The notes beneath the pieces are model-generated. The model saw only the letters and a program-made list of their open reading frames with translations, searched no databases and had not been told where the DNA came from. A DNA stretch of 64,000 nt, from positions 62,001-126,000 of the forward strand of contig NZ_PJJO01000061.1 of the NCBI RefSeq assembly GCF_002929535.1, given 5' to 3'. Within the stretch, counting starts at the first letter, position 1; every line of letters begins with the position of its first letter. Both the position numbers and the translations under genes were made by a program. Below, piece after piece: positions 1-64,000 of this stretch. The stretch comes from Cryobacterium sp. Y11 (GTDB lineage Bacteria > Actinomycetota > Actinomycetes > Actinomycetales > Microbacteriaceae).

Positions 1-321
1 ATCGAGCTGGCGGCAACGAGTGGGCCGGCGGCATCCGCTCTGCAGATCACTGTCGACGGGAGTCAAACGGATGCTCACGGCCAGCTGATCGTCGTCGGTG
101 ACTCCGACACCTGGCAGACGAACTGGACGATGCTGGCGCGGCTACACAGCAGCCACGCCAGCATTGTCTTCGATCGGTGCAGTCTCTCGGACTTTCGGTT
201 GATCAGTCACCGGCGTGAATTGCCGCCACCGCTTGCACCCGGGCGCGGCCGGGTGTGGGTATTGCATCCTGACGGGGAGGTGACGCGCGCGGTCCTGCCG
301 GAAACGGCCGATCAGCACTGA
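1..321 (+). CDS. C-terminal end of a possible FtsK/SpoIIIE-domain protein (partial)
   Basis: The reading frame is open from the first base and stops at TGA 319-321, so the gene begins outside the window; 106 residues are visible. The tail contains a segment reading SDFRLISHRRELPPPL followed by a Trp/Val-rich strand. From memory this resembles the C-terminus of actinobacterial FtsK/SpoIIIE (EccC-like) ATPase-domain proteins, where a final 'RSRELPPPL' element is common. No Walker motif is inside the window, so the assignment is an inference. The last residues (ADQH and the stop) lie in the first copy of a 17-bp tandem repeat that continues into the convergent ald gene. Confidence 0.5.
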   Translation: MELAATSGPAASALQITVDGSQTDAHGQLIVVGDSDTWQTNWTMLARLHSSHASIVFDRCSLSDFRLISHRRELPPPLAPGRGRVWVLHPDGEVTRAVLPETADQH

Positions 322-377
322 CGCGAGATCAGCACTGAGGCGAGATCAGCACTGACGCGAGTTCAGCACCTCCGCGA
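310..377. repeat. 17-bp tandem repeat, four copies, spanning two convergent stop codons
   Basis: Four head-to-tail 17-bp units start at 310, 327, 344 and 361. The consensus is GATCAGCACTGACGCGA; copy 2 has one change and copy 4 has several. The array holds the stop codon of the upstream plus-strand gene (319-321) and the stop codon of ald on the minus strand (346-348), so it encodes the extreme C-termini of both proteins. Confidence 0.85.
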
Positions 378-1473
378 GTGGACGGTGTCTCAGGCCATGG
401 GCGATCGCCACGGGCGCGCTGATCAGGTGCCCGCCGAAGACGTTGAGGCCGAGAGCGAGCGAGGGATCCGCTCGCAGCGCGTTCACCCAGCCAAGCGTTG
501 CGAGAGCCCGAATGTAGGGCAGCGTCGCGTTGGTCAGCGCGTAGGTCGAGGTGTGCGGCACAGCACCTGGCATGTTTGCAACGCAGTAGAACAACGATCG
601 ATGCACAGTGAACGTGGGGTCGGCGTGCGTGGTCGGGTGGGTGCCTTCGAAGCATCCGCCCTGGTCAACAGCGATATCCACCAGCACACTGCCCGGTTTC
701 ATTCGTGACACCAACTCGTTGCTGACCAGCTTCGGAGCCTTCGCCCCCGGAATTAGCACCGAACCGATGACCATATCGGCCTCCGATACGGCCTTGTCAA
801 TTTCGAAGCTGTTCGAGGCGATGGTCTTGACCCGGCCGAAGTGCAGGGAGTCGATCTCGCGCAGCCGAAACAGATTGGTGTCGAGCACGGTGACCTCTGC
901 GCCGAGTCCGAGCGACACCTGCATTGCGGCGGTGCCAGCGACGCCGCCGCCGAGAACAGCGATCTTGGCCGGATGGGTGCCGGGTACGCCGGGTACCAGC
1001 AGACCGAGGCCACCGTTCGGTTTGAGCATGGCATTAGCGCCCACGATCGGTGCCAGTCGACCGGCGACCTCACTCATCGGCGCCAACAGGGGCAGGGACC
1101 GCGACGGCAGCTGCACCGTCTCGTAGGCGATCGCGGTGACCCCACTGGCGAGCAGGGCCCGGGTCAGTTCGGGTTCCGCTGCGAGGTGCAGGTACGTGAA
1201 CAGCACCAGCCCGGCGCGAAAGTAGCCGTATTCGCTCGACACCGGCTCCTTCACCTTCAGCAACAGATCAGCGGATGCCCACACGCTCGCGGCGTCCGGC
1301 AGAATCGTGGCTCCGGCTGTTGCATACTGCTCGTCGCTGATCGACGAGCCTTCCCCTGCACCGGCCTGCACGAGAACCTCGTGACCGTGGCCGACCAGGT
1401 CGTGCACCCCGGCGGGAGTGATCGCGACCCGAAACTCATTGTTCTTGATCTCGGTGGGAACTGCGATCTTCAT
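346..1473 (-). CDS. ald: alanine dehydrogenase
   Basis: NAD-dependent alanine dehydrogenase (L-alanine + NAD+ + H2O to pyruvate + NH4+ + NADH), cytosolic, 375 residues, the normal family length. Visible are the N-terminal MKIAVPTEIKNNEFRVA signature, the substrate-site Lys in LLLKVKEP, the His in FTYLHLA, and the Rossmann loop VLGGGVAGTAAM. I chose ATG 1473 because AGGAG lies 6 nt upstream and the protein then begins at the conserved MKIAVP; a GTG 12 nt further out is less likely. The last nine or so residues are encoded by the 17-bp tandem repeat, so the C-terminal tail is probably not ancestral. It lies beside the polyamine importer, consistent with amino-nitrogen metabolism. Confidence 0.95.
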   Translation of the reverse strand: MKIAVPTEIKNNEFRVAITPAGVHDLVGHGHEVLVQAGAGEGSSISDEQYATAGATILPDAASVWASADLLLKVKEPVSSEYGYFRAGLVLFTYLHLAAEPELTRALLASGVTAIAYETVQLPSRSLPLLAPMSEVAGRLAPIVGANAMLKPNGGLGLLVPGVPGTHPAKIAVLGGGVAGTAAMQVSLGLGAEVTVLDTNLFRLREIDSLHFGRVKTIASNSFEIDKAVSEADMVIGSVLIPGAKAPKLVSNELVSRMKPGSVLVDIAVDQGGCFEGTHPTTHADPTFTVHRSLFYCVANMPGAVPHTSTYALTNATLPYIRALATLGWVNALRADPSLALGLNVFGGHLISAPVAIAHGLRHRPLAEVLNSRQC

Positions 1474-1605
1474 GGTGCTCCTCACGATTTCTCTTGCGCA
1501 TCACCCTAGTATTCGATACCAACGATTTCGAGGGCGACCCCTCTGCGTCAAGCTGAGTGCGAATATGTGCTGATTTCGTGACAAATCGATTGCAAGATCA
1601 ATGTT

Positions 1606-1636
1606 TTGACCAGTTTCAGGTGCGATTACCTATGAT
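1606..1636 (+). promoter_or_regulatory. candidate promoter of the polyamine transporter operon
   Basis: TTGACC (1606-1611) and TATGAT (1631-1636) are separated by 19 bp, slightly long for a housekeeping sigma factor. The surroundings are AT-rich relative to the genome. It would give a leader of roughly 65-70 nt before ATG 1710. Confidence 0.4.
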
Positions 1637-1709
1637 TTGTGTAACTATCGACCAACTCACAACGCAGAGAGTACTGACCGTGCGTGCCCAGAATTCTAGG
1701 AGAACCTTG

Positions 1710-2924
1710 ATGAAGTCCAAGCCGCTGCCCGCCGACCCTATGATTCGCCAGCTCATTCGTCAGGCACAGAACTCGCAAATGGGCCGTCGCACGCTGCTGG
1801 CCGGCGCCGGTGCCGGTGCTACGGCTCTCGCGCTCGCCGCCTGCTCCTCAGGAACCGCGGCCAAGCCCACTGCTGCGGCAGACACTTCGGCGACAGACAA
1901 GACCATCCGCTGGGACAACTGGGCTCTCTACATCGACGTCGATGATGCGGGAAACTATCCAACGCTTGAAGCATTCAAGGCACAGACGGGTATTTCGGTC
2001 AAGTACACCGAAGCCGTCGACGACAACAACTCCTATTACGGCAAGGTGAAAGATCAGCTCGCCCTCGGTCAGGACATCGGCGCCGACGTCGTCTGCCTGA
2101 CCGACTGGATGGTCAGCCGCATGATTCGATTCGGCTACACCCAGAAACTCGACCACGCGAACATTCCCAACCTCGCCAATCTGCTGCCGTCGCTGCAGGA
2201 CGTGGATTTTGACCCTGGTCGTGCCATGAGCGTGCCGTGGCAGGGCGGATTCGCCGGACTGGCCTGGAACAAGGAAAAGTATCCGCAGGGACTCACATCG
2301 GTCGAAGACCTCTGGGCGCCCGATCTGAAGGGTCGCGTCGGTGTGCTCTCCGAAATGCGCGACACCATGGGCCTGATCATGCTCGATCAGGGCGTCGACA
2401 TCTCCGGTGACTGGGGAGAAGACGAGTTCACCGCCGCCATCGACGAATTCGAGAAGCAGGTCTCCGACGGCCAGATTCGCAACATCAAGGGCAACTCGTA
2501 CAAAGAGGACCTCGCCAACGAGGACACCCTAGCCGCGATCGTTTGGTCGGGTGACATTGTGCAGCTCAACGCCGAAAACGGCGACAAGTGGGGCTTCATC
2601 GTTCCCGCAAAGGGCGGCACGCTCTGGAACGACAACTTTGTGGTTCCGATCGGATCGCCCGGTAAGAAAAACGTCGAAGAACTCATCAACTACTACTACG
2701 ACCCGGCCGTTGCCGCCGAGGTCGCCGCCTACGTCAACTACATCACCCCGGTTGTCGGCGCCAAGGAAGCCATGCTGGCCATCGACCCGGCGCTCGCCGA
2801 AGATCCGCTGATCTTTCCCGACGACGCGACCCTCGCCAACGCCTACGTCTTCCGGGGCCTCGATGGCACGGAGGAGCAGATTTTCAACAACCAGTTTCAG
2901 GCGATCCTGCTAGGTGCAGCCTGA
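1710..2924 (+). CDS. potD: polyamine ABC transporter substrate-binding lipoprotein (PotD/PotF-like)
   Basis: Extracytoplasmic binding component of a spermidine/putrescine-type ABC importer, 404 residues. The start at ATG 1710 has AGGAG about 7 nt upstream. A long N-region leads to a twin-arginine pair (GRRTLLAG, R26-R27), a hydrophobic Ala/Gly stretch and the lipobox LAAC with C45, so it is a lipoprotein possibly exported by Tat. The mature part begins with IRWDNWALYID, typical of PotD/PotF (an 'NW' strand after the lipid anchor), and continues through conserved WQGGFAGLAWN and WSGD segments. It is the first gene of a tightly packed four-gene operon; its TGA overlaps the ATG of the ATPase by 1 nt. 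The exact polyamine cannot be told from sequence. Confidence 0.9.
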   Translation: MKSKPLPADPMIRQLIRQAQNSQMGRRTLLAGAGAGATALALAACSSGTAAKPTAAADTSATDKTIRWDNWALYIDVDDAGNYPTLEAFKAQTGISVKYTEAVDDNNSYYGKVKDQLALGQDIGADVVCLTDWMVSRMIRFGYTQKLDHANIPNLANLLPSLQDVDFDPGRAMSVPWQGGFAGLAWNKEKYPQGLTSVEDLWAPDLKGRVGVLSEMRDTMGLIMLDQGVDISGDWGEDEFTAAIDEFEKQVSDGQIRNIKGNSYKEDLANEDTLAAIVWSGDIVQLNAENGDKWGFIVPAKGGTLWNDNFVVPIGSPGKKNVEELINYYYDPAVAAEVAAYVNYITPVVGAKEAMLAIDPALAEDPLIFPDDATLANAYVFRGLDGTEEQIFNNQFQAILLGAA

Positions 2925-4123
2925 TGGGCGACGGTGCGTTCGCTGATCGTGGCGCCGACCTCCAACTGGTCGGTATCGAAAAACGTTTCCCCGGGTTCAC
3001 CGCTATTGAAAATCTCAACCTCACCATTCCGGCCGGGTCATTCTTCGCGCTGCTCGGCCCCTCCGGCTGCGGCAAGACGACGACCCTGCGTCTGGTCGCC
3101 GGCCTGGAGGAACCGACCAACGGCCGCATCCTCATCGGGGGAGCGGATGTGACGAATCAGAAATCCTTCCAGCGCCCGGTTAACACGGTGTTCCAGAGCT
3201 ACGCCCTGTTTCCGCACATGACCGTGCTGGAGAACGTCGCCTTCGGGCTGCGTCGCCGCAAGATCGAAGGCCCCGTGGCTAAGGCGCATGAGGCACTCCT
3301 CCTGGTGGAACTCGATCACCTCGCTCACCGCAAACCGCAGCAGCTCTCCGGCGGTCAGCAGCAGCGAGTTGCCCTGGCCAGAGCGATCGTGAACCGACCG
3401 GCGCTACTGCTACTTGATGAGCCGCTCGGCGCCCTCGACCTCAAGCTGCGACGTCAGATGCAGCTCGAGCTGAAGACGATTCAAGAAGAGGTTGGCCTGA
3501 CCTTTCTGCACGTGACCCACGACCAGGAGGAGGCCATGACCATGGCCGACACCATCGCGGTCATGAACAAGGGCCGGATCGAGCAGATGGGCGAGCCGCA
3601 GCAGCTTTACGAGCTGCCGAAGACAGCGTTCGTGGCAAACTTTCTCGGTCAATCCAACCTGTTCACCGGACCGGTCGTGTCGACAACGAGCACCGCCATC
3701 GCCGTCGACGTGTCTGGCCAGAAGATTGTGGTGCCGCTCGGGCGGGCGCACCGGGTCTCTGGCGAGGTCACGATTGGTGTGCGTCCCGAAAAACTCACCC
3801 TGCACGTCGATGCACCCGCCCACGACTCTGGCCGCAATGCCATGGGCCCCGGCAAGGTCATCGACGTGTCCTTCAGCGGGGTCAGCACCCAATACCTCGT
3901 TGCCGTTCCCAGCGTCGGCACGCTCGTGGTGTTCGCCCAGAACATGGCTTTCGGACCGGCGGCACACGTCGGCGCTGAGGTCTGGCTCAGCTGGAACGTC
4001 GACCACGGCTTCGGGCTCGACGACGATCCGGCCGATACTCCGCGATTCGAAGCTGATCTCGACACCAAGACCATCGCCCAGCAGCGTCGGTCGTCGCTGA
4101 TCACGGAGCTTGAGGAGGCCTGA
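2924..4123 (+). CDS. potA: polyamine ABC transporter ATP-binding protein
   Basis: Cytosolic ATPase of the importer, 399 residues. Walker A GPSGCGKTT is near residue 46, the signature LSGGQQQR near 140, Walker B LLLLDEP near 163 and the switch His in HVTHDQEEA near 195. The C-terminal part from about residue 240 is a TOBE-type regulatory domain (GVRPEKLTL), as in PotA/FbpC-like ATPases. The ATG overlaps the previous stop in TGATG, indicating translational coupling. Confidence 0.95.
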   Translation: MGDGAFADRGADLQLVGIEKRFPGFTAIENLNLTIPAGSFFALLGPSGCGKTTTLRLVAGLEEPTNGRILIGGADVTNQKSFQRPVNTVFQSYALFPHMTVLENVAFGLRRRKIEGPVAKAHEALLLVELDHLAHRKPQQLSGGQQQRVALARAIVNRPALLLLDEPLGALDLKLRRQMQLELKTIQEEVGLTFLHVTHDQEEAMTMADTIAVMNKGRIEQMGEPQQLYELPKTAFVANFLGQSNLFTGPVVSTTSTAIAVDVSGQKIVVPLGRAHRVSGEVTIGVRPEKLTLHVDAPAHDSGRNAMGPGKVIDVSFSGVSTQYLVAVPSVGTLVVFAQNMAFGPAAHVGAEVWLSWNVDHGFGLDDDPADTPRFEADLDTKTIAQQRRSSLITELEEA

Positions 4124-4125
4124 CG

Positions 4126-5058
4126 ATGGCCTTCGCCGTACTCGCGTCAACAGCGCCGTCAACCACGAGCGCACCGTCGAGCGACCCGGTTGCTCGGCGT
4201 CGCAGCCCGGTCGCGCTCTTTCTGCTGTTGCCGGGCATCCTGTATCTGGTGTTGTTCTTTCTTACCCCGTTGGTGTCATTGCTGCTGACCTCGTTTCAAG
4301 CTCCACGGGAGTTCGGCGACATCGGCCAGTATGACTATGCCTTTCGCTGGCAGAACTACGTCGAGGTCGTCACGACCTATTGGCCGCACATTGTGCGTTC
4401 CTTTAGTTATGCGCTCGCGGCGACGTTCTTCGCCCTGCTGATCAGCTACCCGCTGGCCTACTTCATTGGGGTGAAGGCGCGGCGCTGGCCGCTGCTGCAA
4501 AGCCTCATGCTCGTGCTCGTGATCGCGCCGTTTTTCATCAGTTTTCTGCTGCGCACCCTGGCCTGGAAGCAGCTGTTCTCCGACGAATCCTACGTCGTGC
4601 AGTCGCTCAAGGCCCTCTCACTGCTGGCACCGGAAGCCCACGTGACCGGCACGGCATTCTCGGTGATCTTCGGCCTGACCTACAACTTCATTCCGTTCAT
4701 GACCCTGCCGCTGTACACAACGCTGGAGCGACTCGACGTGCGCTACCTCGAAGCCGGAAACGATCTCTACGCGAGCCCTTTCCAGGTGTTTCGCAAGGTC
4801 ACCATTCCGCTGTCAATGCCCGGCATCGTTGCGGGCACCCTACTCACCTTCATCCCAGCGGCCGGCGATTATATCAACGCCAGCCGGGACTTTCTCGGCG
4901 GCACCGGTACCCAGATGATGGGTAACGTGATCGAGGCCAACTTTCTGGTGCTGCAAAACTTTCCCGCCGCCGCCGCACTGTCGATCCTTCTGATGACGGT
5001 GATTCTCGTGATCGTCGGTATCTACATCAAACGATCCGGAACGGAGGAGCTGCTGTGA
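4126..5058 (+). CDS. potB: polyamine ABC transporter permease (PotB-like)
   Basis: Inner-membrane permease subunit, 310 residues. After a Ser/Thr-rich cytosolic N-terminus there are about six membrane segments, the first being LFLLLPGILYLVLFFLTPLVSLLLTSF. The EAA-type loop that docks the ATPase is visible around residue 205 (LEAGNDLYASPFQVFRKVTIP). It starts 2 nt after potA ends and its stop overlaps the GTG of potC (GTGA), so the subunits are co-translated. Confidence 0.93.
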   Translation: MAFAVLASTAPSTTSAPSSDPVARRRSPVALFLLLPGILYLVLFFLTPLVSLLLTSFQAPREFGDIGQYDYAFRWQNYVEVVTTYWPHIVRSFSYALAATFFALLISYPLAYFIGVKARRWPLLQSLMLVLVIAPFFISFLLRTLAWKQLFSDESYVVQSLKALSLLAPEAHVTGTAFSVIFGLTYNFIPFMTLPLYTTLERLDVRYLEAGNDLYASPFQVFRKVTIPLSMPGIVAGTLLTFIPAAGDYINASRDFLGGTGTQMMGNVIEANFLVLQNFPAAAALSILLMTVILVIVGIYIKRSGTEELL

Positions 5059-5861
5059 AACTCTCCCTCGGCAAATGGTTGCTGCCGGTCTACAGTGCCT
5101 TGGCTCTGCTGTTTCTCATGATCCCGATCGGATACACCTTCGTCTACTCCTTCAACGACTCCCATAAATCGAATATCACCTGGCAGGGCTTCACCTTCGA
5201 CAAGTGGCTGAACGTCTGCAACGTGCAGAACGGAGTCGTCTGCCAGGCCTTCGGCAACAGCCTGTTTATCGGGGCCGTCGCCACCGTTATCGCGACCACT
5301 CTCGGAACCATGATCGCGATTGCCCTCGTGCGTTACCGGTTCAAATTTCGGTCACAGACCAGCCTGCTGCTGTTTTTGCCGATGGCGACCCCGGAGGTCG
5401 TGCTCGGCGCGGGACTGGCGGCCCAGTTTCTGTCGATCGGAGTGCCGAAAGACATGCTGACGATCATTCTCGCGCACACCATGTTCTGCATCAGCTTCGT
5501 GGTGGTCACGGTCAAGGCGCGGGTGGCGAGTCTCGACCCGGCGCTCGAAGAAGCGGGCCGCGACCTCTACGGTTCGGCCGTGCAGGTCTTCGCTCGCATC
5601 ACCTTTCCGTTGCTACTGCCCGGAATTCTCGCGGCTGCATTACTCTCGTTCGCCCTGTCTTTCGACGACTTCATCATTACGAACTTCAACTCCGGTGCTG
5701 TGACGACGTTCCCGAAGTACATCTACATTTCGGCTGCACGCGGCATTCCGGCCGAGGCCAACGTGCTCGCCTCGGCCGTATTCATTCTCGCGCTCGTCGT
5801 CGTCGTGACGGTGCAAGTGTCCGGGGCAGCGAGAGCGCGGCGACTGGCCAAGCTCAGCTAG
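5055..5861 (+). CDS. potC: polyamine ABC transporter permease (PotC-like)
   Basis: Second permease subunit, 268 residues, six predicted membrane segments. The EAA loop is near residue 165 (LEEAGRDLYGSAVQVFARITFP). The start is GTG 5055, overlapping the potB stop, with GGAGGAG about 6 nt upstream. The FALSFDDFIITNF segment is characteristic of PotC-type permeases. Last gene of the operon; a 7-bp stem hairpin follows. Confidence 0.93.
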   Translation: MKLSLGKWLLPVYSALALLFLMIPIGYTFVYSFNDSHKSNITWQGFTFDKWLNVCNVQNGVVCQAFGNSLFIGAVATVIATTLGTMIAIALVRYRFKFRSQTSLLLFLPMATPEVVLGAGLAAQFLSIGVPKDMLTIILAHTMFCISFVVVTVKARVASLDPALEEAGRDLYGSAVQVFARITFPLLLPGILAAALLSFALSFDDFIITNFNSGAVTTFPKYIYISAARGIPAEANVLASAVFILALVVVVTVQVSGAARARRLAKLS

Positions 5862-5862
5862 T

Positions 5863-5884
5863 CGAGGCCAGGGCGAAGGCCTCG
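5863..5884. terminator. hairpin between convergent potC and asparaginase genes
   Basis: CGAGGCC (5863-5869) and GGCCTCG (5878-5884) form a perfect 7-bp stem with an 8-nt loop. There is no T tract. Its position just after potC and before the end of the minus-strand gene suggests a bidirectional terminator. Confidence 0.4.
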
Positions 5885-5903
5885 CGGGCGATCGCCGAAC
5901 CGG

Positions 5904-6896
5904 TTAGACGTAGCTCGCGCGAATCTCTCCGACCGGAAGGCCGCCGCCGGTGATGGTGAGGTCGAGTTCTGGCAGCAACTCGTCGACATCCGCTCGCGTG
6001 AGCGCTCCGGCATCGGCGAGCAGGCCCAGCGCGACAGCGGCGGCGGCGCGCAGGTTGCCATCGAGAATCTTCAGCGCCACCGTCGTACCGTTCTCGGCGG
6101 CGGCGACCATGATGCCCTCGGCGCCGCCCTTCACGAACAGACCGAGCCGGTCGATCACGATGCTGTCGGAGTGGCCGGGACCAGCAATGACCCAGCCGTT
6201 GGCGCGCACAGCTTCGGCGAGAAAGCCGGCCTCCCGGTAGATCGCGAACGGCGAGTTGGACTTGCTCGTGGCAATGCGGGCGATGCCGCGCGCCAATCCG
6301 GTGAGCGAAATAGCGTGCACCGGGGCGCCGCACCCATCGACGCCCGAGGCTTCAGATCGTTCGCCGGTAAACCGTTCGAGCACGTCGAGAATGCGTTTTT
6401 GCAGCGGATGCTCCGGCTGCAGATACCCCTCCAGCGCCCAGCCGTTCTGCTGGCAGGCCACGAGCATGGCCGCGTGCTTGCCCGAGCATTCCATATAGAC
6501 CGGAGCCTTGCTGGCCCCGAGTCGCACCAGAGCGTCACGCGCGGCGGAGTCGATCGGCCAGGCGGCCAGGCAGGCGAGAGCGGTTTCGGGCACTCCGGCC
6601 CGGCTGAGCAACCCCCGCACCAAAATGATGTGTTCTGCCGTGCCGGTGTGACTCGCGGTGGCGATGGCAGCATCCGCTCCCCGCAGGGCGACGCCGCTGG
6701 CCATGACAGCAACGGCCTGGAACGGTTTCATCGCCGAACGCGGAAAAACCGGGCTGGTGACATCGCCGAGCGTGCGCAGCACCTCGCCATTGGTGCCGAG
6801 CACGATTGCCGAACCGGCGTGCCGGGATTCAACGAAGCCGCTGCGCGTAACGACGGCAAGCTCGACGGAATCGTCGACCGTGAAAGTTTCAGTCAC
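5904..6896 (-). CDS. asparaginase II-family protein
   Basis: 330 residues, matching the Asparaginase_II family (not the bacterial AnsA/AnsB fold). Visible blocks are SGFVESRHAGSAIVL near residue 19, FPRSAMKPFQA near 51, SGKHAAML near 139 and GVDGCGAP near 185. Members hydrolyse L-asparagine or are annotated by similarity only, so the substrate is not certain. The start is GTG 6896; no clear Shine-Dalgarno sequence is present, and the stop of the upstream gabT lies only 7 nt away, so coupling from gabT is likely. Confidence 0.88.
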   Translation of the reverse strand: MTETFTVDDSVELAVVTRSGFVESRHAGSAIVLGTNGEVLRTLGDVTSPVFPRSAMKPFQAVAVMASGVALRGADAAIATASHTGTAEHIILVRGLLSRAGVPETALACLAAWPIDSAARDALVRLGASKAPVYMECSGKHAAMLVACQQNGWALEGYLQPEHPLQKRILDVLERFTGERSEASGVDGCGAPVHAISLTGLARGIARIATSKSNSPFAIYREAGFLAEAVRANGWVIAGPGHSDSIVIDRLGLFVKGGAEGIMVAAAENGTTVALKILDGNLRAAAAVALGLLADAGALTRADVDELLPELDLTITGGGLPVGEIRASYV

Positions 6897-6903
6897 GAGG
6901 GGA

Positions 6904-8292
6904 CTACAGCGTAGCGATGGCGTCGTCGATCACCGAGAGGGCGTCGACGATGAGGGCATCGGAGAGCGCGAGGCTCGGCAGGAAGCGCAGCACGTTGCCG
7001 TAGGTTCCTGCGGTGAGGAGCAGAACGCCGTGCTGGCTGGCGTAGCTGGAGATGGCGCTGACGGCGGCAGCATTCGGCGTTTTCGTGGTGTCACCGGTGC
7101 CGGGCTGCACCAGTTCGATGGCCATCATAGCGCCGTGGCCGCGAATCTCACCGATGATGTTGTACTTGTTCTTCAGCGCGGTCAGGCCCGCGGTGAGGGA
7201 CTTTCCGATGCGCGCTGCCTCGCCGAGCAGGTTGCCCGCCTCGATCGCCTCGAACACGGCGATCGCCGCGGCGCAGGCGACGGGATTACCACCGAAGGTG
7301 CCGCCGAGGCCACCGGGCTGGGCGGCATCCATGATCTCGGCGCGGCCGGTGACGGCGGCGAGTGGGAAGCCACCGGCAATGCCCTTGGCGGTGAGCACGA
7401 GGTCGGGGATCCAGCCGAAGTGCTCGCTCGCGAAGTACTTTCCGGTGCGGGCCATTCCGCTCTGAATCTCATCGGCGATCATCACGACACCGTTGATGGT
7501 GCACCATTCCTGCAGGGCGGGCAGGTAGCCATCTGCTGGCACCATGAAACCGCCCTCACCCTGAATGGGTTCAACGACGAGGCAGGCCAGATCGGATGCC
7601 CCGATCACCTTGTCGAGGTAGGCGATCGTGCGCGCGGCCGCCTCGGCGCCGGTCAGACCGTCGTGATAGGGGTAAGAGCTCGGTGCGTGGTACACATCGC
7701 TCGCGAGTGGGCCGAAACCGGCCGCGTATGGCATGGCCTTGTAGTTCATAGCCATGGTCAGCACGGTGCGACCGTGGTACGCGTGGTCAAGTACCGCGAC
7801 GGCGCGGCGGCCGGTGTACTTGCGGGCGATCTTCACGCCGTTCTCGACGGCTTCGGCGCCGGAGTTGATGAGCACGCTCTTCTTCGCGAAGTCACCGGGG
7901 GTGTGCTCGGCGAGCAGCTCGGCGACGCGCACGTATTCTTCGTACGGCGTGATGGTGAAGAGGGTGTGAATGAAGTCCTGGGACTGTTCGACGGCGGCCG
8001 CGACAACGCTCGTCTCGGTGTGGCCGATCGTGGTCACGCCGATTCCGGCTCCGAGGTCGATGAACTGGTTGCCGTCGACGTCAACCAGGATCGCGCCGTT
8101 GGCTTTGGCAATGTAGACGGGGAGCATGGAGCTGACACCGTCGGAGACGACCGCTCGGCGCCGCTCATGCAATGCCGCCGAGATCGGACCGGGGATGGCG
8201 GTGACGATCTTTCGTTCTTGCACTATGACGTATGGAGAAGGTGCAGTTGTGGTGGCGGCAACGGTGGCAGAATCAGAAAGGGTGTCAGTCAT
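6904..8292 (-). CDS. gabT: 4-aminobutyrate aminotransferase (paralogue 1)
   Basis: Class-III PLP-dependent aminotransferase, 462 residues, transferring the amino group of GABA to 2-oxoglutarate to give succinate semialdehyde and glutamate. Key segments are LINSGAEAVENGVKIAR, DHAYHGRT, VEPIQGEGG, ADEIQSGMARTG and the PLP-lysine block LTAKGIAGGFPLAAV. ATG 8292 gives the family-typical N-terminus; the frame stays open further upstream but would run into osmC. It is followed at 7 nt by the asparaginase-family gene. A near-identical functional class is encoded again at 11515-12861. Confidence 0.93.
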   Translation of the reverse strand: MTDTLSDSATVAATTTAPSPYVIVQERKIVTAIPGPISAALHERRRAVVSDGVSSMLPVYIAKANGAILVDVDGNQFIDLGAGIGVTTIGHTETSVVAAAVEQSQDFIHTLFTITPYEEYVRVAELLAEHTPGDFAKKSVLINSGAEAVENGVKIARKYTGRRAVAVLDHAYHGRTVLTMAMNYKAMPYAAGFGPLASDVYHAPSSYPYHDGLTGAEAAARTIAYLDKVIGASDLACLVVEPIQGEGGFMVPADGYLPALQEWCTINGVVMIADEIQSGMARTGKYFASEHFGWIPDLVLTAKGIAGGFPLAAVTGRAEIMDAAQPGGLGGTFGGNPVACAAAIAVFEAIEAGNLLGEAARIGKSLTAGLTALKNKYNIIGEIRGHGAMMAIELVQPGTGDTTKTPNAAAVSAISSYASQHGVLLLTAGTYGNVLRFLPSLALSDALIVDALSVIDDAIATL

Positions 8293-8385
8293 GGTGATTC
8301 CACTGTACCCACCGGGGCAGCGTGAACCTGACTTCGGCTGCAAGAATCTGTGTAGGGCGAAATCATGCATGGATAGGGGAGAAGT

Positions 8386-8865
8386 ATGAACGGAATGCAC
8401 GAATATGCGGTGCGGGTCGAGTGGACCGGCAATCGCGGCACCGGAACGAGCCACTATAAGGCATACGGGCGCGATCATCTGATTTCGCCGGCCGGCCGGG
8501 CATCCGCTGAGAAGGCGCCCATCATGGGCTCGTCCGACCCCACGTTTCACGGTGATAACGACCGCTGGAATCCCGAGGAACTGCTGCTCGCAGCGCTCAG
8601 TCAATGCCATCTGATGTCGTACCTGCACGTGGCTGCCCGCAACGGGGTCATTGTGACGGCATATACGGATGCCCCGATCGGCACCATGGAACAGGTCGGA
8701 GACGGTGGCCACTTCACCACGGCCACCCTGCGGCCACGAGTCACGATCACCGACCCCGAGCAGGTCGAGTTCGCGCAGTCGCTGCACGCCGAGGCCGCCC
8801 GTGAATGCTTCATCGCGGCATCCGTGAACTTTCCGGTCGGTCACGAGCCGGTCACCACGGCGTAG
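8386..8865 (+). CDS. OsmC family protein
   Basis: 159 residues, OsmC/Ohr fold, a thiol peroxidase-like family detoxifying organic hydroperoxides. The conserved NPEELLLAALSQCHLMSYLHVAA block (about residues 64-86) holds one Cys. A second Cys occurs in AARECFIAASVNFPV near residue 143, the two-cysteine arrangement of OsmC-type active sites. SD GGGGAG precedes ATG 8386 by about 6 nt. Divergent from gabT with a 93-bp spacer. Confidence 0.85.
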   Translation: MNGMHEYAVRVEWTGNRGTGTSHYKAYGRDHLISPAGRASAEKAPIMGSSDPTFHGDNDRWNPEELLLAALSQCHLMSYLHVAARNGVIVTAYTDAPIGTMEQVGDGGHFTTATLRPRVTITDPEQVEFAQSLHAEAARECFIAASVNFPVGHEPVTTA

Positions 8866-8986
8866 GGGCTCGGCGACCAACACTCACGGCTCGGTGACGT
8901 CGGCTCAAATTACGCATGACGCGGTACTGCGGTTTGCATAGTAGTGTGGGATCCGTTGAAGGCTCGCGCCGATCGAAGGGATGCTG

Positions 8987-9346
8987 ATGGATACCACCCA
9001 GTTGCTCAAGGGGGTGCTCGATCTGGCCGTCCTGGCCGTGATCGTCGACGACGACGGCTACGGCTATGACATCGTGCGCCGGTTGCGCGCCGCCGGGCTC
9101 GATGAGGTCGGCGACGCGTCGGTCTACGGCACCCTGCGGCGGTTGTACAGCGCAGGAGCGCTGTCGAGCTATGTCGTGCCGTCCGACGGCGGGCCGCACC
9201 GAAAGTACTACGGAATGAACGCGAACGGCCGGGCTCTGCTCGCTGAACAGCGCGCAAACTGGACCGCCTTCGCCGATACTCTCACCCAGCTGCTCGAGAA
9301 GCCGCAATCCACCGTCCACCTCCGTACGATTGGTGACCAGTCATGA
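8987..9346 (+). CDS. PadR family transcriptional regulator
   Basis: 119 residues. Winged-helix DNA-binding protein with the PadR signature: LLKGVLDLAVLAVIVDDDGYGYDI, then the recognition segment ASVYGTLRRLYSAGAL and the wing GGPHRKYYGMNANGRALL. ATG 8987 is preferred over the in-frame ATG 8981 because GAAGG sits 7 nt before 8987. The stop overlaps the ATG of the next gene (ATGA), the usual pairing of a PadR regulator with a HAAS-domain membrane protein. Confidence 0.88.
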   Translation: MDTTQLLKGVLDLAVLAVIVDDDGYGYDIVRRLRAAGLDEVGDASVYGTLRRLYSAGALSSYVVPSDGGPHRKYYGMNANGRALLAEQRANWTAFADTLTQLLEKPQSTVHLRTIGDQS

Positions 9347-10491
9347 GCGAAACCGCCACCACCCAGTCCATTCACGACTTCGCCCTGGCCGTGCGGGCGT
9401 CCCTGAGCGACCTTTCGGTCGATGATATCGACGATCTCACCGACGGCCTCGAAGCAGACCTGACCGAGCAGGCTGCCGATGTCGCCGATGTTGATGCGCC
9501 GGGCTTTGAGCTTGGCGATCCGGTGGCTTACGCCGACGAGCTGCGCGGCGCTGCCGGGTTTGCTGGGCGGGGAGAGGATTCCACGGTTCGGGTGTCGGAG
9601 CTGAGCCGGCTGCGCATCCGGGTCGGTGCTGCGCGAGCGGACGCCGCTCGGCGCATCCGCTCGAGCACGGCCGGTGCGGCGGTGCTCGACTTTCTGCTCG
9701 TGCTTCGCCCGCTCTGGTGGGTGCTGCGCGGCTGGGTCGTTTACGTGGTCGCGTCGGTCTTTGCGGGCGGCGCCGTCAGCACGGTGCCGACCGACCCCGT
9801 GCGTTGGCTTGTGCTCTGCGCCTTCGTGATTTTGAGCGTGCAATGGGGGCGCGGCCGGTGGCTGCCCTGGCGCTGGCTGCCACGCTTTCGCACCGTGGTC
9901 AGTGTGTGCGCGGTCCTGGCCCTGCCGTTGATCCTGAATCTCACTGCGCATCAGGTGGCGTCTGCGCAGGCCAACGCGTATCCGGATTACAACCCGTACA
10001 GCACGACGGGACTCCTGCAGAACGGTCAGGAAGTGACCAATGTGTTCGCCTATGACGCCGACGGCCAGCCGCTCACCGATGTGCAGCTGTTCGACCAGGA
10101 CGGGCACGCGCTCAACCTGGTCAATGAACCGGCCGATACCAACTACCTGCTCCAGTCTGATGCGGCCGGCGTGGAGGACAGGGTCGTGCCGAGCCTGATG
10201 GTGCCGGGCGGCAGCGGCTGGAACGTGTTCCCGCTGCGCCTCATAAAATCAGCGGACATCGACTACAACAATTACGACTACCTCGGACCGGCCGACCAAA
10301 CGGATGCCGCGCCCGCGCCGTTGCCGTTCGCCCAGGTGCGGCCGCTCGTCGACGTGCCGGCAGCGGGGGAGGTGTCGCCCACACCGTCACCGACACCCTC
10401 GCCGGCGCTATCGCCGGAACCGACAGCATCCGCTGCGCCGACGCTTTCGCCGGAACCGACAGCATCCGCTGCGCCGGTGGCCGGACAATGA
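9343..10491 (+). CDS. HAAS-type signalling domain membrane protein with Pro/Ala-rich tail
   Basis: 382 residues. The N-terminal ~80 residues (AVRASLSDLSVDDIDDLTDGLEADL) look like the HAAS/DUF1700 helical domain found beside PadR regulators. Membrane segments follow at about 125-150, 155-170 and 185-200, then an extracytoplasmic domain (GQEVTNVFAYDADGQPL). The C-terminus is a Ser/Pro/Glu/Ala tail containing two copies of LSPEPTASAAPT. Together with the 4-nt-overlapping PadR gene it probably forms a regulatory pair; the signal is unknown. Confidence 0.75.
   Translation: MSETATTQSIHDFALAVRASLSDLSVDDIDDLTDGLEADLTEQAADVADVDAPGFELGDPVAYADELRGAAGFAGRGEDSTVRVSELSRLRIRVGAARADAARRIRSSTAGAAVLDFLLVLRPLWWVLRGWVVYVVASVFAGGAVSTVPTDPVRWLVLCAFVILSVQWGRGRWLPWRWLPRFRTVVSVCAVLALPLILNLTAHQVASAQANAYPDYNPYSTTGLLQNGQEVTNVFAYDADGQPLTDVQLFDQDGHALNLVNEPADTNYLLQSDAAGVEDRVVPSLMVPGGSGWNVFPLRLIKSADIDYNNYDYLGPADQTDAAPAPLPFAQVRPLVDVPAAGEVSPTPSPTPSPALSPEPTASAAPTLSPEPTASAAPVAGQ
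10408..10479 (+). repeat. two tandem 36-bp units in the tail of the HAAS-domain gene
   Basis: Units 10408-10443 and 10444-10479 are nearly identical and each encodes LSPEPTASAAPT or a close variant. The array is in frame, so unit number can vary without breaking the gene. Confidence 0.8.
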
Positions 10492-10622
10492 TGCGGCCGG
10501 CCGCCGATCTGGTGGCGGTCATCAGCCCGTCGGCCATCGACCTGCCGCCGACCCGGTCGGTCGACATCACCGACTGGGTTGCGGTGGGCAACCACCCCGG
10601 TGACGGAGTTCCCTCGACCTGA
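10488..10622 (+). CDS. small ORF overlapping the HAAS-gene stop (hypothetical)
   Basis: 44 codons beginning ATGATG; the first ATG overlaps the upstream TGA (ATGA), the arrangement seen for genuinely coupled genes here. The product (MMRPAADLVAVISPSAIDLP and onward) has no recognisable domain or membrane segment. Codon choice looks like neighbouring genes. It could equally be the frameshifted remnant of a longer C-terminus of the HAAS protein. Confidence 0.3.
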   Translation: MMRPAADLVAVISPSAIDLPPTRSVDITDWVAVGNHPGDGVPST

Positions 10623-10660
10623 CTGGACCGCGCGGATTAGGGTGGCACCAGAGGGGAACC

Positions 10661-11467
10661 ATGAGTCGACACATCATGCACGGGCCAAACAATTTCGCGG
10701 TTGCACGAGCGCGCTGGCTCGCCACGAGCGCAGCGATGGCCGCCGCACTCCTCGCGCTTACCGGCTGCGCTACCGGTGAGAGCGTCGCTGCCGACACGGT
10801 CGACCACATAGCTGCGGAGCTCACCGACGAGCTGGACTCGCCGGTGTCGAGGGTACGCGATGCAGAGTGGTTTGCGGCCACCTACATTACGCCGCTGAAT
10901 TCCGAGGCTGGCGGCCGTGGTTTTGCGGTCTACGCGGACACACTCGCGTGGAGCGGGAGCTCCGGTGACGAGTCCGGCGCTCGCATCGAGGTGCGCATCC
11001 GAGTGGATGTGGAGCAGAAGCATGCGGTCGGGATCGGCGATTCCTCGTACGCAGACGGCAGTGCCACAAAATGCTTTCGCTACGAGGTTTTCCGGCGACC
11101 ACATCCGGTCACCCGAAAAGGCATCAAGTGCCCGGACAACCCCGAGATCACCACCCCGACCGCGGCGCCACTCCCGGCCCTGCCCGACGACGCCAGGGAC
11201 CTGCTCGTGACGGTACTCGGTGCCGCGACGAGCGCGAGTCTGGAACGAGACGTGCGCGCCGCCTTCCCGCACGACTTCATTTCCGTCGAAACGGATGTCG
11301 TCGGTGACGAATTCCTGGCCGCCGTTGGTGTTCCCGGTGAGCGCGAATGCATCGTGGGAGTGCGCGGTGTCGACGGTGTGGTGGAGTTCGCCAGCTTCGA
11401 TCGCACCTGGATCGAGCCCGGTGAACTCGGCTGCTCAACGCGTCTCGTGACGAGCCCGCCCCACTAG
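10661..11467 (+). CDS. hypothetical lipoprotein
   Basis: 268 residues, family not recognised. The N-terminus has a positively charged start, the hydrophobic stretch AAMAAALLALTGC and a lipobox LTGC (C near residue 36), so the protein is lipid-anchored. The mature part has no motif I recognise; four further Cys may form disulphides. AGAGGGGA precedes the ATG by about 6 nt, and a possible -10 TAGGGT lies 17 nt upstream. It ends close to a hairpin facing gabT2. Confidence 0.6.
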   Translation: MSRHIMHGPNNFAVARARWLATSAAMAAALLALTGCATGESVAADTVDHIAAELTDELDSPVSRVRDAEWFAATYITPLNSEAGGRGFAVYADTLAWSGSSGDESGARIEVRIRVDVEQKHAVGIGDSSYADGSATKCFRYEVFRRPHPVTRKGIKCPDNPEITTPTAAPLPALPDDARDLLVTVLGAATSASLERDVRAAFPHDFISVETDVVGDEFLAAVGVPGERECIVGVRGVDGVVEFASFDRTWIEPGELGCSTRLVTSPPH

Positions 11468-11473
11468 TAGTTA

Positions 11474-11495
11474 CCCGTCACCGAGCCGTGACGGG
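11474..11495. terminator. hairpin between convergent lipoprotein and gabT2
   Basis: CCCGTCAC (11474-11481) and GTGACGGG (11488-11495) form a perfect 8-bp stem with a 6-nt loop. No U tract on either strand. It lies exactly between two convergent genes, so a bidirectional terminator is the natural reading. Confidence 0.5.
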
Positions 11496-11514
11496 GGAGC
11501 TACGACGCGAGCAA

Positions 11515-12861
11515 CTACGCCGGGTAGGCGGCGACCAGAGCGGTAAGTGCTTCTTCGAGCACGGTCGCAGCATCGTCGATCAGCTCGCCGGAGATCACGA
11601 CACTCGGCATGATGCGCAGCACGGAATCCCAGCTGCCGGCATCCAGCGCGATAACGCCGTTCATGGACGCATGCTTGAGCACGGCGGTGAGAGCCTCTGG
11701 GTAGGGCTTCTTGGTGCCGGGGTGCACGAGCTCGACGCCGAACATGGCGCCCTTACCGCGCACCTCGCCGACGATGGAGAACTTCTCGGCCCAGTCGCCG
11801 ATGCGCGCCCAGAGCGCAGCCTCGACGCGCTTGGCTTCGCCCAGCAGATCGCCCTGCTCGATCAGGTTGAACACCGCGAGGGCGGCGGCTGTCGAAACCG
11901 GGTTGCCACCGAAGGTGCCGCCAATGCCGCCGGGCTGCACGGAATCCATGATGTCGGCACGTCCCGTGACGGCGGCCAGCGGAAAGCCGCCGGCGATGCC
12001 CTTGGCCGTGGTGACGAGGTCGGGCACGACGTCGTGGTGTTCGATCGAGTACCAGACGCCGGTGCGGGCGAGGCCGGCCTGAATCTCATCGGCGACAAAG
12101 ACGATGCCGTTCTCGGTGCAGAACTCGCGAATGCGCTTGAAATAGCCGGGGGCCGGAATGACCACGCCGCCGTCGCCCTGAATCGGCTCGACGAAGAACG
12201 CCGCGATCTCGGTGGCACCAATGTGGGTTGTGATGTAGTCGATGGTCTTCTCGGCCGCTTCGAGCCCGCTCAGGCCGTCGCGGAACGGGTAGCTCGTTGG
12301 CACACTGTAAATCTCGCCAGGGAACGGGCCCATGCCGGCGCGTTCGGGCCAGGGCCGGTAGGTCATCGTCATGGTCAGGTTGGTGCGGCCGTGGAAAGCG
12401 TGGTCGAGCGCCACGATGGCACGGCGACCGGTGAACTTGCGGGCAATCTTCACCGCGTTCTCCACCGCCTCAGCGCCGGTGTTGACCAGAATCGAGTGCT
12501 TCTCAAAGTCACCGGGGGTGATCTGGCTCAGCTTCTCGGCGACCGCCACATAGTTCTCGTATGGCGTTACCGTGAACAGGGTGTGGGTCAGCTTCGCCGC
12601 TTGAGCGGATGCTGCTGCTGCGACATCCGGATGCGCGTGACCGATCGTGGTCACCCCGATGCCAGATCCGAGGTCGATGATTTGGTTTCCATCGACATCG
12701 ACCAGAATGGCTCCCGCGCCGTGGTCCATGTAGATATTGGCCAGGGTTCCGGCGCCGCGGGCGACCGTTTTCTCACGTCTGGCCTGCAGCTCAACCGACT
12801 TAGGGCCGGGGAGAGCCGTCACGAGTTTGCGTTGCTGGGGCACCGAATACGTTGCAGTCAT
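11515..12861 (-). CDS. gabT: 4-aminobutyrate aminotransferase (paralogue 2)
   Basis: 448 residues, class-III PLP aminotransferase closely related to the protein at 6904-8292: both begin with QxRKxVTAxPGP and share ILVNTGAEAVENAVKIARKFTGRRA-type and TTAKGIAGGFPLAAVTGRADIMD-type blocks (PLP lysine in TTAKGIAGG). Probably GABA or a related omega-amino acid as substrate. The start ATG 12861 lies 6 nt after a TAGGCT box, so the mRNA is probably leaderless; the GGAGGA touching the ATG is too close to act as a Shine-Dalgarno site. Confidence 0.92.
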   Translation of the reverse strand: MTATYSVPQQRKLVTALPGPKSVELQARREKTVARGAGTLANIYMDHGAGAILVDVDGNQIIDLGSGIGVTTIGHAHPDVAAAASAQAAKLTHTLFTVTPYENYVAVAEKLSQITPGDFEKHSILVNTGAEAVENAVKIARKFTGRRAIVALDHAFHGRTNLTMTMTYRPWPERAGMGPFPGEIYSVPTSYPFRDGLSGLEAAEKTIDYITTHIGATEIAAFFVEPIQGDGGVVIPAPGYFKRIREFCTENGIVFVADEIQAGLARTGVWYSIEHHDVVPDLVTTAKGIAGGFPLAAVTGRADIMDSVQPGGIGGTFGGNPVSTAAALAVFNLIEQGDLLGEAKRVEAALWARIGDWAEKFSIVGEVRGKGAMFGVELVHPGTKKPYPEALTAVLKHASMNGVIALDAGSWDSVLRIMPSVVISGELIDDAATVLEEALTALVAAYPA

Positions 12862-12867
12862 TCCTCC

Positions 12868-12873
12868 AGCCTA
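12868..12873 (-). promoter_or_regulatory. -10 box (TAGGCT) for leaderless gabT2
   Basis: TAGGCT on the minus strand ends 6 nt before the ATG at 12861, placing +1 on the start codon. Confidence 0.55.
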
Positions 12874-12902
12874 GAACTGTCGGCCGGGCACGGTGACACC
12901 TG

Positions 12903-13730
12903 TTAGAGGCGTTCGCGCGGAAATACCCGGTTTGCGATGCGATTGAGGGTGCCGACCGGTGGCGATTCGTTGTAGGCGTTGGCCAATTCCTGACCGGACA
13001 GCTTGTGGATGGCCGCCATGATCTCATCCGTTGCCTGCCGGCGAGCCTTGCCAGAAGTTGCCGGGCCGTGATGGCCGAGGTCGAGCGGTTCACCAAAAGT
13101 AACGGTGACCTTGCGGATGCGCGGTATTTTGGTGCCGACCGGCTGAATCTCCTGGGTGCCGATCAAACCGACCGGAACGACGACAGCGCCAGTAGTGAGG
13201 GCGAGCCAGGCCACGCCGGTGCGTCCCTTATAGAGGCGGCCGTCGAGGGATCGGGTGCCTTCCGGATAGATCGCGAAGGCTCCCTCAGCGTCAAGCACGG
13301 CGCGACCGGCGTCGAGCGCGACCTGCGCGGCCTGCCCGGCGCCGCGTTCAACGCCGATGGCACCGATCGCGGTGAAGAAGGTGCGGGACACCCAGCCTTT
13401 AAAGCCGGTTCCGGTGAAGTAGGTGGATTTTGCCAAAAACTGCACGCGCCGGGTCGCGACGAGCGGAATGACGAGGCTGTCGATGAACGACAGGTGGTTG
13501 CTGGCGAGAATGACGCTGCCGGTCGCTGGGATGTTCTCGCGGCCGACGATCTCTGGCCGAAACACGATTCGGGCGACGGGCGCCATGATTCCGTAGCCGA
13601 GAAAATAGACGAATCCCGGGCGCTTGACCCGTTCTGGTTCATCGGGGGCGTCATCCGCGACGGCGGCATCATGGCTATCGATCGTGATGGTTTCAGTGTT
13701 GTCTTTGGGTTCTGCATCGGCACCAGTCAC
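12903..13730 (-). CDS. plsC: 1-acyl-sn-glycerol-3-phosphate acyltransferase family protein
   Basis: 275 residues; phospholipid synthesis, acylating lysophosphatidate at sn-2 at the membrane. The catalytic motif NHLSFID (NHx4D) is near residue 80 and the glycerophosphate-binding EGTRS near 163. An acidic N-terminal extension of ~40 residues precedes the acyltransferase domain, as in many actinobacterial homologues. The start is GTG 13730, with a TAGTGT box ending 6 nt before it and no Shine-Dalgarno sequence. It is divergent from dxr across 67 bp. Confidence 0.9.
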   Translation of the reverse strand: MTGADAEPKDNTETITIDSHDAAVADDAPDEPERVKRPGFVYFLGYGIMAPVARIVFRPEIVGRENIPATGSVILASNHLSFIDSLVIPLVATRRVQFLAKSTYFTGTGFKGWVSRTFFTAIGAIGVERGAGQAAQVALDAGRAVLDAEGAFAIYPEGTRSLDGRLYKGRTGVAWLALTTGAVVVPVGLIGTQEIQPVGTKIPRIRKVTVTFGEPLDLGHHGPATSGKARRQATDEIMAAIHKLSGQELANAYNESPPVGTLNRIANRVFPRERL

Positions 13731-13736
13731 CCGTTG

Positions 13737-13742
13737 ACACTA
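13737..13742 (-). promoter_or_regulatory. -10 box (TAGTGT) for leaderless plsC
   Basis: The box ends 6 nt before GTG 13730 on the minus strand; no Shine-Dalgarno sequence is present. Confidence 0.5.
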
Positions 13743-13785
13743 CGCCACGGCTGGCCAGCATCGAACATTCGCCGCGCCCGGCACC

Positions 13786-13791
13786 TAGCAT
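13786..13791 (+). promoter_or_regulatory. -10 box (TAGCAT) for leaderless dxr
   Basis: The box ends 6 nt before ATG 13798. The intervening GGAGGT directly abuts the ATG, too close for a normal ribosome-binding site. Confidence 0.5.
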
Positions 13792-13797
13792 GGAGGT

Positions 13798-14880
13798 ATG
13801 CGCAGAGTAATCATTCTTGGGTCGACTGGCTCGATCGGAACCCAGGCGCTCGACGTCATTCGCGCTAATCCCGAGCGATTCGAGGTGGTCGGACTCGCCG
13901 CCGGCAGCAACCGCCAACTGCTCGATGCGCAAGCTCTGGACTTTCAGGTCGAACACACCGCTGTAGGAGCGGATGCTGCCGAGCAGCTTGTGCGGGACGT
14001 CGACGCCGACGTCGTGCTCAACGGCATCACCGGTTCGATCGGCCTCGGCCCGACTCTCGCCGCGCTCGCGGCCGGACGCACCCTCGCCCTCGCCAACAAA
14101 GAATCGCTCATCGTCGGCGGCGACCTGGTCAAATCGCTCGCCGCTCCCGGACAGATCGTGCCGGTTGATTCGGAACACTCGGCGATCGCCCAGGCCCTGC
14201 GTGCAGGAACAGCGGATGAGGTGCGCCGGCTCGTGCTGACGGCATCCGGTGGCCCCTTTCGAGGTTTCAGCCGTGACCAGCTCGCTCGCGTAACCCCGGC
14301 GCAGGCCCTCGCGCACCCAACCTGGAACATGGGACTGGTGGTGACCACAAACTCGGCGACGCTGGTGAACAAAGGCCTGGAAATCATCGAGGCACACCTC
14401 TTGTTCGACGTGGAATACGATCGCATCGACGCCGTCGTTCATCCGCAATCAGTGGTGCACTCCATGGTCGAATTTATCGACGGGTCGACCATCGCCCAGG
14501 CTTCACCGCCGGACATGCGGCTACCGATTTCGCTCGGCCTCGACTGGCCGAACCGGGTCGCCGCCGTCGGCACGCCAATCGACTGGACCGTTCCGCACAG
14601 TTGGACCTTCGAACCGCTCGACGATGCGGCCTTTCCGGCGGTTGAGCTGGCCAAAAGGGTCGGCCGCAAGGGTGGCACCTACCCCGCGGTATTCAACGCG
14701 GCCAACGAGCAGGCCGTTGCCGCTTTTCACGCCGGACGTATCGGCCTTCTGCACATCGTCGACACCGTGCTGCGCGTGGTCGAATCGCACGAACAGGGTG
14801 GAGAGCTCACCCGGGAGTCACTCGCCGAGGCCGAACGGTGGGCACGGGCCGCGGCCGACAAGCTGATCGCAGCGCGCTAG
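13798..14880 (+). CDS. dxr: 1-deoxy-D-xylulose 5-phosphate reductoisomerase
   Basis: 360 residues; second step of the MEP isoprenoid pathway, DXP + NADPH to MEP. Rossmann start [32 protein letters not shown] near residue 96, the substrate-loop [10 protein letters not shown] near 122, TASGGPF near 147 and the C-terminal [12 protein letters not shown] block are all present. ispG, a later enzyme of the pathway, lies 5.4 kb downstream. Confidence 0.96.
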
Positions 14881-14888
14881 CGCGCCGG

Positions 14889-15356
14889 TCAGTCGTCCCG
14901 GTCTTCGCGGTTTTTCTTGGCGTTTTCCGCGTCGTCCTTGGCCTGCTCGGCGCGGTCCTTGGCGTCTTCGTTGTTTCGCTCGGCGGCTGCGGCTGCTGCC
15001 TCCGCCGCGGCCTGAGCCTCGGCCTGAGCCGCGGCCTCGGCGGCAACGACGGCGGCATCGATTTCAACGGTCAGGTCGCCCTGCACCAGATTGATCGCGG
15101 ACTGAATGGACGCCGATCGCTCGGCGCTGACCTGACCGGATGCTGCTGCCGTGCGCAGGTTCGCTTGCATGGCGGTGAGCAGTGACTGGGCGTCGGCAAA
15201 GTCTCCTGCGGCTGAAGCCTCACTGATCGCAAGAATCTCGGTCTGTAGCTGCTCGGCCGTGGCGGCGTGCAGGTCGACGGGGGCGGCCGTGCAGCCGGCC
15301 AGCGGCAGGAGGAGCAGGGTGGCCACGGCCATGGACAGTGGACTGCGTCGATTCAC
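14889..15356 (-). CDS. Ala-rich coiled-coil lipoprotein
   Basis: 155 residues from GTG 15356, which overlaps the kinase stop codon as GTGA, so the two are co-translated. A signal sequence SMAVATLLLLPLAGC ends in a lipobox (C near 23). The second half is an almost uninterrupted run of Ala, Glu, Gln, Lys and Asp (AEAAAQAEAQAAAEAAAAAA), predicted as a long charged helix or coiled coil, ending NREDRDD. No enzymatic motif. Its pairing with a membrane Ser/Thr kinase suggests a surface partner or accessory factor; this is an inference. Confidence 0.75.
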   Translation of the reverse strand: MNRRSPLSMAVATLLLLPLAGCTAAPVDLHAATAEQLQTEILAISEASAAGDFADAQSLLTAMQANLRTAAASGQVSAERSASIQSAINLVQGDLTVEIDAAVVAAEAAAQAEAQAAAEAAAAAAERNNEDAKDRAEQAKDDAENAKKNREDRDD

Positions 15357-16669
15357 GGGTTCACGCTTTCCTGAAGTTGTTGCAGATGAGTGCCCAGCGT
15401 GCCGTCGACGGCCGGATAGCTCGGCGGCACCGCGGTTGGCGCTTCGGCCGGATTCAGCAGGAGCAGAGCAGCGACGGCGAGGGCGATCAGGGTGAGCCCG
15501 CTCGCCAGCAGAACGAGCACGTGCCGCCGCTCCGGGCGGCGCGGCTTGGCCGGGCGCGCGGCGGGGACGTTGGCGGGAGCATCCGTTTTCAGGATCTCGG
15601 TCGGAGCAACGTCGGAGCCGGCAGTGGCGGCCGGCAACAGCAGGGTTGGTTCGGGCGCTGCGGCCGGCAACGCGAGGGTGGGATCGGGCGCGGCGACCGG
15701 CAATAGCTGGGTGGCAGTCGGCGCCGCCGCAGGCAACAGCATGGTGGGCACATCGGCGTTGCTGCTGCCGGTGGCCAACGCCCGCAGCAATACTGCGGCC
15801 TCGGCGGCGGTGGGTCGGTCGGTGGCTTCCCGGGCGGTCATGGCCGCGAGAATATCGGTCCAGTCGGCCCCGAGCAGGCTCGGGATCTCTGGCTGACGTT
15901 GCAACCGGGCCATCGCCGATTCCACGGCGGTTCCGGGGTAGGCGCGCTCGCCGGTGAGACATTCCAGCAGCACCAGGCCGAGCGAATAGACGTCCGATGA
16001 AGAACCGATAGCCCCGCCGAGCGCCTGCTCGGGGCTGAGATAGCTGGCCGTTCCCAGCAGCGTCCCGGTCGCCGTGAGCCGGGTCTGATCGAGCAGCCGG
16101 GCGATGCCGAAATCGGCGAGCTTGGCGTGCATGCCGCGCCCGGGAAAGCCCGAGGGCGCCAACAAAACGTTGGCGGGCTTTACATCTCGGTGGATGATGC
16201 CCCGCGCGTGCACGTAGTGCAGAGCTTCGGCCAGGTCGGCGCCCATCCCGGCCACGTCACGGCTCGGCAGCGCGCCGCCCTCGATGCGGGCGCGAAGATC
16301 GGGGCCGTCGACGAGTTCCATCACGATAAAAGCGCGCGAAAAGCCATCGACGGTCGCCGTTCCCGCGTCGAACAGTGTGACCAGCGCGAAGTGGTTCAGG
16401 CTCGCTAGTAGGGCAATTTCACCGCTCTGACGCTCCGGCTCTGAGGCGCCGCCGTCGGCGCGAAACAACTTGACGGCAACGCTACGGCCCAGCGCCGTGT
16501 CCGTGGACCGATAAACGGATGCCATCCCCCCGGTGCCGATCAGGCTCTCGATCAGAAAACGGTTGGCCAACACGCTGCCGACCGGGCCGAGTGGTGGCAG
16601 CTGCTGAGTGGGAACGGGTTCGTGAGACAGGGGGACCTCCTGGTGTGTCCGACTTCTAGCAAAGCACAT
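15353..16669 (-). CDS. membrane serine/threonine protein kinase (PknB-like)
   Basis: 438 residues from ATG 16669. Hanks-type kinase domain at about 38-290: glycine loop GTGGMASV (45-52), ATP Lys K67 in SVAVKLF, catalytic HRDVKPAN (160-167), DFG (186-188), then TASYLSPEQ. A linker with repeats like MLLPAAAP/ALPAAAPEPT leads to one membrane segment near 377-399 and a short outer tail; no PASTA repeats. The start is uncertain: AGGAGG is placed 5 nt before an in-frame CTG at 16628-16630, which would give LSHEPVPTQQ as N-terminus. The lipoprotein gene downstream overlaps by 4 nt. Confidence 0.9.
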   Translation of the reverse strand: MCFARSRTHQEVPLSHEPVPTQQLPPLGPVGSVLANRFLIESLIGTGGMASVYRSTDTALGRSVAVKLFRADGGASEPERQSGEIALLASLNHFALVTLFDAGTATVDGFSRAFIVMELVDGPDLRARIEGGALPSRDVAGMGADLAEALHYVHARGIIHRDVKPANVLLAPSGFPGRGMHAKLADFGIARLLDQTRLTATGTLLGTASYLSPEQALGGAIGSSSDVYSLGLVLLECLTGERAYPGTAVESAMARLQRQPEIPSLLGADWTDILAAMTAREATDRPTAAEAAVLLRALATGSSNADVPTMLLPAAAPTATQLLPVAAPDPTLALPAAAPEPTLLLPAATAGSDVAPTEILKTDAPANVPAARPAKPRRPERRHVLVLLASGLTLIALAVAALLLLNPAEAPTAVPPSYPAVDGTLGTHLQQLQESVNP

Positions 16670-16728
16670 GCATCCGCTTAGCGGGAGGCACAGTGGCCAC
16701 GGCCAGCCCCTTTGCAGCTTGGTGCGGT

Positions 16729-16734
16729 TACTCT
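16729..16734 (+). promoter_or_regulatory. -10 box (TACTCT) for leaderless rseP-like gene
   Basis: TACTCT ends 6 nt before GTG 16741, the start that gives the family-typical VETVLLF N-terminus. Confidence 0.5.
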
Positions 16735-16740
16735 TCTTCA

Positions 16741-18120
16741 GTGGAAACCGTACTGCTGTTCATATTGGGCGTCGCGATTGTCGTCGTGGGCCTCGCCGTC
16801 TCGATCGGCCTGCACGAAATCGGCCACCTGCTGCCGGCGAAGCTGTTCGGCGTCAAGGTGACCCAGTACATGATCGGCTTCGGCCCGACGCTCTGGTCAC
16901 GTACCAAGGGTGAGACGGAGTACGGCGTCAAGGCCATCCCCATGGGCGGCTATATCGCCATGATCGGCATGTTCCCGCCGTCCAAGAAGGGCGGGGCTCC
17001 CCGCAGCACCACCACCGGATTCTTCGACACTATGGTGCAGGAGGGCGCGCCGGAGAAAAAGACCAGCGCCCTATCAACCCTGGTCGACGACGCCCGCCAG
17101 GCCAGCGCCGAGACCATCGGCGAGGGCGAAGACCACCGCGCGTTCTACCAGCTCCCCGTCTACAAACGAATCATCATCATGCTCGGCGGGCCCACCATGA
17201 ACCTGCTCATCGCGATCGTGATGTTCGCCATCCTGCTGATGGGATTCGGCAGCATGCAGATCAGCACCACCGTCGGCAGCGTGAGCGAGTGCGTGCTGCC
17301 GGCATCGAGTGACCGGCAAACCTGCGCGGCCACCGACGAAGCCTCGCCCGGCGCCGCCGCCGGCCTCAAACCCGGCGACCGCCTAGTCAGCATGGGCGGA
17401 ACCGCCATCACCAGCTGGGCACAATCCACCGAGATCATCCGCGCCTCGGCTGGACAAACCGTTGCCCTGGTCGTCGACCGTGCTGGCGCCGCCGTAAACC
17501 TGACGCTGGCACCAAAACTCACCGAACGCTACGTTTATACCGACAAAAACGAAATCAAAACGGATGCCGCCGGCGCTGCGATCACCGAGCAGGTCGGCTT
17601 CGCCGGCATCGCCCCTGCCGCCGAGCTGGTGCCACAGCCGGTGACGGCCGTGCTGCCCGCGGTCGGCGACAACATCGCCGGTGTCGCGCAGATCATCATC
17701 AACCTGCCCGACCGACTCGTGGCCGTCGCCAACGCGGCGTTCGGGCCGGGCGAGCGCGACCCGAACGGCCCGATCAGCGTGGTTGGCGTTGGCCGGGTCG
17801 CCGGCGAACTCGCGAGCATCGACACAATCCCGGTGGCCGACAAAGTTGCGAGCATGCTTGGCCTGCTCGGGTCGCTCAATATCGCGCTGTTCGTGTTCAA
17901 CCTGGTACCACTGCTGCCGCTGGACGGCGGCCACGTTGCCGGCGCGCTGTGGGAAGGCATCCGTCGATTCTTTGCAAAACTGTTCAAGCGGCCAGACCCG
18001 GGGCCGGTAGACATGGCCAAGCTCATGCCGCTCACCCTGGCGGTCGTGGTTTTGCTCGCCGGCATGAGCCTGCTGCTGATCTACGCCGACATCGTCAAGC
18101 CGGTCAACTTCTTCGGGTAA
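16741..18120 (+). CDS. rseP: RIP-type site-2 zinc metalloprotease (RseP/Rip1-like)
   Basis: 459 residues. Intramembrane protease cutting anti-sigma factors or other membrane proteins. HEIGH (residues 25-29) is the HExxH zinc motif; a central PDZ-like region holds GAAAGLKPGDRLVSMGG; LLPLDGGHV near residue 395 supplies the third metal ligand (LDG). Four membrane segments. I chose GTG 16741 because it gives the usual METVLLF-type start and has a TACTCT box 6 nt upstream. A GTG at 16693 with GGGAGG upstream would add 16 polar residues and is the alternative. Confidence 0.92.
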   Translation: METVLLFILGVAIVVVGLAVSIGLHEIGHLLPAKLFGVKVTQYMIGFGPTLWSRTKGETEYGVKAIPMGGYIAMIGMFPPSKKGGAPRSTTTGFFDTMVQEGAPEKKTSALSTLVDDARQASAETIGEGEDHRAFYQLPVYKRIIIMLGGPTMNLLIAIVMFAILLMGFGSMQISTTVGSVSECVLPASSDRQTCAATDEASPGAAAGLKPGDRLVSMGGTAITSWAQSTEIIRASAGQTVALVVDRAGAAVNLTLAPKLTERYVYTDKNEIKTDAAGAAITEQVGFAGIAPAAELVPQPVTAVLPAVGDNIAGVAQIIINLPDRLVAVANAAFGPGERDPNGPISVVGVGRVAGELASIDTIPVADKVASMLGLLGSLNIALFVFNLVPLLPLDGGHVAGALWEGIRRFFAKLFKRPDPGPVDMAKLMPLTLAVVVLLAGMSLLLIYADIVKPVNFFG

Positions 18121-18126
18121 CTCGCG

Positions 18127-19311
18127 CTACCGGGACAGCAGGAGCGCCTCGCCTTGGCCGCCGCCGCCGCACAGGGCTACGGCAGCCTTGCCCGTGCCGC
18201 GCCGGGACAGTTCGAGCGCGGCGTGCAGGGCTATGCGCCCACCGCTGGATCCGATCGGGTGGCCGATCGCGATGCCGCCGCCGTGAATGTTCACCACGTC
18301 GGTAGTTACGCCAAGCACCTTCGATGACTGGGCGACAACGGAGGCGAACGCCTCGTTGATCTCGATCACGTCGAGGTCGGCGGTAGTCCAACCCTGGCGG
18401 GTCAGGGCATGCGCGATGGCATTGGCCGGCTGGGAATGCAGCGAGTTGTCCGGGCCAGCAACCTGGCCACTGGCCTCGATCACGGCCAGCCACGGCAGGC
18501 CGTGCTTCTCGGCCCAGGCGCGGCTGGTGACGACGAGCGCGCTCGCACCGTCGCTCAGGGGTGCCGCGTTGCCGGCGGTGATGCTGCCGGTCGGGTCGAA
18601 CGCTGGACGCAAACGGCCGAGTGTCTCGGTCGTGCTTTCGGCGCGCACGCCCTCGTCGGTGCTGATCACAAGTGGCTCGCCCTTGCGCTGCGGCACGCTG
18701 ATCGGCGTGATTTCGTCGTGGAATACATCGTTCGCGGCGGCAGCTGCGGCGCGCTGGTGCGATGCTGCGGCAATGTCATCTTGCTCGAGGCGGGTTTGGC
18801 CGAGCTCCACGTTGGCGCGTTCGGTCGAGAGGCCCATCGAGAGACCATCGAAGGCGTCGGTGAGTCCGTCGTGCGCGGCGTGATCGAGGGCGGACACGGT
18901 TCCGTAGGCCCAGCCCTGGCGGGAGCCGGGCAGCAGGTGGGGCGCGCGGGACATGGACTCCTGACCGCCGGCCACGACGACATCCGCTTCACCGAGGCGC
19001 ACCAGCCGGGCCGCGTCGATGACAGCGGCCAGGCCAGAGAGACACACCTTGTTGAGCGTCATGGCCGGCACGTTCCAGGGGATGCCGGCAGCCACGCTGG
19101 ATTGCCGGGCTGGGTTCTGCCCGCAGCCGGCCTGCAAGACCTGTCCCATCAACACGAAGTCCACCTGCTCCGGGGCTACCCCGGCACGGGCGAGGGCGCC
19201 GGCGATGGCGGCGGTGCCGAGGTCAACGGCGGTCAGGGATGAGAGTTGTCCGTTCACGCGACCCTGCGGGGTGCGGGAACCGGCCAGAATAACGACGTCA
19301 ATTTCGGACAT
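18127..19311 (-). CDS. acetyl-CoA C-acetyltransferase (thiolase)
   Basis: 394 residues, normal thiolase length. Nucleophilic Cys in NKVCLSGL near residue 88, catalytic His in GHPIGSSGGR near 350, and second Cys in CGGGGQGEALL near 382. It interconverts two acetyl-CoA and acetoacetyl-CoA, or acts in fatty-acid oxidation. The start ATG 19311 has AAGGAGT 5 nt upstream; upstream codons in the same frame are not coding-like. It sits convergent to the protease gene with only 6 nt between the stops. Confidence 0.93.
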   Translation of the reverse strand: MSEIDVVILAGSRTPQGRVNGQLSSLTAVDLGTAAIAGALARAGVAPEQVDFVLMGQVLQAGCGQNPARQSSVAAGIPWNVPAMTLNKVCLSGLAAVIDAARLVRLGEADVVVAGGQESMSRAPHLLPGSRQGWAYGTVSALDHAAHDGLTDAFDGLSMGLSTERANVELGQTRLEQDDIAAASHQRAAAAAANDVFHDEITPISVPQRKGEPLVISTDEGVRAESTTETLGRLRPAFDPTGSITAGNAAPLSDGASALVVTSRAWAEKHGLPWLAVIEASGQVAGPDNSLHSQPANAIAHALTRQGWTTADLDVIEINEAFASVVAQSSKVLGVTTDVVNIHGGGIAIGHPIGSSGGRIALHAALELSRRGTGKAAVALCGGGGQGEALLLSR

Positions 19312-19410
19312 GGAGACTCCTTCGTCTGTACAGCGAGCGCGGGAAAGACTCACCGACTCTATTACTCGACTGTAACGCGGCGGACGGTATTGATGCATTC
19401 CTACGCCCGA

Positions 19411-19416
19411 TACTGT
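19411..19416 (+). promoter_or_regulatory. -10 box (TACTGT) for a leaderless leader ORF
   Basis: TACTGT ends 6 nt before GTG 19423, the start of a 19-codon ORF coupled to the lipoprotein gene. Confidence 0.4.
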
Positions 19417-19422
19417 GCCAGG

Positions 19423-19482
19423 GTGGAATTCGGGGGCAGTTTGCCCCGCATTGTGATGGGCGGCACAGCATTCAAACGGTGA
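19423..19482 (+). CDS. possible 19-aa leaderless leader peptide
   Basis: Begins GTG 19423, 6 nt after TACTGT, and reads MEFGGSLPRIVMGGTAFKR before TGA 19480-19482. That stop overlaps the GTG of the next gene (GTGA). The downstream gene has no Shine-Dalgarno sequence, so its translation may depend on ribosomes ending this ORF. No repeated codon suggestive of attenuation is seen. Confidence 0.4.
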   Translation: MEFGGSLPRIVMGGTAFKR

Positions 19483-20183
19483 TCAAGAACTTCACTCGGG
19501 CCGGAATTATTGGCGTGATCGCGGCCGTGGCCTTGACCGGTTGCCAATCGGGCACACCGGATGTCGCGTCGCCCGCGGCGCCCGCGTCAAGTACGCCGAC
19601 CGGCAGCGCGCCTCCGGCCGATCCCCTAACCACGGTCACTGCGCTTTTGATCGGACCGGAGAACTTCGAGCTGCACGACAAGAGCGGCACCGCCGTGGTC
19701 ACGCTTTCTTATGATGATCCCATCGACCGCGTCGTTGACGCACTGACGGTTGCCCTTGGCGCAGACCCCGTCGTAGCCGAAGACAGCGGCGGCGACGAGT
19801 ATCCGCCCGGGGTCGACTACGACTGGGACGGCTTTGGGCTGAGGGACCACCTGCCGCCAGACGGCAAATTCCCGGACTATGCCAACTTCTCCGTGAGCGT
19901 GAGCGCACCAGTCAGCGGCGACGTCTCAGTCGCGACTACTGGCGGTTACCGAGTCGGCGACGACCTGCGCGCGGCGGCACGTGCGCTCGGGGTGGACGTC
20001 GACACGACTTTCGAGTCGTATGGTTCGATCTTCTACTTCGAGTTGGGACCAGAGCTTGGCACACCATCGGGAGGTAACACCCTCTACCCGAACGCCTCAG
20101 CGGTCAGGGTGGCGGCGAATTCCGAATCCGGCGCGATCGACGAGATCGCCTCGCCCACCAACCCCAGCTTCTGGGTGCACTGA
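19479..20183 (+). CDS. hypothetical lipoprotein
   Basis: 234 residues, no family recognised. Signal segment AGIIGVIAAVALTGC with lipobox LTGC (C near 22), then a Pro/Ala/Ser linker (ASPAAPASSTPTGSAPPAD) and a mature domain rich in acidic residues and Tyr (YPPGVDYDWDGFGL). Start GTG 19479 overlaps the stop of a 19-codon leader ORF and lacks a ribosome-binding site. Located between thiolase and ispG; no functional clue from context. Confidence 0.65.
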   Translation: MIKNFTRAGIIGVIAAVALTGCQSGTPDVASPAAPASSTPTGSAPPADPLTTVTALLIGPENFELHDKSGTAVVTLSYDDPIDRVVDALTVALGADPVVAEDSGGDEYPPGVDYDWDGFGLRDHLPPDGKFPDYANFSVSVSAPVSGDVSVATTGGYRVGDDLRAAARALGVDVDTTFESYGSIFYFELGPELGTPSGGNTLYPNASAVRVAANSESGAIDEIASPTNPSFWVH

Positions 20184-20230
20184 GTCGCTGCCCAGAGTCG
20201 GCACACAGGCCCCTCGGGGGCTACACCAAC

Positions 20231-20236
20231 TAAGCT
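20231..20236 (+). promoter_or_regulatory. -10 box (TAAGCT) for leaderless ispG
   Basis: TAAGCT ends 6 nt before GTG 20243; no ribosome-binding site is visible. Confidence 0.5.
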
Positions 20237-20242
20237 AAGCCG

Positions 20243-21397
20243 GTGGCTGCAATCAACTTGGGGATGCCCAAAGTACCTGAGGTACTCGCTCCCAGACGTA
20301 AATCCCGTCAGATCAAGGTCGGTAAGGTTCTGGTCGGTGGTGATGCTCAGGTGAGCGTGCAATCGATGACGACCACACCGACCACCAACATTAACGCGAC
20401 ACTTCAACAGATCGCCGAGCTCACGGCGAGCGGATGCGACATCGTGCGTGTTGCCGTGCCCACCCGTGATGATGCCGAGGCGCTGCCCATCATCGCCAAG
20501 AAGAGCCAGATTCCGGTCATCGCCGACATCCACTTTCAGCCGAACTATGTCTTTGCTGCGATTGACGCCGGTTGCGCCGCCGTGCGGGTGAACCCCGGAA
20601 ACATTCGCAAGTTCGACGACCAGGTCGGCAAAATCGCCGCCGCAGCGAAGGCCGCCGGCGTGAGCCTGCGCATCGGCGTCAATGCCGGTTCGCTTGAGCC
20701 GAGCATCATGCAGAAATATGGCAAGGCTACCCCCGAAGCGCTCGTTGAGAGTGCTATCTGGGAGGCGAGCCTGTTCGAGGAGCACGACTTTCACGACTTC
20801 AAGATCTCGGTCAAGCACAACGACCCGGTCATCATGGTCAAGGCCTACCGCCTGCTGGCGGAGCGCGGCGACTGGCCGTTGCACCTCGGTGTGACCGAGG
20901 CCGGGCCGAGCTTTCAGGGGACCATCAAGAGCGCAACGGCGTTCGGACTGCTGCTCGGCGAGGGGATCGGTGACACCATTCGGGTGTCGCTGAGTGCCCC
21001 TCCGGTTGAGGAGATCAAGGTGGGCCTGCAGATTCTGCAGTCGCTCAATCTGCGGGAGCGCAAGCTCGAGATTGTCTCCTGCCCGAGTTGCGGCCGGGCC
21101 CAAGTGGATGTCTACAAGCTCGCCAACGATGTCACCGACGGGCTCGAGGGCATGACAGTGCCACTGCGTGTTGCCGTGATGGGTTGCGTCGTGAACGGGC
21201 CGGGTGAGGCCCGCGAGGCCGACCTCGGTGTCGCCAGCGGCAACGGCAAGGGCCAGATCTTCGTGCGCGGTGAGGTCATCAAGACCGTGCCAGAGTCCGA
21301 GATCGTGGCCACTCTGATCGAAGAGGCCAATCGTCTCGCCGCCGAGATGCCCGCAGCCGAGCTTGGCAACCCCACCGTCACCGTCGGCGCGAATTAA
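20243..21397 (+). CDS. ispG: 4-hydroxy-3-methylbut-2-en-1-yl diphosphate synthase
   Basis: 384 residues; MEP pathway enzyme with a 4Fe-4S cluster, converting MEcPP to HMBPP. The N-terminal TIM-barrel has [17 protein letters not shown] near residue 34 and [10 protein letters not shown] near 118. The C-terminal cluster domain has [11 protein letters not shown] near 278 and [10 protein letters not shown] near 314, containing the three cluster cysteines and Glu. The start GTG is leaderless by context. The usual actinobacterial neighbours dxr and rseP lie upstream, separated here by extra genes. Confidence 0.96.
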
Positions 21398-21628
21398 GTT
21401 CTCGACATACCGGGGATGACTAGCTGAAAGGGGTACTCCTAAAATCATCAGCCAGTGTCGCAGACGCTGGCCACGGGTGCACCAACCTTGTAATGTATAG
21501 CCCGGTTTGAGCACGATGGCTCATTTGTCGCCTGGGTGGTTTGACCATATTGGGGGTATGCGCTCACATTACGTGTGTTGGGGTTCAGGCTGCTAGGCCG
21601 ACTGAGTCGATCGTTTCAACGGAAATAA
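21398..21628. other. intergenic region between ispG and the glycan cluster
   Basis: 231 bp, more AT-rich than flanking genes. It holds a weak imperfect hairpin at about 21453-21471 (CCAGTG/CGCTGG) that may terminate ispG. TTGACC at 21541 could be a -35 element, but no convincing -10 or plus-strand gene follows. Nothing else recognised; it marks the left edge of the glycan cluster. Confidence 0.5.
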
Positions 21629-22879
21629 TCAATCCCGACCAGTGCCATGAGGTCGATCTTGACCGGTTCCCGTTGGTCCGACAAAGCTCGCATCGGGACT
21701 TGTCGTCGGCGTGCCCGTTGGCGCGCATAGTTTCGTTCTTGCGGTCGGTTGGTGCGTCGGCCAAACACGGGTTGCGGCGAGGGAGGAGACCTGCGCACTG
21801 AAAGCGCCGGAACCCCGTGGCCGGTAGACCACTTGGGCGTGGAACACAAATCTCGCAAAAAATGCGCAGGCGATCGTCGCGCCTTGGGCGATGAGGTTCG
21901 GGATGAATAAGTGCTCCACCAAGATCACGAGGATTGGCAGTCTGATCAGGGCCTCCGTTCCGTTGAACGCGAACGAGGATCCGAAACGGGTCCAAAACAA
22001 CCGGCTCTCGGTTCGGAGTTCGCGAAAGACGAACCGCTCCTGGAAGAAGAAATTGCCGACGATGGTCGCGGCGGCGGCGGCGGTGGCGGCTGCGGCGTAA
22101 TACATTCCCGCGGCGGTGAGCCCGGCCATGATCGCGAGATTGGCGATCGCTCCGAAGGCTCCGATGATCGCAAAGCGCGACATCCGGCCGAACCGGAGCT
22201 CGGCCAGTTGAGACAGAAAACGCATGCCCTGGGCCAGGTCCGCCTTCGACTGGCCCGCGAAGCGCTGAGCGAAGACGAAGGGCTCCTCAACGATCGTGAT
22301 CTCGTGCCTAGCGAGGATCTCGAGCAGGATCTTGAACCCTCTGGGACGGAGCCGTTCGAGGTCTACTGCAGCGCGGCGAACCGCGAAGAAGCCCGTCATC
22401 GGATCGGTGCAGTGCCGCAGGCGGCGAGGGAACATGGCGCGGGTCAAGGTAGTCGATATGCTCGAAACCGAGCGGCGGGCCCAGCCGCTGAGCCCGGTGT
22501 TATCCCCGCCGCCGCAGTAACGTGAGGCGACGGCAACATCCGCCTGTGACTCCCTGGCCGCTGCGAGCAGGGCAGGAATCATCTCCGGCGGATGCTGCAA
22601 ATCTCCGTCCATGACCAGGCACCACGCGCTCGTGCTCTCGCGTAAGCCCTCGATGACGGCGCCGCTGAGCCCACCGATCGGTTGATCACGGTGGAGGAGC
22701 CGCGTAGGGACGGCGCTCCATTCCGCGGCGGACAGCACGGCGGTCGGGGTATCGTCGGTGGAATCGTCGACGAAAAGGATCTCGGCGTCGTCAGGGTCCA
22801 GAACGACCGCCAACCGCCGCACGAGTTCGGGGATATTTGGGGCTTCATTGAAGGTGGGGATGATGACCGTGAGGAGCAT
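21629..22879 (-). CDS. DPM-like family-2 glycosyltransferase fused to a GtrA membrane domain
   Basis: 416 residues from ATG 22879 (AAGG about 6 nt upstream; start MLLTVIIPTFNEAPN). GT2 domain at about 1-225: FVDDSTDD near 36 and the metal-binding MDGDLQHPPE near 90, as in polyprenyl-phosphate mannose/glucose synthases. GtrA-type domain with four membrane segments at about 235-355 (FAIIGAFGAIANLAIMAGL). Likely makes or flips a polyprenyl-phosphate sugar donor. The final ~55 residues after VVYRPRGSGAF are Thr/Pro-rich and unlike the family, perhaps from loss of the original stop. Last gene of the five-gene cluster. Confidence 0.85.
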   Translation of the reverse strand: MLLTVIIPTFNEAPNIPELVRRLAVVLDPDDAEILFVDDSTDDTPTAVLSAAEWSAVPTRLLHRDQPIGGLSGAVIEGLRESTSAWCLVMDGDLQHPPEMIPALLAAARESQADVAVASRYCGGGDNTGLSGWARRSVSSISTTLTRAMFPRRLRHCTDPMTGFFAVRRAAVDLERLRPRGFKILLEILARHEITIVEEPFVFAQRFAGQSKADLAQGMRFLSQLAELRFGRMSRFAIIGAFGAIANLAIMAGLTAAGMYYAAAATAAAAATIVGNFFFQERFVFRELRTESRLFWTRFGSSFAFNGTEALIRLPILVILVEHLFIPNLIAQGATIACAFFARFVFHAQVVYRPRGSGAFSAQVSSLAATRVWPTHQPTARTKLCAPTGTPTTSPDASFVGPTGTGQDRPHGTGRD

Positions 22880-22926
22880 ATAAACCTTCTTTCGGGCGGA
22901 GGTGGACAACGCTGGGCAATCGAGAA

Positions 22927-24489
22927 TTAGGGTGCGGCTATCGCATCAGCTTGCACGCGACGGATGTTCCAAGGGCCGAAGCTGCGGACGATCGCGGAGT
23001 TCTGCAACGCGGTCGATGCCGTGGTCAGGCCGAGGACTTCCAGGTTCGATTGGACGGTCGGACCCTCGATGATCCACTCGATCTCTTTCCACCCGCTCGG
23101 GTGGTGGACCTTGAAAGCGGGGTCGAGATCGGCCTTTTCAAGAACGATCATCGTCCAGTTGTCATCCCACCCCTCCGAGTCGAGGTCGTGCCACATCGAG
23201 TAAGGGGTGAGGACCACCTCGTCGCGTGGAACGTGTGAGCGCATCCAATCGAGTGTGTCGCGGAAGTCGGAATTCTGATCAGAGCTGAGCAACTCGCGGT
23301 CTTTCGCGACCCAGCCGAGGACCGGTGTCTGGACCAATAGCAGCAAGGTCACCCCAACCAGAACGATGGGCGTCACGAGGGCCTGGTTCGGCAGCCAGTT
23401 TCGAGCGACCCGGAGCGCGGCACGTCTCATCAGGTCTGCGGCCGAGGCGAGGGCAATGCATAAGAAGGGGATTCCCGCGACGATGTACATGCTGGGCAGG
23501 TAGCCCTCTCCGACTATCACCGGCATAAAGAAGCTGCCCACCGCGACCGACACCCACCGAGTGCGTCGGCTTGCGAGGCAGAGTACCGCCGCGATCGCTC
23601 CGCCCACGATCAGGAATCCATCCCCGACTGCCCAGGAGACCAGCAGCTCTGATCGGGCCGAACCAACCTCCCAGACATAGCCGGAGCCTTCGCGTGCGGT
23701 GAATTGGTATAGCAGTCCGTCCTGGAGCGATACGTGCCCGTCACCTGAAACCAGCTCGCCGCGGAGCAGTGCCATGAGCGGGTAAAACGCGAGGACAAGC
23801 GCGCCGACGGTGAGGAATCCCATCACCGAGAACATCCGCCCTTGCCAGGCGCGCCGGTCAATGAGGGCGACCAAGAGCGCCGGTCCCATGACGGCCGCCG
23901 TGACTTTCGACAGCACCGCAATCGCGAAGCTCCCCCCGGCGGCCGCGTGGTTCCACAAGGCCATTCGCGGGGACAGGACGAGATAGAAGGCGAGAAGCAG
24001 CCAGGGCAGTGCGACCGTATCCAGGAATATCTGGCGTCCGAGGCTCAGCGACAGCGGCGAGAAAATGAAAGCGGCGACGCCCAGCAAGGCGAACGTTTTT
24101 GTGACCGTGATCCTCCGAGCGATCAAGTAGATCAGAACCGCGTTCGCCACGAAGTACAGGGCGATGACGTAGCGCATCGTGGCGATATCAATGTCGTCGC
24201 CCAGCCCAAATAACCGGGGGATCCAGATGAGCATGGCTAACTGGATCCACCCGACTGGAGGATGGTCGTACCAATATGTATAGGGGGCTAGGTCGCCATC
24301 GTTCAGGCTCAGCGCCTGGGCCGTGTACGTGCCCTCGTCATCCGCGTACGCGAGACCCGTGAGATTCGTGAAGAACACCGCGCTGGCGACCAGGACGACC
24401 GCGGAAACGGCTGCCGTGTCCGGGCGGGCCAGGCGCCCGATGGACCAGCGGGGTTGCGCCGCGGGTTCCTGCGTCAAAACTGAACTCAT
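22927..24489 (-). CDS. GT39/ArnT-like membrane glycosyltransferase
   Basis: 520 residues, about ten membrane segments. The first outer loop carries ADDEGTYTAQAL (acidic residues at 50-52) and then YWYDHPPVGW, the arrangement of PMT/ArnT-type transferases that use polyprenyl-phosphate sugars. A soluble C-terminal domain follows at about 405-520. It would use the donor made by the neighbouring DPM-like enzyme to glycosylate a protein, lipid or glycan; the acceptor is unknown. ATG 24489 overlaps the stop of the upstream GT2 gene (ATGA). Confidence 0.8.
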   Translation of the reverse strand: MSSVLTQEPAAQPRWSIGRLARPDTAAVSAVVLVASAVFFTNLTGLAYADDEGTYTAQALSLNDGDLAPYTYWYDHPPVGWIQLAMLIWIPRLFGLGDDIDIATMRYVIALYFVANAVLIYLIARRITVTKTFALLGVAAFIFSPLSLSLGRQIFLDTVALPWLLLAFYLVLSPRMALWNHAAAGGSFAIAVLSKVTAAVMGPALLVALIDRRAWQGRMFSVMGFLTVGALVLAFYPLMALLRGELVSGDGHVSLQDGLLYQFTAREGSGYVWEVGSARSELLVSWAVGDGFLIVGGAIAAVLCLASRRTRWVSVAVGSFFMPVIVGEGYLPSMYIVAGIPFLCIALASAADLMRRAALRVARNWLPNQALVTPIVLVGVTLLLLVQTPVLGWVAKDRELLSSDQNSDFRDTLDWMRSHVPRDEVVLTPYSMWHDLDSEGWDDNWTMIVLEKADLDPAFKVHHPSGWKEIEWIIEGPTVQSNLEVLGLTTASTALQNSAIVRSFGPWNIRRVQADAIAAP

Positions 24490-25766
24490 CGTGCTTCCGC
24501 CAATTCAACGTTCGCCATCTTCAGGTGGGCGCCGTTATGGGCTGTCTTGTCCCAGCGGAAATCTCCGGTGTAGAACTTGCCGAGAGCGCGGATCGCCGAG
24601 ATCGCAAGGAGGACCTGATAGGCAGGGGCGCCAAGAAGGAGACGTAGGTAGTCGCGCGGACGAATCCGAAAATTGTGGTCCTTGCCGAATTCGTGCAGCA
24701 TGCAGATCTCGAGCGCGAACAACGCGATCGTCGGGATTAGCGGGAGGAATGTCGCCATGGTGATCGGAAGAGGGAACTTGGCGAAGAGGGCCAGCGTGAT
24801 GGAGATCGGGATCAGCACTCCAGCCAGGGCCATGAAATGCTGTTGGGTCAGCGTCCACCAGGCATTCAATCGCTGAACGCCGGTCGGCATTCGGCGCCAA
24901 TCCCCCTTCGCGTAGACCTGCATGAAGCCAAGGGACCAGCGGGTGCGTTGCCGGATGAGTGAGGCCACGGAGTCGGGAGTTTCCTCCCTGGTTACCAGGT
25001 CGGGCGAGTACGCGACGACAATGCGCCGCCTGAGTACCGACAGGCGGACTCCCAGGTCGCAGTCCTCGGCGAGACAGTCGCCGTCCCAGCCACCCACGGA
25101 GACAAGCAGTTCGCGCTTGACGAAGACCGTATTGCCGCCGAGCGGGATGAAGCCGCTCTTCGCGTGGGCGTGGAGGCGCGAGCGAAACCAAATGAAATAC
25201 TCCAGGCAGTTGCGCAGCGAATACCAGCTGTCGCTGAAGTTGACCAACTGCACGGCACCCTGCACGACGTCGGCGTGCCGATGCTGGAAGACACTGTCGA
25301 TATGGGCGAGCAGGTCCGGAGCAGCAATTGATTCGGCATCGAAGATGCCGACGATGTCGTTGCGGCAAAGCTTCAGCGCCGTATTGAGCTGCCGTGGCTT
25401 GTTCTTGACCGCATTGCTGTCGATGCTCACCCGCACTCTATCCGGGTGCTCCTTCGCCAGGGCCTGCGCGACTGCCACCGTGTCGTCGTCGTCGTCGCCG
25501 ACTGATATGATCACCTCGACCCGGGAATGAGTCTGCTCCAGAAGCCGCCCGAGGGTGGCCCGCATCACCTCTTCCCGCTCGGTTCGACAGGGCATGATGA
25601 GCGAGAAGCTGTGCTCGTTCTCGGGCAAGATGTCGGGGTACCCGGTCCTGCTCCGATGATCAGGGCTCCACCAGGCGTAGGTGGACAGGAACAGTGTCGA
25701 GCAAGCGAGCAGGACCAGGCAGGCGGTGATGATCAGGACGGCGATGTGGGCGGCAGTAATGAGCAC
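24486..25766 (-). CDS. CslA-like processive family-2 glycosyltransferase
   Basis: 426 residues. One N-terminal membrane segment (4-27), a GT2 catalytic domain (about 52-280) and three to four C-terminal membrane segments (about 310-395). Motifs of processive beta-glycan synthases are complete: SVGDDDD (89-94), FDAES (142-146), AED (233-235) and QRTRW (273-277). This is the cellulose/hyaluronan/chitin synthase-like pattern; it lacks the PilZ domain of BcsA. Start GTG 25766 has AGAGG about 7 nt upstream. A GlxA-like oxidase is encoded in the same direction upstream, as paired (in other order) in Streptomyces. The polymer made cannot be told from sequence. Confidence 0.85.
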   Translation of the reverse strand: MLITAAHIAVLIITACLVLLACSTLFLSTYAWWSPDHRSRTGYPDILPENEHSFSLIMPCRTEREEVMRATLGRLLEQTHSRVEVIISVGDDDDDTVAVAQALAKEHPDRVRVSIDSNAVKNKPRQLNTALKLCRNDIVGIFDAESIAAPDLLAHIDSVFQHRHADVVQGAVQLVNFSDSWYSLRNCLEYFIWFRSRLHAHAKSGFIPLGGNTVFVKRELLVSVGGWDGDCLAEDCDLGVRLSVLRRRIVVAYSPDLVTREETPDSVASLIRQRTRWSLGFMQVYAKGDWRRMPTGVQRLNAWWTLTQQHFMALAGVLIPISITLALFAKFPLPITMATFLPLIPTIALFALEICMLHEFGKDHNFRIRPRDYLRLLLGAPAYQVLLAISAIRALGKFYTGDFRWDKTAHNGAHLKMANVELAEAR

Positions 25767-25856
25767 GGTGAACCTCTCTCGGTTGGAACCTGAAAGAACG
25801 AGTTGGGGAGCGGGGGAGCTCTAAAGTAAGTTCAGCCCGAGTTGCCGGCGCCGAGG

Positions 25857-26438
25857 TCAGTCGTGAACTGAGCAGCCGATTCCATCCCGGTCGCCGTCGA
25901 GGCGTTGCGGGTCGGTTTTCTTCTGTCGGATCTCGATGCCCTCGGGGAAATACTGGCGAACCTCTAAGCAGGTCCAGGTGTGGGGCATTGAATGCGGGTT
26001 CAAGCCAGCATCGATCATCTCCTTTACGTGCGCGGCCTGGCTCGGTGGAATCGTTGGCAGGCACTGTCCTGCCGACCCGTATTCACGGAGACAGCCGCCG
26101 AGGGAAGTTGAGAGTTTTTCCAACTCTTTCGCGGGGTCGATAGCGGGGCGCTTCCCCGGCAGCGTCTTCGGATCCCGGGCCTTGGGCTTCCCCCGCGATG
26201 CGCTCTCCGCAAGGGGGGTTTCTTTGTGTTCGCCAAGCCCGGACACCTTCGCGTCCTTCAGCTTGAGTGCAACCGGTTTCTGCGAAGGTTTGATGCCCAA
26301 CTGTTGCGCGGAAACTTGGACCGCGGATGCATCCCACGGTTGGGCGATGACAGCACCCCCAGCGGCCAAGGAGGCTCCGGTCAGCAGTGCAACGCTGACG
26401 ACGATTTTCAGCCGGGAATGACGTTTTGGATTTTTCAT
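25857..26438 (-). CDS. exported protein with C-terminal excalibur-type motif
   Basis: 193 residues from ATG 26438, 1 nt after the oxidase stop (TAACATG). A basic N-terminus and hydrophobic stretch (IVVSVALLTGASLAAGGAVIA) form a signal peptide or anchor. The middle is Lys/Pro-rich and low-complexity. The C-terminus reads TDPQRLDGDRDGIGCSVHD, matching the excalibur extracellular calcium-binding motif DxDxDGxxC. Upstream Cys (C at SLGGCLREYG, GQCLPT, TWTCLEV) may form disulphides. In Gram-positives such motifs mark cell-surface proteins; its place in the operon suggests a role with the oxidised glycan, an inference. Confidence 0.75.
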   Translation of the reverse strand: MKNPKRHSRLKIVVSVALLTGASLAAGGAVIAQPWDASAVQVSAQQLGIKPSQKPVALKLKDAKVSGLGEHKETPLAESASRGKPKARDPKTLPGKRPAIDPAKELEKLSTSLGGCLREYGSAGQCLPTIPPSQAAHVKEMIDAGLNPHSMPHTWTCLEVRQYFPEGIEIRQKKTDPQRLDGDRDGIGCSVHD

Positions 26439-26439
26439 G

Positions 26440-28986
26440 TTATGAGACCCATATCCAATCTGCCGTGCTAGGCACGCCATTGCTGTCCAAGACGGTTAAT
26501 AGGTAAGGGCCTGGGGGTAGAAGGTTGGGGTTGGCGGGTATTTGCACGACCCGCGAACTTCCAGTGCCAGCGATGGGCAAGTCCACCAGACGCGCATTCG
26601 TGTCGGTCTGGTGCGTTGGCGACATGGGTGCCGTCAGACTGGCCGATACCACGTCACCGGTTACCGTAATGGGGAACGAATCGCCGTATTGGGCGGCGGT
26701 GGGCATGCCGGAGGCTGTGGGTCGTTCGCCCTTGTACAGATACGGGGGGCTGTACACCGAGATCTTCAACTCAAAGCTGTTGTCAACGGGATTGGAACCC
26801 AAGACGACGACTCGACCATCGGGCAGCAGGGTGGCGCTCGAATGATAGTTGCGACCAATCGGATCGCCCTCGATGGACTTCCAGAGCCCGGCCTCGGGGT
26901 CATAGATCGCCGCGGTGTTGACGTTGTCCGAACGGTTGTACTTAGCGCCGTCCGCCGCCAGAACGGTGCGATCCGGGAGGGAAACCAGGTTGACGTACAT
27001 CTTGCCAGGGCCGGGCAAATCCGGTCCCGCTTGATACGCCGGAGCGGTCTTGGAAAGTTCGATGATGTCGACCGTGCTGGTTGCGGCATTGTTCGTGTCC
27101 GAGTTACCCCCGCCGACGATCATGACCTTCTGGTCTTGGGCGGGTGGAAGCAGTACGGAACCGGCCTGGTCGCGGAGATCTTTCTGACGTAATCCCGGTA
27201 AATCCCAAATCTGAGCGGTGCGCCAATCATAGAGGGCCGCGCCCGTTCCCGGCAGACCATTTCCGAAGGTGTGGCCACCGGAATAAAACAGCATCCCGTC
27301 GTCCAGTAGATACATGTGCGGGTATGTGCCCCAGAAACTCCAGGTCTGGGGAACTTGGCCTATGGGGAGCCATTTCATTTGGGAGGAGTCGAACATCTCG
27401 GTGAGTACCGTGCCCTCTGCCTTTTCGTCGAGGCCGCCGGCGGACCACACGTCACCGTCACCGAGCTTCGTGAGGGTCGGATACCAGTGCGCACCGGCCA
27501 TGTCGGATAGGCGATGGAACTGGTCATCACTCGGATCGAAGTAGTAGCTTTTGTTCGATCCCTTGAACGTGTTCGGTCCCTGATCCTGCTGGGGATAGGC
27601 CAGGGTACCGCCGGCGATGAGTACCTTGCCGTCGGAGAGGGTCACGTGTCCGGCGCAGAACATGTCATATGGCGCGGGGACTTCGGTGTACACGTTGGTG
27701 TCGGGCGACCACACGACTGCACGGAATGTGCCCGCCGCGAATTGAGCGCCGTCATTCCCGCTCCCAGCGATGAGGAGAAGTCGGCCATCGTGCAGCAGCG
27801 TCGTATGGACGGTGCGCAAGGGCATGTCAACGTCGAGAACCCGCCAGCTCCCCACTGCGGCGGGGCCCGTGGTCGGCGGGTCCGTGCTATCTGGTGGAGG
27901 CACCGTGGCCAGCGAAGTCATGGAGTAGTTCGTGGTGAGAAGCGTGCCGTTCGAAGAAATAGAGAGGCCGAAGGCCACCCGGTCCACTCCGGAAGGAATC
28001 AACGGCAGGGGTGCGCGTGCCGTTGTCCACTCCGTGCTTGCGGGAAATGTGTCGAGCTCCGTCCAGTACGACCAGCCGGCGGTCGTGTGTTTGAAGACCG
28101 TGAGACCGTTCCCCGTCGAGGTCGACTTGTAATCGACCGAGATCTGGTAGCCGACACCTGCGACGACCGACGGGGCGCATCCTGGGGCCTCCGATTGCAG
28201 CAGCTTGGCGTCGCCGGAAATCAGGTTGGAGACGCTAATGCGGTAGGAGCGGGAACCCGTTGGCAACGCCGTTGGACTATCTGCGTCGAATCCTTGGGAA
28301 ACCGCCCTGTCCCCCCATCCGGCCGTGAAGAAACAGTCTGGGGTCGTGGCGCCCTCGGCGAGGGATCCATTGACGATGAGTTCGTTTGTGGGTCGCGGTG
28401 TTTCGCTTACTTGCGTGAGGGAGTAATCGTCAGTGGCTAGAGTCCCGTTGGCCGACAGTGAGATTCCGAAGACGATGCGGTCGGTTCCTGGTGGTATGAC
28501 GGGCGTTGTCGCCGCAGCCTCGACCCACGACGGGCTCGCGGGCACCGCGCCCAAGTCGCCCCAATAGAACCAGCCGTCTGCGGTGTGTCGAAAAACAGTC
28601 AGCGCCCCTTGCGGTGTGGACTTATGCCAAATGCCGAGCCGGTAGGTCTGTCCGGGTGTGACAGCGGGCGCGCACGCGTCCGTCTCTGTCTGGAGCAGTT
28701 TCTGATCTCCGGACACGTAGTTGTTCACGGATACTGAGACCGCGCGGCCGCCCGTTGGGCCTGCGATAAGCGACCAGGAGGCTTCAGTGCCCCAACCCGC
28801 TGGAGAGAAACACGTCGGCCAAGGTTCGCCCTGCTCCAATGACGGATTGGAAACGAGATTTACTGGCTCGGCTGCTGCACGAATGTCGACGGGTGCGGTG
28901 GCAAGGGGGATCAGCCCGAAGGTGAGGACAACGCCTTGCGCGAATATGGTCGCTGTGCGCGCGAGGAAAGTAGCTCTGAATGGCAC
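26440..28986 (-). CDS. GlxA-like secreted radical copper oxidase (galactose/glyoxal oxidase family)
   Basis: 848 residues from GTG 28986 (AGGGAG 8 nt upstream) with a signal peptide (about 1-38). Two homologous ~150-residue beta-rich modules follow (about 41-195 and 200-360), each with SNPSLEQG/VNGSLAEG, GDxKLLQxExxxCAP and LTVFxHTxxGWxYW, likely carbohydrate-binding. A kelch-type catalytic domain (about 375-745) carries the predicted copper/radical ligands: C444 (DMFCAGH) to crosslink Y502 (AHWYPT), Y714-H715 (GRNYHSS) and H792 (SPTHQTD), plus a candidate stacking Trp at W552. A C-terminal galactose-oxidase-like early-set domain (PPYLYKGERP onward) ends the protein. Members oxidise alcohols or aldehydes to make H2O2. 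First gene of the cluster. Confidence 0.9.
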   Translation of the reverse strand: MPFRATFLARTATIFAQGVVLTFGLIPLATAPVDIRAAAEPVNLVSNPSLEQGEPWPTCFSPAGWGTEASWSLIAGPTGGRAVSVSVNNYVSGDQKLLQTETDACAPAVTPGQTYRLGIWHKSTPQGALTVFRHTADGWFYWGDLGAVPASPSWVEAAATTPVIPPGTDRIVFGISLSANGTLATDDYSLTQVSETPRPTNELIVNGSLAEGATTPDCFFTAGWGDRAVSQGFDADSPTALPTGSRSYRISVSNLISGDAKLLQSEAPGCAPSVVAGVGYQISVDYKSTSTGNGLTVFKHTTAGWSYWTELDTFPASTEWTTARAPLPLIPSGVDRVAFGLSISSNGTLLTTNYSMTSLATVPPPDSTDPPTTGPAAVGSWRVLDVDMPLRTVHTTLLHDGRLLLIAGSGNDGAQFAAGTFRAVVWSPDTNVYTEVPAPYDMFCAGHVTLSDGKVLIAGGTLAYPQQDQGPNTFKGSNKSYYFDPSDDQFHRLSDMAGAHWYPTLTKLGDGDVWSAGGLDEKAEGTVLTEMFDSSQMKWLPIGQVPQTWSFWGTYPHMYLLDDGMLFYSGGHTFGNGLPGTGAALYDWRTAQIWDLPGLRQKDLRDQAGSVLLPPAQDQKVMIVGGGNSDTNNAATSTVDIIELSKTAPAYQAGPDLPGPGKMYVNLVSLPDRTVLAADGAKYNRSDNVNTAAIYDPEAGLWKSIEGDPIGRNYHSSATLLPDGRVVVLGSNPVDNSFELKISVYSPPYLYKGERPTASGMPTAAQYGDSFPITVTGDVVSASLTAPMSPTHQTDTNARLVDLPIAGTGSSRVVQIPANPNLLPPGPYLLTVLDSNGVPSTADWIWVS

Positions 28987-29243
28987 GGTTATGCTCCCTG
29001 AGGCCTTTGCGAATCGGCCACTCGGCTGAGTGGCTTAATTTCGGGTTCTCCTTGCCGGACTCTTAAATTGCCAGATCAAAGCTAAATTTTCCTCAACTTG
29101 TGAGGCTCGGGCATGAGCATAGCGAAATACTGTGAATCTGCCTAATCCCTCGGTTTGTCGTTGAATTTGCGGCTCAAAGCGATATTGAACCGCCGTCCGT
29201 GATTCGCCTTGATGCGATATGGGCGCCCGCGTAAGGTAGACGG
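28987..29243. other. divergent intergenic region between the glycan cluster and proS
   Basis: 257 bp, AT-rich from about 29035 to 29160. It contains an inverted repeat GCCACTC/GAGTGGC (29017-29023, 29028-29034, 4-nt loop) in the expected 5' leader of the oxidase gene, which could be an operator or a hairpin. I see no clear -10/-35 pair for the minus-strand operon. The proS promoter is at the right end. Confidence 0.55.
29209..29237 (+). promoter_or_regulatory. promoter of leaderless proS
   Basis: TTGATG (29209-29214) and TAAGGT (29232-29237) are spaced by exactly 17 bp. The -10 box ends 6 nt before GTG 29244, so transcription should start on the first base of the start codon. No Shine-Dalgarno sequence exists. 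Confidence 0.65.
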
Positions 29244-31007
29244 GTGCCTACACGTCTCTCCAACTACTTCCTCCGTACTCTTCGCGAAGATCCCTCCGAC
29301 GCGGAGGTGACCAGCCACCGCCTGCTCGTGCGGGCGGGCTACATCCGTCGCCAGGCTCCGGGTATTTTCGCTTGGCTGCCGCTCGGCCTGCGGGTGAAGG
29401 CCAAAGTGGAGCGCATCATCCGTGAAGAGATGACCGCTGCCGGCGCGCACGAGGTGCACTTTCCGGCGCTGCTGCCGCGCGAGCCCTACGAATTGACCGG
29501 CCGCTGGGACGAATACGGCGAAGGACTGTTTCGCCTGAAGGACCGCAAGGGCTCGGACATGCTGCTGGCACCGACCCACGAAGAGGTCTTTGCACTACTC
29601 GTCAAAGACCTGTACAGCAGCTATAAAGACCTGCCGCTGTCGATTTATCAGATTCAGGACAAGTACCGCGACGAGGCACGCTCGCGCGGCGGACTGCTGC
29701 GCGGCCGTGAATTCACCATGAAGGACGCCTACTCCTTTGACTACACCGACGCCGGCCTCGACGTCAGCTACCAACAGCAGCGCGACGCCTACGAGCGCAT
29801 CTTCAACCGCTTCGGTCTCGACTATGAGATCGTGAAAGCGGATGCCGGCGCAATGGGTGGCTCCAAGAGCGAAGAGTTCTTGCACCCCACCGCTGTCGGT
29901 GAAGACACCTTCGTGCGCAGCGCCAGCGGCTACGCGGCCAACATCGAGGCGTTTCGCACCCTCGTTCCGGCCGACAAAGACTTCACTAATCTGCCTGCCG
30001 CGCAGGTCTTCGACACCCCGAACACCCCGACTATTCAGACACTGGTCGACAAGGCCAACGCCGAGCACCCCCGCCTCGATGGCCGCGAGTGGACAGCGGC
30101 CGACACGCTCAAGAACGTCGTGCTCGCCCTGACGAGCCTGGACGGCACCCGTGAACTCATCGCGATCGGCGTTCCCGGCGACCGCGAGGTCGACCTCAAG
30201 CGCGTCGAGGTCGCCTTCGCCCCCGCCGAGGTGGAGGCCGCCAACGAGGGTGACTTCACCAAGAACCCCGGCCTGGTCAAGGGCTATATCGGGCCGTGGG
30301 GGGCGGCCGGCGCAGTGCTCGGCACGGTGTCGACCACCGGCATCCGTTTTCTGGTCGACCCGCGCGTGGTCGCCGGTACCGAGTGGATCACCGGAGCCAA
30401 CGAAGATAACCGTCACGTGTTCGGCCTCGTCGCCGGCCGTGACTTCGCCATCGACGACGTGGTCGAGGCCTCCGACGTGCGCGCCGGCGACCCGGCTCCC
30501 GACGGCTCGGGCCCTGTCGAACTCATTCGTGGCATGGAAATTGGGCACGTGTTTCAGCTCGGCCGCAAGTACGCCGAGGTGCTCGGTCTGAAGGTTCTCG
30601 ATGAGAACGGCAAGCTGGTCACCGTCACGATGGGCTCATACGGCATCGGCGTGACCCGCATTCTTGCGGTCATCGCCGAACTCAACAACGACGCAAAGGG
30701 TCTGATCTGGCCCGAATCGGTCACCCCGTTCGACGTGCACGTGATCGCCACCGGGCGCGATGAGATCGTCTTCGACACGTCAGAGGCCGTTGTCGCCGCG
30801 ATCGAGGCTACCGGCCGCGAGGTGCTCTATGACGATCGCCGCAAGGTCTCGCCCGGTGTCAAGTTCGGCGACGCGGAGCTCATCGGCGTGCCGTGGATCG
30901 TCATCGTCGGCCGGGGAGCCGCCGACGGCATCGTCGAACTGTGGAACCGCCGCACCGGCGACCGTGAGCAGGTCGACGTCGCCGACGTCGCCAAGCACTT
31001 CGCCTGA
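29244..31007 (+). CDS. proS: prolyl-tRNA synthetase
   Basis: 587 residues, the bacterial-type class II ProRS with the editing insertion between motifs 2 and 3 (about 225-405). Motif 1 includes [19 protein letters not shown], motif 2 [28 protein letters not shown] near 135-160, and motif 3 [14 protein letters not shown] near 462. The C-terminal anticodon-binding domain starts near 490. GTG start; leaderless by promoter position. Followed by a strong terminator. Confidence 0.96.
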
Positions 31008-31020
31008 GCCGTAATTCTCA

Positions 31021-31061
31021 GAACGGATGCTGCCGGCTGGCCGAGCCGGCAGCATCCGTTC
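31021..31061 (+). terminator. strong intrinsic terminator after proS
   Basis: An 18-bp perfect stem (31021-31038 with 31044-31061) closes a 5-nt loop, followed by TTATC. It separates proS from the nusA operon. The arms contain the CGGATGC/GCATCCG words common in this genome. Confidence 0.85.
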
Positions 31062-31193
31062 TTATCGACCCCGCTTCACCGAGCCAAGTGGGTGATGGGA
31101 CGCCGCAGATTCAGGTACCGTAGTATCCAGCCCGCTGCGCGGTTTCGCGGCGGCAAGATCATGCGACTAGATCGTACGTAGAGGAGGCCGGCC

Positions 31194-32231
31194 ATGGACA
31201 TCGACCTCAGTGTTTTGCGGCTACTGGAGCGCGAAAAAGAGATTCCCTTTGAGGAACTCGTACAAATCATTGAACAGGCAATTCTGACCGCCTATGTCAA
31301 GCACATCCAGCAAGATGTGACCAAGCTTGAAGCGTCGAAAATTGCTGAAGCCAAGCACGATATCCAGGAAGTCCCCGAAGCGCGCGTTGTTCTCGACCGC
31401 AAATCGGGCCACGTGGACATTTATATTCCCGAGCACGACGAAGACGGCAACGTTATCGGCGAAGCCATTGACAACCCGACCGACTTCGGCCGTATCGCGG
31501 CCTTCGCTGCCAAGCAGGTCATCAACCAGCGTCTGCGCGACCTGGCCGACGACGCGGTGCTTGGCGAGTTCAAGGGCCGTGAGGGTGACATTGTTGCTGG
31601 AATCATTCAGCAGGGTCCGAACCCCCGCATGATTCACGTCGACCTCGGCACCATCGAAGCGATCATGCCCCCCGAGGAGCAGGTTCCCACCGAAAGCTAC
31701 GTGCACGGCGCGCGCATTCGCGTGTTCGTCACTGCCGTCGGTCGCGGACTCAAGGGACCGCAGATCACCGTGTCGCGCACCCACCCGTCGCTCGTTCGCA
31801 AGCTGTTTGCACTCGAGGTGCCAGAGATCGCCAGCGGAGTCGTCGAGATCGTCTCGCTCGCCCGCGAAGCCGGCCACCGCACCAAGATTGCCGTGCGCGC
31901 CACAGAGCCCGGCGTCAACGCCAAGGGCGCCTGCATCGGCGAACTCGGCCAGCGCGTACGCGCCGTGACCGTTGAACTCAACAACGAAAAGATCGACATC
32001 GTCGACTTCTCGCCCGACCTCGCAACCTTCGTTGCGAGCGCCCTGTCGCCGGCCAAGGTGACCAGTGCCTACGTGATCGACGAGTCGATCAAGGCTGTGC
32101 GTGCCCTCGTTCCCGACTACCAGCTGTCCCTCGCGATCGGCAAAGAGGGTCAAAATGCCCGCCTCGCGGCCAAGCTGACCGGTGCGAAAATCGACATTCA
32201 GCCAGACAGCATTCTGGAGGATGCCGAATAG
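31194..32231 (+). CDS. nusA: transcription termination/antitermination factor NusA
   Basis: 345 residues: N-terminal polymerase-binding domain (about 1-130), S1 domain (about 135-200, with GIIQQGPNPRMIHVDLG), KH1 and KH2 (about 205-345, ending AIGKEGQNARLAAKLTGAKI). No C-terminal acidic repeats, as usual in actinobacteria. AGAGGAGG precedes ATG 31194 by about 7 nt. It heads the nusA-ylxR-infB operon; rimP, often placed before nusA, is absent here. Confidence 0.96.
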   Translation: MDIDLSVLRLLEREKEIPFEELVQIIEQAILTAYVKHIQQDVTKLEASKIAEAKHDIQEVPEARVVLDRKSGHVDIYIPEHDEDGNVIGEAIDNPTDFGRIAAFAAKQVINQRLRDLADDAVLGEFKGREGDIVAGIIQQGPNPRMIHVDLGTIEAIMPPEEQVPTESYVHGARIRVFVTAVGRGLKGPQITVSRTHPSLVRKLFALEVPEIASGVVEIVSLAREAGHRTKIAVRATEPGVNAKGACIGELGQRVRAVTVELNNEKIDIVDFSPDLATFVASALSPAKVTSAYVIDESIKAVRALVPDYQLSLAIGKEGQNARLAAKLTGAKIDIQPDSILEDAE

Positions 32232-32239
32232 GGGGTACG

Positions 32240-32497
32240 ATGGACTCCGTTAGAACGTGTATTGGCTGCCGTTCGCGCGCCCCTCGATCCTCACTTTTGC
32301 GGATCGTTGCTGGGAAATCAGAGGTTGTGGTGGATGAAACCGCCACAATGCCCGGTAGAGGTGCGTGGCTGCATGCCCGTGAAGCGTGCTTTCAGGATGC
32401 CGTAAGGCGACACGCTTTTGGGCGTGCCTTTCGCGTGACCGGGTCACTGGACGCGAAACAACTAGAGAACAGGCTGAATTGGCTTATGGATAACTAA
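32240..32497 (+). CDS. ylxR: YlxR family RNA-binding protein
   Basis: 85 residues, DUF448/YlxR, a small basic protein encoded between nusA and infB in most bacteria. The signature RTCIGCRSRAPRSSLLRIV and the GRGAWLH block near residue 39 are both present. Eight nucleotides separate it from nusA. Proposed roles include RNA binding and modulation of RNase P or transcription in other organisms. Confidence 0.9.
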   Translation: MDSVRTCIGCRSRAPRSSLLRIVAGKSEVVVDETATMPGRGAWLHAREACFQDAVRRHAFGRAFRVTGSLDAKQLENRLNWLMDN

Positions 32498-32573
32498 TGA
32501 GCGGCTCGAAATGAGACCCGTCCGTTACTAACGGTCTGCCCCTTTCCGGGTGCAGGCCCGGAACAGGAGAATT

Positions 32574-35429
32574 GTGGCTGCGAAACCACGCGTACACGAG
32601 ATCGCTACCGAACTCGGAGTCGACAGCAAGGTAGCCCTTGCTAAATTGAAAGAAATGGGCGAGTTCGTCAAGGGACCGTCTTCCAGTGTTGAACCGCCGG
32701 TAGCGCGTCGCCTTCGCGCGGCCCTGCAAGCGGAAAGCGCAGCGGCTAAGGCTTCAACGCCAGCGCCCTCCGCTGGCGCTGCTACAACGGCAACGCCGGC
32801 TCGTCCGAGCCACGGTGCCAAACCGGGCGCTCGCCCTGGCCCCAAGCCCCCAACAATCGAACCGGTCGCCCCTGTCGTCGTCGAGGCTGCCCAGACAGCG
32901 GATGCTGCGCCCGTTCCGGTCGCACCACTCACCGTTGCAGAGCGTCAGGCCCAAGCCGCCGAGAAAGCCGCGGTAGCGCAGAAGGTTGCTGCTGCCGACA
33001 TGGCTGCCGCCGCCGAGGCCGCAGACAAGCCGAGCACCGACACCCCCGATGCAAAGGCCACGGCAGGATCGGCTACGCCGGTCAAGCCCGGTATGCCGCG
33101 CCCCGGAGCTGCGCGCCCCGGTAACAACCCGTTCGCCAGCAATCAGGGCATGGGTCAGCGCCCAGCTCAGCCGCCGCGTCCGGGGAACAACCCGTTCGCG
33201 AGCGCGCAGGGCATGGGTCAGCGCCCGGCGGCACCCACTCCGAGCAACATTCCGCGCCCTCCGGCACCTCGTCCGGGTGCCCCGCGTCCCGGTGGACCCG
33301 GCCAGGCCGCACGCCCGACCGGTTTTGGTCAGCGTCCAGGTGCCTTCCAGCGCCCAGGTGGTGCACCGGGTGGAGCCGGCGCAGCACGCCCCGGATTCAC
33401 TCGTCCCGGCGCTCCAGCCGGAGCTCCCGGCTTCGGCCCGCCTCGCCCTGCCGGTGGTGGCGGTGGAGCTGGTCGCGGTCGCGGACCGGGTGGCGGCACA
33501 GCCGGTGCCTTCGGTCGCGGTGGTGGCAAGAACAAGGCGCGCAAGTCCAAGCGTACGAAGAGAGCAGAGTTCGAGCTGCGCGAGGCCCCGTCGCTGGGTG
33601 GAGTATCAGTACCCCGCGGCGACGGTGGAACCGTTGTTCGCCTGCGTCGCGGAGCATCCATCACCGACTTCGCCGACAAGATTGACGCGAGCCCCGGAAA
33701 CCTCGTTACCGTACTGTTCCACCTCGGTGAAATGGCCACGGCAACGGAGTCACTCGACGAGGCCACGTTTGACGTACTCGGTAGCGAGCTCGGCTACAAG
33801 ATTCAGATGGTGTCGCCCGATGACGAAGACCGTGAGCTGCTGCTCGGGTTCGACATCGACATCGATCAAGAGCTTGAAGACGAAACCGACGAAGACCTCG
33901 AGATTCGTCCTCCCGTCGTCACCGTCATGGGCCACGTCGACCATGGTAAGACCGCGCTTCTTGACGCGATCCGTAACGCCAAGGTCGCCGAGGGTGAGGC
34001 CGGTGGAATCACGCAGCACATTGGTGCGTACCAGATCATCACCGAGCACGAGGGCATCGACCGTGCCATGACCTTCATTGACACACCGGGCCACGAGGCG
34101 TTCACCGCCATGCGTGCTCGTGGTGCGCAGGTCACCGATATCGCCATCCTCGTGGTCGCCGCCGACGACGGCATCATGCCGCAGACGATTGAGGCACTCA
34201 ACCACGCGCAGGCCGCCAACGTGCCGATCGTGGTCGCGGTGAACAAGATTGACAAGCCAGGGGCTAACCCGCAGAAGGTTCGTCAGCAGCTCACCGAATT
34301 CGGTCTCGTCGCCGAAGAGTATGGCGGAGACGTCATGTTCGTCGACGTGTCGGCCAAAAACAAGACCGGTATCAAGGAAATTCTTGACGCCGTGCTCCTG
34401 GTTGCCGATGCCGCACTCGACATGCGCTCCAACCCGAATAAGGATGCCCGTGGTGTCGCCATCGAGGCTCGCCTCGACAAGGGCCGCGGCGCGGTGGCAA
34501 CCGTACTCATCCAGTCCGGAACGCTGAAGGTCGGAGACTCCATCGTCGCCGGAACGGCTTACGGCCGCGTTCGTGCGATGGCCGACGAAAACGGTGTTGC
34601 CGTTCTCGCTGCCACGCCGTCCCGCGCGGTTCAGGTGCAGGGTCTGTCGAGCGTTCCCCGCGCCGGTGACACTTTCCTCGTCATCGAGGAAGACCGCACC
34701 GCCCGTCAGATCGCCGAGAAGCGTGAAGCCGCCGAGCGCAACGCACTGCTGGCCAAGGCCCGCAAGCGCATCAGCCTCGAAGACTTCACCCGTGCCCTCG
34801 AAGAGGGCAAGGTCGAGTCGCTCAACCTCATCATCAAGGGTGACGTTTCCGGTGCCGTTGAGGCCCTGGAAGAGTCACTGCTTAAGATCGAGGTCGACGA
34901 CTCGGTTCAGCTGCGCATCATCCACCGTGGTGTCGGCGCTGTCACGGAGAGCGACGTCAACCTCGCCACCGTCGACAACGCCATCATCATCGGGTTCAAC
35001 GTTCGTCCAGACACGAAGGCCCGCGAGCGTGCTGCTCGCGAAGGCGTCGACGTGCGCTTCTACTCCGTCATCTACTCCGCCCTCGAGGACATCGAGAATT
35101 CCCTCAAGGGAATGCTCAAGCCCGAGTACGAAGAGGTTCAGAGTGGTATCGCCGAAATTCGCGAGGTTTTCAGCTCGTCGAAGTTCGGAAACGTCGCCGG
35201 TGTCATCGTGCGCTCCGGTACCATCACCCGAAATGCCAAGGCTCGCGTTATTCGCGAGGGCATCGTGGTGGGAGACAACCTGGGCATCGAGTCGCTGCGC
35301 CGCTTCAAGGACGATGTCACCGAGGTCCGGACGGACTTCGAGTGTGGTATCGGACTGGGCAAGTTCAACGACATCCGAATTGGCGATGAGATTGAGACCA
35401 TCGAAATGAAGGAAAAGCCGCGCGTCTAG
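32574..35429 (+). CDS. infB: translation initiation factor IF-2
   Basis: 951 residues. IF2_N domain at the start ([31 protein letters not shown]), then a long Ala/Pro/Gly/Arg-rich linker (about 45-325) with a duplicated [16 protein letters not shown] unit near 182-218. The GTPase domain has GHVDHGKT near 453, DTPGHEAF near 503 and NKIDKPG near 557, followed by domains II-IV. GTG 32574 (CAGGAG 5 nt upstream) gives the family N-terminus VAAKPRV; an in-frame GTG 24 nt earlier is unlikely. The linker is low complexity and probably disordered. Confidence 0.96.
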
Positions 35430-35700
35430 CGTTGGTTTTGGGGGTCGGGCTTCTCACGAGGTCCGACTTCCGCATTAGGTTGGGTCTCCGCGAGGGGATC
35501 CGACCACGGCATTGGGTCGGCTCTTCGCAAATTTCTTCCCGAAAAGGAAAGAGCGGGGACCCCTACCCCGATTCCCTGCTGTGCATATTAACTGCGGGGG
35601 GAATTTGCTGCGACCCTCAGCTGGTAGGCAGCATCCGTTTAATACGGTGAAAAGTACAGAAGAACCGGGCGCTTCGGCGCCCGCTAACAAGGAGTAAGTC
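35430..35700 (+). other. structured infB-rbfA intergenic region
   Basis: 271 bp with several potential stems: GGTTGGGT pairing with ATCCGACC (about 35477-35504), a long-range GGGTC..CTCTT against AAGAG..GACCC (about 35516-35560), and a UUCG hairpin at its 3' end. It may hold a terminator for infB plus the rbfA leader, or a small RNA. No convincing ORF and no tRNA. Confidence 0.4.
35666..35683 (+). promoter_or_regulatory. UUCG tetraloop hairpin just upstream of the rbfA ribosome-binding site
   Basis: CGGGCGC TTCG GCGCCCG is a perfect 7-bp stem with the very stable UUCG loop. It ends 5 nt before the AAGGAG Shine-Dalgarno sequence (35689-35694). Without a following U tract it is more likely a leader structure than a terminator. 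Confidence 0.5.
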
Positions 35701-36243
35701 ATGGCAGATCCGGAACGCGCCAGAAAGATGGCGGACCGCATTAAGGTCATCATTGCCAAGCGGCTGGAACGCGGTCTGCGCGATCCGAGGCTAGGGTTCG
35801 TGACGATCACCGATGTGAAGGTCACCGGGGATCTGCAGCACGCCTCGGTGTTCTACACGGTTTACGGCTCGATCGAGGAGCGTACCGATAGCGCAGCAGC
35901 GCTCAAGGCTGCAACCGGGCTGATGCGCAGCGAGGTCGGCAAGAACATCACGGCGCGGCTCACCCCGTCGATCGAGTTCATCGCCGACGGTATCCCGGAG
36001 AACGCAGCGCTGATCGACGACCTGCTGCGCGAGGCACACGACCGCGACACCGCGACCGAAGACAATAAGGGCACGGCAACCTACGCCGGCGACGCCGACC
36101 CGTACAAGAAGCCGCGCGATTACAACCTCGAAGACGACGATTCCGACGACGCCGACGATTCAACCGAGGCCGACGATTCGACTGACTCGGACGATTCCGA
36201 CGAACTCGATAATCCCGACCACGAGAGCACCGCCAAGCACTAG
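35701..36243 (+). CDS. rbfA: 30S ribosome-binding factor A
   Basis: 180 residues; KH-like 30S maturation factor. The conserved start ADPERARKMADRIKVIIAKRLERGLRDPRLGFVTITDVKVT and the SxLRxELGK-equivalent LMRSEVGKNITARLTPSIEF are present. The last ~45 residues are a strongly acidic Asp/Ser tail (DSDDADDSTEADDSTDSDDSD) longer than in most homologues. SD AAGGAG lies 6 nt before ATG. Confidence 0.93.
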   Translation: MADPERARKMADRIKVIIAKRLERGLRDPRLGFVTITDVKVTGDLQHASVFYTVYGSIEERTDSAAALKAATGLMRSEVGKNITARLTPSIEFIADGIPENAALIDDLLREAHDRDTATEDNKGTATYAGDADPYKKPRDYNLEDDDSDDADDSTEADDSTDSDDSDELDNPDHESTAKH

Positions 36244-36294
36244 AACCACCTTCGACCGGGCCCGGGCTCGGAAACTGTGCCCACGATCTATCAG

Positions 36295-36318
36295 GGGCCC
36301 GCTTTCCGGCACGGGCCC
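36295..36318. terminator. hairpin between convergent rbfA and dfrA
   Basis: GGGCCCG (36295-36301) pairs with CGGGCCC (36312-36318), 10-nt loop, between two convergent genes. No U tract. Bidirectional terminator is likely. Confidence 0.45.
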
Positions 36319-36339
36319 GTTCGGTTTAAGGCGGCGGGT

Positions 36340-36879
36340 TTACGGTGCTGGTGCTGGTGGTGCGGCAGCGTGCGGCGAGCGGATGCCGACGGCCAGCTGG
36401 TAGCGCACGAAACGGTACTGCAGGGCGGTGCTGGAGCGGAGCCATCCGCTGGTTGGGTCGGTGTCAACGCGGGCCCAGTCGGCGGTGATGACGGGCGCGA
36501 GCGTGTCACCGACTATCTCGGCGTCGATCTCGGTCACCTCAAGGGTGGCCGCGAAGGGCAGCGCGAGGCGAAAGATCTCGGCACCGCCGATCACCCACAG
36601 GGGTCCTGTCGTGAGTGCGCGTGCATCGCCGAGACTGTGCACAGCGGATGCCCCGCGCGCGGCCCAGGCCGGTTGGCGCGTAATCACGATGTTGTGTCGC
36701 CCCGGCAGCGGACGAAAGCGCTCGGGCAGAGCGTCCCAGGTGCGCCGGCCCATGATGACGACGCCCCCCTGGGTGACGGCACGAAAATGTGCCAGGTCCT
36801 CGGGAAGGTGCCAGGGTAGGCCGCCGTCGGTTCCGATCACGCCGCCGCGGCTCTGCGCCCAGATTAGTCCGATGCTCAT
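36340..36879 (-). CDS. dfrA: dihydrofolate reductase
   Basis: 179 residues; NADPH-dependent reduction of dihydrofolate. The N-terminus IGLIWAQSRGGVIGTDGGLPWHLPEDLAHF contains the catalytic Asp-equivalent region (LPEDL), followed by VIMGRRTWDALPE and the VIGGAEIF block. ATG 36879 overlaps the stop of the upstream mutY (ATGA); the frame stays open far upstream but through mutY coding sequence. A C-terminal Ala/Pro tail (SPHAAAPPAPAP) extends past the fold. thyA is not nearby. Confidence 0.93.
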   Translation of the reverse strand: MSIGLIWAQSRGGVIGTDGGLPWHLPEDLAHFRAVTQGGVVIMGRRTWDALPERFRPLPGRHNIVITRQPAWAARGASAVHSLGDARALTTGPLWVIGGAEIFRLALPFAATLEVTEIDAEIVGDTLAPVITADWARVDTDPTSGWLRSSTALQYRFVRYQLAVGIRSPHAAAPPAPAP

Positions 36880-37781
36880 GACGATCCGTCCGGGAGGGTG
36901 TAGCCGATGGGCGACCCGATGGCCAGACCGTCGCTGACTAGACTGGCGAGCGCGCGCTGCAATTGCGCCGAATCGGGCCAGAGCGAGGCGATCTCGGCAT
37001 CCGTCACGGCGCGGTGGGTGGAGCGCAACTCGGCCATGATCAGGCCGCGTACCTGCCGGTCGCTGCCCTCGAACTTCTTCTGCACGGTTTTGCGCGTGCC
37101 GGTGTACTCGGGGTAGTCCGCGGCGCGCCAGGCGCACGTATTCTGAATCGGGCATATATCGCAGTGCGGGCTGCGGCTCGTGCAGACGACGGCGCCAAGC
37201 TCCATGATGGCAGCATTGAACAAAGCAGCTTCGTGCACGCTCTCCGGCAGCAGCTCACCCATCGCGTCCAGGTCACGTGCTCGACTGGGCGGCAGCGGTT
37301 CGCCGGCGCCGGTGATCGCGCGAGCAATCACCCGGCGCGTGTTGGTGTCGACGACCGGATGCCGGTGGCCATATGCGAACGCGGCCACCGCCCGCGCCGT
37401 GTAGTCGCCGATCCCGGTCAAGGCCAGCAGGTCGTCGATGTCAGATGGTACGACTCCGTTGTGAAGCTCGGTGATTTGCACGGCGGCCGCGTGCAACCAG
37501 AGCGCGCGCCTCGGGTACCCAAGACTCGCCCAGGCTCGCACGGCCTCGCTCGGCGGCACCGCGGCGAGGTCGGCCGCCGTCGGCCAGCGCGCTAGCCACT
37601 CCTCGAGCCGGGGAATGACCCGGCTCACCGGCGTCTGCTGCAGCATAAATTCGCTCACCAGAATGCCCCAGGCGCCGAATCCTTCTCGGCGCCAGGGTAG
37701 GTCCCTGGCGTTGGCGAGAAACCAGGCGTTGAGTGCGCCGCTGACACCGGCGGCCGTTCGATTCGAGGGTGCAACGTTCAT
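36876..37781 (-). CDS. mutY: A/G-specific adenine glycosylase
   Basis: 301 residues; base-excision repair of A opposite 8-oxoG. Helix-hairpin-helix LALTGIGDYTARAVAAFA near residue 115, catalytic Asp in PVVDTNTRRVI near 138, and the 4Fe-4S loop CTSRSPHCDICPIQNTC (C-x6-C-x2-C-x5-C) near 200. It lacks the C-terminal Nudix-like domain of E. coli MutY, as is common in actinobacteria. A TAGATT box ends 7 nt before the ATG on the minus strand. Confidence 0.94.
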   Translation of the reverse strand: MNVAPSNRTAAGVSGALNAWFLANARDLPWRREGFGAWGILVSEFMLQQTPVSRVIPRLEEWLARWPTAADLAAVPPSEAVRAWASLGYPRRALWLHAAAVQITELHNGVVPSDIDDLLALTGIGDYTARAVAAFAYGHRHPVVDTNTRRVIARAITGAGEPLPPSRARDLDAMGELLPESVHEAALFNAAIMELGAVVCTSRSPHCDICPIQNTCAWRAADYPEYTGTRKTVQKKFEGSDRQVRGLIMAELRSTHRAVTDAEIASLWPDSAQLQRALASLVSDGLAIGSPIGYTLPDGSS

Positions 37782-37788
37782 TCGTTCT

Positions 37789-37798
37789 AATCTAGGCT
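37789..37798. promoter_or_regulatory. overlapping divergent -10 boxes for mutY and the kinase-like gene
   Basis: On the minus strand TAGATT (37789-37794) ends 7 nt before the mutY ATG. On the plus strand TAGGCT (37793-37798) ends 6 nt before ATG 37805. The two boxes share two bases, so the polymerase could occupy only one direction at a time. Confidence 0.5.
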
Positions 37799-37804
37799 CG
37801 AATC

Positions 37805-38425
37805 ATGAAGCTCGTTTCCACGCCCCGCATCGATTTTCTTCGCGCCCTCGCCGCCGAAATTGTGCACAACTACGGCCGCGGTCGCACAATCATTGCCATC
37901 GATGGAACGGATGCGTCCGGTCGCGTTGCGTTCGCCGATGACCTCGCCGCCGTGTTGCGCGAACAAGACAGGCACCTGTTTCGGGCCAGCCTGCGCAATT
38001 TTCAGCTCTCACGCGCCGCGCAGCAACTGCTCGCGTCCGAGACGTCCGAGACACCCGCTTCACCCGAGCGGCTGTACCGGGTCGGCTACGACTACTCCGC
38101 CCTGCGCCGTGTGCTGGTCGAGCCCTTTCGCATGGGCGGCAGCATCGGATTCGTGACCGAGCACTTCGACCCAGACCGCGACGCCTGGATCGAACCGACC
38201 TGGCAGACCGCGCCGGCCGACGCCACCCTCATTATTGACGGCAATTACATCAATCGGCCGGAACTCCACGGACTGTGGCTGTACAGCGTGCTGCTCGAGA
38301 GCGAACCCGAGAGCGAACCAGACCGGCTCTACCTCGCCGAGACGAATCCGCGGGATGTCGTCTCCGCGGTCATCGACAACACGCAGGCCGGGGCTCCGCG
38401 GCGGGTGCTAACCGACCGGTGCTGA
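37805..38425 (+). CDS. uridine kinase-like P-loop protein with degenerate Walker A
   Basis: 206 residues. The fold resembles uridine kinase-like proteins: IIAIDGTDASGRVAFADDLA occupies the P-loop position, but the expected GKT/GKS is GRV, so the invariant Lys is Arg. YDYSALRRVLVEP and IIDGNYINRPELHGLW (a Walker B/lid region) support the family. ATP-dependent activity is doubtful. A short in-gene duplication encodes ESEPESEP near residue 163. Leaderless start by context. Divergent from mutY with 23 bp between start codons. Confidence 0.65.
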   Translation: MKLVSTPRIDFLRALAAEIVHNYGRGRTIIAIDGTDASGRVAFADDLAAVLREQDRHLFRASLRNFQLSRAAQQLLASETSETPASPERLYRVGYDYSALRRVLVEPFRMGGSIGFVTEHFDPDRDAWIEPTWQTAPADATLIIDGNYINRPELHGLWLYSVLLESEPESEPDRLYLAETNPRDVVSAVIDNTQAGAPRRVLTDRC

Positions 38426-38458
38426 GTATTCGTTGTGTCGGGCAGTCGGCTGAACGAC

Positions 38459-39469
38459 TTAGCGGCTGCCGGCGAGGGCATCGAACCGCGCCACCACCTC
38501 GGCCGGGGTCAGAAAAGAACGGGTGACTTCAATCTCGTGCACCAGCTCGGTCAGCAGCGCGTTGACCGGCGCCGACATGCCGGCCCGCGCGGCCTCGCGC
38601 ACGACCACGCCGTTGAGGTGGTCGATTTCGGTCGGTTGCGCGCGCTTGATGCTCTGCAAGGTCGAGCCTAGGTTGGCCACCGGCCCCATCTTCACTCCCA
38701 TTCGAAGCGGCAACGTCTGACCAAGGGTCACCGGCAACCGTGCGAAAAGACCCAGGCTGCGATCGCTCAGCGATTGCAAAGGTGCGAAGGTGACGTTGCG
38801 GGCCTGACCCACCTGTACCGTTTCCTGCATGCTCTCGGTCAAAATTCGCCGTAACGGTGCCTCCTTGATGACGGCTTGAACGCTGAGGCCGGTGATCGCC
38901 GGTAGGGCATTGAGCATATTGATGACAAGTTTGGTCCACTGCGCGCCGGCAAAATTGTCGGCGGCGATCGTGGGGAACGCAGCGTCAAGCACGGCTTGCC
39001 AGCGCCGGGTGGCAGCATCCGCGCCGCCGTCGCCGCGACCGAGGTAACTCGAAGCTGCGGTCGTGACTCGCACCCTCCCCGGACCGATGTAATGGGCTGC
39101 GATGAGGGTAAGGAGACCGAAACATTCCGACTGGGGCAGTAGCTCCCGAGCGATCGTGACACCGTCGAGACCGTTCTGCACGACGATCACCGGTGACCCG
39201 TCGAGAATGTCCGCATTCTCGGCAATGGCGGCCGCGGCGTCATGGGCCTTGGTGCAGACGAGCGTCAAATCCGGAATTTCGGTCAAAATTTCACGCACCG
39301 GCACGCGGCATTGCGCATCACCGTAGCCTCCGGTGAGTCGGATTCCGTTTTCTCGAATGAGCGACCGGGCCACCTCGCGGGCAGTGATCGTGAGATCGTG
39401 CCCAGCCTGGGCGAGCAGGGTCGCGAATGCGCCCCCCAGGGCGCCAGCTCCGATCACAGCAATTTGCAT
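38459..39469 (-). CDS. panE: ketopantoate reductase family protein
   Basis: 336 residues. NADP-binding start MQIAVIGAGALGGAFATLLAQAGHDL, the KAHD segment near residue 74 (catalytic Lys region), VVQNGLDG near 97 and the C-terminal domain Lys/Asn in AQWTKLVINMLNALPAI near 180. Reduces 2-dehydropantoate to pantoate for CoA synthesis if orthologous; paralogues with other substrates exist. A TAGGCT box ends 6 nt before the ATG. Confidence 0.85.
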   Translation of the reverse strand: MQIAVIGAGALGGAFATLLAQAGHDLTITAREVARSLIRENGIRLTGGYGDAQCRVPVREILTEIPDLTLVCTKAHDAAAAIAENADILDGSPVIVVQNGLDGVTIARELLPQSECFGLLTLIAAHYIGPGRVRVTTAASSYLGRGDGGADAATRRWQAVLDAAFPTIAADNFAGAQWTKLVINMLNALPAITGLSVQAVIKEAPLRRILTESMQETVQVGQARNVTFAPLQSLSDRSLGLFARLPVTLGQTLPLRMGVKMGPVANLGSTLQSIKRAQPTEIDHLNGVVVREAARAGMSAPVNALLTELVHEIEVTRSFLTPAEVVARFDALAGSR

Positions 39470-39475
39470 GACCCC

Positions 39476-39481
39476 AGCCTA
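39476..39481 (-). promoter_or_regulatory. -10 box (TAGGCT) for leaderless panE-like gene
   Basis: Ends 6 nt before the ATG at 39469 on the minus strand; no ribosome-binding site. Confidence 0.5.
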
Positions 39482-39515
39482 GATTGCCTGTGCCACTGGC
39501 GAGGTCCAACGCTGA

Positions 39516-39521
39516 TACCCT
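39516..39521 (+). promoter_or_regulatory. -10 box (TACCCT) for leaderless truB
   Basis: Ends 6 nt before GTG 39528. An AGGGAG element abuts the GTG and is too close to serve as a ribosome-binding site. Confidence 0.45.
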
Positions 39522-39527
39522 CAGGGA

Positions 39528-40451
39528 GTGACCAGCGGCCTTCTACTCATTGACAAGGCCCAAGGTTGGACCAGCCATGACGTCGTAGCCAGAACTCGCC
39601 GCCTCGCCGGCACCCGCAAGGTCGGCCACGCCGGCACCCTCGATCCGATGGCCACCGGCCTGCTGGTGCTCGGCGTCAACAGCTCGACCCGGCTGCTCAC
39701 CTACGTCGTCGGCCTCGATAAGGAATACCTCGCAACCATTCGCCTCGGTCAGTCCACCACGACCGATGACGCTGAGGGGGAGGAACTCACCCACGCCTCG
39801 GCCGGGCAGGTTGCCGCTATCGCTCCCGCCGCTGTGGCATCCGGCATCGAAGACCTTACCGGTGATATCAGCCAGCAACCGAGTGCCGTCAGTGCGATCA
39901 AAATCGACGGCCAACGTGCCTACGCCCGTGTGCGCGCCGGCGAAGATGTGCAGTTACCCTCCCGCCCGGTCACGGTCAGCGTGTTCGAACTGCTCGCGAG
40001 CACGGCGGGAGACGGTTTTCTCGACCTGGAGGTGCGCGTTGAATGTGCCTCTGGTACCTACATTCGGGCCCTGGCCCGCGATCTCGGTGTCGCCCTCGGC
40101 GTCGGCGGCCACCTCACGAGTCTGCGACGCACCCGCATCGGCCCGTTTCGCATCGAGAATGCCGCAACGCTCGAGCGGGTCGACGTCGACGCCAACCTCA
40201 TTTCACCAACGGATGCCGCCACCCGGCTGCTTCCCCGCCTCGATCTGTCCGCAGAGCAGGCGATCGATCTCGGGCACGGCAAACGCATCACGGTAGAGAA
40301 GGATGTCACCCGCATCGGACCCGTGGCCGCGATCGCCCCCGACGGCACCTTGATCGGGCTGGTGGAGTACCGCGGCAATCAAGCGAAGTCCCTGTTGAAC
40401 TTTCCGCCGGATGAGCCGGCAGCAGCCACCGAACCGAAACAGGCCTCATGA
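39528..40451 (+). CDS. truB: tRNA pseudouridine(55) synthase
   Basis: 307 residues; makes psi-55 in tRNA T-loops. SGLLLIDKAQGWTSHDVVARTRR at the start, then GHAGTLDPMATGLLVLGVN with the catalytic Asp near residue 39, YLATIRLGQSTTTDDAEGE, and GTYIRALARDLG near 178. The C-terminus has a short PUA-like part. GTG start; leaderless by context. First of a run truB - two membrane proteins - ribF, with overlaps at two of the three junctions. Confidence 0.95.
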   Translation: MTSGLLLIDKAQGWTSHDVVARTRRLAGTRKVGHAGTLDPMATGLLVLGVNSSTRLLTYVVGLDKEYLATIRLGQSTTTDDAEGEELTHASAGQVAAIAPAAVASGIEDLTGDISQQPSAVSAIKIDGQRAYARVRAGEDVQLPSRPVTVSVFELLASTAGDGFLDLEVRVECASGTYIRALARDLGVALGVGGHLTSLRRTRIGPFRIENAATLERVDVDANLISPTDAATRLLPRLDLSAEQAIDLGHGKRITVEKDVTRIGPVAAIAPDGTLIGLVEYRGNQAKSLLNFPPDEPAAATEPKQAS

Positions 40452-40816
40452 TCGAATGGTTCACTTGGCTGCAACTGGCCATTGCCGTGCCTGGCGGCGT
40501 GCTCTGCCTCATTCTCGGCCTGCTCGGTCGCAAACCCACCGACCTCACCATGGGCGCGCCCGCACTCGTTGAACTTTTGCTCATCGTGCAGCTCGCCGCC
40601 GCGATCGCGGCGCCCTGGGCCGGCAACGACGCCACCGGCAGCCTGCTTGAGTTCTACACGTACCTGGTCAGCGCCATTGCGCTGCCGGTCGCGGCCGGCT
40701 TTTGGGCGCTGGTGGAACGCAATCGGTGGAGCACCGTCATTCTCGGTGTCACCTGTCTGTCGGTGGCGGTCATGCTGTACCGCATGAACCAGATCTGGAA
40801 CGTGCAGGGTCGCTGA
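40448..40816 (+). CDS. small membrane protein (hypothetical)
   Basis: 122 residues with four predicted membrane segments (WLQLAIAVPGGVLCLILGLL, LVELLLIVQLAAAIAAPW, YLVSAIALPVAAGFWALVE, WSTVILGVTCLSVAVMLY). ATG overlaps the truB stop (ATGA). The same kind of gene occurs between truB and ribF in related actinobacteria by memory. Function unknown. Confidence 0.75.
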   Translation: MIEWFTWLQLAIAVPGGVLCLILGLLGRKPTDLTMGAPALVELLLIVQLAAAIAAPWAGNDATGSLLEFYTYLVSAIALPVAAGFWALVERNRWSTVILGVTCLSVAVMLYRMNQIWNVQGR

Positions 40817-40894
40817 CTCGGTTCTAGCTGTGCGACGGATGCTGCAATAATTAACGAGCAATGATGACGAGTGAGCTATGACGACGACAGAGCG

Positions 40895-41338
40895 ATGACA
40901 GAATCCCAGACCGAGACACCAACTCCCTCCAGCCGGGTGAGCGGCATCGGTCGACTCCTCATCGCCGTCTATGGTGTGCTGGCTCTGGCCGCCACCGGTC
41001 GCTCCTTCGTACAGATTGCTTCCGAGTTCGATGATGCACCGCTGGCCTACTCGTTGTCGGCCCTCGCCGCCGTCGTCTACATTGTTGCGACGCTTGCCCT
41101 GATCAAGCGCAACACCCTCTGGTATCGCATCGCCTGGGCCACGATTGGATTTGAACTGCTCGGCGTTTTGGTCGTCGGCACTCTGAGCCTCGTCGACCCA
41201 GCCCTGTTTCAACACAAAACCGTCTGGTCGGTTTACGGTCAGGGCTACGGATTCGTTCCGCTCGTGCTGCCGCTACTCGGCATGTGGTGGCTGATGCGCC
41301 ATCCTGTTGCCCGCGCCGCGCTCGTGAGCCGCGCATGA
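40895..41338 (+). CDS. small membrane protein (hypothetical)
   Basis: 147 residues from ATG 40895 (a GTG at 40871 would add eight residues). Four membrane segments (about 17-36, 46-66, 76-95, 116-132). The stop overlaps the ribF ATG (ATGA). No Shine-Dalgarno sequence precedes either start; instead two 6-codon ORFs (ATG 40861 to TGA 40881, and ATG 40878 to TGA 40898) lead into ATG 40895 through successive ATGA overlaps. Function unknown. Confidence 0.7.
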   Translation: MTESQTETPTPSSRVSGIGRLLIAVYGVLALAATGRSFVQIASEFDDAPLAYSLSALAAVVYIVATLALIKRNTLWYRIAWATIGFELLGVLVVGTLSLVDPALFQHKTVWSVYGQGYGFVPLVLPLLGMWWLMRHPVARAALVSRA

Positions 41339-42309
41339 AGACCTTCTACGGAGTTGAAGCCGTGCCGCGCGACTGGCCGGCATCGGCCGTGAGCATCGGC
41401 AAGTTCGACGGGGTTCATGCCGGGCACCGGGCCGTGATCGCCGAATTGCAGGGCCTAGCCGAGAAGGAATCACTGGCGGCCGTCGTCGTGACCTTTGACC
41501 GGCATCCGCTCGCTCTGCTCTCGCCAGAGAACTGCCCGAGCACGCTGGTCGGCGCGGAGCAGAAGCTCGACCTGATCGCCGAGACCGGTGTCGATGCCAC
41601 CTTGCTGCTGAAGTTCGACCGTGCCCTGTCGAACCTGCCGCCGCGTGAATTTATTGAGCGCATTCTGGTCAAGGCCCTGCACTCGCGCTTTGTGCTGGTT
41701 GGGCGAGACTTTCGGTTCGGGTTCAAGGGGGCAGGAGACGTTGCACTGCTCCGCGAGCTCGGCGCCGAATTTGGCTACGAGGTGCGCATGATCGATGACG
41801 TCAAACCAGACGGTGAACGCCGCGTGTCATCGACCTGGATTCGCGAACTGCTCGGTCTCGGCGACGTCAGTGCTGCCGGCCATCTGCTCGGACACTTGCC
41901 AACCGTTCGGGGCCTTGTCGTGCACGGCGCAGCGCGCGGCCGCGAATTGGGATTTCCCACGGCGAACCTCTCTGCCGATTCCGACGGGCTCATTCCCGCC
42001 GATGGCGTTTACGCCGGCTGGTTGACGGATGCCGGAACTCGCTACCCGGCGGCCATCTCGGTCGGTAACAACCCCACCTTCGATGGTGTCGCGCAGAAGC
42101 AGGTGGAGGCGTATGTGCTCGACGAGACCGATCTTGACCTCTACGATCGCGTCGTTGACGTGTCGTTCGTCGAGCGGATTCGCGGGATGGTCGCCTATGC
42201 GGGGATTGATCCGCTGATCGAGCAGATTCGTGATGACGTTGCGCGGGTCCGTCCGATCCTGGGCCAGACGGTACCACTGCGTCCCGGTACGCTTGCCCCA
42301 GGCGCATAA
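41335..42309 (+). CDS. ribF: bifunctional riboflavin kinase/FAD synthetase
   Basis: 324 residues; phosphorylates riboflavin to FMN and adenylates FMN to FAD. The N-terminal nucleotidyltransferase domain has SIGKFDGVHAGHRAVI near residue 18 (HxGH-like) and FVLVGRDFRFGFKGAGD near 120. The C-terminal kinase domain has GRELGFPTANL near residue 202 and NNPTFDG near 245. The ATG overlaps the upstream stop. The frame is open further upstream but lies within the membrane-protein gene. Confidence 0.95.
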   Translation: MKTFYGVEAVPRDWPASAVSIGKFDGVHAGHRAVIAELQGLAEKESLAAVVVTFDRHPLALLSPENCPSTLVGAEQKLDLIAETGVDATLLLKFDRALSNLPPREFIERILVKALHSRFVLVGRDFRFGFKGAGDVALLRELGAEFGYEVRMIDDVKPDGERRVSSTWIRELLGLGDVSAAGHLLGHLPTVRGLVVHGAARGRELGFPTANLSADSDGLIPADGVYAGWLTDAGTRYPAAISVGNNPTFDGVAQKQVEAYVLDETDLDLYDRVVDVSFVERIRGMVAYAGIDPLIEQIRDDVARVRPILGQTVPLRPGTLAPGA

Positions 42310-42322
42310 TCCGGGGGGTACC

Positions 42323-42970
42323 ATGCCACAACAAGCACGAGCGATAGCAACGCGCGCGGCGATTATTCGCGGTGCGTCGCAAGCATTTGAACAGCGCGGC
42401 TATGGGAGCACCTCGCTGGCTCAGGTCAGCAATGCCGCGGGTGTCACGAAGGGCGCCCTGTACTTTCACTTTGACTCCAAAGAAGCCCTTGCCGTAGCCA
42501 TTATCCGGGCTCAGCACGAGGCATCGGCGGCGGCCGGTCAGAAACTTCTCGATGACAATCATCCTGGCTTGCACGCTCTCGTGTCGATGTCCTATGAGCT
42601 TGCCAGGCAGCTGCGCGACGACCTCGTCGTGAGCGCCGGTGTTCGACTCACGATTGAAGCGGCTAATTTTTCTACCCCGGTGGCTGGTCCCTACCTCGAC
42701 TGGATGGGCGCCTGTGAGGAATTCCTTCGCCGCGGGATAGTCTCCGGCGACATTAACCCCGAGCTTGACGTGTGCGCGGCCGCCCATTTTTGTACCTCGG
42801 CCTTTACCGGGGTGCAGGTCGTTTCCGACGTGCTGACCAAGCGGGCAGATATCGACCAGCGTCTGACCGAAATGTGGGCCATTCTGCTGCCGGGCATCGT
42901 CGCTCCTGGTCGCTGGGACGACCTGAAAGACCTGCCAGCGCGCATCCTGCGGGAGCGTGCTGGGCTGTAG
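42323..42970 (+). CDS. TetR-family regulator, gamma-butyrolactone-receptor-like
   Basis: 215 residues from ATG 42323 (GGGGGG 5 nt upstream). The HTH region ATRAAIIRGASQAFEQRGYGSTSLAQVSNAAGVTKGALYFHFDSKEALA closely follows the ArpA/ScbR autoregulator-receptor pattern, more than generic TetR proteins. The ligand domain (about 60-210) has several Trp and aromatic residues (YLDWMGACEEFL, EMWAILLP). No butyrolactone synthase (AfsA-like) is in the window, so the ligand is unknown. The MFS gene 19 nt downstream may be its target. Confidence 0.8.
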   Translation: MPQQARAIATRAAIIRGASQAFEQRGYGSTSLAQVSNAAGVTKGALYFHFDSKEALAVAIIRAQHEASAAAGQKLLDDNHPGLHALVSMSYELARQLRDDLVVSAGVRLTIEAANFSTPVAGPYLDWMGACEEFLRRGIVSGDINPELDVCAAAHFCTSAFTGVQVVSDVLTKRADIDQRLTEMWAILLPGIVAPGRWDDLKDLPARILRERAGL

Positions 42971-42977
42971 CGCCCTC

Positions 42978-42983
42978 TAAACT
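42978..42983 (+). promoter_or_regulatory. -10 box (TAAACT) for leaderless MFS gene
   Basis: Ends 6 nt before GTG 42990; no ribosome-binding site upstream of that GTG. Confidence 0.45.
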
Positions 42984-42989
42984 AACTCA

Positions 42990-44207
42990 GTGAATACTGC
43001 TGTCTCCCGCCGACTGTGGCCGGGCCGCGGCCTCGCCCTCGTTGGCATCATCTTGGTCGCCGCGAACCTGCGCACAGCCGTCGCCGCGCTGTCGCCGATT
43101 GTGACTGAGGTCAACGTCGATATTCCGCTCGGCGTGGTTTCCCTGGGCGTTTTAGGCATGCTGCCGCCGGTGTGCTTCGCTATCTTCGGCATTTTTACGC
43201 CGCTAATCACCCGTCGTCACGGCCTGGAAGTTCCGCTGCTATTCGCTTTGCTGGCAATCATGGTCGGGCATGTGAGCCGCGGACTGTCCGGTTCGATCAC
43301 CATGCTCATCATCGGCAGTGTCATCGCCTTCGCCGGGCTCGGCATCGGCAACGTGCTGTTGCCGCCGCTGGTAAAGAAATATTTCCCCGACCGGGTCGGG
43401 CTCGTGACGAGCCTCTACGCCACAATCATGTCCCTGAGCACCCTGATACCGCCGCTAATCGCGGTGCCGGTAGCGGATGCCGCCGGCTGGCGCGTCTCGC
43501 TCGGCATGTGGATGCTGCTTGCCGTGCTCGCGCTCGTTCCATGGATCACCATGCTCGTGCGGCATCGCACGGAGGTATCGGCTAGCCCCATCGTCGAGGA
43601 GGCCGATGCAGCCATTCTCGGGCGTCTCTGGCACTCCTCAATCGCGTGGGCGATCGCCGGTGTGTTTGCGGTCTCATCGCTCAACGCCTATGCCATGTTC
43701 GCCTGGTTGCCCCAATTGCTCGTCGATACCGCGGGGGTGAGCTTGGCACAGGCTGGAACGCTCCTGGCCGTCTATGCCGGCATGGGCATACCCTGCGCCC
43801 TGATTATTCCGGTGCTGACCGCGCGCATAGCCAACGTCGGGCCGCTCGTTTATATCGGGGTATTCGCTTTCGTGGCCGGCGATCTTGGACTGATTTTTGC
43901 GCCCGAAACTCTGACCTGGCTCTGGGTGTCGCTGGCCGGACTGGGGCCGTTGTTCTTTCCGCTCGCGCTGGTTTTGATCAACCTGCGCACGCGCACTCAC
44001 GCGGGGGCCGTGGCGCTGAGCGGCTTTGTGCAGAGCGTTGGTTACACCCTCGGCGCCCTCGGACCGCTTGTTGTCGCGCTGCTGCACGAGCTCAGCGGCG
44101 CCTGGACCTGGCCGTTGATCTTTCTCTTGGCGACCGCACTGGCCGTCCTGGTCGCTGGCGCAGTCATCGGCCGCCCGCACATGCTCGAGGACGATATCGC
44201 CCGTTGA
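42990..44207 (+). CDS. MFS transporter of the CynX/NimT type
   Basis: 405 residues, about twelve membrane segments. NLRTAVAALSPI near residue 27 is the hallmark of the CynX/NimT group (cyanate/2-nitroimidazole transporter-like). A cytosolic loop at about 190-210 separates the two halves. Substrate unknown. GTG start appears leaderless. Located just after a TetR gene, suggesting regulated efflux. Confidence 0.85.
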   Translation: MNTAVSRRLWPGRGLALVGIILVAANLRTAVAALSPIVTEVNVDIPLGVVSLGVLGMLPPVCFAIFGIFTPLITRRHGLEVPLLFALLAIMVGHVSRGLSGSITMLIIGSVIAFAGLGIGNVLLPPLVKKYFPDRVGLVTSLYATIMSLSTLIPPLIAVPVADAAGWRVSLGMWMLLAVLALVPWITMLVRHRTEVSASPIVEEADAAILGRLWHSSIAWAIAGVFAVSSLNAYAMFAWLPQLLVDTAGVSLAQAGTLLAVYAGMGIPCALIIPVLTARIANVGPLVYIGVFAFVAGDLGLIFAPETLTWLWVSLAGLGPLFFPLALVLINLRTRTHAGAVALSGFVQSVGYTLGALGPLVVALLHELSGAWTWPLIFLLATALAVLVAGAVIGRPHMLEDDIAR

Positions 44208-44257
44208 CCACGGGCGGACCGTGCGTTTTGACCCGTGCACTCACAGGCCGGTGAGGT

Positions 44258-45202
44258 TTACGGCACCAGCTCCCCGCGATGAATCAGCGCAGCGGCGCCA
44301 ATCAGCGGGCCGTCGCCCGAGAGTGCGGAGTGCACCACGTGCACCCGGGTGGCGTAGGCGAATTGCACCCGCTCAGCGATTGCGGCACGAGCGAAATCGA
44401 GCAGGTCGGGGGTGACGTTGGAGAAGCCGCCGCCGATGGCGACGACGTCGAGGTCGAGCAGGGTCGCGGCGGAGGCGATTGCCTGGCCGAGGGCCCGACC
44501 GCTTCGCGCAACGGCCGCGACAGCTGGAGGGTCGGCGGCAGCGTAGGCGTGAGCTAGGTCCTCGCCGGTCGAACCCGTGAAACCCTGGGTCCGCGCCCAG
44601 GCGACGGTCTTCGGCCCGGAGGCGATCGCCTCAATGCAGCCGATTCCGCCGCACACACACGGGTCGTCAAAACCACCGACCTCGATGTGGCCGATATGAC
44701 CGGCATTGCCCGTTGGCCCCGAAACCGTGACGCCGCCAAGAATCAAGCCGCCGCCGATTCCGGTCGACACGACCATGCCCATCAGATTGTCGATGCCCAG
44801 GCCGGCGCCCACCCAGTGTTCGGCGAGTGTGATGCAGAGGCCGTCCATCCGCAGCCGCACATCCAGCCCGGGAACCAGCTCGGCAACGAGCTCCTTGAGC
44901 CCAAACTCGCGCCATACCGGCAGGTTGAGTGGCGACACCGCTCCCACGGTCAGCTGAATTGGTCCGGCACAGCCAATGCCAACGCCGATTAGGGGAGAGC
45001 TCTGCGGCGCGCTCGCGAGGGTAGCACGCACGACCGTGCCGACAGCGGATGCGAGCTGCTCACTGGTCGCGCCGGCTCCCGTAGCCGCGCGGTTGCGGCT
45101 GGCCGTGAGCACAGTGCCCCGATCATCGACGAGGGCGGCTTCGACCTTGGTACCTCCGACGTCGACGGCGAGAACATACTCAGGGGCAGCGTTGGGGCTC
45201 AT
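44258..45202 (-). CDS. ROK family sugar kinase (glucokinase-like)
   Basis: 314 residues. ATP-binding AVDVGGTKVEAALVD near residue 12, ROK sugar-binding GHIEVGG near 170, and the zinc motif CVCGGIGCIEAIASG (CxCGxxGCxE) near 180. Phosphorylates glucose, N-acetylmannosamine or a related sugar; the specificity is not determinable. TACGAT ends 6 nt before the ATG. Divergent from the SorC regulator of the deoC operon, but not obviously part of it. Confidence 0.88.
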   Translation of the reverse strand: MSPNAAPEYVLAVDVGGTKVEAALVDDRGTVLTASRNRAATGAGATSEQLASAVGTVVRATLASAPQSSPLIGVGIGCAGPIQLTVGAVSPLNLPVWREFGLKELVAELVPGLDVRLRMDGLCITLAEHWVGAGLGIDNLMGMVVSTGIGGGLILGGVTVSGPTGNAGHIGHIEVGGFDDPCVCGGIGCIEAIASGPKTVAWARTQGFTGSTGEDLAHAYAAADPPAVAAVARSGRALGQAIASAATLLDLDVVAIGGGFSNVTPDLLDFARAAIAERVQFAYATRVHVVHSALSGDGPLIGAAALIHRGELVP

Positions 45203-45208
45203 TCACTG

Positions 45209-45214
45209 ATCGTA
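45209..45214 (-). promoter_or_regulatory. -10 box (TACGAT) for leaderless ROK kinase gene
   Basis: Ends 6 nt before the ATG at 45202 on the minus strand. Confidence 0.45.
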
Positions 45215-45353
45215 TGGGATGGGTCGCGTATGACGCGCGCGGCGGCATCCGCTCCCCGGATAACTGCTCAAACGAGCAAGATTCCCCACAGCCGTTGATT
45301 CGGCTGGCTGGCCGTCGTAGGCTGGGTTCAAACGATTGGGCTGAGTACCGTAC

Positions 45354-46298
45354 ATGAGCGATACCGACGAACTCCTCTCCATCCGCGCCGCCGAACTCTA
45401 CTATGAAGAGAATCAGACGCAAGATGAGATCGGCGTGATTCTGCGCCTCACCCGCTGGAAGGTCGGCCGGCTGCTTGCGAGCGCCAAGGCCAACGGCTTC
45501 ATCCGGATTGAGATCGTGCACCCGCGCGCCCGACGCCTGCCGATCGAACGAAGGCTGCGCGAATCGACCGGTCTCACCGACGCCATCGTGGTCTCTTCCG
45601 CCGGGGTGTCGAGTGACGTCGAACTGCAGTCCCGCACCGCTCAGGCCGCCGCCGACTACCTCACCAGCCTCCGTCCGATTCCGCGCACGCTCGGCATTAG
45701 CTGGGGCCGCACCCTGCATGACGTGTCCCTGCACCTGAAACAGGGCTGGGCACCGGGGGTGAACGTGGTGCAGATTAACGGCGGCGTCAGCCTGAACCAG
45801 CACACGGGCACCGCGGCATCCACTGCCGTGACCATCGCGCACAAGGCCGACGGTTCAGCCACCCTGCTGCCCAGCCCGGCCATTTTCGAACGCCTCGAAA
45901 CCAAGCAGGCCATGGAGGCCGACCGCACCGTCGCCGGGGTGCTCGCTCTCGCCCGCAACGCCCAGGCCTACGTTTTCAGCGCCGGTCAAGCGGATGCCAA
46001 ATCCGCCCTCGTCGACAGCGGCTACCTGACGGTCGCCCAGATTGACGCCCTCGTGGCTCGCGGCGCTGTCGGCGACGTGGTGGGTCGCTATATCGACCAG
46101 AACGGCCGCGTCGTCGATCCGGAGCTCAATGAACGTACGGTCGGCATCCAGATCGACCAATTGCGCCGCGCGCCGCTGACCATCGCTGTCATCTCCGGAC
46201 ACTCCAAACACGCCATCGCCCGCGCCGTCGTGCGCAACGGACTGTGCACCGTGCTGGTGACCGACGAAGACACCGCGAACGCACTCCTCCAAGACTGA
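45354..46298 (+). CDS. deoR: SorC-family sugar-binding transcriptional regulator
   Basis: 314 residues. N-terminal HTH (RAAELYYEENQTQDEIGVILRLTRWKVGRLLASAKANGFI) and a C-terminal sugar-phosphate sensor domain with LGISWGRTLHDVS near 105 and NGGVSLNQHTGT near 140, the DeoR-of-Bacillus/SorC fold. It lies 34 nt upstream of deoC in the same direction, so it probably senses deoxyribose-5-phosphate and controls deoC and the dehydrogenases. A TAGGCT box about 35 nt upstream (45318-45323) may be its -10. Confidence 0.85.
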   Translation: MSDTDELLSIRAAELYYEENQTQDEIGVILRLTRWKVGRLLASAKANGFIRIEIVHPRARRLPIERRLRESTGLTDAIVVSSAGVSSDVELQSRTAQAAADYLTSLRPIPRTLGISWGRTLHDVSLHLKQGWAPGVNVVQINGGVSLNQHTGTAASTAVTIAHKADGSATLLPSPAIFERLETKQAMEADRTVAGVLALARNAQAYVFSAGQADAKSALVDSGYLTVAQIDALVARGAVGDVVGRYIDQNGRVVDPELNERTVGIQIDQLRRAPLTIAVISGHSKHAIARAVVRNGLCTVLVTDEDTANALLQD

Positions 46299-46332
46299 AC
46301 ATCCCCTGCGCGACCGCTCAAAAGGACACCCC

Positions 46333-47346
46333 ATGACCAGTAGCCCCTTGGCCACCTACCACCCTGACCAGCGCGCCCTCGCGTTGATCGGCGGGGAGGC
46401 CACCGACGCGAACCTTCGCCGGTACCTGCACGGCATCCCCGGAATCGATGCGGTCGGCCTCGAAGCCCGCGCCGCCGACCTCGGCACCCGTTCGATTAAA
46501 ACCAGCTCCAAACGCTGGGCAATCGACACCATCATCGGCTTAATCGACCTCACCACTCTCGAAGGTGCCGACACTCCTGGCAAGGTGCGCTCACTCGTGG
46601 CCAAGGCGCTCATGCCAGACCCGGGCGACCCCGGTTGCCCCCGCGTCGCCGCGGTCTGTGTTTACGGTGACATGGTCGGCACGGCCGTCACGGCGCTCGG
46701 CTCCGCTCACGCCGCTGGCAGCACAGAGGGAATCAGCGTTGCTGCGGTTGCGACCGCTTTTCCGAGCGGCCGTGCCTCTCTTGGCGTCAAGCTCGCCGAC
46801 GTGCGCGACTCGGTCGCGGCCGGCGCAGACGAAATTGACATGGTCATCGATCGGGGCGCGTTCTTGGCTGGCCGGTTCGGCCAGGTCTACGACGAAATCG
46901 TCGCCGTGAAAGACGCCTGCCGCCGCGCCGACGGGTCGATGGCTCACCTCAAGGTGATTCTCGAAACCGGCGAACTGAACACCTATGACAACGTGCGCCG
47001 CGCGTCGTGGCTGGCCATTCTGGCCGGCGGCGACTTCATTAAAACCTCCACCGGCAAGGTCGCACCGGCCGCGACGCTGCCCGTTACGCTGTCCATGCTC
47101 GAGGTCGTGCGCGACTGGCACCGCCTCACCGGCGTGCAGATCGGCGTGAAGCCGGCCGGCGGCATCCGCACCTCGAAAGATGCCATCAAGTACCTCGTGA
47201 CGGTTGCTGAAACCGTGGGGGAGGAGTGGCTCGTGCCGAGCCTGTTCCGCTTCGGCGCGTCCAGCCTGCTCAACGACGTGCTGTTGCAGCGCCAGAAGAT
47301 GACCACCGGGCACTACTCCGGCCCCGACTACGTGACGATTGATTAG
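46333..47346 (+). CDS. deoC: deoxyribose-phosphate aldolase
   Basis: 337 residues; splits 2-deoxyribose 5-phosphate into acetaldehyde and glyceraldehyde 3-phosphate. TIM-barrel class I aldolase with the Schiff-base Lys in FIKTSTGKV (K237), AAVATAFPSG near 138 and KPAGGIRT near 273. About 80-100 residues longer than the short E. coli-type enzyme, with an N-terminal extension typical of the larger actinobacterial form. SD AAGGAC about 7 nt upstream. Acetaldehyde produced would be the substrate of the dehydrogenases directly downstream. Confidence 0.95.
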   Translation: MTSSPLATYHPDQRALALIGGEATDANLRRYLHGIPGIDAVGLEARAADLGTRSIKTSSKRWAIDTIIGLIDLTTLEGADTPGKVRSLVAKALMPDPGDPGCPRVAAVCVYGDMVGTAVTALGSAHAAGSTEGISVAAVATAFPSGRASLGVKLADVRDSVAAGADEIDMVIDRGAFLAGRFGQVYDEIVAVKDACRRADGSMAHLKVILETGELNTYDNVRRASWLAILAGGDFIKTSTGKVAPAATLPVTLSMLEVVRDWHRLTGVQIGVKPAGGIRTSKDAIKYLVTVAETVGEEWLVPSLFRFGASSLLNDVLLQRQKMTTGHYSGPDYVTID

Positions 47347-47355
47347 GGAACGACC

Positions 47356-48912
47356 ATGAAATTTCTTGACTACGCACCAGCCCCGGAGTCGCAGGCACTC
47401 CTGAACCTCAAAAGCGACTACGGCCTGTTCATCAACGGCGACTTCGTCGACGGTCGCGGCACCCCGTTTCAGACCATCAACCCGGCCACCGAGCAACAGA
47501 TCGCCATGATCGCCACCGCCAATGAAGCGGATGTCGACGCCGCCGTTTCCGCCGCACGTCACGCCTACGACGGGGTCTGGTCTCGCCTGTCTGGCAGTGA
47601 CCGAGGCAAGTACCTGTTTCGCATCGCCCGCCTGGTGCAGGAACGCGCCCGGGAACTCGCCGTCGCCGAAACTCTCGACAACGGCAAGCCGATCAAGGAA
47701 AGCCGCGACGTTGACATTCCCTTGGTAGCTGCCTGGTTCTTCTACTATGCCGGCTGGGCGGACAAGCTTGACCACGCCGGAGTCGGCCCGAACCCGGCCT
47801 CGCTCGGCGTCGCAGCCCAGGTCATTCCGTGGAACTTTCCGCTGATGATGCTCGCCTGGAAGATTGCCCCTGCCCTCGCCGCCGGTAACACTGTCGTGCT
47901 CAAGCCCGCCGAGACCACCTCGCTCACCGCCCTGCTGTTCGCCGAGATTCTGCAGCAGGCCGACCTGCCAGCCGGTGTCGTGAACATCATCACGGGCGAC
48001 GGTAGCACGGGGCAGGCGCTCGTTAACCACCCCGGCGTCAACAAGGTCGCCTTCACCGGTTCGACCTCCGTTGGGCGGGCAATTGCGCGTTCGGTCGCCG
48101 GAACCGACAAAAAGCTCAGCCTCGAACTCGGCGGTAAGGGTGCCAACATCGTCTTCGACGATGCCCCCATCGATCAGGCTGTCGAGGGTATCGTGCGCGG
48201 CATCTTCTTCAACCAGGGTCATGTGTGCTGCGCTGGAAGTCGCCTGCTCGTGCAGGAAAGCATCCACGACGACGTCATCGACCGGCTCAAGCGCCGCATG
48301 CAGACTCTGCGCATGGGAGACCCGCTCGACAAGAACACCGACATCGGCGCCATCAATAGCGCAGAGCAGCTCGCTCGTATCCGTGAACTCTCCGACCTAG
48401 GCCAGCAGGAGGGTGCCGAGCGTTGGAGCGCCGACTGCGTTATTCCACAGAACGGCTTCTGGTTCGCGCCGACCATCTTCACGAACGTGTCGACGAGTCA
48501 CCGCATTGCCCGCGACGAGATCTTTGGCCCGGTGCTCTCCGTGCTGACCTTCCGCACGCCGGCCGAGGCCATCGCTAAGGCAAACAACACGCCGTACGGC
48601 CTGTCCGCCGGAATCTGGAGTGATAAGGGCAGCCGTATCCTCGCCGTCGCCGACAAGCTGCGCGCGGGAGTGATCTGGGCAAACACCTTCAACCAGTTCG
48701 ACCCGTCGAGCCCGTTCGGCGGCTACAAGGAAAGTGGCTACGGCCGTGAGGGCGGCCGACACGGGCTCGCCGCGTACCTCAAGCCCGCCGTGCGCACCGG
48801 CTCGCGGTCCATCGCGGCCACCGACCACGCGACGCCCGCCACGGCGCCCGCCAGCAAGAAGTCCGCATCCGCCAGCAAGAAGTCCGCATCCGCAGAGAAA
48901 GCCGCCAAGTGA
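47356..48912 (+). CDS. aldehyde dehydrogenase
   Basis: 518 residues; NAD(P)-dependent. Catalytic Cys C291 in NQGHVCCAGSR, general-base Glu in LELGGKGANIVF near 256, NAD-binding IPWNFPLMML near 156 and FTGSTSVGRAI near 233, and the EIFGPVLSV block near 390. It follows deoC by 9 nt, so acetaldehyde from deoxyribose is a likely substrate. The C-terminus is a Lys/Ser/Ala tail encoded partly by a 21-bp tandem duplication. The stop overlaps the next gene. Confidence 0.93.
   Translation: MKFLDYAPAPESQALLNLKSDYGLFINGDFVDGRGTPFQTINPATEQQIAMIATANEADVDAAVSAARHAYDGVWSRLSGSDRGKYLFRIARLVQERARELAVAETLDNGKPIKESRDVDIPLVAAWFFYYAGWADKLDHAGVGPNPASLGVAAQVIPWNFPLMMLAWKIAPALAAGNTVVLKPAETTSLTALLFAEILQQADLPAGVVNIITGDGSTGQALVNHPGVNKVAFTGSTSVGRAIARSVAGTDKKLSLELGGKGANIVFDDAPIDQAVEGIVRGIFFNQGHVCCAGSRLLVQESIHDDVIDRLKRRMQTLRMGDPLDKNTDIGAINSAEQLARIRELSDLGQQEGAERWSADCVIPQNGFWFAPTIFTNVSTSHRIARDEIFGPVLSVLTFRTPAEAIAKANNTPYGLSAGIWSDKGSRILAVADKLRAGVIWANTFNQFDPSSPFGGYKESGYGREGGRHGLAAYLKPAVRTGSRSIAATDHATPATAPASKKSASASKKSASAEKAAK
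48850..48891 (+). repeat. two tandem 21-bp units in the aldehyde dehydrogenase tail
   Basis: 48850-48870 and 48871-48891 are identical and encode ASKKSAS in frame, giving a basic, likely disordered tail. Confidence 0.8.
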
Positions 48913-49772
48913 ACCGCCTCGCCATTCCCAAGACGTACAAGCTCTACATCGGCGGCAAATTTCCGCGCAGCGAATCCGGCCGCGTCTACGAGGTGCTCTC
49001 GCACAAGGGCGAGTTTTTGGCCAACGCCGCCAAGGGCAGCCGCAAGGATGCCCGCGATGCGGTTCTCGCCGCCCGCACCGCCCTCGGCGGCTGGGCTGGC
49101 GCCACGGCCTACAACCGCGGCCAGGTGCTCTACCGCATCGCCGAACTGCTGGAGGGTCGTCGAGCGCAGTTCATCGACGAAATCATGAGCTGCGAGGGCC
49201 TGAGCGCCGCAGCGGCCAGTGCTCAAATCGACGAGGCCATCGATCGCTGGGTGTGGTACGCCGGCTGGGCCGACAAGTACGTACAGGTCGCCGGCAACGC
49301 TAACCCGGTGTCCGGACCGTTCTTCAACCTGTCCGTTCCCGAACCCACCGGCGTCGTGGCAATCATCGCCCCGCAGGATGCCGAGTCGCTGCTCGGACTA
49401 GTCAGCGCCATCGCACCGGCCCTCGTCGCCGGCAACACCGTCGTTGTGGTCGCCAACGAACTCGCACCCCTCTCGGCCATCAGCCTCGGCGAGGTACTTG
49501 CCACGAGCGACGTTCCCGGCGGAGTCGTCAACATCGTCACCGGCTCGCCGGCCGAGATCGCGCCGTGGCTGGCCAGCCACGCCGACGTCAACGCCCTCGA
49601 CCTCGTCGGCGCCGGCGGCCTCGATTGGGTGGAGCTGCAAATCAACGCCGCCGACACGCTCAAACGGGTTCTCCCACCCGAGACGGGAGCGGATGCCGCA
49701 GCCCCGGCTCTGTCCCGCATCCTCGCCTTCACCGAACTGAAGACGGTCTGGCACACCAAGGCCATCCTCTGA
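48909..49772 (+). CDS. truncated/degenerate aldehyde dehydrogenase-family protein
   Basis: 287 residues. It aligns with the N-terminal, NAD-binding part of aldehyde dehydrogenases: KLYIGGKFPRSESG, RGQVLYRIAELLEGR, PEPTGVVAIIAPQDAESLLGL and ALVAGNTVVVVANE. It then ends where the catalytic domain should follow: the Cys loop and the EIFGPV block are missing. GTG 48909 overlaps the upstream stop. The same short partner after a full-length enzyme in deoC operons is familiar from other actinobacteria, so it may be a regulatory or heteromeric subunit rather than a pseudogene. Confidence 0.8.
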   Translation: MNRLAIPKTYKLYIGGKFPRSESGRVYEVLSHKGEFLANAAKGSRKDARDAVLAARTALGGWAGATAYNRGQVLYRIAELLEGRRAQFIDEIMSCEGLSAAAASAQIDEAIDRWVWYAGWADKYVQVAGNANPVSGPFFNLSVPEPTGVVAIIAPQDAESLLGLVSAIAPALVAGNTVVVVANELAPLSAISLGEVLATSDVPGGVVNIVTGSPAEIAPWLASHADVNALDLVGAGGLDWVELQINAADTLKRVLPPETGADAAAPALSRILAFTELKTVWHTKAIL

Positions 49773-49843
49773 GCTTGTACCGGGCGCGGGCCGTTCCCCG
49801 GGCATCCGCTGTGACGTGCCATCAGTTGCTCGGGGGAACACGG

Positions 49844-49849
49844 TAGGCT
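49844..49849 (+). promoter_or_regulatory. -10 box (TAGGCT) for the SDR/DUF2867 gene
   Basis: Ends 7 nt before ATG 49857; no ribosome-binding site in between. Confidence 0.45.
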
Positions 49850-49856
49850 GCGCGCC

Positions 49857-51377
49857 ATGACCTTACGCAGAGCACTTGTCACCGGCGCGACGGGCTACAT
49901 CGGCGGACGCCTCGTTCCCAAGCTTCTCGAGGCCGGCTTTACGGTGCGCGTGCTCGTGCGGAGCCCGTCAAAGCTGCGCGATGTGCCATGGGCCGATCAG
50001 GTCGAGGTCGTACAGGGCGACCTCGGCGACGCCCCGTCTGTGCACCGCGCCTGCGCCAACATTGATGTTCTCTACTACCTCGTGCACTCGATGGGTGCAG
50101 CCGGTGATTTCGAGCAGATGGAGCGTAGTGCCGCCCAAAACGTCGCGGTGGCCGCCGCTGCTGCGCACGTGGCGCGCATCGTCTACCTCGGAGGGTTGCA
50201 CCCCGATACCCAGACGCTCTCGGCCCACCTACGTTCCCGCATGGAGGTCGGTCGCATTCTGCTGGGCAGCGGCGTTCCAACCGTTGCCTTTCAGGCCGGT
50301 GTGGTGATCGGTTCCGGCTCGACCTCGTTCGAGATGATCCGCCATCTCACCGACGTGCTGCCCTATATGCCGGCGCCGAAGTGGGTGCGTAATCGTATCC
50401 AGCCGATCGCCGTGCGCGACGTGCTCTACTACCTACAGGCCGCGGCTGACCTGGCACCCGAAGTGAATCGCACCTTCGACATCGGCGGCCCCGACGTGCT
50501 GCGTTACGGCCAGATGATGAACGGCTACGCCCTCGAAGCCGGCCTCAAACAGCGGGCCATTGCCGCGCTGCCCGTGCTCACCCCGTGGCTAGCCGCCCAG
50601 TGGGTGAACCTGGTCACACCGATTCCGCGCAACCTCGCCATTCCCATCATCGCCTCGCTGCAGTACGACTGCGTCGTGCACGAGAACGACATCGACGAGT
50701 ACATTCCACACCCGGAGGGTGGCCGTACCGGCTACCGGCGGGCCGTGCGCCTCGCGCTTGGCCGCATGCGCGACGGCGACGTAGAGACCAGCTGGAGCAA
50801 CTCGTCGATCGAGGGCGCGTCGAGCAACCCGCTGCCGAGCGACCCGGACTGGGCTGGCCACGTTGCGTACACCGACCTGCGCGAGAAGACCACAGCGGCC
50901 GCTCCTGCCGCGCTGTGGCGAGTTATCGAGAGCATCGGCGGCGAGAACGGCTGGTATTCCTTTCCGCTGGCCTGGGCGATTCGCGGCCTGATGGACAAGG
51001 CCGTCGGCGGCGTGGGCCTTCGCCGCGGCCGCCGCAACCCCGACCACTTGCACACCGGCGAGGTGCTCGACTTCTGGAGGGTAGAGCAGATCGACCACGG
51101 CAGCTTCCTACGGCTGCGCGCCGAAATGCGTGTTCCCGGCCGCGCCTGGCTCGAAATGAGCGTCACACCGACGGATACCGGCGGCTCGGTCTACCGGCAG
51201 CGCGCGGTCTTCTTTCCCCGCGGCCTCGGCGGTCGGCTGTACTGGGCGGCGATCCTCCCGTTTCATGGCATCATCTTCGAGGGCATGGCTACCCGGATCA
51301 CGGCGACCGCCGCGGCCGAACAGTCCGCCGACGCGCAGCATCCGTTGGCGGGGGTTTCTCGCGCCGACGAAGACTGA
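49857..51377 (+). CDS. SDR-type NAD(P)-binding protein with DUF2867 domain
   Basis: 506 residues in two parts. At about 1-290 an extended Rossmann domain: ALVTGATGYIGGRLVPKLLEAG, VVQGDLGD, YYLVHSMG. At about 330-490 a START-like DUF2867 domain (GWYSFPLAWAIRGLMDKAVGG, LDFWRVEQID, WLEMSVTPTDTGGS). This fusion is common in actinobacteria; the substrate is unknown. Likely leaderless. A nearby SGNH hydrolase follows at 98 bp. Confidence 0.88.
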   Translation: MTLRRALVTGATGYIGGRLVPKLLEAGFTVRVLVRSPSKLRDVPWADQVEVVQGDLGDAPSVHRACANIDVLYYLVHSMGAAGDFEQMERSAAQNVAVAAAAAHVARIVYLGGLHPDTQTLSAHLRSRMEVGRILLGSGVPTVAFQAGVVIGSGSTSFEMIRHLTDVLPYMPAPKWVRNRIQPIAVRDVLYYLQAAADLAPEVNRTFDIGGPDVLRYGQMMNGYALEAGLKQRAIAALPVLTPWLAAQWVNLVTPIPRNLAIPIIASLQYDCVVHENDIDEYIPHPEGGRTGYRRAVRLALGRMRDGDVETSWSNSSIEGASSNPLPSDPDWAGHVAYTDLREKTTAAAPAALWRVIESIGGENGWYSFPLAWAIRGLMDKAVGGVGLRRGRRNPDHLHTGEVLDFWRVEQIDHGSFLRLRAEMRVPGRAWLEMSVTPTDTGGSVYRQRAVFFPRGLGGRLYWAAILPFHGIIFEGMATRITATAAAEQSADAQHPLAGVSRADED

Positions 51378-51408
51378 TCCGCAGGTAGCTGTGTCGATAA
51401 AGCGTGCG

Positions 51409-51414
51409 TATACT
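51409..51414 (+). promoter_or_regulatory. possible -10 box (TATACT) for the SGNH hydrolase
   Basis: A near-consensus TATACT lies 62 bp upstream of ATG 51476; no clear -35 element is seen. Confidence 0.3.
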
Positions 51415-51475
51415 CTGGGAATTCTGGCGGCTCTGCCCGGATCGGGGCATGATAGATAGGGATTAGGAGGCCACT

Positions 51476-52036
51476 ATGACAGTTTCACTCGCCTTCCTTG
51501 GCGACGGCCTCACCGAGTGCGGTCACTGGGCTGAATGGTTTCCCGAGTTCGACGTTCACAATCTCGCCGCCAGCGGAAACACCACCGATGAGGTGATCAC
51601 ACAACTTGATCAGGTGATTGAGATGCGCCCGGATGCCATCGTGATCGGGGTCGGCACCAACGACCTGGGCTGGCGCAAATCCGATGAGTACGTTGTGCGC
51701 AACCTGGAAACCATTTTGTACACGCTGCGCCGGGCGCTGCCGGAGACGCGCATCATGGTGTTGTCGGTACTGCCGCGCGACCGTGATTTTGCCACCACCA
51801 TCCGCTCCATTAATCGGCACGTTTGGCAATACGCGCCCACCCAACACGTGCAATACCTCGACCTGTGGCCAGCCCTCGCCCTTCCAGACGGTGAACTCGA
51901 CCCGACCTTCGGAATCGACCGACTGCACCTGAACGAGGCAGGATATGCGGCTTGGCTGGCCGAGCTCAAGCCGGGGCTTGAGACGCTGTTCGAGCGCCCG
52001 CCGTCGACCACGTCGATTCCGGTCCAGCACGCCTGA
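51476..52036 (+). CDS. SGNH/GDSL-family hydrolase
   Basis: 186 residues. Block I is FLGDGLTECGHWAEWFPEF, where the usual catalytic GDS Ser is replaced by Gly-Asp-Gly-Leu-Thr; Thr or another residue would have to serve. Block III GVGTNDLGW (Asn) and block V FGIDRLHLNEAGY (Asp and His) are intact. Esterase or lipase activity is therefore uncertain. SD AGGAGG is 6 nt before the ATG. Monocistronic by spacing. Confidence 0.8.
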   Translation: MTVSLAFLGDGLTECGHWAEWFPEFDVHNLAASGNTTDEVITQLDQVIEMRPDAIVIGVGTNDLGWRKSDEYVVRNLETILYTLRRALPETRIMVLSVLPRDRDFATTIRSINRHVWQYAPTQHVQYLDLWPALALPDGELDPTFGIDRLHLNEAGYAAWLAELKPGLETLFERPPSTTSIPVQHA

Positions 52037-52093
52037 ACGGCCGCGGTTACCGATCGCAGTGCTGGAGCGGCGAGGTGTCCGGTGTGCGCTCGA

Positions 52094-52099
52094 TAGAGT
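52094..52099 (+). promoter_or_regulatory. -10 box (TAGAGT) for a leaderless leader ORF
   Basis: Ends 6 nt before ATG 52106, the start of a 28-codon ORF coupled to the next gene. Confidence 0.4.
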
Positions 52100-52105
52100 T
52101 AACCC

Positions 52106-52192
52106 ATGCCCCGATCGTTGTGCCCCGCACGTACCCTGATGTTGAGGACCGCACCCTCCCATCGATCAATCTCGGGGGTACGGGGTATCTGA
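52106..52192 (+). CDS. possible 28-aa leaderless leader peptide
   Basis: ATG 52106 follows TAGAGT by 6 nt. The product (MPRSLCPARTLMLRTAPSHR and onward) is basic and shows no motif. Its TGA (52190-52192) overlaps ATG 52192 of the membrane-protein gene by 1 nt, which has no Shine-Dalgarno site. Its existence as a translated peptide is an inference from this layout. Confidence 0.4.
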   Translation: MPRSLCPARTLMLRTAPSHRSISGVRGI

Positions 52193-52533
52193 TGGGCACA
52201 CCAGTCGAACCCACCTTTAACCGCTCGGCCCTTGCACCGGGCCTGCTCGGCGCGATCGCACTGTTGGCGGGTCTCGCCCTGCTGGATAGCGAGAGCTTTA
52301 TTATCATTCGCTATGCGGCGAGCATTCTCGCGCTCATCATCTGTGTCTTTGTCATCCAGGCGCGATCCTGGTACTGGCTGATCGGGCTCGTACCCATCGC
52401 CGTGCTCTGGAACCCGGTCGTGATTCTCGATCTCAGCGGCCAGGGGTGGGTGTCCGCCCAGTTCATCGCGGCGATCGTGTTCATCGCTGTCGGACTGCGA
52501 CTCAAGGTGCCGGTGCACAAAGCGGGAAACTAG
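52192..52533 (+). CDS. small membrane protein, DUF6804-like
   Basis: 113 residues from ATG 52192, with four membrane segments (LLGAIALLAGLALL, IIIRYAASILALIICVFVI, YWLIGLVPIAVLWNPVVIL, AQFIAAIVFIAVGL). The pattern resembles DUF6804 proteins of actinobacteria from memory. An earlier in-frame start at 52075 would add a polar segment with no membrane character. Function unknown. Confidence 0.65.
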   Translation: MGTPVEPTFNRSALAPGLLGAIALLAGLALLDSESFIIIRYAASILALIICVFVIQARSWYWLIGLVPIAVLWNPVVILDLSGQGWVSAQFIAAIVFIAVGLRLKVPVHKAGN

Positions 52534-52840
52534 CGCTGGCCGGGTCGGTACCGAAGGATTCGCCGACGGGCGTAGACTAAGGGCGCGTTGAGAGAACCGG
52601 GTCGTGTTTCTTGGTGGCTATCGTGTTGGCTCTCGCATCCCTGTCAGTTCCCGCTGAACATGTGTATACCAGCCACCAGCCTGACCTTCGGTTCGGCGCA
52701 ACGATCGTGTTTGCGCTGCGCTGCTCAAATCGGTGCTGTACAAATCGATTCTGGAACGCAGTGTTGTGGTAACACCTGTCACCGTGACCGGCACGCGTGG
52801 CCAGGTACACCGGTACCGTGTCGCTTCGAAGTGGAGAACA
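52534..52840. other. 307-bp region upstream of the SNF2 gene
   Basis: No supported ORF. TAGACT at 52573-52578 could be a -10 box, implying a leader of about 260 nt. Short inverted repeats occur (e.g. GTGTTGTGGTAACAC near 52760). No known riboswitch class recognised. Confidence 0.4.
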
Positions 52841-55027
52841 ATGGCTTATACCCGCACCGATGCCTCGGGCACCCGGAACAACCTTGGCCGTGGCGGCGCC
52901 ACGCGCAACCGGGCTCACCCGCGCTCGCGCGACGACGACGCGCCCATCATCCCGATTCTCGCCCGCAAGGTGCGCGAGGTCGAGGCGAAGGCTCAATCCG
53001 GCAGCAAACTTGGTCCCACCAACCGCACCAAGTATCAAGTCATCGCCCTGCTGATGCGTGAGGAACGGGCCAGGGTCAAGGGCGACAGGGAGCTCTCCGA
53101 CGCCAATCGCGCCGAGCTGCTTAAACGCCTCGACGGTATCGCCCAGATTTTGGCCAAGACCGCAGCCCGCGACACGAGCCTGATCACCCTGCTCGAACCC
53201 GACGCCGGTGTCTCTAGCGTCGCCCAACGTTTTCGGCGGGACTGGCTGCTGGAATCTGGCGCCGATCTGACCCCGGACGAACTCATCATCACCCGCGAAC
53301 CCGAAGCCAAACCGGTCATTCTACAGAATCAGGTTATTCCGCAATCGGTCAAGGCCAGGCAGCTGGCTAACCCTTTTCTCGCCCCCGACTTCAGTGCAGC
53401 AGCCCAGCCGATCGTGCACCCGCGGCGCCTGGCCAACTGGGAACTTCTCGGCCCGCTGTTCAAATCGTTTGAGTATGGCTCGGGCGGTCAGGCAGCCAGC
53501 ATGGACATGCCGGAAGCGCCGAAGCTCGACCGGCTCTCGCCCGGCGGCACGGATCTCATGCGGCACCAAGCCCGTTTCATCGAGAGCGCCCGCCTCGGAC
53601 ACCGCAGCTATTTACTCGCCGACGAGCCTGGACTGGGTAAGACGGCGCAAAGCCTGCTGGCGGCATCCGTTGCCAACGCTTACCCGCTTCTGGCCATCGT
53701 GCCCAACGTTGTCAAGATGAACTGGGCCCGCGAGGTAGAACTGTGGACCCCAAACCGCCGCGCCACCGTCATTCACGGCGATGGTGACACGCTCGACGCC
53801 TTCGCCGACGTGGTCGTGGTGAACTATGACGTGCTCGACCGTCACCTGGCATGGCTGGGCACCCTCGGCTTTAAGGGGATGGTCGTCGATGAAGCGCACT
53901 TCATTAAGAACCTGTCTTCGCAGCGCTCCAAGCACGTGTTGTCCCTTGCCGACCAGATTCGGCGCCGCACCCCTGGCGGTAACCCGCTGCTCATGGCACT
54001 CACCGGAACACCCCTGATCAACGATGTCGATGATTTTCGGGCCATCTGGCAGTTCCTCGGCTGGATCGACGGCGACAAGCCCGCCCCAGCGCTGCTGAAA
54101 CGTCTCGAAGAGACCGGCCTCACTCCGGCCGACATGGGCTTCTACAAGGAAGCTCGCGCCGCCGTGATCGACATGGGAATCGTGCGTCGACGCAAGGTTG
54201 ACGTCGCCGCTGATCTGCCGGCCAAGCGTATCGCCGACCTTCCGGTCGAACTCGACGATGACCTCGGCCGATCGATTCGCCAGGCCGAACGGGAGCTCGG
54301 AGCTCGACTGGTCACCCGATACCAGGCGCTTGTCGCGGCCCGTCACACGGGCTCCGGTGGCCTGGCCGTGCCAGACGAAGATCAGCGGGATGCCTACATT
54401 CGGGCTGTCGCGCACGCCGAATTGGAAGATTCCAAGGGCCAGAGCACCGGCGAAAACGTCTTCACAATGGTTCGTAAGATCGGGCAGGCGAAGGCCGGCC
54501 TCGCGGCAGACTACGCGGCCCAGCTGGCCCGCTCGGTTGGCAAGGTCGTCTTCTTCGCTAAACACATCGACGTCATGGACACCGCGGAGGAGATCTTCGC
54601 CAAGCGAGACCTGCGCACGGTATCGCTGCGTGGCGACCAGAGTGCTCCCGCCCGTCAGGCCGCAATCGACTCCTTCAACAACGACCCCGACGTCGCGATC
54701 GCGGTCTGTTCCCTTACCGCTGCCGGTGTCGGCGTCAACCTGCAGGCGGCGTCGAACGTCGTGCTCGCCGAGCTCAGCTGGACCGCTGCCGAGCAGACCC
54801 AGGCCATCGACCGGGTGCACCGCATCGGGCAGGATGAGCCGGTCACCGCCTGGCGCATCATTGCAGCGCACACCATCGACGCGCGCATTGCCGACCTCAT
54901 CGGTAGCAAGCAGGGCCTCGCGGCCCGTGCTCTTGACGGTTCGCAGGAAGAATACACGGCGGCCGATTCGGTGCAGGAGAGCGCCCTGATCTACCTGCTC
55001 ACCCAGGCTCTCGACGGAAAACTCTAG
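52841..55027 (+). CDS. SNF2-family DEAD/DEAH-like helicase
   Basis: 728 residues from ATG 52841 (GTGGAG about 6 nt upstream). A basic N-terminal region of ~180 residues has no recognised domain. Helicase core: motif I DEPGLGKT (261-268), motif II DEAH (350-353), a TGTPLIND segment near 387, and motif VI QAIDRVHRIGQD near 653. This is the SNF2/RapA-type translocase pattern, probably acting on DNA-protein complexes. Followed by a T-tract terminator. Confidence 0.9.
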   Translation: MAYTRTDASGTRNNLGRGGATRNRAHPRSRDDDAPIIPILARKVREVEAKAQSGSKLGPTNRTKYQVIALLMREERARVKGDRELSDANRAELLKRLDGIAQILAKTAARDTSLITLLEPDAGVSSVAQRFRRDWLLESGADLTPDELIITREPEAKPVILQNQVIPQSVKARQLANPFLAPDFSAAAQPIVHPRRLANWELLGPLFKSFEYGSGGQAASMDMPEAPKLDRLSPGGTDLMRHQARFIESARLGHRSYLLADEPGLGKTAQSLLAASVANAYPLLAIVPNVVKMNWAREVELWTPNRRATVIHGDGDTLDAFADVVVVNYDVLDRHLAWLGTLGFKGMVVDEAHFIKNLSSQRSKHVLSLADQIRRRTPGGNPLLMALTGTPLINDVDDFRAIWQFLGWIDGDKPAPALLKRLEETGLTPADMGFYKEARAAVIDMGIVRRRKVDVAADLPAKRIADLPVELDDDLGRSIRQAERELGARLVTRYQALVAARHTGSGGLAVPDEDQRDAYIRAVAHAELEDSKGQSTGENVFTMVRKIGQAKAGLAADYAAQLARSVGKVVFFAKHIDVMDTAEEIFAKRDLRTVSLRGDQSAPARQAAIDSFNNDPDVAIAVCSLTAAGVGVNLQAASNVVLAELSWTAAEQTQAIDRVHRIGQDEPVTAWRIIAAHTIDARIADLIGSKQGLAARALDGSQEEYTAADSVQESALIYLLTQALDGKL

Positions 55028-55088
55028 AACCGTAAGCGACAGGCCGGGCCGGGCGCGATTTGAGCCGTGCCCGGTCAGGCCGCATGAT

Positions 55089-55131
55089 TGTCAGACGTGC
55101 CTACGCTGTGCGTGTGTTCTGACATTTTTTT
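55089..55131 (+). terminator. T-tract terminator after the SNF2 gene
   Basis: TGTCAGA (55089-55095) pairs with TCTGACA (55118-55124), followed immediately by seven T (55125-55131). Such a T run is unusual in this GC-rich sequence. The loop is large (22 nt) but contains inner pairing possibilities. Confidence 0.65.
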
Positions 55132-55150
55132 GTGGCGCGGATTGCGCCAC
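55132..55150 (+). other. second hairpin between SNF2 and pfkA
   Basis: GTGGCGC GGATT GCGCCAC is a perfect 7-bp stem with 5-nt loop placed directly after the T tract and about 36 nt before pfkA. It could be a back-up terminator, or part of the pfkA promoter/leader. Confidence 0.45.
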
Positions 55151-55185
55151 GACCTGATTCGTTCGGCTACCAAGATCGGCATGCA

Positions 55186-56214
55186 ATGAAGATCGGAATT
55201 CTTACCAGCGGCGGCGACTGCCCCGGACTGAACGCGGTCATCCGCGGCGCCGTGCTCAAGGGCGTGCGCACGCACGATTTTGAATTCGTCGGAATTCGCA
55301 ATGGCTGGCGCGGACTCGTGCAGAGCGAATTCATGCCGCTCGACCGGCACAGCGTGCGCGGCCTGTCCCGCCAGGGCGGCACCATTTTGGGCAGTTCTCG
55401 TACCAATCCGTTCGAGGGCGAGAACGGCGGTCCTGAAAACATTCAGCGTACCCTCGACAACAACGGCATCGACGCGGTGCTCGCCATTGGCGGAGAGGGT
55501 ACACTCACCGCCGCGCATCGGCTCACCGAGGCCGGCCTCAACATCGTTGGGGTGCCCAAAACCATCGACAACGACCTCGAGGCCACCGACTACTCTTTCG
55601 GCTTCAACACCGCGGTTGAAATCGCCACCGAAGCCATCGACCGGTTGCGCACGACGGCCGAATCTCACGGCCGCTGCATGGTCGTTGAGGTCATGGGCCG
55701 ACACGTTGGCTGGATCGCCCTGCACTCTGGCATGGCCGGCGGAGCGCACGCCATCCTCATTCCGGAGCAGCCCAAGTCGATCGAGCAGATTTGCGACTGG
55801 GTCGAGCACGTGCGTGACCGCGGCCGGGCCCCAGTCATCGTCGTCTCCGAGGGCTTTCTGCTCTCCGGCATGGAGGAAGCACACTCCACTAAGGGACTGG
55901 ACGCCTTTAATCGCCCGCGACTAGGTGGAATTAGCGAAATCATCGCTCCACTGATTGAGGAGCGTACGGGCATCGAGAGCCGGGCAACCGTGCTCGGGCA
56001 CACCCAGCGCGGCGGTGCACCCTCGGCCTACGACCGAGTGCTCGCAACTCGACTCGGAATGGCCGCCGTCGACGCCATCCGCAACTCGCAATGGGGATCA
56101 ATGGTGTCGCTGCGCGGCACTGAGATCGACATTGTAAGCATCGCAGCAGCCACCATCGGGCTCAAGCGCGTCACACCGGCCCGTTACGATGAGGCCGCTG
56201 TACTCTTTGGCTAG
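55186..56214 (+). CDS. pfkA: 6-phosphofructokinase
   Basis: 342 residues from ATG 55186, which gives the family start MKIGILTSGGDCPGLNAVIRG. GGEGTLTAAHRL near residue 102 has Gly where PPi-dependent enzymes have Asp, favouring ATP use. PKTIDNDLEATDYSFGFNTA near 124, MGRHVGWIALHSG near 168 and GHTQRGGAPSAYDR near 270 complete the active site. Catalyses fructose 6-phosphate to fructose 1,6-bisphosphate. No Shine-Dalgarno sequence is visible. Confidence 0.95.
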   Translation: MKIGILTSGGDCPGLNAVIRGAVLKGVRTHDFEFVGIRNGWRGLVQSEFMPLDRHSVRGLSRQGGTILGSSRTNPFEGENGGPENIQRTLDNNGIDAVLAIGGEGTLTAAHRLTEAGLNIVGVPKTIDNDLEATDYSFGFNTAVEIATEAIDRLRTTAESHGRCMVVEVMGRHVGWIALHSGMAGGAHAILIPEQPKSIEQICDWVEHVRDRGRAPVIVVSEGFLLSGMEEAHSTKGLDAFNRPRLGGISEIIAPLIEERTGIESRATVLGHTQRGGAPSAYDRVLATRLGMAAVDAIRNSQWGSMVSLRGTEIDIVSIAAATIGLKRVTPARYDEAAVLFG

Positions 56215-56321
56215 GCGTGAGCTGCGGCTCGTGGCACGCGTTCGGTCTGTTCGCACGTGTTCAAACCAGTGCGAGCGTCCCCGACACGTGCCCGAGGCGC
56301 AGAGCGGGGCCCTGGCCGCCT

Positions 56322-56576
56322 TCAGGCGAGTTTGGCCTGCACCTGGGCGAGCGACGGGTTGGTCGCAGCAGAGCCATCGGGGTAGAGGATCGTGGGAACG
56401 GTCTGGTTGCCGTTGTTGAGGCTCATAACGAGTTCTGCTGTGCCGTCTACGTGCTCGATGTTCACCTCGGTATAGCCAATGCCGACCCGATCGAGCTGCT
56501 GCTTCAAGCGTTTGCAGTAGCCGCACCAATCGGTCGTGAACATGGTGATGGTTCCGTTCGCTGGTACAAAGTTCAT
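56322..56576 (-). CDS. mrx1: mycoredoxin / glutaredoxin-like protein
   Basis: 84 residues, thioredoxin fold. Active-site CGYC (in TTDWCGYCKRLKQQL near residue 18) and TVPTILYPDGS near 59 match actinobacterial mycoredoxin-1, which reduces mycothiol mixed disulphides. Leaderless: TAGGCT ends 6 nt before the ATG. Convergent with pfkA and divergent from the Nudix gene. Confidence 0.9.
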   Translation of the reverse strand: MNFVPANGTITMFTTDWCGYCKRLKQQLDRVGIGYTEVNIEHVDGTAELVMSLNNGNQTVPTILYPDGSAATNPSLAQVQAKLA

Positions 56577-56582
56577 GATGGC

Positions 56583-56588
56583 AGCCTA
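56583..56588 (-). promoter_or_regulatory. -10 box (TAGGCT) for leaderless mycoredoxin gene
   Basis: Ends 6 nt before the ATG at 56576 on the minus strand. Confidence 0.5.
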
Positions 56589-56636
56589 TCCGAGCAGGCT
56601 CCGCATGAACCGTACACGCCCATATCGAACGAGCAT

Positions 56637-56642
56637 TAAGAT
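56637..56642 (+). promoter_or_regulatory. -10 box (TAAGAT) for leaderless Nudix gene
   Basis: Ends 6 nt before ATG 56649; no ribosome-binding site. Confidence 0.5.
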
Positions 56643-56648
56643 AAAGCA

Positions 56649-57122
56649 ATGACTTTGCCCCAGGTATGCGTGTGCTACCTCACTCGACTATCTCCGGAAG
56701 GCAACCGACAGGTACTGCTGGGGCGCAAGAAAAAAGGCCTCGGCGTTGGCAATATCGTCGGCCTGGGCGGCAAGCTCGAAATCGGCGAGAGCGCAGTGGA
56801 TGCCGCGGTGCGCGAAATCGAGGAGGAGTCCTCTCTCGTAGTGGCGGCATCCGCTCTAACCGAACTCGGGCGGTTGACCTACCTGTTTCCCCACCGCGAG
56901 GAATGGAGCCAGGAGTCGACCGTTTTCGTGTGTGACGAGTGGTCGGGTACGCCGCGGGAATCCAACGAGCTGAATCCGGTCTGGTTCGACGTTGCGCAGC
57001 TGCCGGTCGATGACATGTGGGACGACGCCCGGCACTGGCTTCCCGGCGTGCTCGACGGTGTTGCCGTTCGGGCCACCTTTACCTTCGGCGCCGACCTGGA
57101 AAGCGTGGTCTCGCGTGCCTGA
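56649..57122 (+). CDS. Nudix hydrolase, 8-oxo-dGTPase-like
   Basis: 157 residues. Nudix box GGKLEIGESAVDAAVREIEEES near residue 39 is complete except that the final EExGU Gly is Ser. The C-terminal half (FPHREEWSQESTVFVCDEW, NELNPVWF) resembles MTH1/MutT-type 8-oxo-dGTP pyrophosphatases. Its end overlaps the phosphate transporter start by 8 nt, so the two are coupled. Placed beside mycoredoxin, consistent with an oxidative-damage theme. Confidence 0.85.
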   Translation: MTLPQVCVCYLTRLSPEGNRQVLLGRKKKGLGVGNIVGLGGKLEIGESAVDAAVREIEEESSLVVAASALTELGRLTYLFPHREEWSQESTVFVCDEWSGTPRESNELNPVWFDVAQLPVDDMWDDARHWLPGVLDGVAVRATFTFGADLESVVSRA

Positions 57123-58311
57123 TTTCAGCCTCATCATCGTGCTCGTCATAGCCCTGGCGCTGATCTTCGACTTCACCAACGGGTTTCACGACACCGCGAA
57201 CGCCATGGCCACCCCGATTGCGACCGGAGCAATGAAGCCCAAGGTCGCCGTTGGCGTCGCCGCAATTCTCAACCTGGTCGGGGCTTTCCTTTCCACCGAG
57301 GTCGCACGCACCGTCTCCGGTGGCATTATCAAGGAGGGTGATGGCGGCGTACTGATCACCCCGGAACTCATCTTCGCCGGCCTGATCGGCGCGATCGTCT
57401 GGAACCTCGTCACCTGGTTAATGGGCCTGCCGTCCAGCTCGAGCCATGCCCTGTTTGGCGGTCTCATCGGCGCGGCCATCATCGGTGTTGGCTCTGCGGC
57501 CGTTGACTACAATGTCGTCGCGTCCAAGGTCATCTTGCCGGCGCTGATCGCACCACTTATCGCCGGGAGTGTCGCGCTCATCGCCACCCGCCTCGCCTAC
57601 CTGATTACCCGACGCGACGTCGGAAAGCCAGACGGCAGAGGCGGTTTTCGCTACGCCCAGATATTTTCCTCCTCACTCGTGGCGCTGGCCCACGGCACCA
57701 ACGACGCCCAAAAGACGATGGGCGTGATCACCTTGACCCTTATCGCCGGCGGATTTCAGGCCGTTGGCAGTGGGCCAACGTTCTGGGTTATCGCCGCCTG
57801 CGCCCTGGCCATTGCGATCGGCACCTACACCGGCGGATGGCGCATCATCCGTACCATGGGTACCGGCCTGACGGAGATCAAGCCGGCCCAGGGCTTCGCC
57901 GCCGAAACGAGCACCGCGGCCACCATCCTGGCCTCCAGCCAACTGGGATTCGCGTTGTCCACGACGCAGGTCGCGTCTGGTTCGGTGATCGGCTCCGGGC
58001 TCGGCCGGCGTGGATCGACCATCCGCTGGAGCATGGCCGGGCGCATCGTGCTCGGCTGGGTATTGACCCTGCCAGCGTCGGCCATTATGGGTGCTTTCGC
58101 TGCCGGGCTCGCCCAGCTCGGCCCCATCGGCATCGTGCTGGACATGGTGATCGGCACGATTGTGATCATGGCGCTGTTCCGCTGGTCGCGTCGCAACCGA
58201 GTCACTCACAACACCCTGCTCAACGACATCGATGATGCCGGGCGGGTCGTCAACATTCAAAAAACGCCGCGCCGTCCGACCCGTCGAGACCGCAAGAAGG
58301 TGTCGCTGTGA
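57115..58311 (+). CDS. pit: PiT-family inorganic phosphate transporter
   Basis: 398 residues, about ten membrane segments. The two PiT signature repeats are seen: FDFTNGFHDTANAMATPIATGAM near residue 20 and SLVALAHGTNDAQKTMGVITL near 188. GTG 57115 (VPDFSLIIVLVIALAL) is the likely start since it begins just before the first membrane segment. Low-affinity H+ or metal-phosphate symport. Followed by a small membrane protein overlapping as GTGA. Confidence 0.93.
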   Translation: MPDFSLIIVLVIALALIFDFTNGFHDTANAMATPIATGAMKPKVAVGVAAILNLVGAFLSTEVARTVSGGIIKEGDGGVLITPELIFAGLIGAIVWNLVTWLMGLPSSSSHALFGGLIGAAIIGVGSAAVDYNVVASKVILPALIAPLIAGSVALIATRLAYLITRRDVGKPDGRGGFRYAQIFSSSLVALAHGTNDAQKTMGVITLTLIAGGFQAVGSGPTFWVIAACALAIAIGTYTGGWRIIRTMGTGLTEIKPAQGFAAETSTAATILASSQLGFALSTTQVASGSVIGSGLGRRGSTIRWSMAGRIVLGWVLTLPASAIMGAFAAGLAQLGPIGIVLDMVIGTIVIMALFRWSRRNRVTHNTLLNDIDDAGRVVNIQKTPRRPTRRDRKKVSL

Positions 58312-58640
58312 TCGACTGGTCTGCGTTTCTCGTCGTTTCCGGCGCCTCACTGTTCTCGGCGGCGCTCCTTGTCAGCTTGTACTCCTTTGGCCTGCGTTTG
58401 CTCACCACTGCTGGTCGCATTCCTCTGGTGGAGCCGGCCGAATTCACCGGGGCGATCACGGTGCGCTCGCCCAAGAAGGCCGCAAAAGAGGTCAAGCGTG
58501 CGCGCAAGGCCGCCGCGGCGAACCCGCTCACCCCCGGGGTAAAGCGCCTGGCCCTCTATGCCGGTTACGCGTGTTTCGTGCTGTGCGGCGTCGCGGTGCT
58601 CTACGGCGTCTACCTCATCGTGCCTGCCCTGCACCGCTAG
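58308..58640 (+). CDS. small membrane protein after pit (hypothetical)
   Basis: 110 residues, two membrane segments (about 5-30 and 84-105) joined by a basic cytosolic loop (RSPKKAAKEVKRARKAAAANP). GTG overlaps the pit stop. Small membrane genes in this position after pit occur in other actinobacteria; a role as an accessory subunit is a guess. Confidence 0.7.
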   Translation: MIDWSAFLVVSGASLFSAALLVSLYSFGLRLLTTAGRIPLVEPAEFTGAITVRSPKKAAKEVKRARKAAAANPLTPGVKRLALYAGYACFVLCGVAVLYGVYLIVPALHR

Positions 58641-58690
58641 CCTCACTGCTACGCGTTCGGGCCCGGCCTGAGGAGATGAACCCTGGCCTG

Positions 58691-58941
58691 CTCCGCGGGA
58701 CTTGCGCTGCTGCGTGGGAGGTCCAACTCCCGCGCACTGGCGTAGCTCCCGCGCGACGAGTTACGCGGGAGTTCGGGCTCAGCCGGAACTTCCGCGCACT
58801 GGCGCAGCTCCCGCGCAGCGTGCTTGGCAGGCACCGCCGCGGTACCGGAACTCCCGCGCAGTGGCGTAGCTCGCGCGTACCGCGCTGGGCACGACGGATG
58901 CCCGCCGCACCAACTCCCGCGCACTGGCGCAGGTCCCGCGC
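58691..58941. repeat. GC-rich 32-bp repeat with 62-63-bp period
   Basis: Four related 32-bp copies at 58723-58754, 58785-58816, 58847-58878 and 58910-58941, consensus core AACTCCCGCGCACTGGCG followed by TAGCTCCCGCGC. They are separated by 30, 30 and 31 bp of unrelated sequence. Within each copy CTCCCGCGC recurs after 18-19 bp. A degenerate inverted copy precedes them at about 58691-58722. Copies differ at several positions. The whole 58641-58990 gap has no supported gene. Confidence 0.8.
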
Positions 58942-58990
58942 CGCGCAATTGACCTGTGCACAACGCCAGTGCCGGCGAGGTCTGCCCGGT

Positions 58991-60268
58991 CTAAGCGGTT
59001 CCGCGCACCCGACCGAGCCAGGTCATCAGGTGGTAGATCACGATGGCAGCGACCGTTCCGAGCGCAATGCCATTGAAGCTGAGAGTGCCGGCGTTCAGCG
59101 TGAAGTCGGCGATGCCGATAATGAGCGCCGTTGCGGCCGTGAACTGGTTGACCGGCTTGGAGAAGTCGACCTTGTTGTCCAGCCAGATCTTCACACCGAT
59201 GACGCCGATCAGCCCGTACAGGGCGGTGGTGACACCGCCGAGTACGCCGACGGGAATCGTGAAGATGATCGCACCGACCTTGGGGGAGAGGCCGAGCAGA
59301 ATCGCGACAATGCCCGCAACCCAGTAGGCCGCCGTTGAATAGATGCGAGTCGCAGCCATGACGCCAATGTTCTCGCCGTAGGTCGTGGTTCCGCTGCCGC
59401 CGCCGAAGCCAGCGAGCATGGTGGCCAGCCCGTCGGCGAGCAGGGCCCGTCCGGTGAGCCGGTTCACTTTCGCATCCGTCATTTGAGCCACACCCTTGAT
59501 GTGGCCGACGTTTTCGGCGATGAGTACGAGCACGACAGGGAGAAAAGCTGGCAGCACCCCGAACACGGCGGCCGGGTTCTCGAATGGGTTGGCCGGTGCG
59601 GTAAACGGTGGCAGCCCGACCCAGGCGGCTTCGGCGACCGGGCTGAAGTCGACTTCGCCGAAGAAAACAGCGGCGATATAGCCCACGAGTACACCGATAA
59701 AGATTGACAGCCGGCCCAGGATGCCGCGAAAAAGTACCGTACACAAAATAACGGCGACGAGCGTGATGAGCGCGGTCAGTGGTGCCTTCTCGAAGTTTGC
59801 TTTGGCCACTGGCGCCAGGTTGAACCCGATCAGAGCGACGATCGCGCCCGAGACGATCGGCGGCATCAGCCGGTCGATCCAGCCGATGCCGGTGAGCTGC
59901 ACGATGAGGCCGACCAGCGCGAGCAGCACGCCGACGGCCATGATGCCGAATAGGGCGCTGCCCATGCCGGCCGATGCCGTTGCCGCGGTGATGGGCGCGA
60001 TGAACGCGAACGATGAACCGAGGTAGCTCGGCAGTTTATTGCCGGTGATCAGCAGAAACAGCAGGGTTCCTATGCCGGAGAACAGCAGTGTCGTGCTCGG
60101 CGGAAAATCGGTGAGTAGCGGCACCAGAAAGGTCGCGCCGAACATGGCGACAACGTGTTGCGAACCGATTCCAATGGTCAGCGGCCAGCTCAGGCGTTCG
60201 CCAGGGCCGACGACCTCCTGCGCTCCGACCGTCTTTCCGTCGCCGTGTAGGGTCCAGGGCAATGCCAT
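58991..60268 (-). CDS. uraA: NCS2 uracil/xanthine permease (UraA-like)
   Basis: 425 residues, about fourteen membrane segments. LPSYLGSSFAFIAPI near residue 78 and the NCS2 signature region with conserved Glu in LIAENVGHIKGVAQM near 246 and GGSGTTTYGENIGVMAATR near 290 match uracil permeases. ATG 60268 gives MALPWTLHGDGK, typical of the family. Divergent from the esterase with 67 bp between starts. Confidence 0.92.
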   Translation of the reverse strand: MALPWTLHGDGKTVGAQEVVGPGERLSWPLTIGIGSQHVVAMFGATFLVPLLTDFPPSTTLLFSGIGTLLFLLITGNKLPSYLGSSFAFIAPITAATASAGMGSALFGIMAVGVLLALVGLIVQLTGIGWIDRLMPPIVSGAIVALIGFNLAPVAKANFEKAPLTALITLVAVILCTVLFRGILGRLSIFIGVLVGYIAAVFFGEVDFSPVAEAAWVGLPPFTAPANPFENPAAVFGVLPAFLPVVLVLIAENVGHIKGVAQMTDAKVNRLTGRALLADGLATMLAGFGGGSGTTTYGENIGVMAATRIYSTAAYWVAGIVAILLGLSPKVGAIIFTIPVGVLGGVTTALYGLIGVIGVKIWLDNKVDFSKPVNQFTAATALIIGIADFTLNAGTLSFNGIALGTVAAIVIYHLMTWLGRVRGTA

Positions 60269-60322
60269 GTGGTTCTCGTTTCTTCTACCTGTGATCAGGT
60301 TTGAGCGTAACCTGCGCAGCAA

Positions 60323-60328
60323 TAGACT
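60323..60328 (+). promoter_or_regulatory. -10 box (TAGACT) for the carboxylesterase gene
   Basis: Ends 7 nt before ATG 60336; no ribosome-binding site. Confidence 0.45.
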
Positions 60329-60335
60329 GAGGCCC

Positions 60336-61901
60336 ATGAGCCAGCTCGCTGATCAGACCAGCAGTGCGGATCTCGAGGTGAGAGTGGCCACCGGCTTGCT
60401 CCGCGGGGTGCGCGAACGCGGTGTGGTCGCCTGGCGCGGCATACCCTACGCGCTCGCGCCTGTGGGCGACCGGCGATTTCGCGCTCCGCAGCCGGCCTCG
60501 TCCTGGACCGGCGTGCGCGACGCGAGTGAGTGGGGACTAATCGCCCCACAGAGTCACAAGGGCCAGTTTCGCGGCGCCCACCCGCGCATTCCGCAGGGTG
60601 AAGACTGCCTCAATCTCAACGTGATCGCCCCCGATGAGCGGATGCGCGCCGGCGTGCCGCTTGAGGATACTCTCAGACCGGTCATGGTGTTCATCCACGG
60701 CGGTGCGTACAGCGTCGGCTCCAGCCGTGAGGTTCCCCGCCAGGGCGAGGGGCTGGTGCGGCGCGGCGGCATTGTCTACGTCAGCCTCAACTACCGACTG
60801 GGGGCTCTCGGGTACCTGGATTTTTCCCGGTTTGCCACGCCGGAGCATCCGTTCGAGAGCAACCTGGGGCTGCGTGACCAGGTTGCAGCCTTGCAATGGG
60901 TGCGGGATAACATTCATGCGTTCGGCGGTGATCCGGATGCCGTCACCCTGTTTGGCGAGTCAGCCGGCGGCAACGCGGTCACCACGCTGATGACCGTTCC
61001 GAGCGCGTCCGGCTTATTTCATCGGGCCATCGCGCAGAGCGCCCCGCCGAACGCCGTCTACCCGAGCGATCTCACCGCGCGCTGGGCCGGCGAATTCGTG
61101 GACAGCCTAGTCGCCGCCCCCGGCCACTACAGCACGGCCGACGCCGCGCGGCTGCTGCTCGCCGCCGACCCCGACGTTCTCGCCGCAGCGACCACCGCGC
61201 TGACCGTGCGCACCCCCGACCAGGATCCGGGCACGATTCCGCTCTGCCCCGTCATTGACGGCGATTTTCTGCCGGAGCGCCCGCTCGATGCCTTTCGGGA
61301 CGGCCGGGCAGCGCGCATCCCCTTAATTATTGGCACCAATGCGCGGGAGGGTTCGCTGTTCAGCGGTCGCATCGACATTCTCGCCACCACGCCAGCGCGC
61401 ATTCGCACGATCTTCAAGAAGACGAAGAAGAAAGCCAAGAGGGCGCTCAAGGCGCAGTATCCGGGCATTCCCGCGCTGCGCGCCGCGCTCGATTTCGGCG
61501 GCGATTACTCCTTTTGGTATCCGAGCGTGAAAGTCGGCGAACGGCATTCCCGGTACGCGCCGGTGTATTTTTACCGCTTCGATGCCGCGCCGCGCTTGCT
61601 GCGGCTGATGGGTCTTGACGCCACCCACGGGCTGGAACTGTTTCCGCTGTTCGACCGCCTCGACGGCTGGTTCGGCCGCGGCATGACGGCCCTCGGTGGT
61701 CGACGCGCCTTTCAAGATATCGGGACCAGAATGCAGAGCTGGTGGCTTGGTTTTGTGCATGGCGGGGTGCCCTCGACGGAGTGGCCGCGGTATGAGGAGA
61801 CCGCGCGTGAGACCCTCATTATCGATCGAGAAGACCACATCGAATCCGACCCGAACCGCGAGCGGCGCCTGGCCTGGGGCCGGTTCGTTCCGCACGTTTG
61901 A
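60336..61901 (+). CDS. type-B carboxylesterase
   Basis: 521 residues, alpha/beta-hydrolase. Oxyanion-hole VFIHGGAYSVGSS near residue 120, nucleophile elbow FGESAGG with S209, and downstream acidic and His candidates (ATHGLELFPLF near 427). No signal peptide, so cytosolic. ATG 60336 is chosen from the family start and the TAGACT box; the frame is open upstream but through the divergent permease gene. Confidence 0.9.
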   Translation: MSQLADQTSSADLEVRVATGLLRGVRERGVVAWRGIPYALAPVGDRRFRAPQPASSWTGVRDASEWGLIAPQSHKGQFRGAHPRIPQGEDCLNLNVIAPDERMRAGVPLEDTLRPVMVFIHGGAYSVGSSREVPRQGEGLVRRGGIVYVSLNYRLGALGYLDFSRFATPEHPFESNLGLRDQVAALQWVRDNIHAFGGDPDAVTLFGESAGGNAVTTLMTVPSASGLFHRAIAQSAPPNAVYPSDLTARWAGEFVDSLVAAPGHYSTADAARLLLAADPDVLAAATTALTVRTPDQDPGTIPLCPVIDGDFLPERPLDAFRDGRAARIPLIIGTNAREGSLFSGRIDILATTPARIRTIFKKTKKKAKRALKAQYPGIPALRAALDFGGDYSFWYPSVKVGERHSRYAPVYFYRFDAAPRLLRLMGLDATHGLELFPLFDRLDGWFGRGMTALGGRRAFQDIGTRMQSWWLGFVHGGVPSTEWPRYEETARETLIIDREDHIESDPNRERRLAWGRFVPHV

Positions 61902-61923
61902 GCCGGTCGCCCTGCCCGGCCAT

Positions 61924-61929
61924 AGAATG
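61924..61929 (+). promoter_or_regulatory. -10 box (TAGAAT) upstream of the purine permease
   Basis: A good -10 match that would give a leader of about 50 nt before ATG 61988. No clear -35. Confidence 0.35.
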
Positions 61930-61987
61930 GAACCTTGCGTTAGAGCCACGGCACCGGGAGCACACCATTTCGAGCACTGAGACACCC

Positions 61988-63451
61988 ATGGCAGCGGCCT
62001 CGTCGCAGCCGGCACCGCGTGGCCTGAAAGCCCGCGTCGACGCCTACTTTGAGATCACCAGCCGCGGCTCAACCTGGTCCCGCGAATTTCGTGGGGGAGT
62101 CGTCACCTTCGTCACGATGGCGTACATCGTCATTTTGAACCCGCTGATCCTCGGCGGCTTCAGCGCAGACCAGGCCGCCGTCGATGTCGAGGGTGGCTGG
62201 CTGCCGAACGAACAGGTCGCTGCCGTCACCGCGCTGACCGCCGGCGTCATGACGATTCTGTTCGGCGTCATCGCCCGACTGCCCTACGGCTTCGCCGCCG
62301 GGCTCGGCATCAACTCGTTCCTCGCCGTGAGCGTGGTTGGCCAGGTCACCTGGGCCGAAGCGATGGGCCTCGTCGTCATCAACGGCCTGATCATCGTGCT
62401 GCTGGCCTCGACCGGTCTGCGCGAACTCATCTTCAACGCCATTCCGCGTCCGTTGAAAATAGCCATTACGGTCGGTATCGGCCTGTTCATCGCCTTCATC
62501 GGACTCGTCGACTCCGGCTTCGTGCGGGCCAGCGGCGCCAATTCACCGCCGGTCCAGCTCGGCGATGCCGGCTCGATCGCCACCCTGCCAACCGCGATCT
62601 TCGTAATCGGACTGATCATCATGGGGGTCCTGCTGGCCCGCAAGGTGAAGGCTGCGCTACTGATCGGCATCGTCGTGACGACCCTCATCGCGGTCATTCT
62701 CGAGGCGATCTTCAAGGTCGGCCCGTCCTTCGGTACCAACCCGGCCGGCTGGAACCTCAACGCCCCGGTACTGCCAACGAGCGTCGTCGCCCTGCCAGAC
62801 CTCGGTCTGATCGGCGAGGTCTCGTTCGGCGCCTTCGAGCGCATCGGAATGCTCGCCGCCGTGATGCTCGTCTTCACACTCGTGTTCACGAACTTCTTCG
62901 ACGCCATGGGCACCATGACCGGGCTGGCCAGTGAAGCCGGTCTCGCCGACAAGGACGGCAAGTTTCCGCGGTTGAAGTCCGCACTGATCGTCGAGGGCAT
63001 TGGCGCCGTCGCCGGCGGCGCGACCAGCGCCTCGTCGAACACCGTGTTCATCGAGTCGGGCGCCGGCATTGGCGAGGGGGCGCGCACCGGCGTCGCCAAC
63101 GTGATCACCGGCATCCTCTTTCTGGCCGCCATGTTCTTCACCCCACTGACCCAGATCGTGCCGCTCGAAGTGGCCGCGGCTGCCCTCGTCATCGTTGGTG
63201 CGCTCATGGTGTCGCAAATTCGCCACCTCGACTTCAGCGAGTTCTCCAGCACCCTGCCAATCTTTCTGACCATCATCGTGATGCCGCTGACCTACTCGAT
63301 TGCCAACGGAATCGGCGCCGGCTTCATCAGCTGGGTGCTCGTGCGAAGCCTCTCCGGCAAGGGGCGCGAGATCAGCCCGCTGCTGTGGGTGGTCGCCCTC
63401 GGTTTCGTGCTCTACTTCGTACGCGGCCCGGTCGAGGCGCTCATCGGCTGA
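61988..63451 (+). CDS. NCS2 guanine/hypoxanthine permease (AzgA-like)
   Basis: 487 residues, about thirteen membrane segments. TFVTMAYIVILNPLIL near residue 40, FAAGLGINSFLAVSV near 102 and the AzgA signature FTNFFDAMGTMTGLASEAG near 304 identify the purine branch of NCS2. ATG 61988 lacks a strong Shine-Dalgarno sequence. It lies beside a uracil permease gene, so the region handles nucleobase uptake. Confidence 0.92.
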   Translation: MAAASSQPAPRGLKARVDAYFEITSRGSTWSREFRGGVVTFVTMAYIVILNPLILGGFSADQAAVDVEGGWLPNEQVAAVTALTAGVMTILFGVIARLPYGFAAGLGINSFLAVSVVGQVTWAEAMGLVVINGLIIVLLASTGLRELIFNAIPRPLKIAITVGIGLFIAFIGLVDSGFVRASGANSPPVQLGDAGSIATLPTAIFVIGLIIMGVLLARKVKAALLIGIVVTTLIAVILEAIFKVGPSFGTNPAGWNLNAPVLPTSVVALPDLGLIGEVSFGAFERIGMLAAVMLVFTLVFTNFFDAMGTMTGLASEAGLADKDGKFPRLKSALIVEGIGAVAGGATSASSNTVFIESGAGIGEGARTGVANVITGILFLAAMFFTPLTQIVPLEVAAAALVIVGALMVSQIRHLDFSEFSSTLPIFLTIIVMPLTYSIANGIGAGFISWVLVRSLSGKGREISPLLWVVALGFVLYFVRGPVEALIG

Positions 63452-63484
63452 GGCCAGCCCCAGCAAACGGATGCCGCGGGCCGG

Positions 63485-64000
63485 CTACTCGAGAAAGCCG
63501 CGCAGCAGCAGCGAGGTCCCGGCTACATGCTCACCCATGGCCTGGGCGGCGGCATCCGCTCGCCCGGACAGAATCGCCAGCACAATCTGTTCGTGCTGCG
63601 CGTCGGAGTGGGCGATGTTCGGCCCGAGCGACGGGATGGCGTCGAGGAGTTCGTTGACTCGCATGCGCACGTCGGCCAACAGCGGAACGAGCGAGGCCGA
63701 ACCCGCCAACTCGCCGATATAGAGGTGCAGGCGGGCGTCGAGGCGCCGGTAATCCTCGGCGCTGGCCTCCCGAGCGGCCCCGAGACTGGCCCAGAGTAGC
63801 TCCCGCTGCACCGCCGGCAGTACCCGACTGGCGGCCGCCCTGGCCGCGCCGACCTCGAGAATTTCTCGCAGGGTGAGCACATCGTCAATTTCGACGGCGT
63901 TGATCGTGCGCGCTGTACCGTGCAGGCCCGGCGGGTTGGGCGGGGTGTACGGGGTCGGAATGACGGCGTTGACGAAAGTGCCACCATAACGCCCACGCCG
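63485..64000 (-). CDS. GntR-family (FadR/FCD-type) regulator, 5' end outside window
   Basis: The frame is open on the minus strand to the window edge. The edge-proximal part reads RRGRYGGTFVNAVIPTP, the wing of a GntR winged helix, followed by the all-alpha FCD ligand domain (LREILEVGAARAAASRV, LDARLHLYIGELAG, ILSGRADAAAQAMGEHVAGT). An ATG/GTG inside at about 63880 is not the true start. The FCD domain His/Asp metal ligands (D in RLDARLH, H in DAQHEQI, H in GEHVAG) are present. Target unknown. Confidence 0.85.
   Translation of the reverse strand, partial: RRGRYGGTFVNAVIPTPYTPPNPPGLHGTARTINAVEIDDVLTLREILEVGAARAAASRVLPAVQRELLWASLGAAREASAEDYRRLDARLHLYIGELAGSASLVPLLADVRMRVNELLDAIPSLGPNIAHSDAQHEQIVLAILSGRADAAAQAMGEHVAGTSLLLRGFLE

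Follow-up and report, generated by a model that had tools for sequence, protein, structure and literature searches.

In Streptomyces, the cslA-glxA locus joins a GT2 synthase gene to the gene of an extracytoplasmic radical copper oxidase (PMC11022532, PMC4736821, PMC3543389; as described in the portions of these articles drawn on here), and in such a portion of one of them the reaction of the oxidase on the glycan is still presumed (PMC11022532). A GT2 family enzyme also adjoins an oxidase in a 64,000-nucleotide stretch, referred to here as the window, of a Cryobacterium assembly that is 99% complete in 61 contigs. The question is whether this locus belongs to the same system or to a separate one. 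The comparison of sequences supports a co-conserved five-gene set for glycan synthesis, decoration and oxidation, separate from cslA-glxA; no published description of this five-gene set was found in the open-access literature.

Layout and distribution of the cassette

A preliminary description of the window had proposed five genes running in one direction, and all five reading frames were confirmed in place on the minus strand. They encode a secreted radical copper oxidase (OX), a small secreted protein (EXC), a membrane glycosyltransferase (GT2), a GT-C type polyprenyl-phosphate-sugar transferase (PMT, a family-level call) and a fusion of a lipid-linked sugar synthase with a flippase-type domain (DPM-GtrA). 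The two tight junctions pointed out in that description were recovered, with 1 nt between the stop codon of OX and the start of EXC and a 4-nt overlap of GT2 and PMT; the gap between EXC and GT2 is 90 nt and that between PMT and DPM-GtrA 17 nt. A promoter scan of the minus strand found no promoter-like sites, the counts not rising above those of shuffled sequence, so the case for co-transcription comes from the gene spacing alone.

The cassette occupies the interval between two plus-strand genes, which we take to be ispG on the left (20243..21397) and proS on the right (29244..31007). It lies between the same genes in C. cheniae, and the ispG-proS gap measures at most 1.1 kb in 16 of 20 congeners; of 20 congeneric stretches, 19 contain ispG at 94–98% identity, and proS turned up in all 41 genomes searched within the genus, this one included. 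The cassette is held by 2 of 57 Cryobacterium genomes, a third match being partial, at 32%. Identity to C. cheniae is 93% for both OX and GT2, 90% for DPM-GtrA, 89% for PMT and 82% for EXC, and the flanking proS and ispG are 84% and 95% identical, respectively. The distribution is patchy, and we hold a reading by transfer with only moderate confidence.

The best 79 of 199 relatives were surveyed (L160 duplicates L072, and L161 duplicates L071). The order OX-EXC-GT2-PMT-DPM is also seen in Arthrobacter, Agromyces and Serinibacter, which argues that the cassette is more than a chance grouping; co-conservation, named in advance as a point on which the proposal could fail, held, with the order kept in other genera. 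Among the 17 loci with an oxidase of at least 66% identity, EXC is found in 16, GT2 in 15, PMT in 14 and a full DPM-GtrA in 10, with GtrA alone in 2. Genes are missing at contig ends in L068, L069 and L070, and no DPM part lies beside PMT in L065, L067 and L076. Neither EXC nor PMT was matched at E≤1e-4 in any of 60 loci with weaker oxidases (L077-L136; DNA compared per locus). Positions were taken from tblastn instead of a neighbourhood gene finding that was crude and merged frames, and the genome profile searches scored 3, 4 or 14 first-look candidates per genome, which leaves their absences soft. The pairwise distances of the five proteins are correlated across 12 loci (Mantel test, r 0.79-0.98; L065, L067, L076, L162 and L163 omitted by hand as incomplete), a correlation that would equally follow from shared species history. 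OX can also occur without the cassette GT2, since a Kocuria locus (L066) carries OX-EXC in a genome where no GT2 match was found at E≤1e-60, and in A. ruber OX-EXC and GT2-PMT-GH8 lie on separate contigs.

The oxidase and its small secreted partner

OX (26440..28986, minus strand; 848 aa) is composed of a signal peptide, recognized by eye, two jelly-roll modules, a kelch catalytic domain and a GO-like E-set domain, the last above the Pfam cut-off (GO-like_E_set, 2.5e-20), and it matches the GlxA structure 4unm at 2e-79. Within the catalytic region (aa 372-848; 26443..27873, minus strand), C444, W501, Y502, Y714, H715 and H792 are kept in 54 of 54 aligned sequences (20/20 in its own clade, 10/10 in the GlxA clade and 24/24 elsewhere). 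Judged by this alignment, OX possesses the residues of an AA5-type enzyme, namely the cross-linking Cys and Tyr, the axial Tyr and two His; it has the cross-linking Cys (C121 in GlxA) and the five further residues in common with the GlxA clade. The two tandem N-terminal β-sandwich modules (about aa 38-360; 27907..28875, minus strand) gave no Pfam match at E≤0.01. Modelled with AlphaFold2, they reach a pLDDT of at least 90 for 255 of 365 residues, with a pTM of 0.49, and their best PDB match is the tandem CBM22 4xup (E 2e-13); as modelled, they resemble tandem CBM22 and appear carbohydrate-binding-like.

The oxidase had initially been called GlxA-like, a name borne out by the active-site residues but not by the GlxA equivalog NF052501, for which OX scores 407.5 bits against a curated cut-off of 800. 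The oxidases of C. cheniae and S. apocyni score 418.5 and 398.6 bits, and the controls, a Streptomyces GlxA (L136) and an Actinoplanes GlxA (L131), 1046.6 and 890.7 bits. In the oxidase tree, built from 48 hand-picked loci of the 79, five from genome searches and OX of the window, OX falls in a supported clade apart from the GlxA clade. The score and the separate clade rule out OX as a GlxA orthologue.

EXC (25857..26438, minus strand; 193 aa) shows, in an alignment of 19 sequences, four conserved Cys, a long and poorly conserved linker and an excalibur-type C-terminus. Its earlier naming as an excalibur-motif protein stands as far as the Asp-rich C-terminal motif is visible, while the Excalibur family (PF05901) reaches 17.9 bits, under the Pfam cut-off of 22. 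The C-terminal domain was predicted by AF2 with a pLDDT of about 90, and a fold search against the PDB gave no match at E≤0.001. The EXC profile matched 5 of 396 genomes of the order, in 6 loci, every one beside a cassette-type oxidase, and in Streptomyces apocyni an EXC-like domain is fused to the oxidase, a fusion in which Pfam gives no excalibur match at E≤0.001. By genomic association, EXC is a dedicated partner of OX.

Regarding its role, the motif H137-x3-M141-x9-M151-x-H153 (25980..26030, minus strand), a candidate copper site, is found in 19 of 21 EXC sequences, altered in L074 and lost in L075, and only suggests a copper metallochaperone. The Sco and DtpA pair of CslA-GlxA-type oxidase maturation was not found in the Cryobacterium genome, which has no DyP peroxidase match at E≤0.001 and a Sco match of 21.2 bits, below the cut-off of 22.8; as previously described, neither gene is among the five. 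A DyP protein occurs in 11 of the 18 genome records with a cassette-type oxidase, and a Sco-family match above the cut-off in 6, of which five are weak (23.3-27.0 bits). As the foremost candidate role for EXC, we tentatively propose copper loading or maturation of OX, replacing Sco and DtpA.

Glycosyltransferases and linked glycanases

GT2 (24486..25766, minus strand; 426 aa) matches PF13641 at 2.8e-42 and carries AED and QRTRW motifs; all 28 aligned sequences share E234, D235 and Q273-W277, and hydrophobic segments lie both N-terminally and between residues 309 and 392. Membrane helices together with the (T/A)ED and QxxRW motifs predict a processive synthase. The best named model is the poly-GlcNAc synthase PgaC/IcaA, which is of similar length; GT2 scores 75.7 bits against its cut-off of 422.3 and stays below every curated cut-off, and the glycanases linked to its relatives are GH8 and GH5. 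The second-best model is HpnI, which is not known as a polymer synthase, and some GT2 relatives score better with an XrtP-associated glycosyltransferase model than with PgaC. The preliminary description had considered GT2 to be CslA-like, which had to be abandoned: the CslA-type protein that adjoins a true GlxA (L136; 609 aa) aligns with it at 32% over only 96 residues, and scores 89.6 bits with the CelA model versus 31.6 for GT2. This alignment, together with PgaC as the best named model, rules out GT2 as CslA, and the cassette has no CslA-type GT2 (BcsA-like, about 600 aa) beside its oxidase. The proposed distinctness from Streptomyces cslA-glxA is thereby upheld by both the synthase and the separate oxidase clade. 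The cassette also differs in the two binding-type modules of OX, in its reversed gene order, in the addition of EXC, PMT and DPM-GtrA, and in lacking cslZ, lpmP, sco and dtpA within its five genes.

PMT (22927..24489, minus strand; 520 aa) has many hydrophobic segments and exceeds the Pfam cut-offs of both PMT_2 (35.2 bits, cut-off 26.1) and PMT (25.5 bits, cut-off 22.7). DPM-GtrA (21629..22909, minus strand; 426 aa) is read from a TTG, with an in-frame ATG 10 codons downstream, and contains Glycos_transf_2 (4e-26, 14-182) and GtrA_DPMS_TM (1e-15, 245-361). With these hits over cut-off, the original domain names, GT39/ArnT-like and DPM-GtrA, were retained. A lipid-sugar synthase, a GtrA domain and a family-level GT-C transferase are thus encoded together, as in multi-component transmembrane glycosylation systems such as GtlA-GtcA-GtlB, which decorate teichoic acids and wall polysaccharides according to the part of the source used here (PMC8035078); in the cassette the first two are fused, and all three parts come with a GT2 and an oxidase of their own. 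PMT could act on proteins or on a different polymer.

Glycanases were surveyed with three probes, the extent of flanking DNA varying between loci. GH8 or GH5 glycanases are present in 14 of 15 oxidase-free GT2 loci and in 0 of 21 distinct oxidase loci, and because of this distribution glycanase and oxidase seem interchangeable in one slot of the GT2 locus. Of the 15 oxidase-free loci, 14 retain the GT2-PMT pair in the absence of OX and EXC; PMT has GH8 fused to it or close by in 12 and GH5 in 2, and GH8 lies within the PMT reading frame in five. The occupant of the slot has probably changed more than once, since the OX-linked GT2s do not form a single clade (AU test, p 1.5e-8), a rejection due to the GH5-linked pair L149/L150 nested among them and to L075, basal to both; sequences under 380 aa (L069) were omitted from this tree, L164 and L165 are not in it, and its long branches leave details unsure. 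An exchange complete per genome was ruled out, as GH8 lies away from the oxidase locus in four distinct oxidase genomes: G388 (= G691), G504, G546 and G684. G258 (locus L156) gave no GH8 match across its whole draft genome and may be a true exception to the linkage rather than a contig-edge effect.

Proposed mechanism and alternatives

On balance we favor a patchy cassette that makes, decorates and oxidizes a surface glycan, with protein functions that we infer throughout and two modules, GT2-PMT-DPM and OX-EXC. GT2 would convert a sugar nucleotide into a β-linked chain, most likely β-1,4, extruded through the membrane, as its motifs, its architecture and the GH8 and GH5 glycanases tied to its relatives suggest. 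By analogy with known three-component systems, the DPM domain would load one sugar onto polyprenyl phosphate, the GtrA domain would flip the lipid-linked sugar, and PMT would transfer it to the chain outside the cell as a side branch. The Listeria Pss exopolysaccharide, with a β-1,4 chain, an α-1,6-galactose branch and an accompanying hydrolase in the cited part of its description (PMC11439720), is the same sort of polymer, an analogy of product only; PssZ is placed in GH126 in the cited part of another (PMC7479077), whereas the glycanases linked to GT2 relatives are GH8 and GH5. An α-1,6-galactose branch as in Pss would fit a galactose-oxidase-type enzyme. Secreted OX would grip the glycan via its two carbohydrate-binding-like modules and, given its active-site residues, would turn a primary alcohol, whether in the chain or in a branch, into an aldehyde with release of H2O2; EXC may take over from Sco and DtpA in loading OX with copper or maturing it, and the aldehydes would allow cross-linking of the matrix. 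Taken jointly, a new secreted copper-loading or maturation family in EXC, specific to one oxidase clade, and a GH8/GH5-oxidase exchange slot in the GT2-PMT machinery make a claim that we regard as possible but doubtful.

The modules could instead be independent neighbors, GT2-PMT-DPM making or decorating a wall polymer and OX-EXC serving as an H2O2 source on environmental carbohydrates or alcohols. Such independence would account for the Kocuria genome that has OX-EXC but no GT2 match, for the separate contigs of OX-EXC and GT2-PMT in A. ruber, for GT2-PMT without OX in several families and for the resemblance of the OX N-terminal modules to those of a plant-polymer enzyme. We consider it unlikely, given the single gene order in most of the 17 close loci, the one ispG-proS interval that holds all five genes and the oxidase loci without the glycanase typical of oxidase-free ones. 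It is improbable that PMT and DPM-GtrA glycosylate secreted proteins such as OX or EXC, the GT2 glycan being unrelated: the pairing of GT2 with PMT in 14 of 15 loci that lack OX and EXC, and of PMT with GH8 (12) or GH5 (2), points to a polysaccharide, even though the PMT Pfam families include, by their description, protein O-mannosyltransferases and the EXC linker is long and poorly conserved. That the cassette is a genuine CslA-GlxA cellulose synthase locus enlarged by further genes is very improbable. The agreement of OX with the GlxA clade at all six tested residues and a GT2 family enzyme adjoining the oxidase fit it, but OX reaches 407 bits where 800 are required and Streptomyces and Actinoplanes proteins exceed this, its clade is separate and supported, and GT2 matches a CslA-type protein over 96 residues only, with 426 against 609 aa.

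If the cassette does make, decorate and oxidize a surface glycan, synthesis-coupled glycan oxidation would extend from filamentous streptomycetes to Micrococcales, carried by a simple, portable five-gene set. This second oxidase pairing, with another synthase and a branch-adding enzyme, would make the presumed oxidase reaction testable, and EXC would offer a way into how radical copper oxidases obtain their copper.

Gene layout and conservation of the cassette

The five genes of the cassette were recovered by an ORF check on the minus strand of the window (21629–28986), where the preliminary description had placed them: a radical copper oxidase (OX), an excalibur-type protein (EXC), a glycosyltransferase (GT2), a GT-C-type transferase (PMT) and a DPM-GtrA fusion. 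The two tight junctions were confirmed: 1 nt separates the oxidase and excalibur genes, and GT2 and PMT overlap by 4 nt. Pfam assigns GT2 to the Glyco_tranf_2_3 family, PMT to the PMT_2 and PMT families, both above cut-off, and both expected domains to DPM-GtrA. The plus-strand flanks are presumably ispG and proS. None of the five genes was found beside proS (7–11 kb stretch) in 20 congeners taken from 40 others, and the ispG–proS gap is at most 1.1 kb in 16 of them and 2.0, 3.7 and 9.6 kb in three, ispG lying outside the stretch in one. Because no match was found there and the gap is mostly short, the cassette looks like a single insertion of five genes. The interval itself (window 21397–29244; also loci L203, L211 and L213) measures 51 nt to about 9.6 kb among Cryobacterium species, and may be an insertion hotspot, since its length differs across them.

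A scan of a one-per-species genome collection gave 199 relatives. Among the best 79 of these 199 loci, which were kept, the neighbourhood search supported the proposed co-conservation: at the 17 loci with an oxidase of at least 66% identity, the oxidase is followed by EXC in 16 cases, GT2 in 15, PMT in 14 and a full DPM-GtrA in 10. Two loci, L065 and L076, contain a 157-aa GtrA-type protein (confirmed for L065), L067 matches the GtrA end of the query alone, on the opposite strand and 3 kb off, and L068, L069 and L070 are missing genes at contig ends. No GT2 was found in the whole genome of the Kocuria locus L066 at E ≤ 1e-60. In A. ruber (L074, oxidase 54%) only OX and EXC are present, GT2 and PMT being found with a GH8 glycanase on another contig (L152). 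In S. apocyni (L075, oxidase 49%) all five parts are present in the rearranged order GT2-PMT-DPM-OX, the EXC-like domain being C-terminal within the reading frame of the oxidase itself. The 60 loci L077–L136 gave no EXC or PMT match, weak GT2 matches in L123, L132 and L133, and a weak DPM match in L079. Distances of the five proteins correlate (r 0.79 to 0.98, 12 loci), to which common species history would contribute. Apparent frameshifts, from decay or sequencing error, were seen in an oxidase (L076:8783–11427), an EXC (L163:7520–8188) and a GT2 (L165:7536–8782).

The oxidase region is matched at E ≤ 1e-20 in 3 of 248 other genomes of the family, at 34% identity or less. In the order, 22 of 396 genomes gave an oxidase match, with at least 55% identity at six loci in five genomes. 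Of 57 genomes of the genus, three gave a match: those of the window and C. cheniae, and one with a partial match at 32%.

An oxidase clade apart from GlxA

OX contains a GO-like E-set domain and kelch motifs (Pfam) and matches the GlxA structure 4unm at 2e-79. Six active-site positions, including the Cys equivalent to GlxA C121 and the Trp preceding the cross-linked Tyr, are kept in all 20 members of its clade, all 10 of the GlxA clade and all 24 other aligned oxidases. OX is not a GlxA equivalog, scoring 407.5 bits against a cut-off of 800 that the controls L136 and L131 exceed (1046.6 and 890.7 bits); L136 has a CslA-type gene directly upstream of its oxidase (CelA model, 89.6 bits). In a tree of 54 hand-picked oxidases, built by a quick method, the clade of OX lies apart from the GlxA clade. 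The branch uniting it with S. apocyni and Actinocorallia has an SH-aLRT of 99; that of the GlxA side, where one Saccharimonadia sequence is also found, has 100. The cassette is not CslA-GlxA. In vitro, the CslA-GlxA system synthesises cellulose, and its activity depends on GlxA (PMC11022532). Nearly all the actinobacterial orthologues reported by Liman et al. are from Streptomyces, three being from Frankia; their main text contains none of the strings "Arthrobacter", "Kocuria" and "Micrococc".

Residue W552 of OX (window 27331–27333) is Trp in 20 of 20 members of its clade and Phe in 10 of 10 of the GlxA clade, a possible clade signature. Actinocorallia has four module-plus-oxidase genes in tandem at L078:7130–16110 and three at L079:4769–11560, and no EXC, GT2 or PMT match was found beside them.

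The N-terminal 365 residues of OX gave no Pfam match and are predicted to form two jelly-roll domains (pLDDT ≥ 90 in 255 of 365; pTM 0.49). Foldseek ranks a xylanase's tandem CBM22 first among their structural matches (E 2e-13). These modules are carbohydrate-binding-like in predicted fold, a statement about fold rather than function, because the next matches are further jelly rolls, sugar-binding and non-sugar-binding alike. The OX query matched 15 other genomes of the family solely through these modules; many other proteins of the family (L005–L027) match them with no oxidase domain within the matched part.

Oxidase and glycanase at GT2 loci

A GT2 of this kind (E ≤ 1e-60) occurs in 17 of the 396 genomes of the order at 20 places, five of them oxidase loci. 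Among the 15 others, which include L152 and L165 from genomes with an oxidase elsewhere and L153 and L164 from one genome, PMT adjoins GT2 in 14. At 14 there is a glycanase, in the form of a GH8 gene, a GH8 domain within the reading frame of PMT (five loci) or a gene of the GH5 cellulase family (two loci); the exception, L156, ends shortly past GT2, and no GH8 was found in its genome. Three glycanase probes found no match at 23 oxidase loci (21 distinct) or in the window; four oxidase genomes have GH8 genes elsewhere. In the midpoint-rooted GT2 tree, GH8-linked types fall outside and a GH5-linked pair inside the oxidase-linked ones, which suggests that hydrolase and oxidase have taken each other's place. 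In one genus (L157, L158, L159, L167 and L168) the PMT frame includes the GH8 domain, DPM-GtrA lies upstream of GT2, and downstream are an extra GtrA gene and one of the flavin amine-oxidase family (Pfam-named in L157 only).

EXC and a proposed mechanism

The excalibur match of EXC is below the Pfam threshold, and none appears in the S. apocyni fusion at E ≤ 0.001. Searching the 396 genomes of the order with a profile of the C-terminal domain of EXC gave six loci, spread over five genomes and each adjoining an oxidase of the OX clade. Four Cys of this domain are near-invariant, and the motif H-x3-M-x9-M-x-H is present in 19 of 21 sequences, being altered in A. ruber and lost in the S. apocyni fusion. 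In S. lividans, GlxA maturation at low copper requires Sco and DtpA (PMC4736821). Among 18 oxidase genome records (17 distinct genomes), the one strong Sco match is that of S. apocyni (99.7 bits); five further records pass weakly (23.3–27.0 bits), and the genome of the window, at 21.2 bits, is under the cut-off of 22.8. This genome gave no DyP match at E ≤ 0.001. DyP is matched in 11 of the 18 records, C. cheniae included, an argument against EXC generally taking the place of a DyP peroxidase. Tentatively, and at somewhat less than even chances, we propose that EXC delivers copper to OX or positions it there. EXC would otherwise be a structural partner of OX, a role with which the naming of excalibur as a calcium-binding domain agrees.

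The analysis itself establishes the gene content, the linkage, the active-site residues and the fusion, and it predicts the fold of the modules. The mechanism that we infer, including its reactions, linkage type, branch sugar and any cross-linking, would start with GT2 polymerising a sugar chain and exporting it. DPM-GtrA would synthesise a lipid-linked sugar and flip it, and PMT would attach it as a branch. OX, matured by EXC and bound to the chain, would convert primary alcohols to aldehydes. GH8 and GH5 enzymes commonly cut β-1,4 chains, hence our guess of a β-1,4 glycan.

The cassette is a real, conserved variant of the synthase-plus-copper-oxidase theme. No published description of it was found in the open-access literature, and as far as our searches reach it is undescribed; a 2026 paper presents a GtrA-dependent cluster of Actinoplanes, in excerpts of which the word "oxidase" is absent (PMC13390465). 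What is most original in the cassette is its EXC partner, together with the exchange of oxidase for glycanase.
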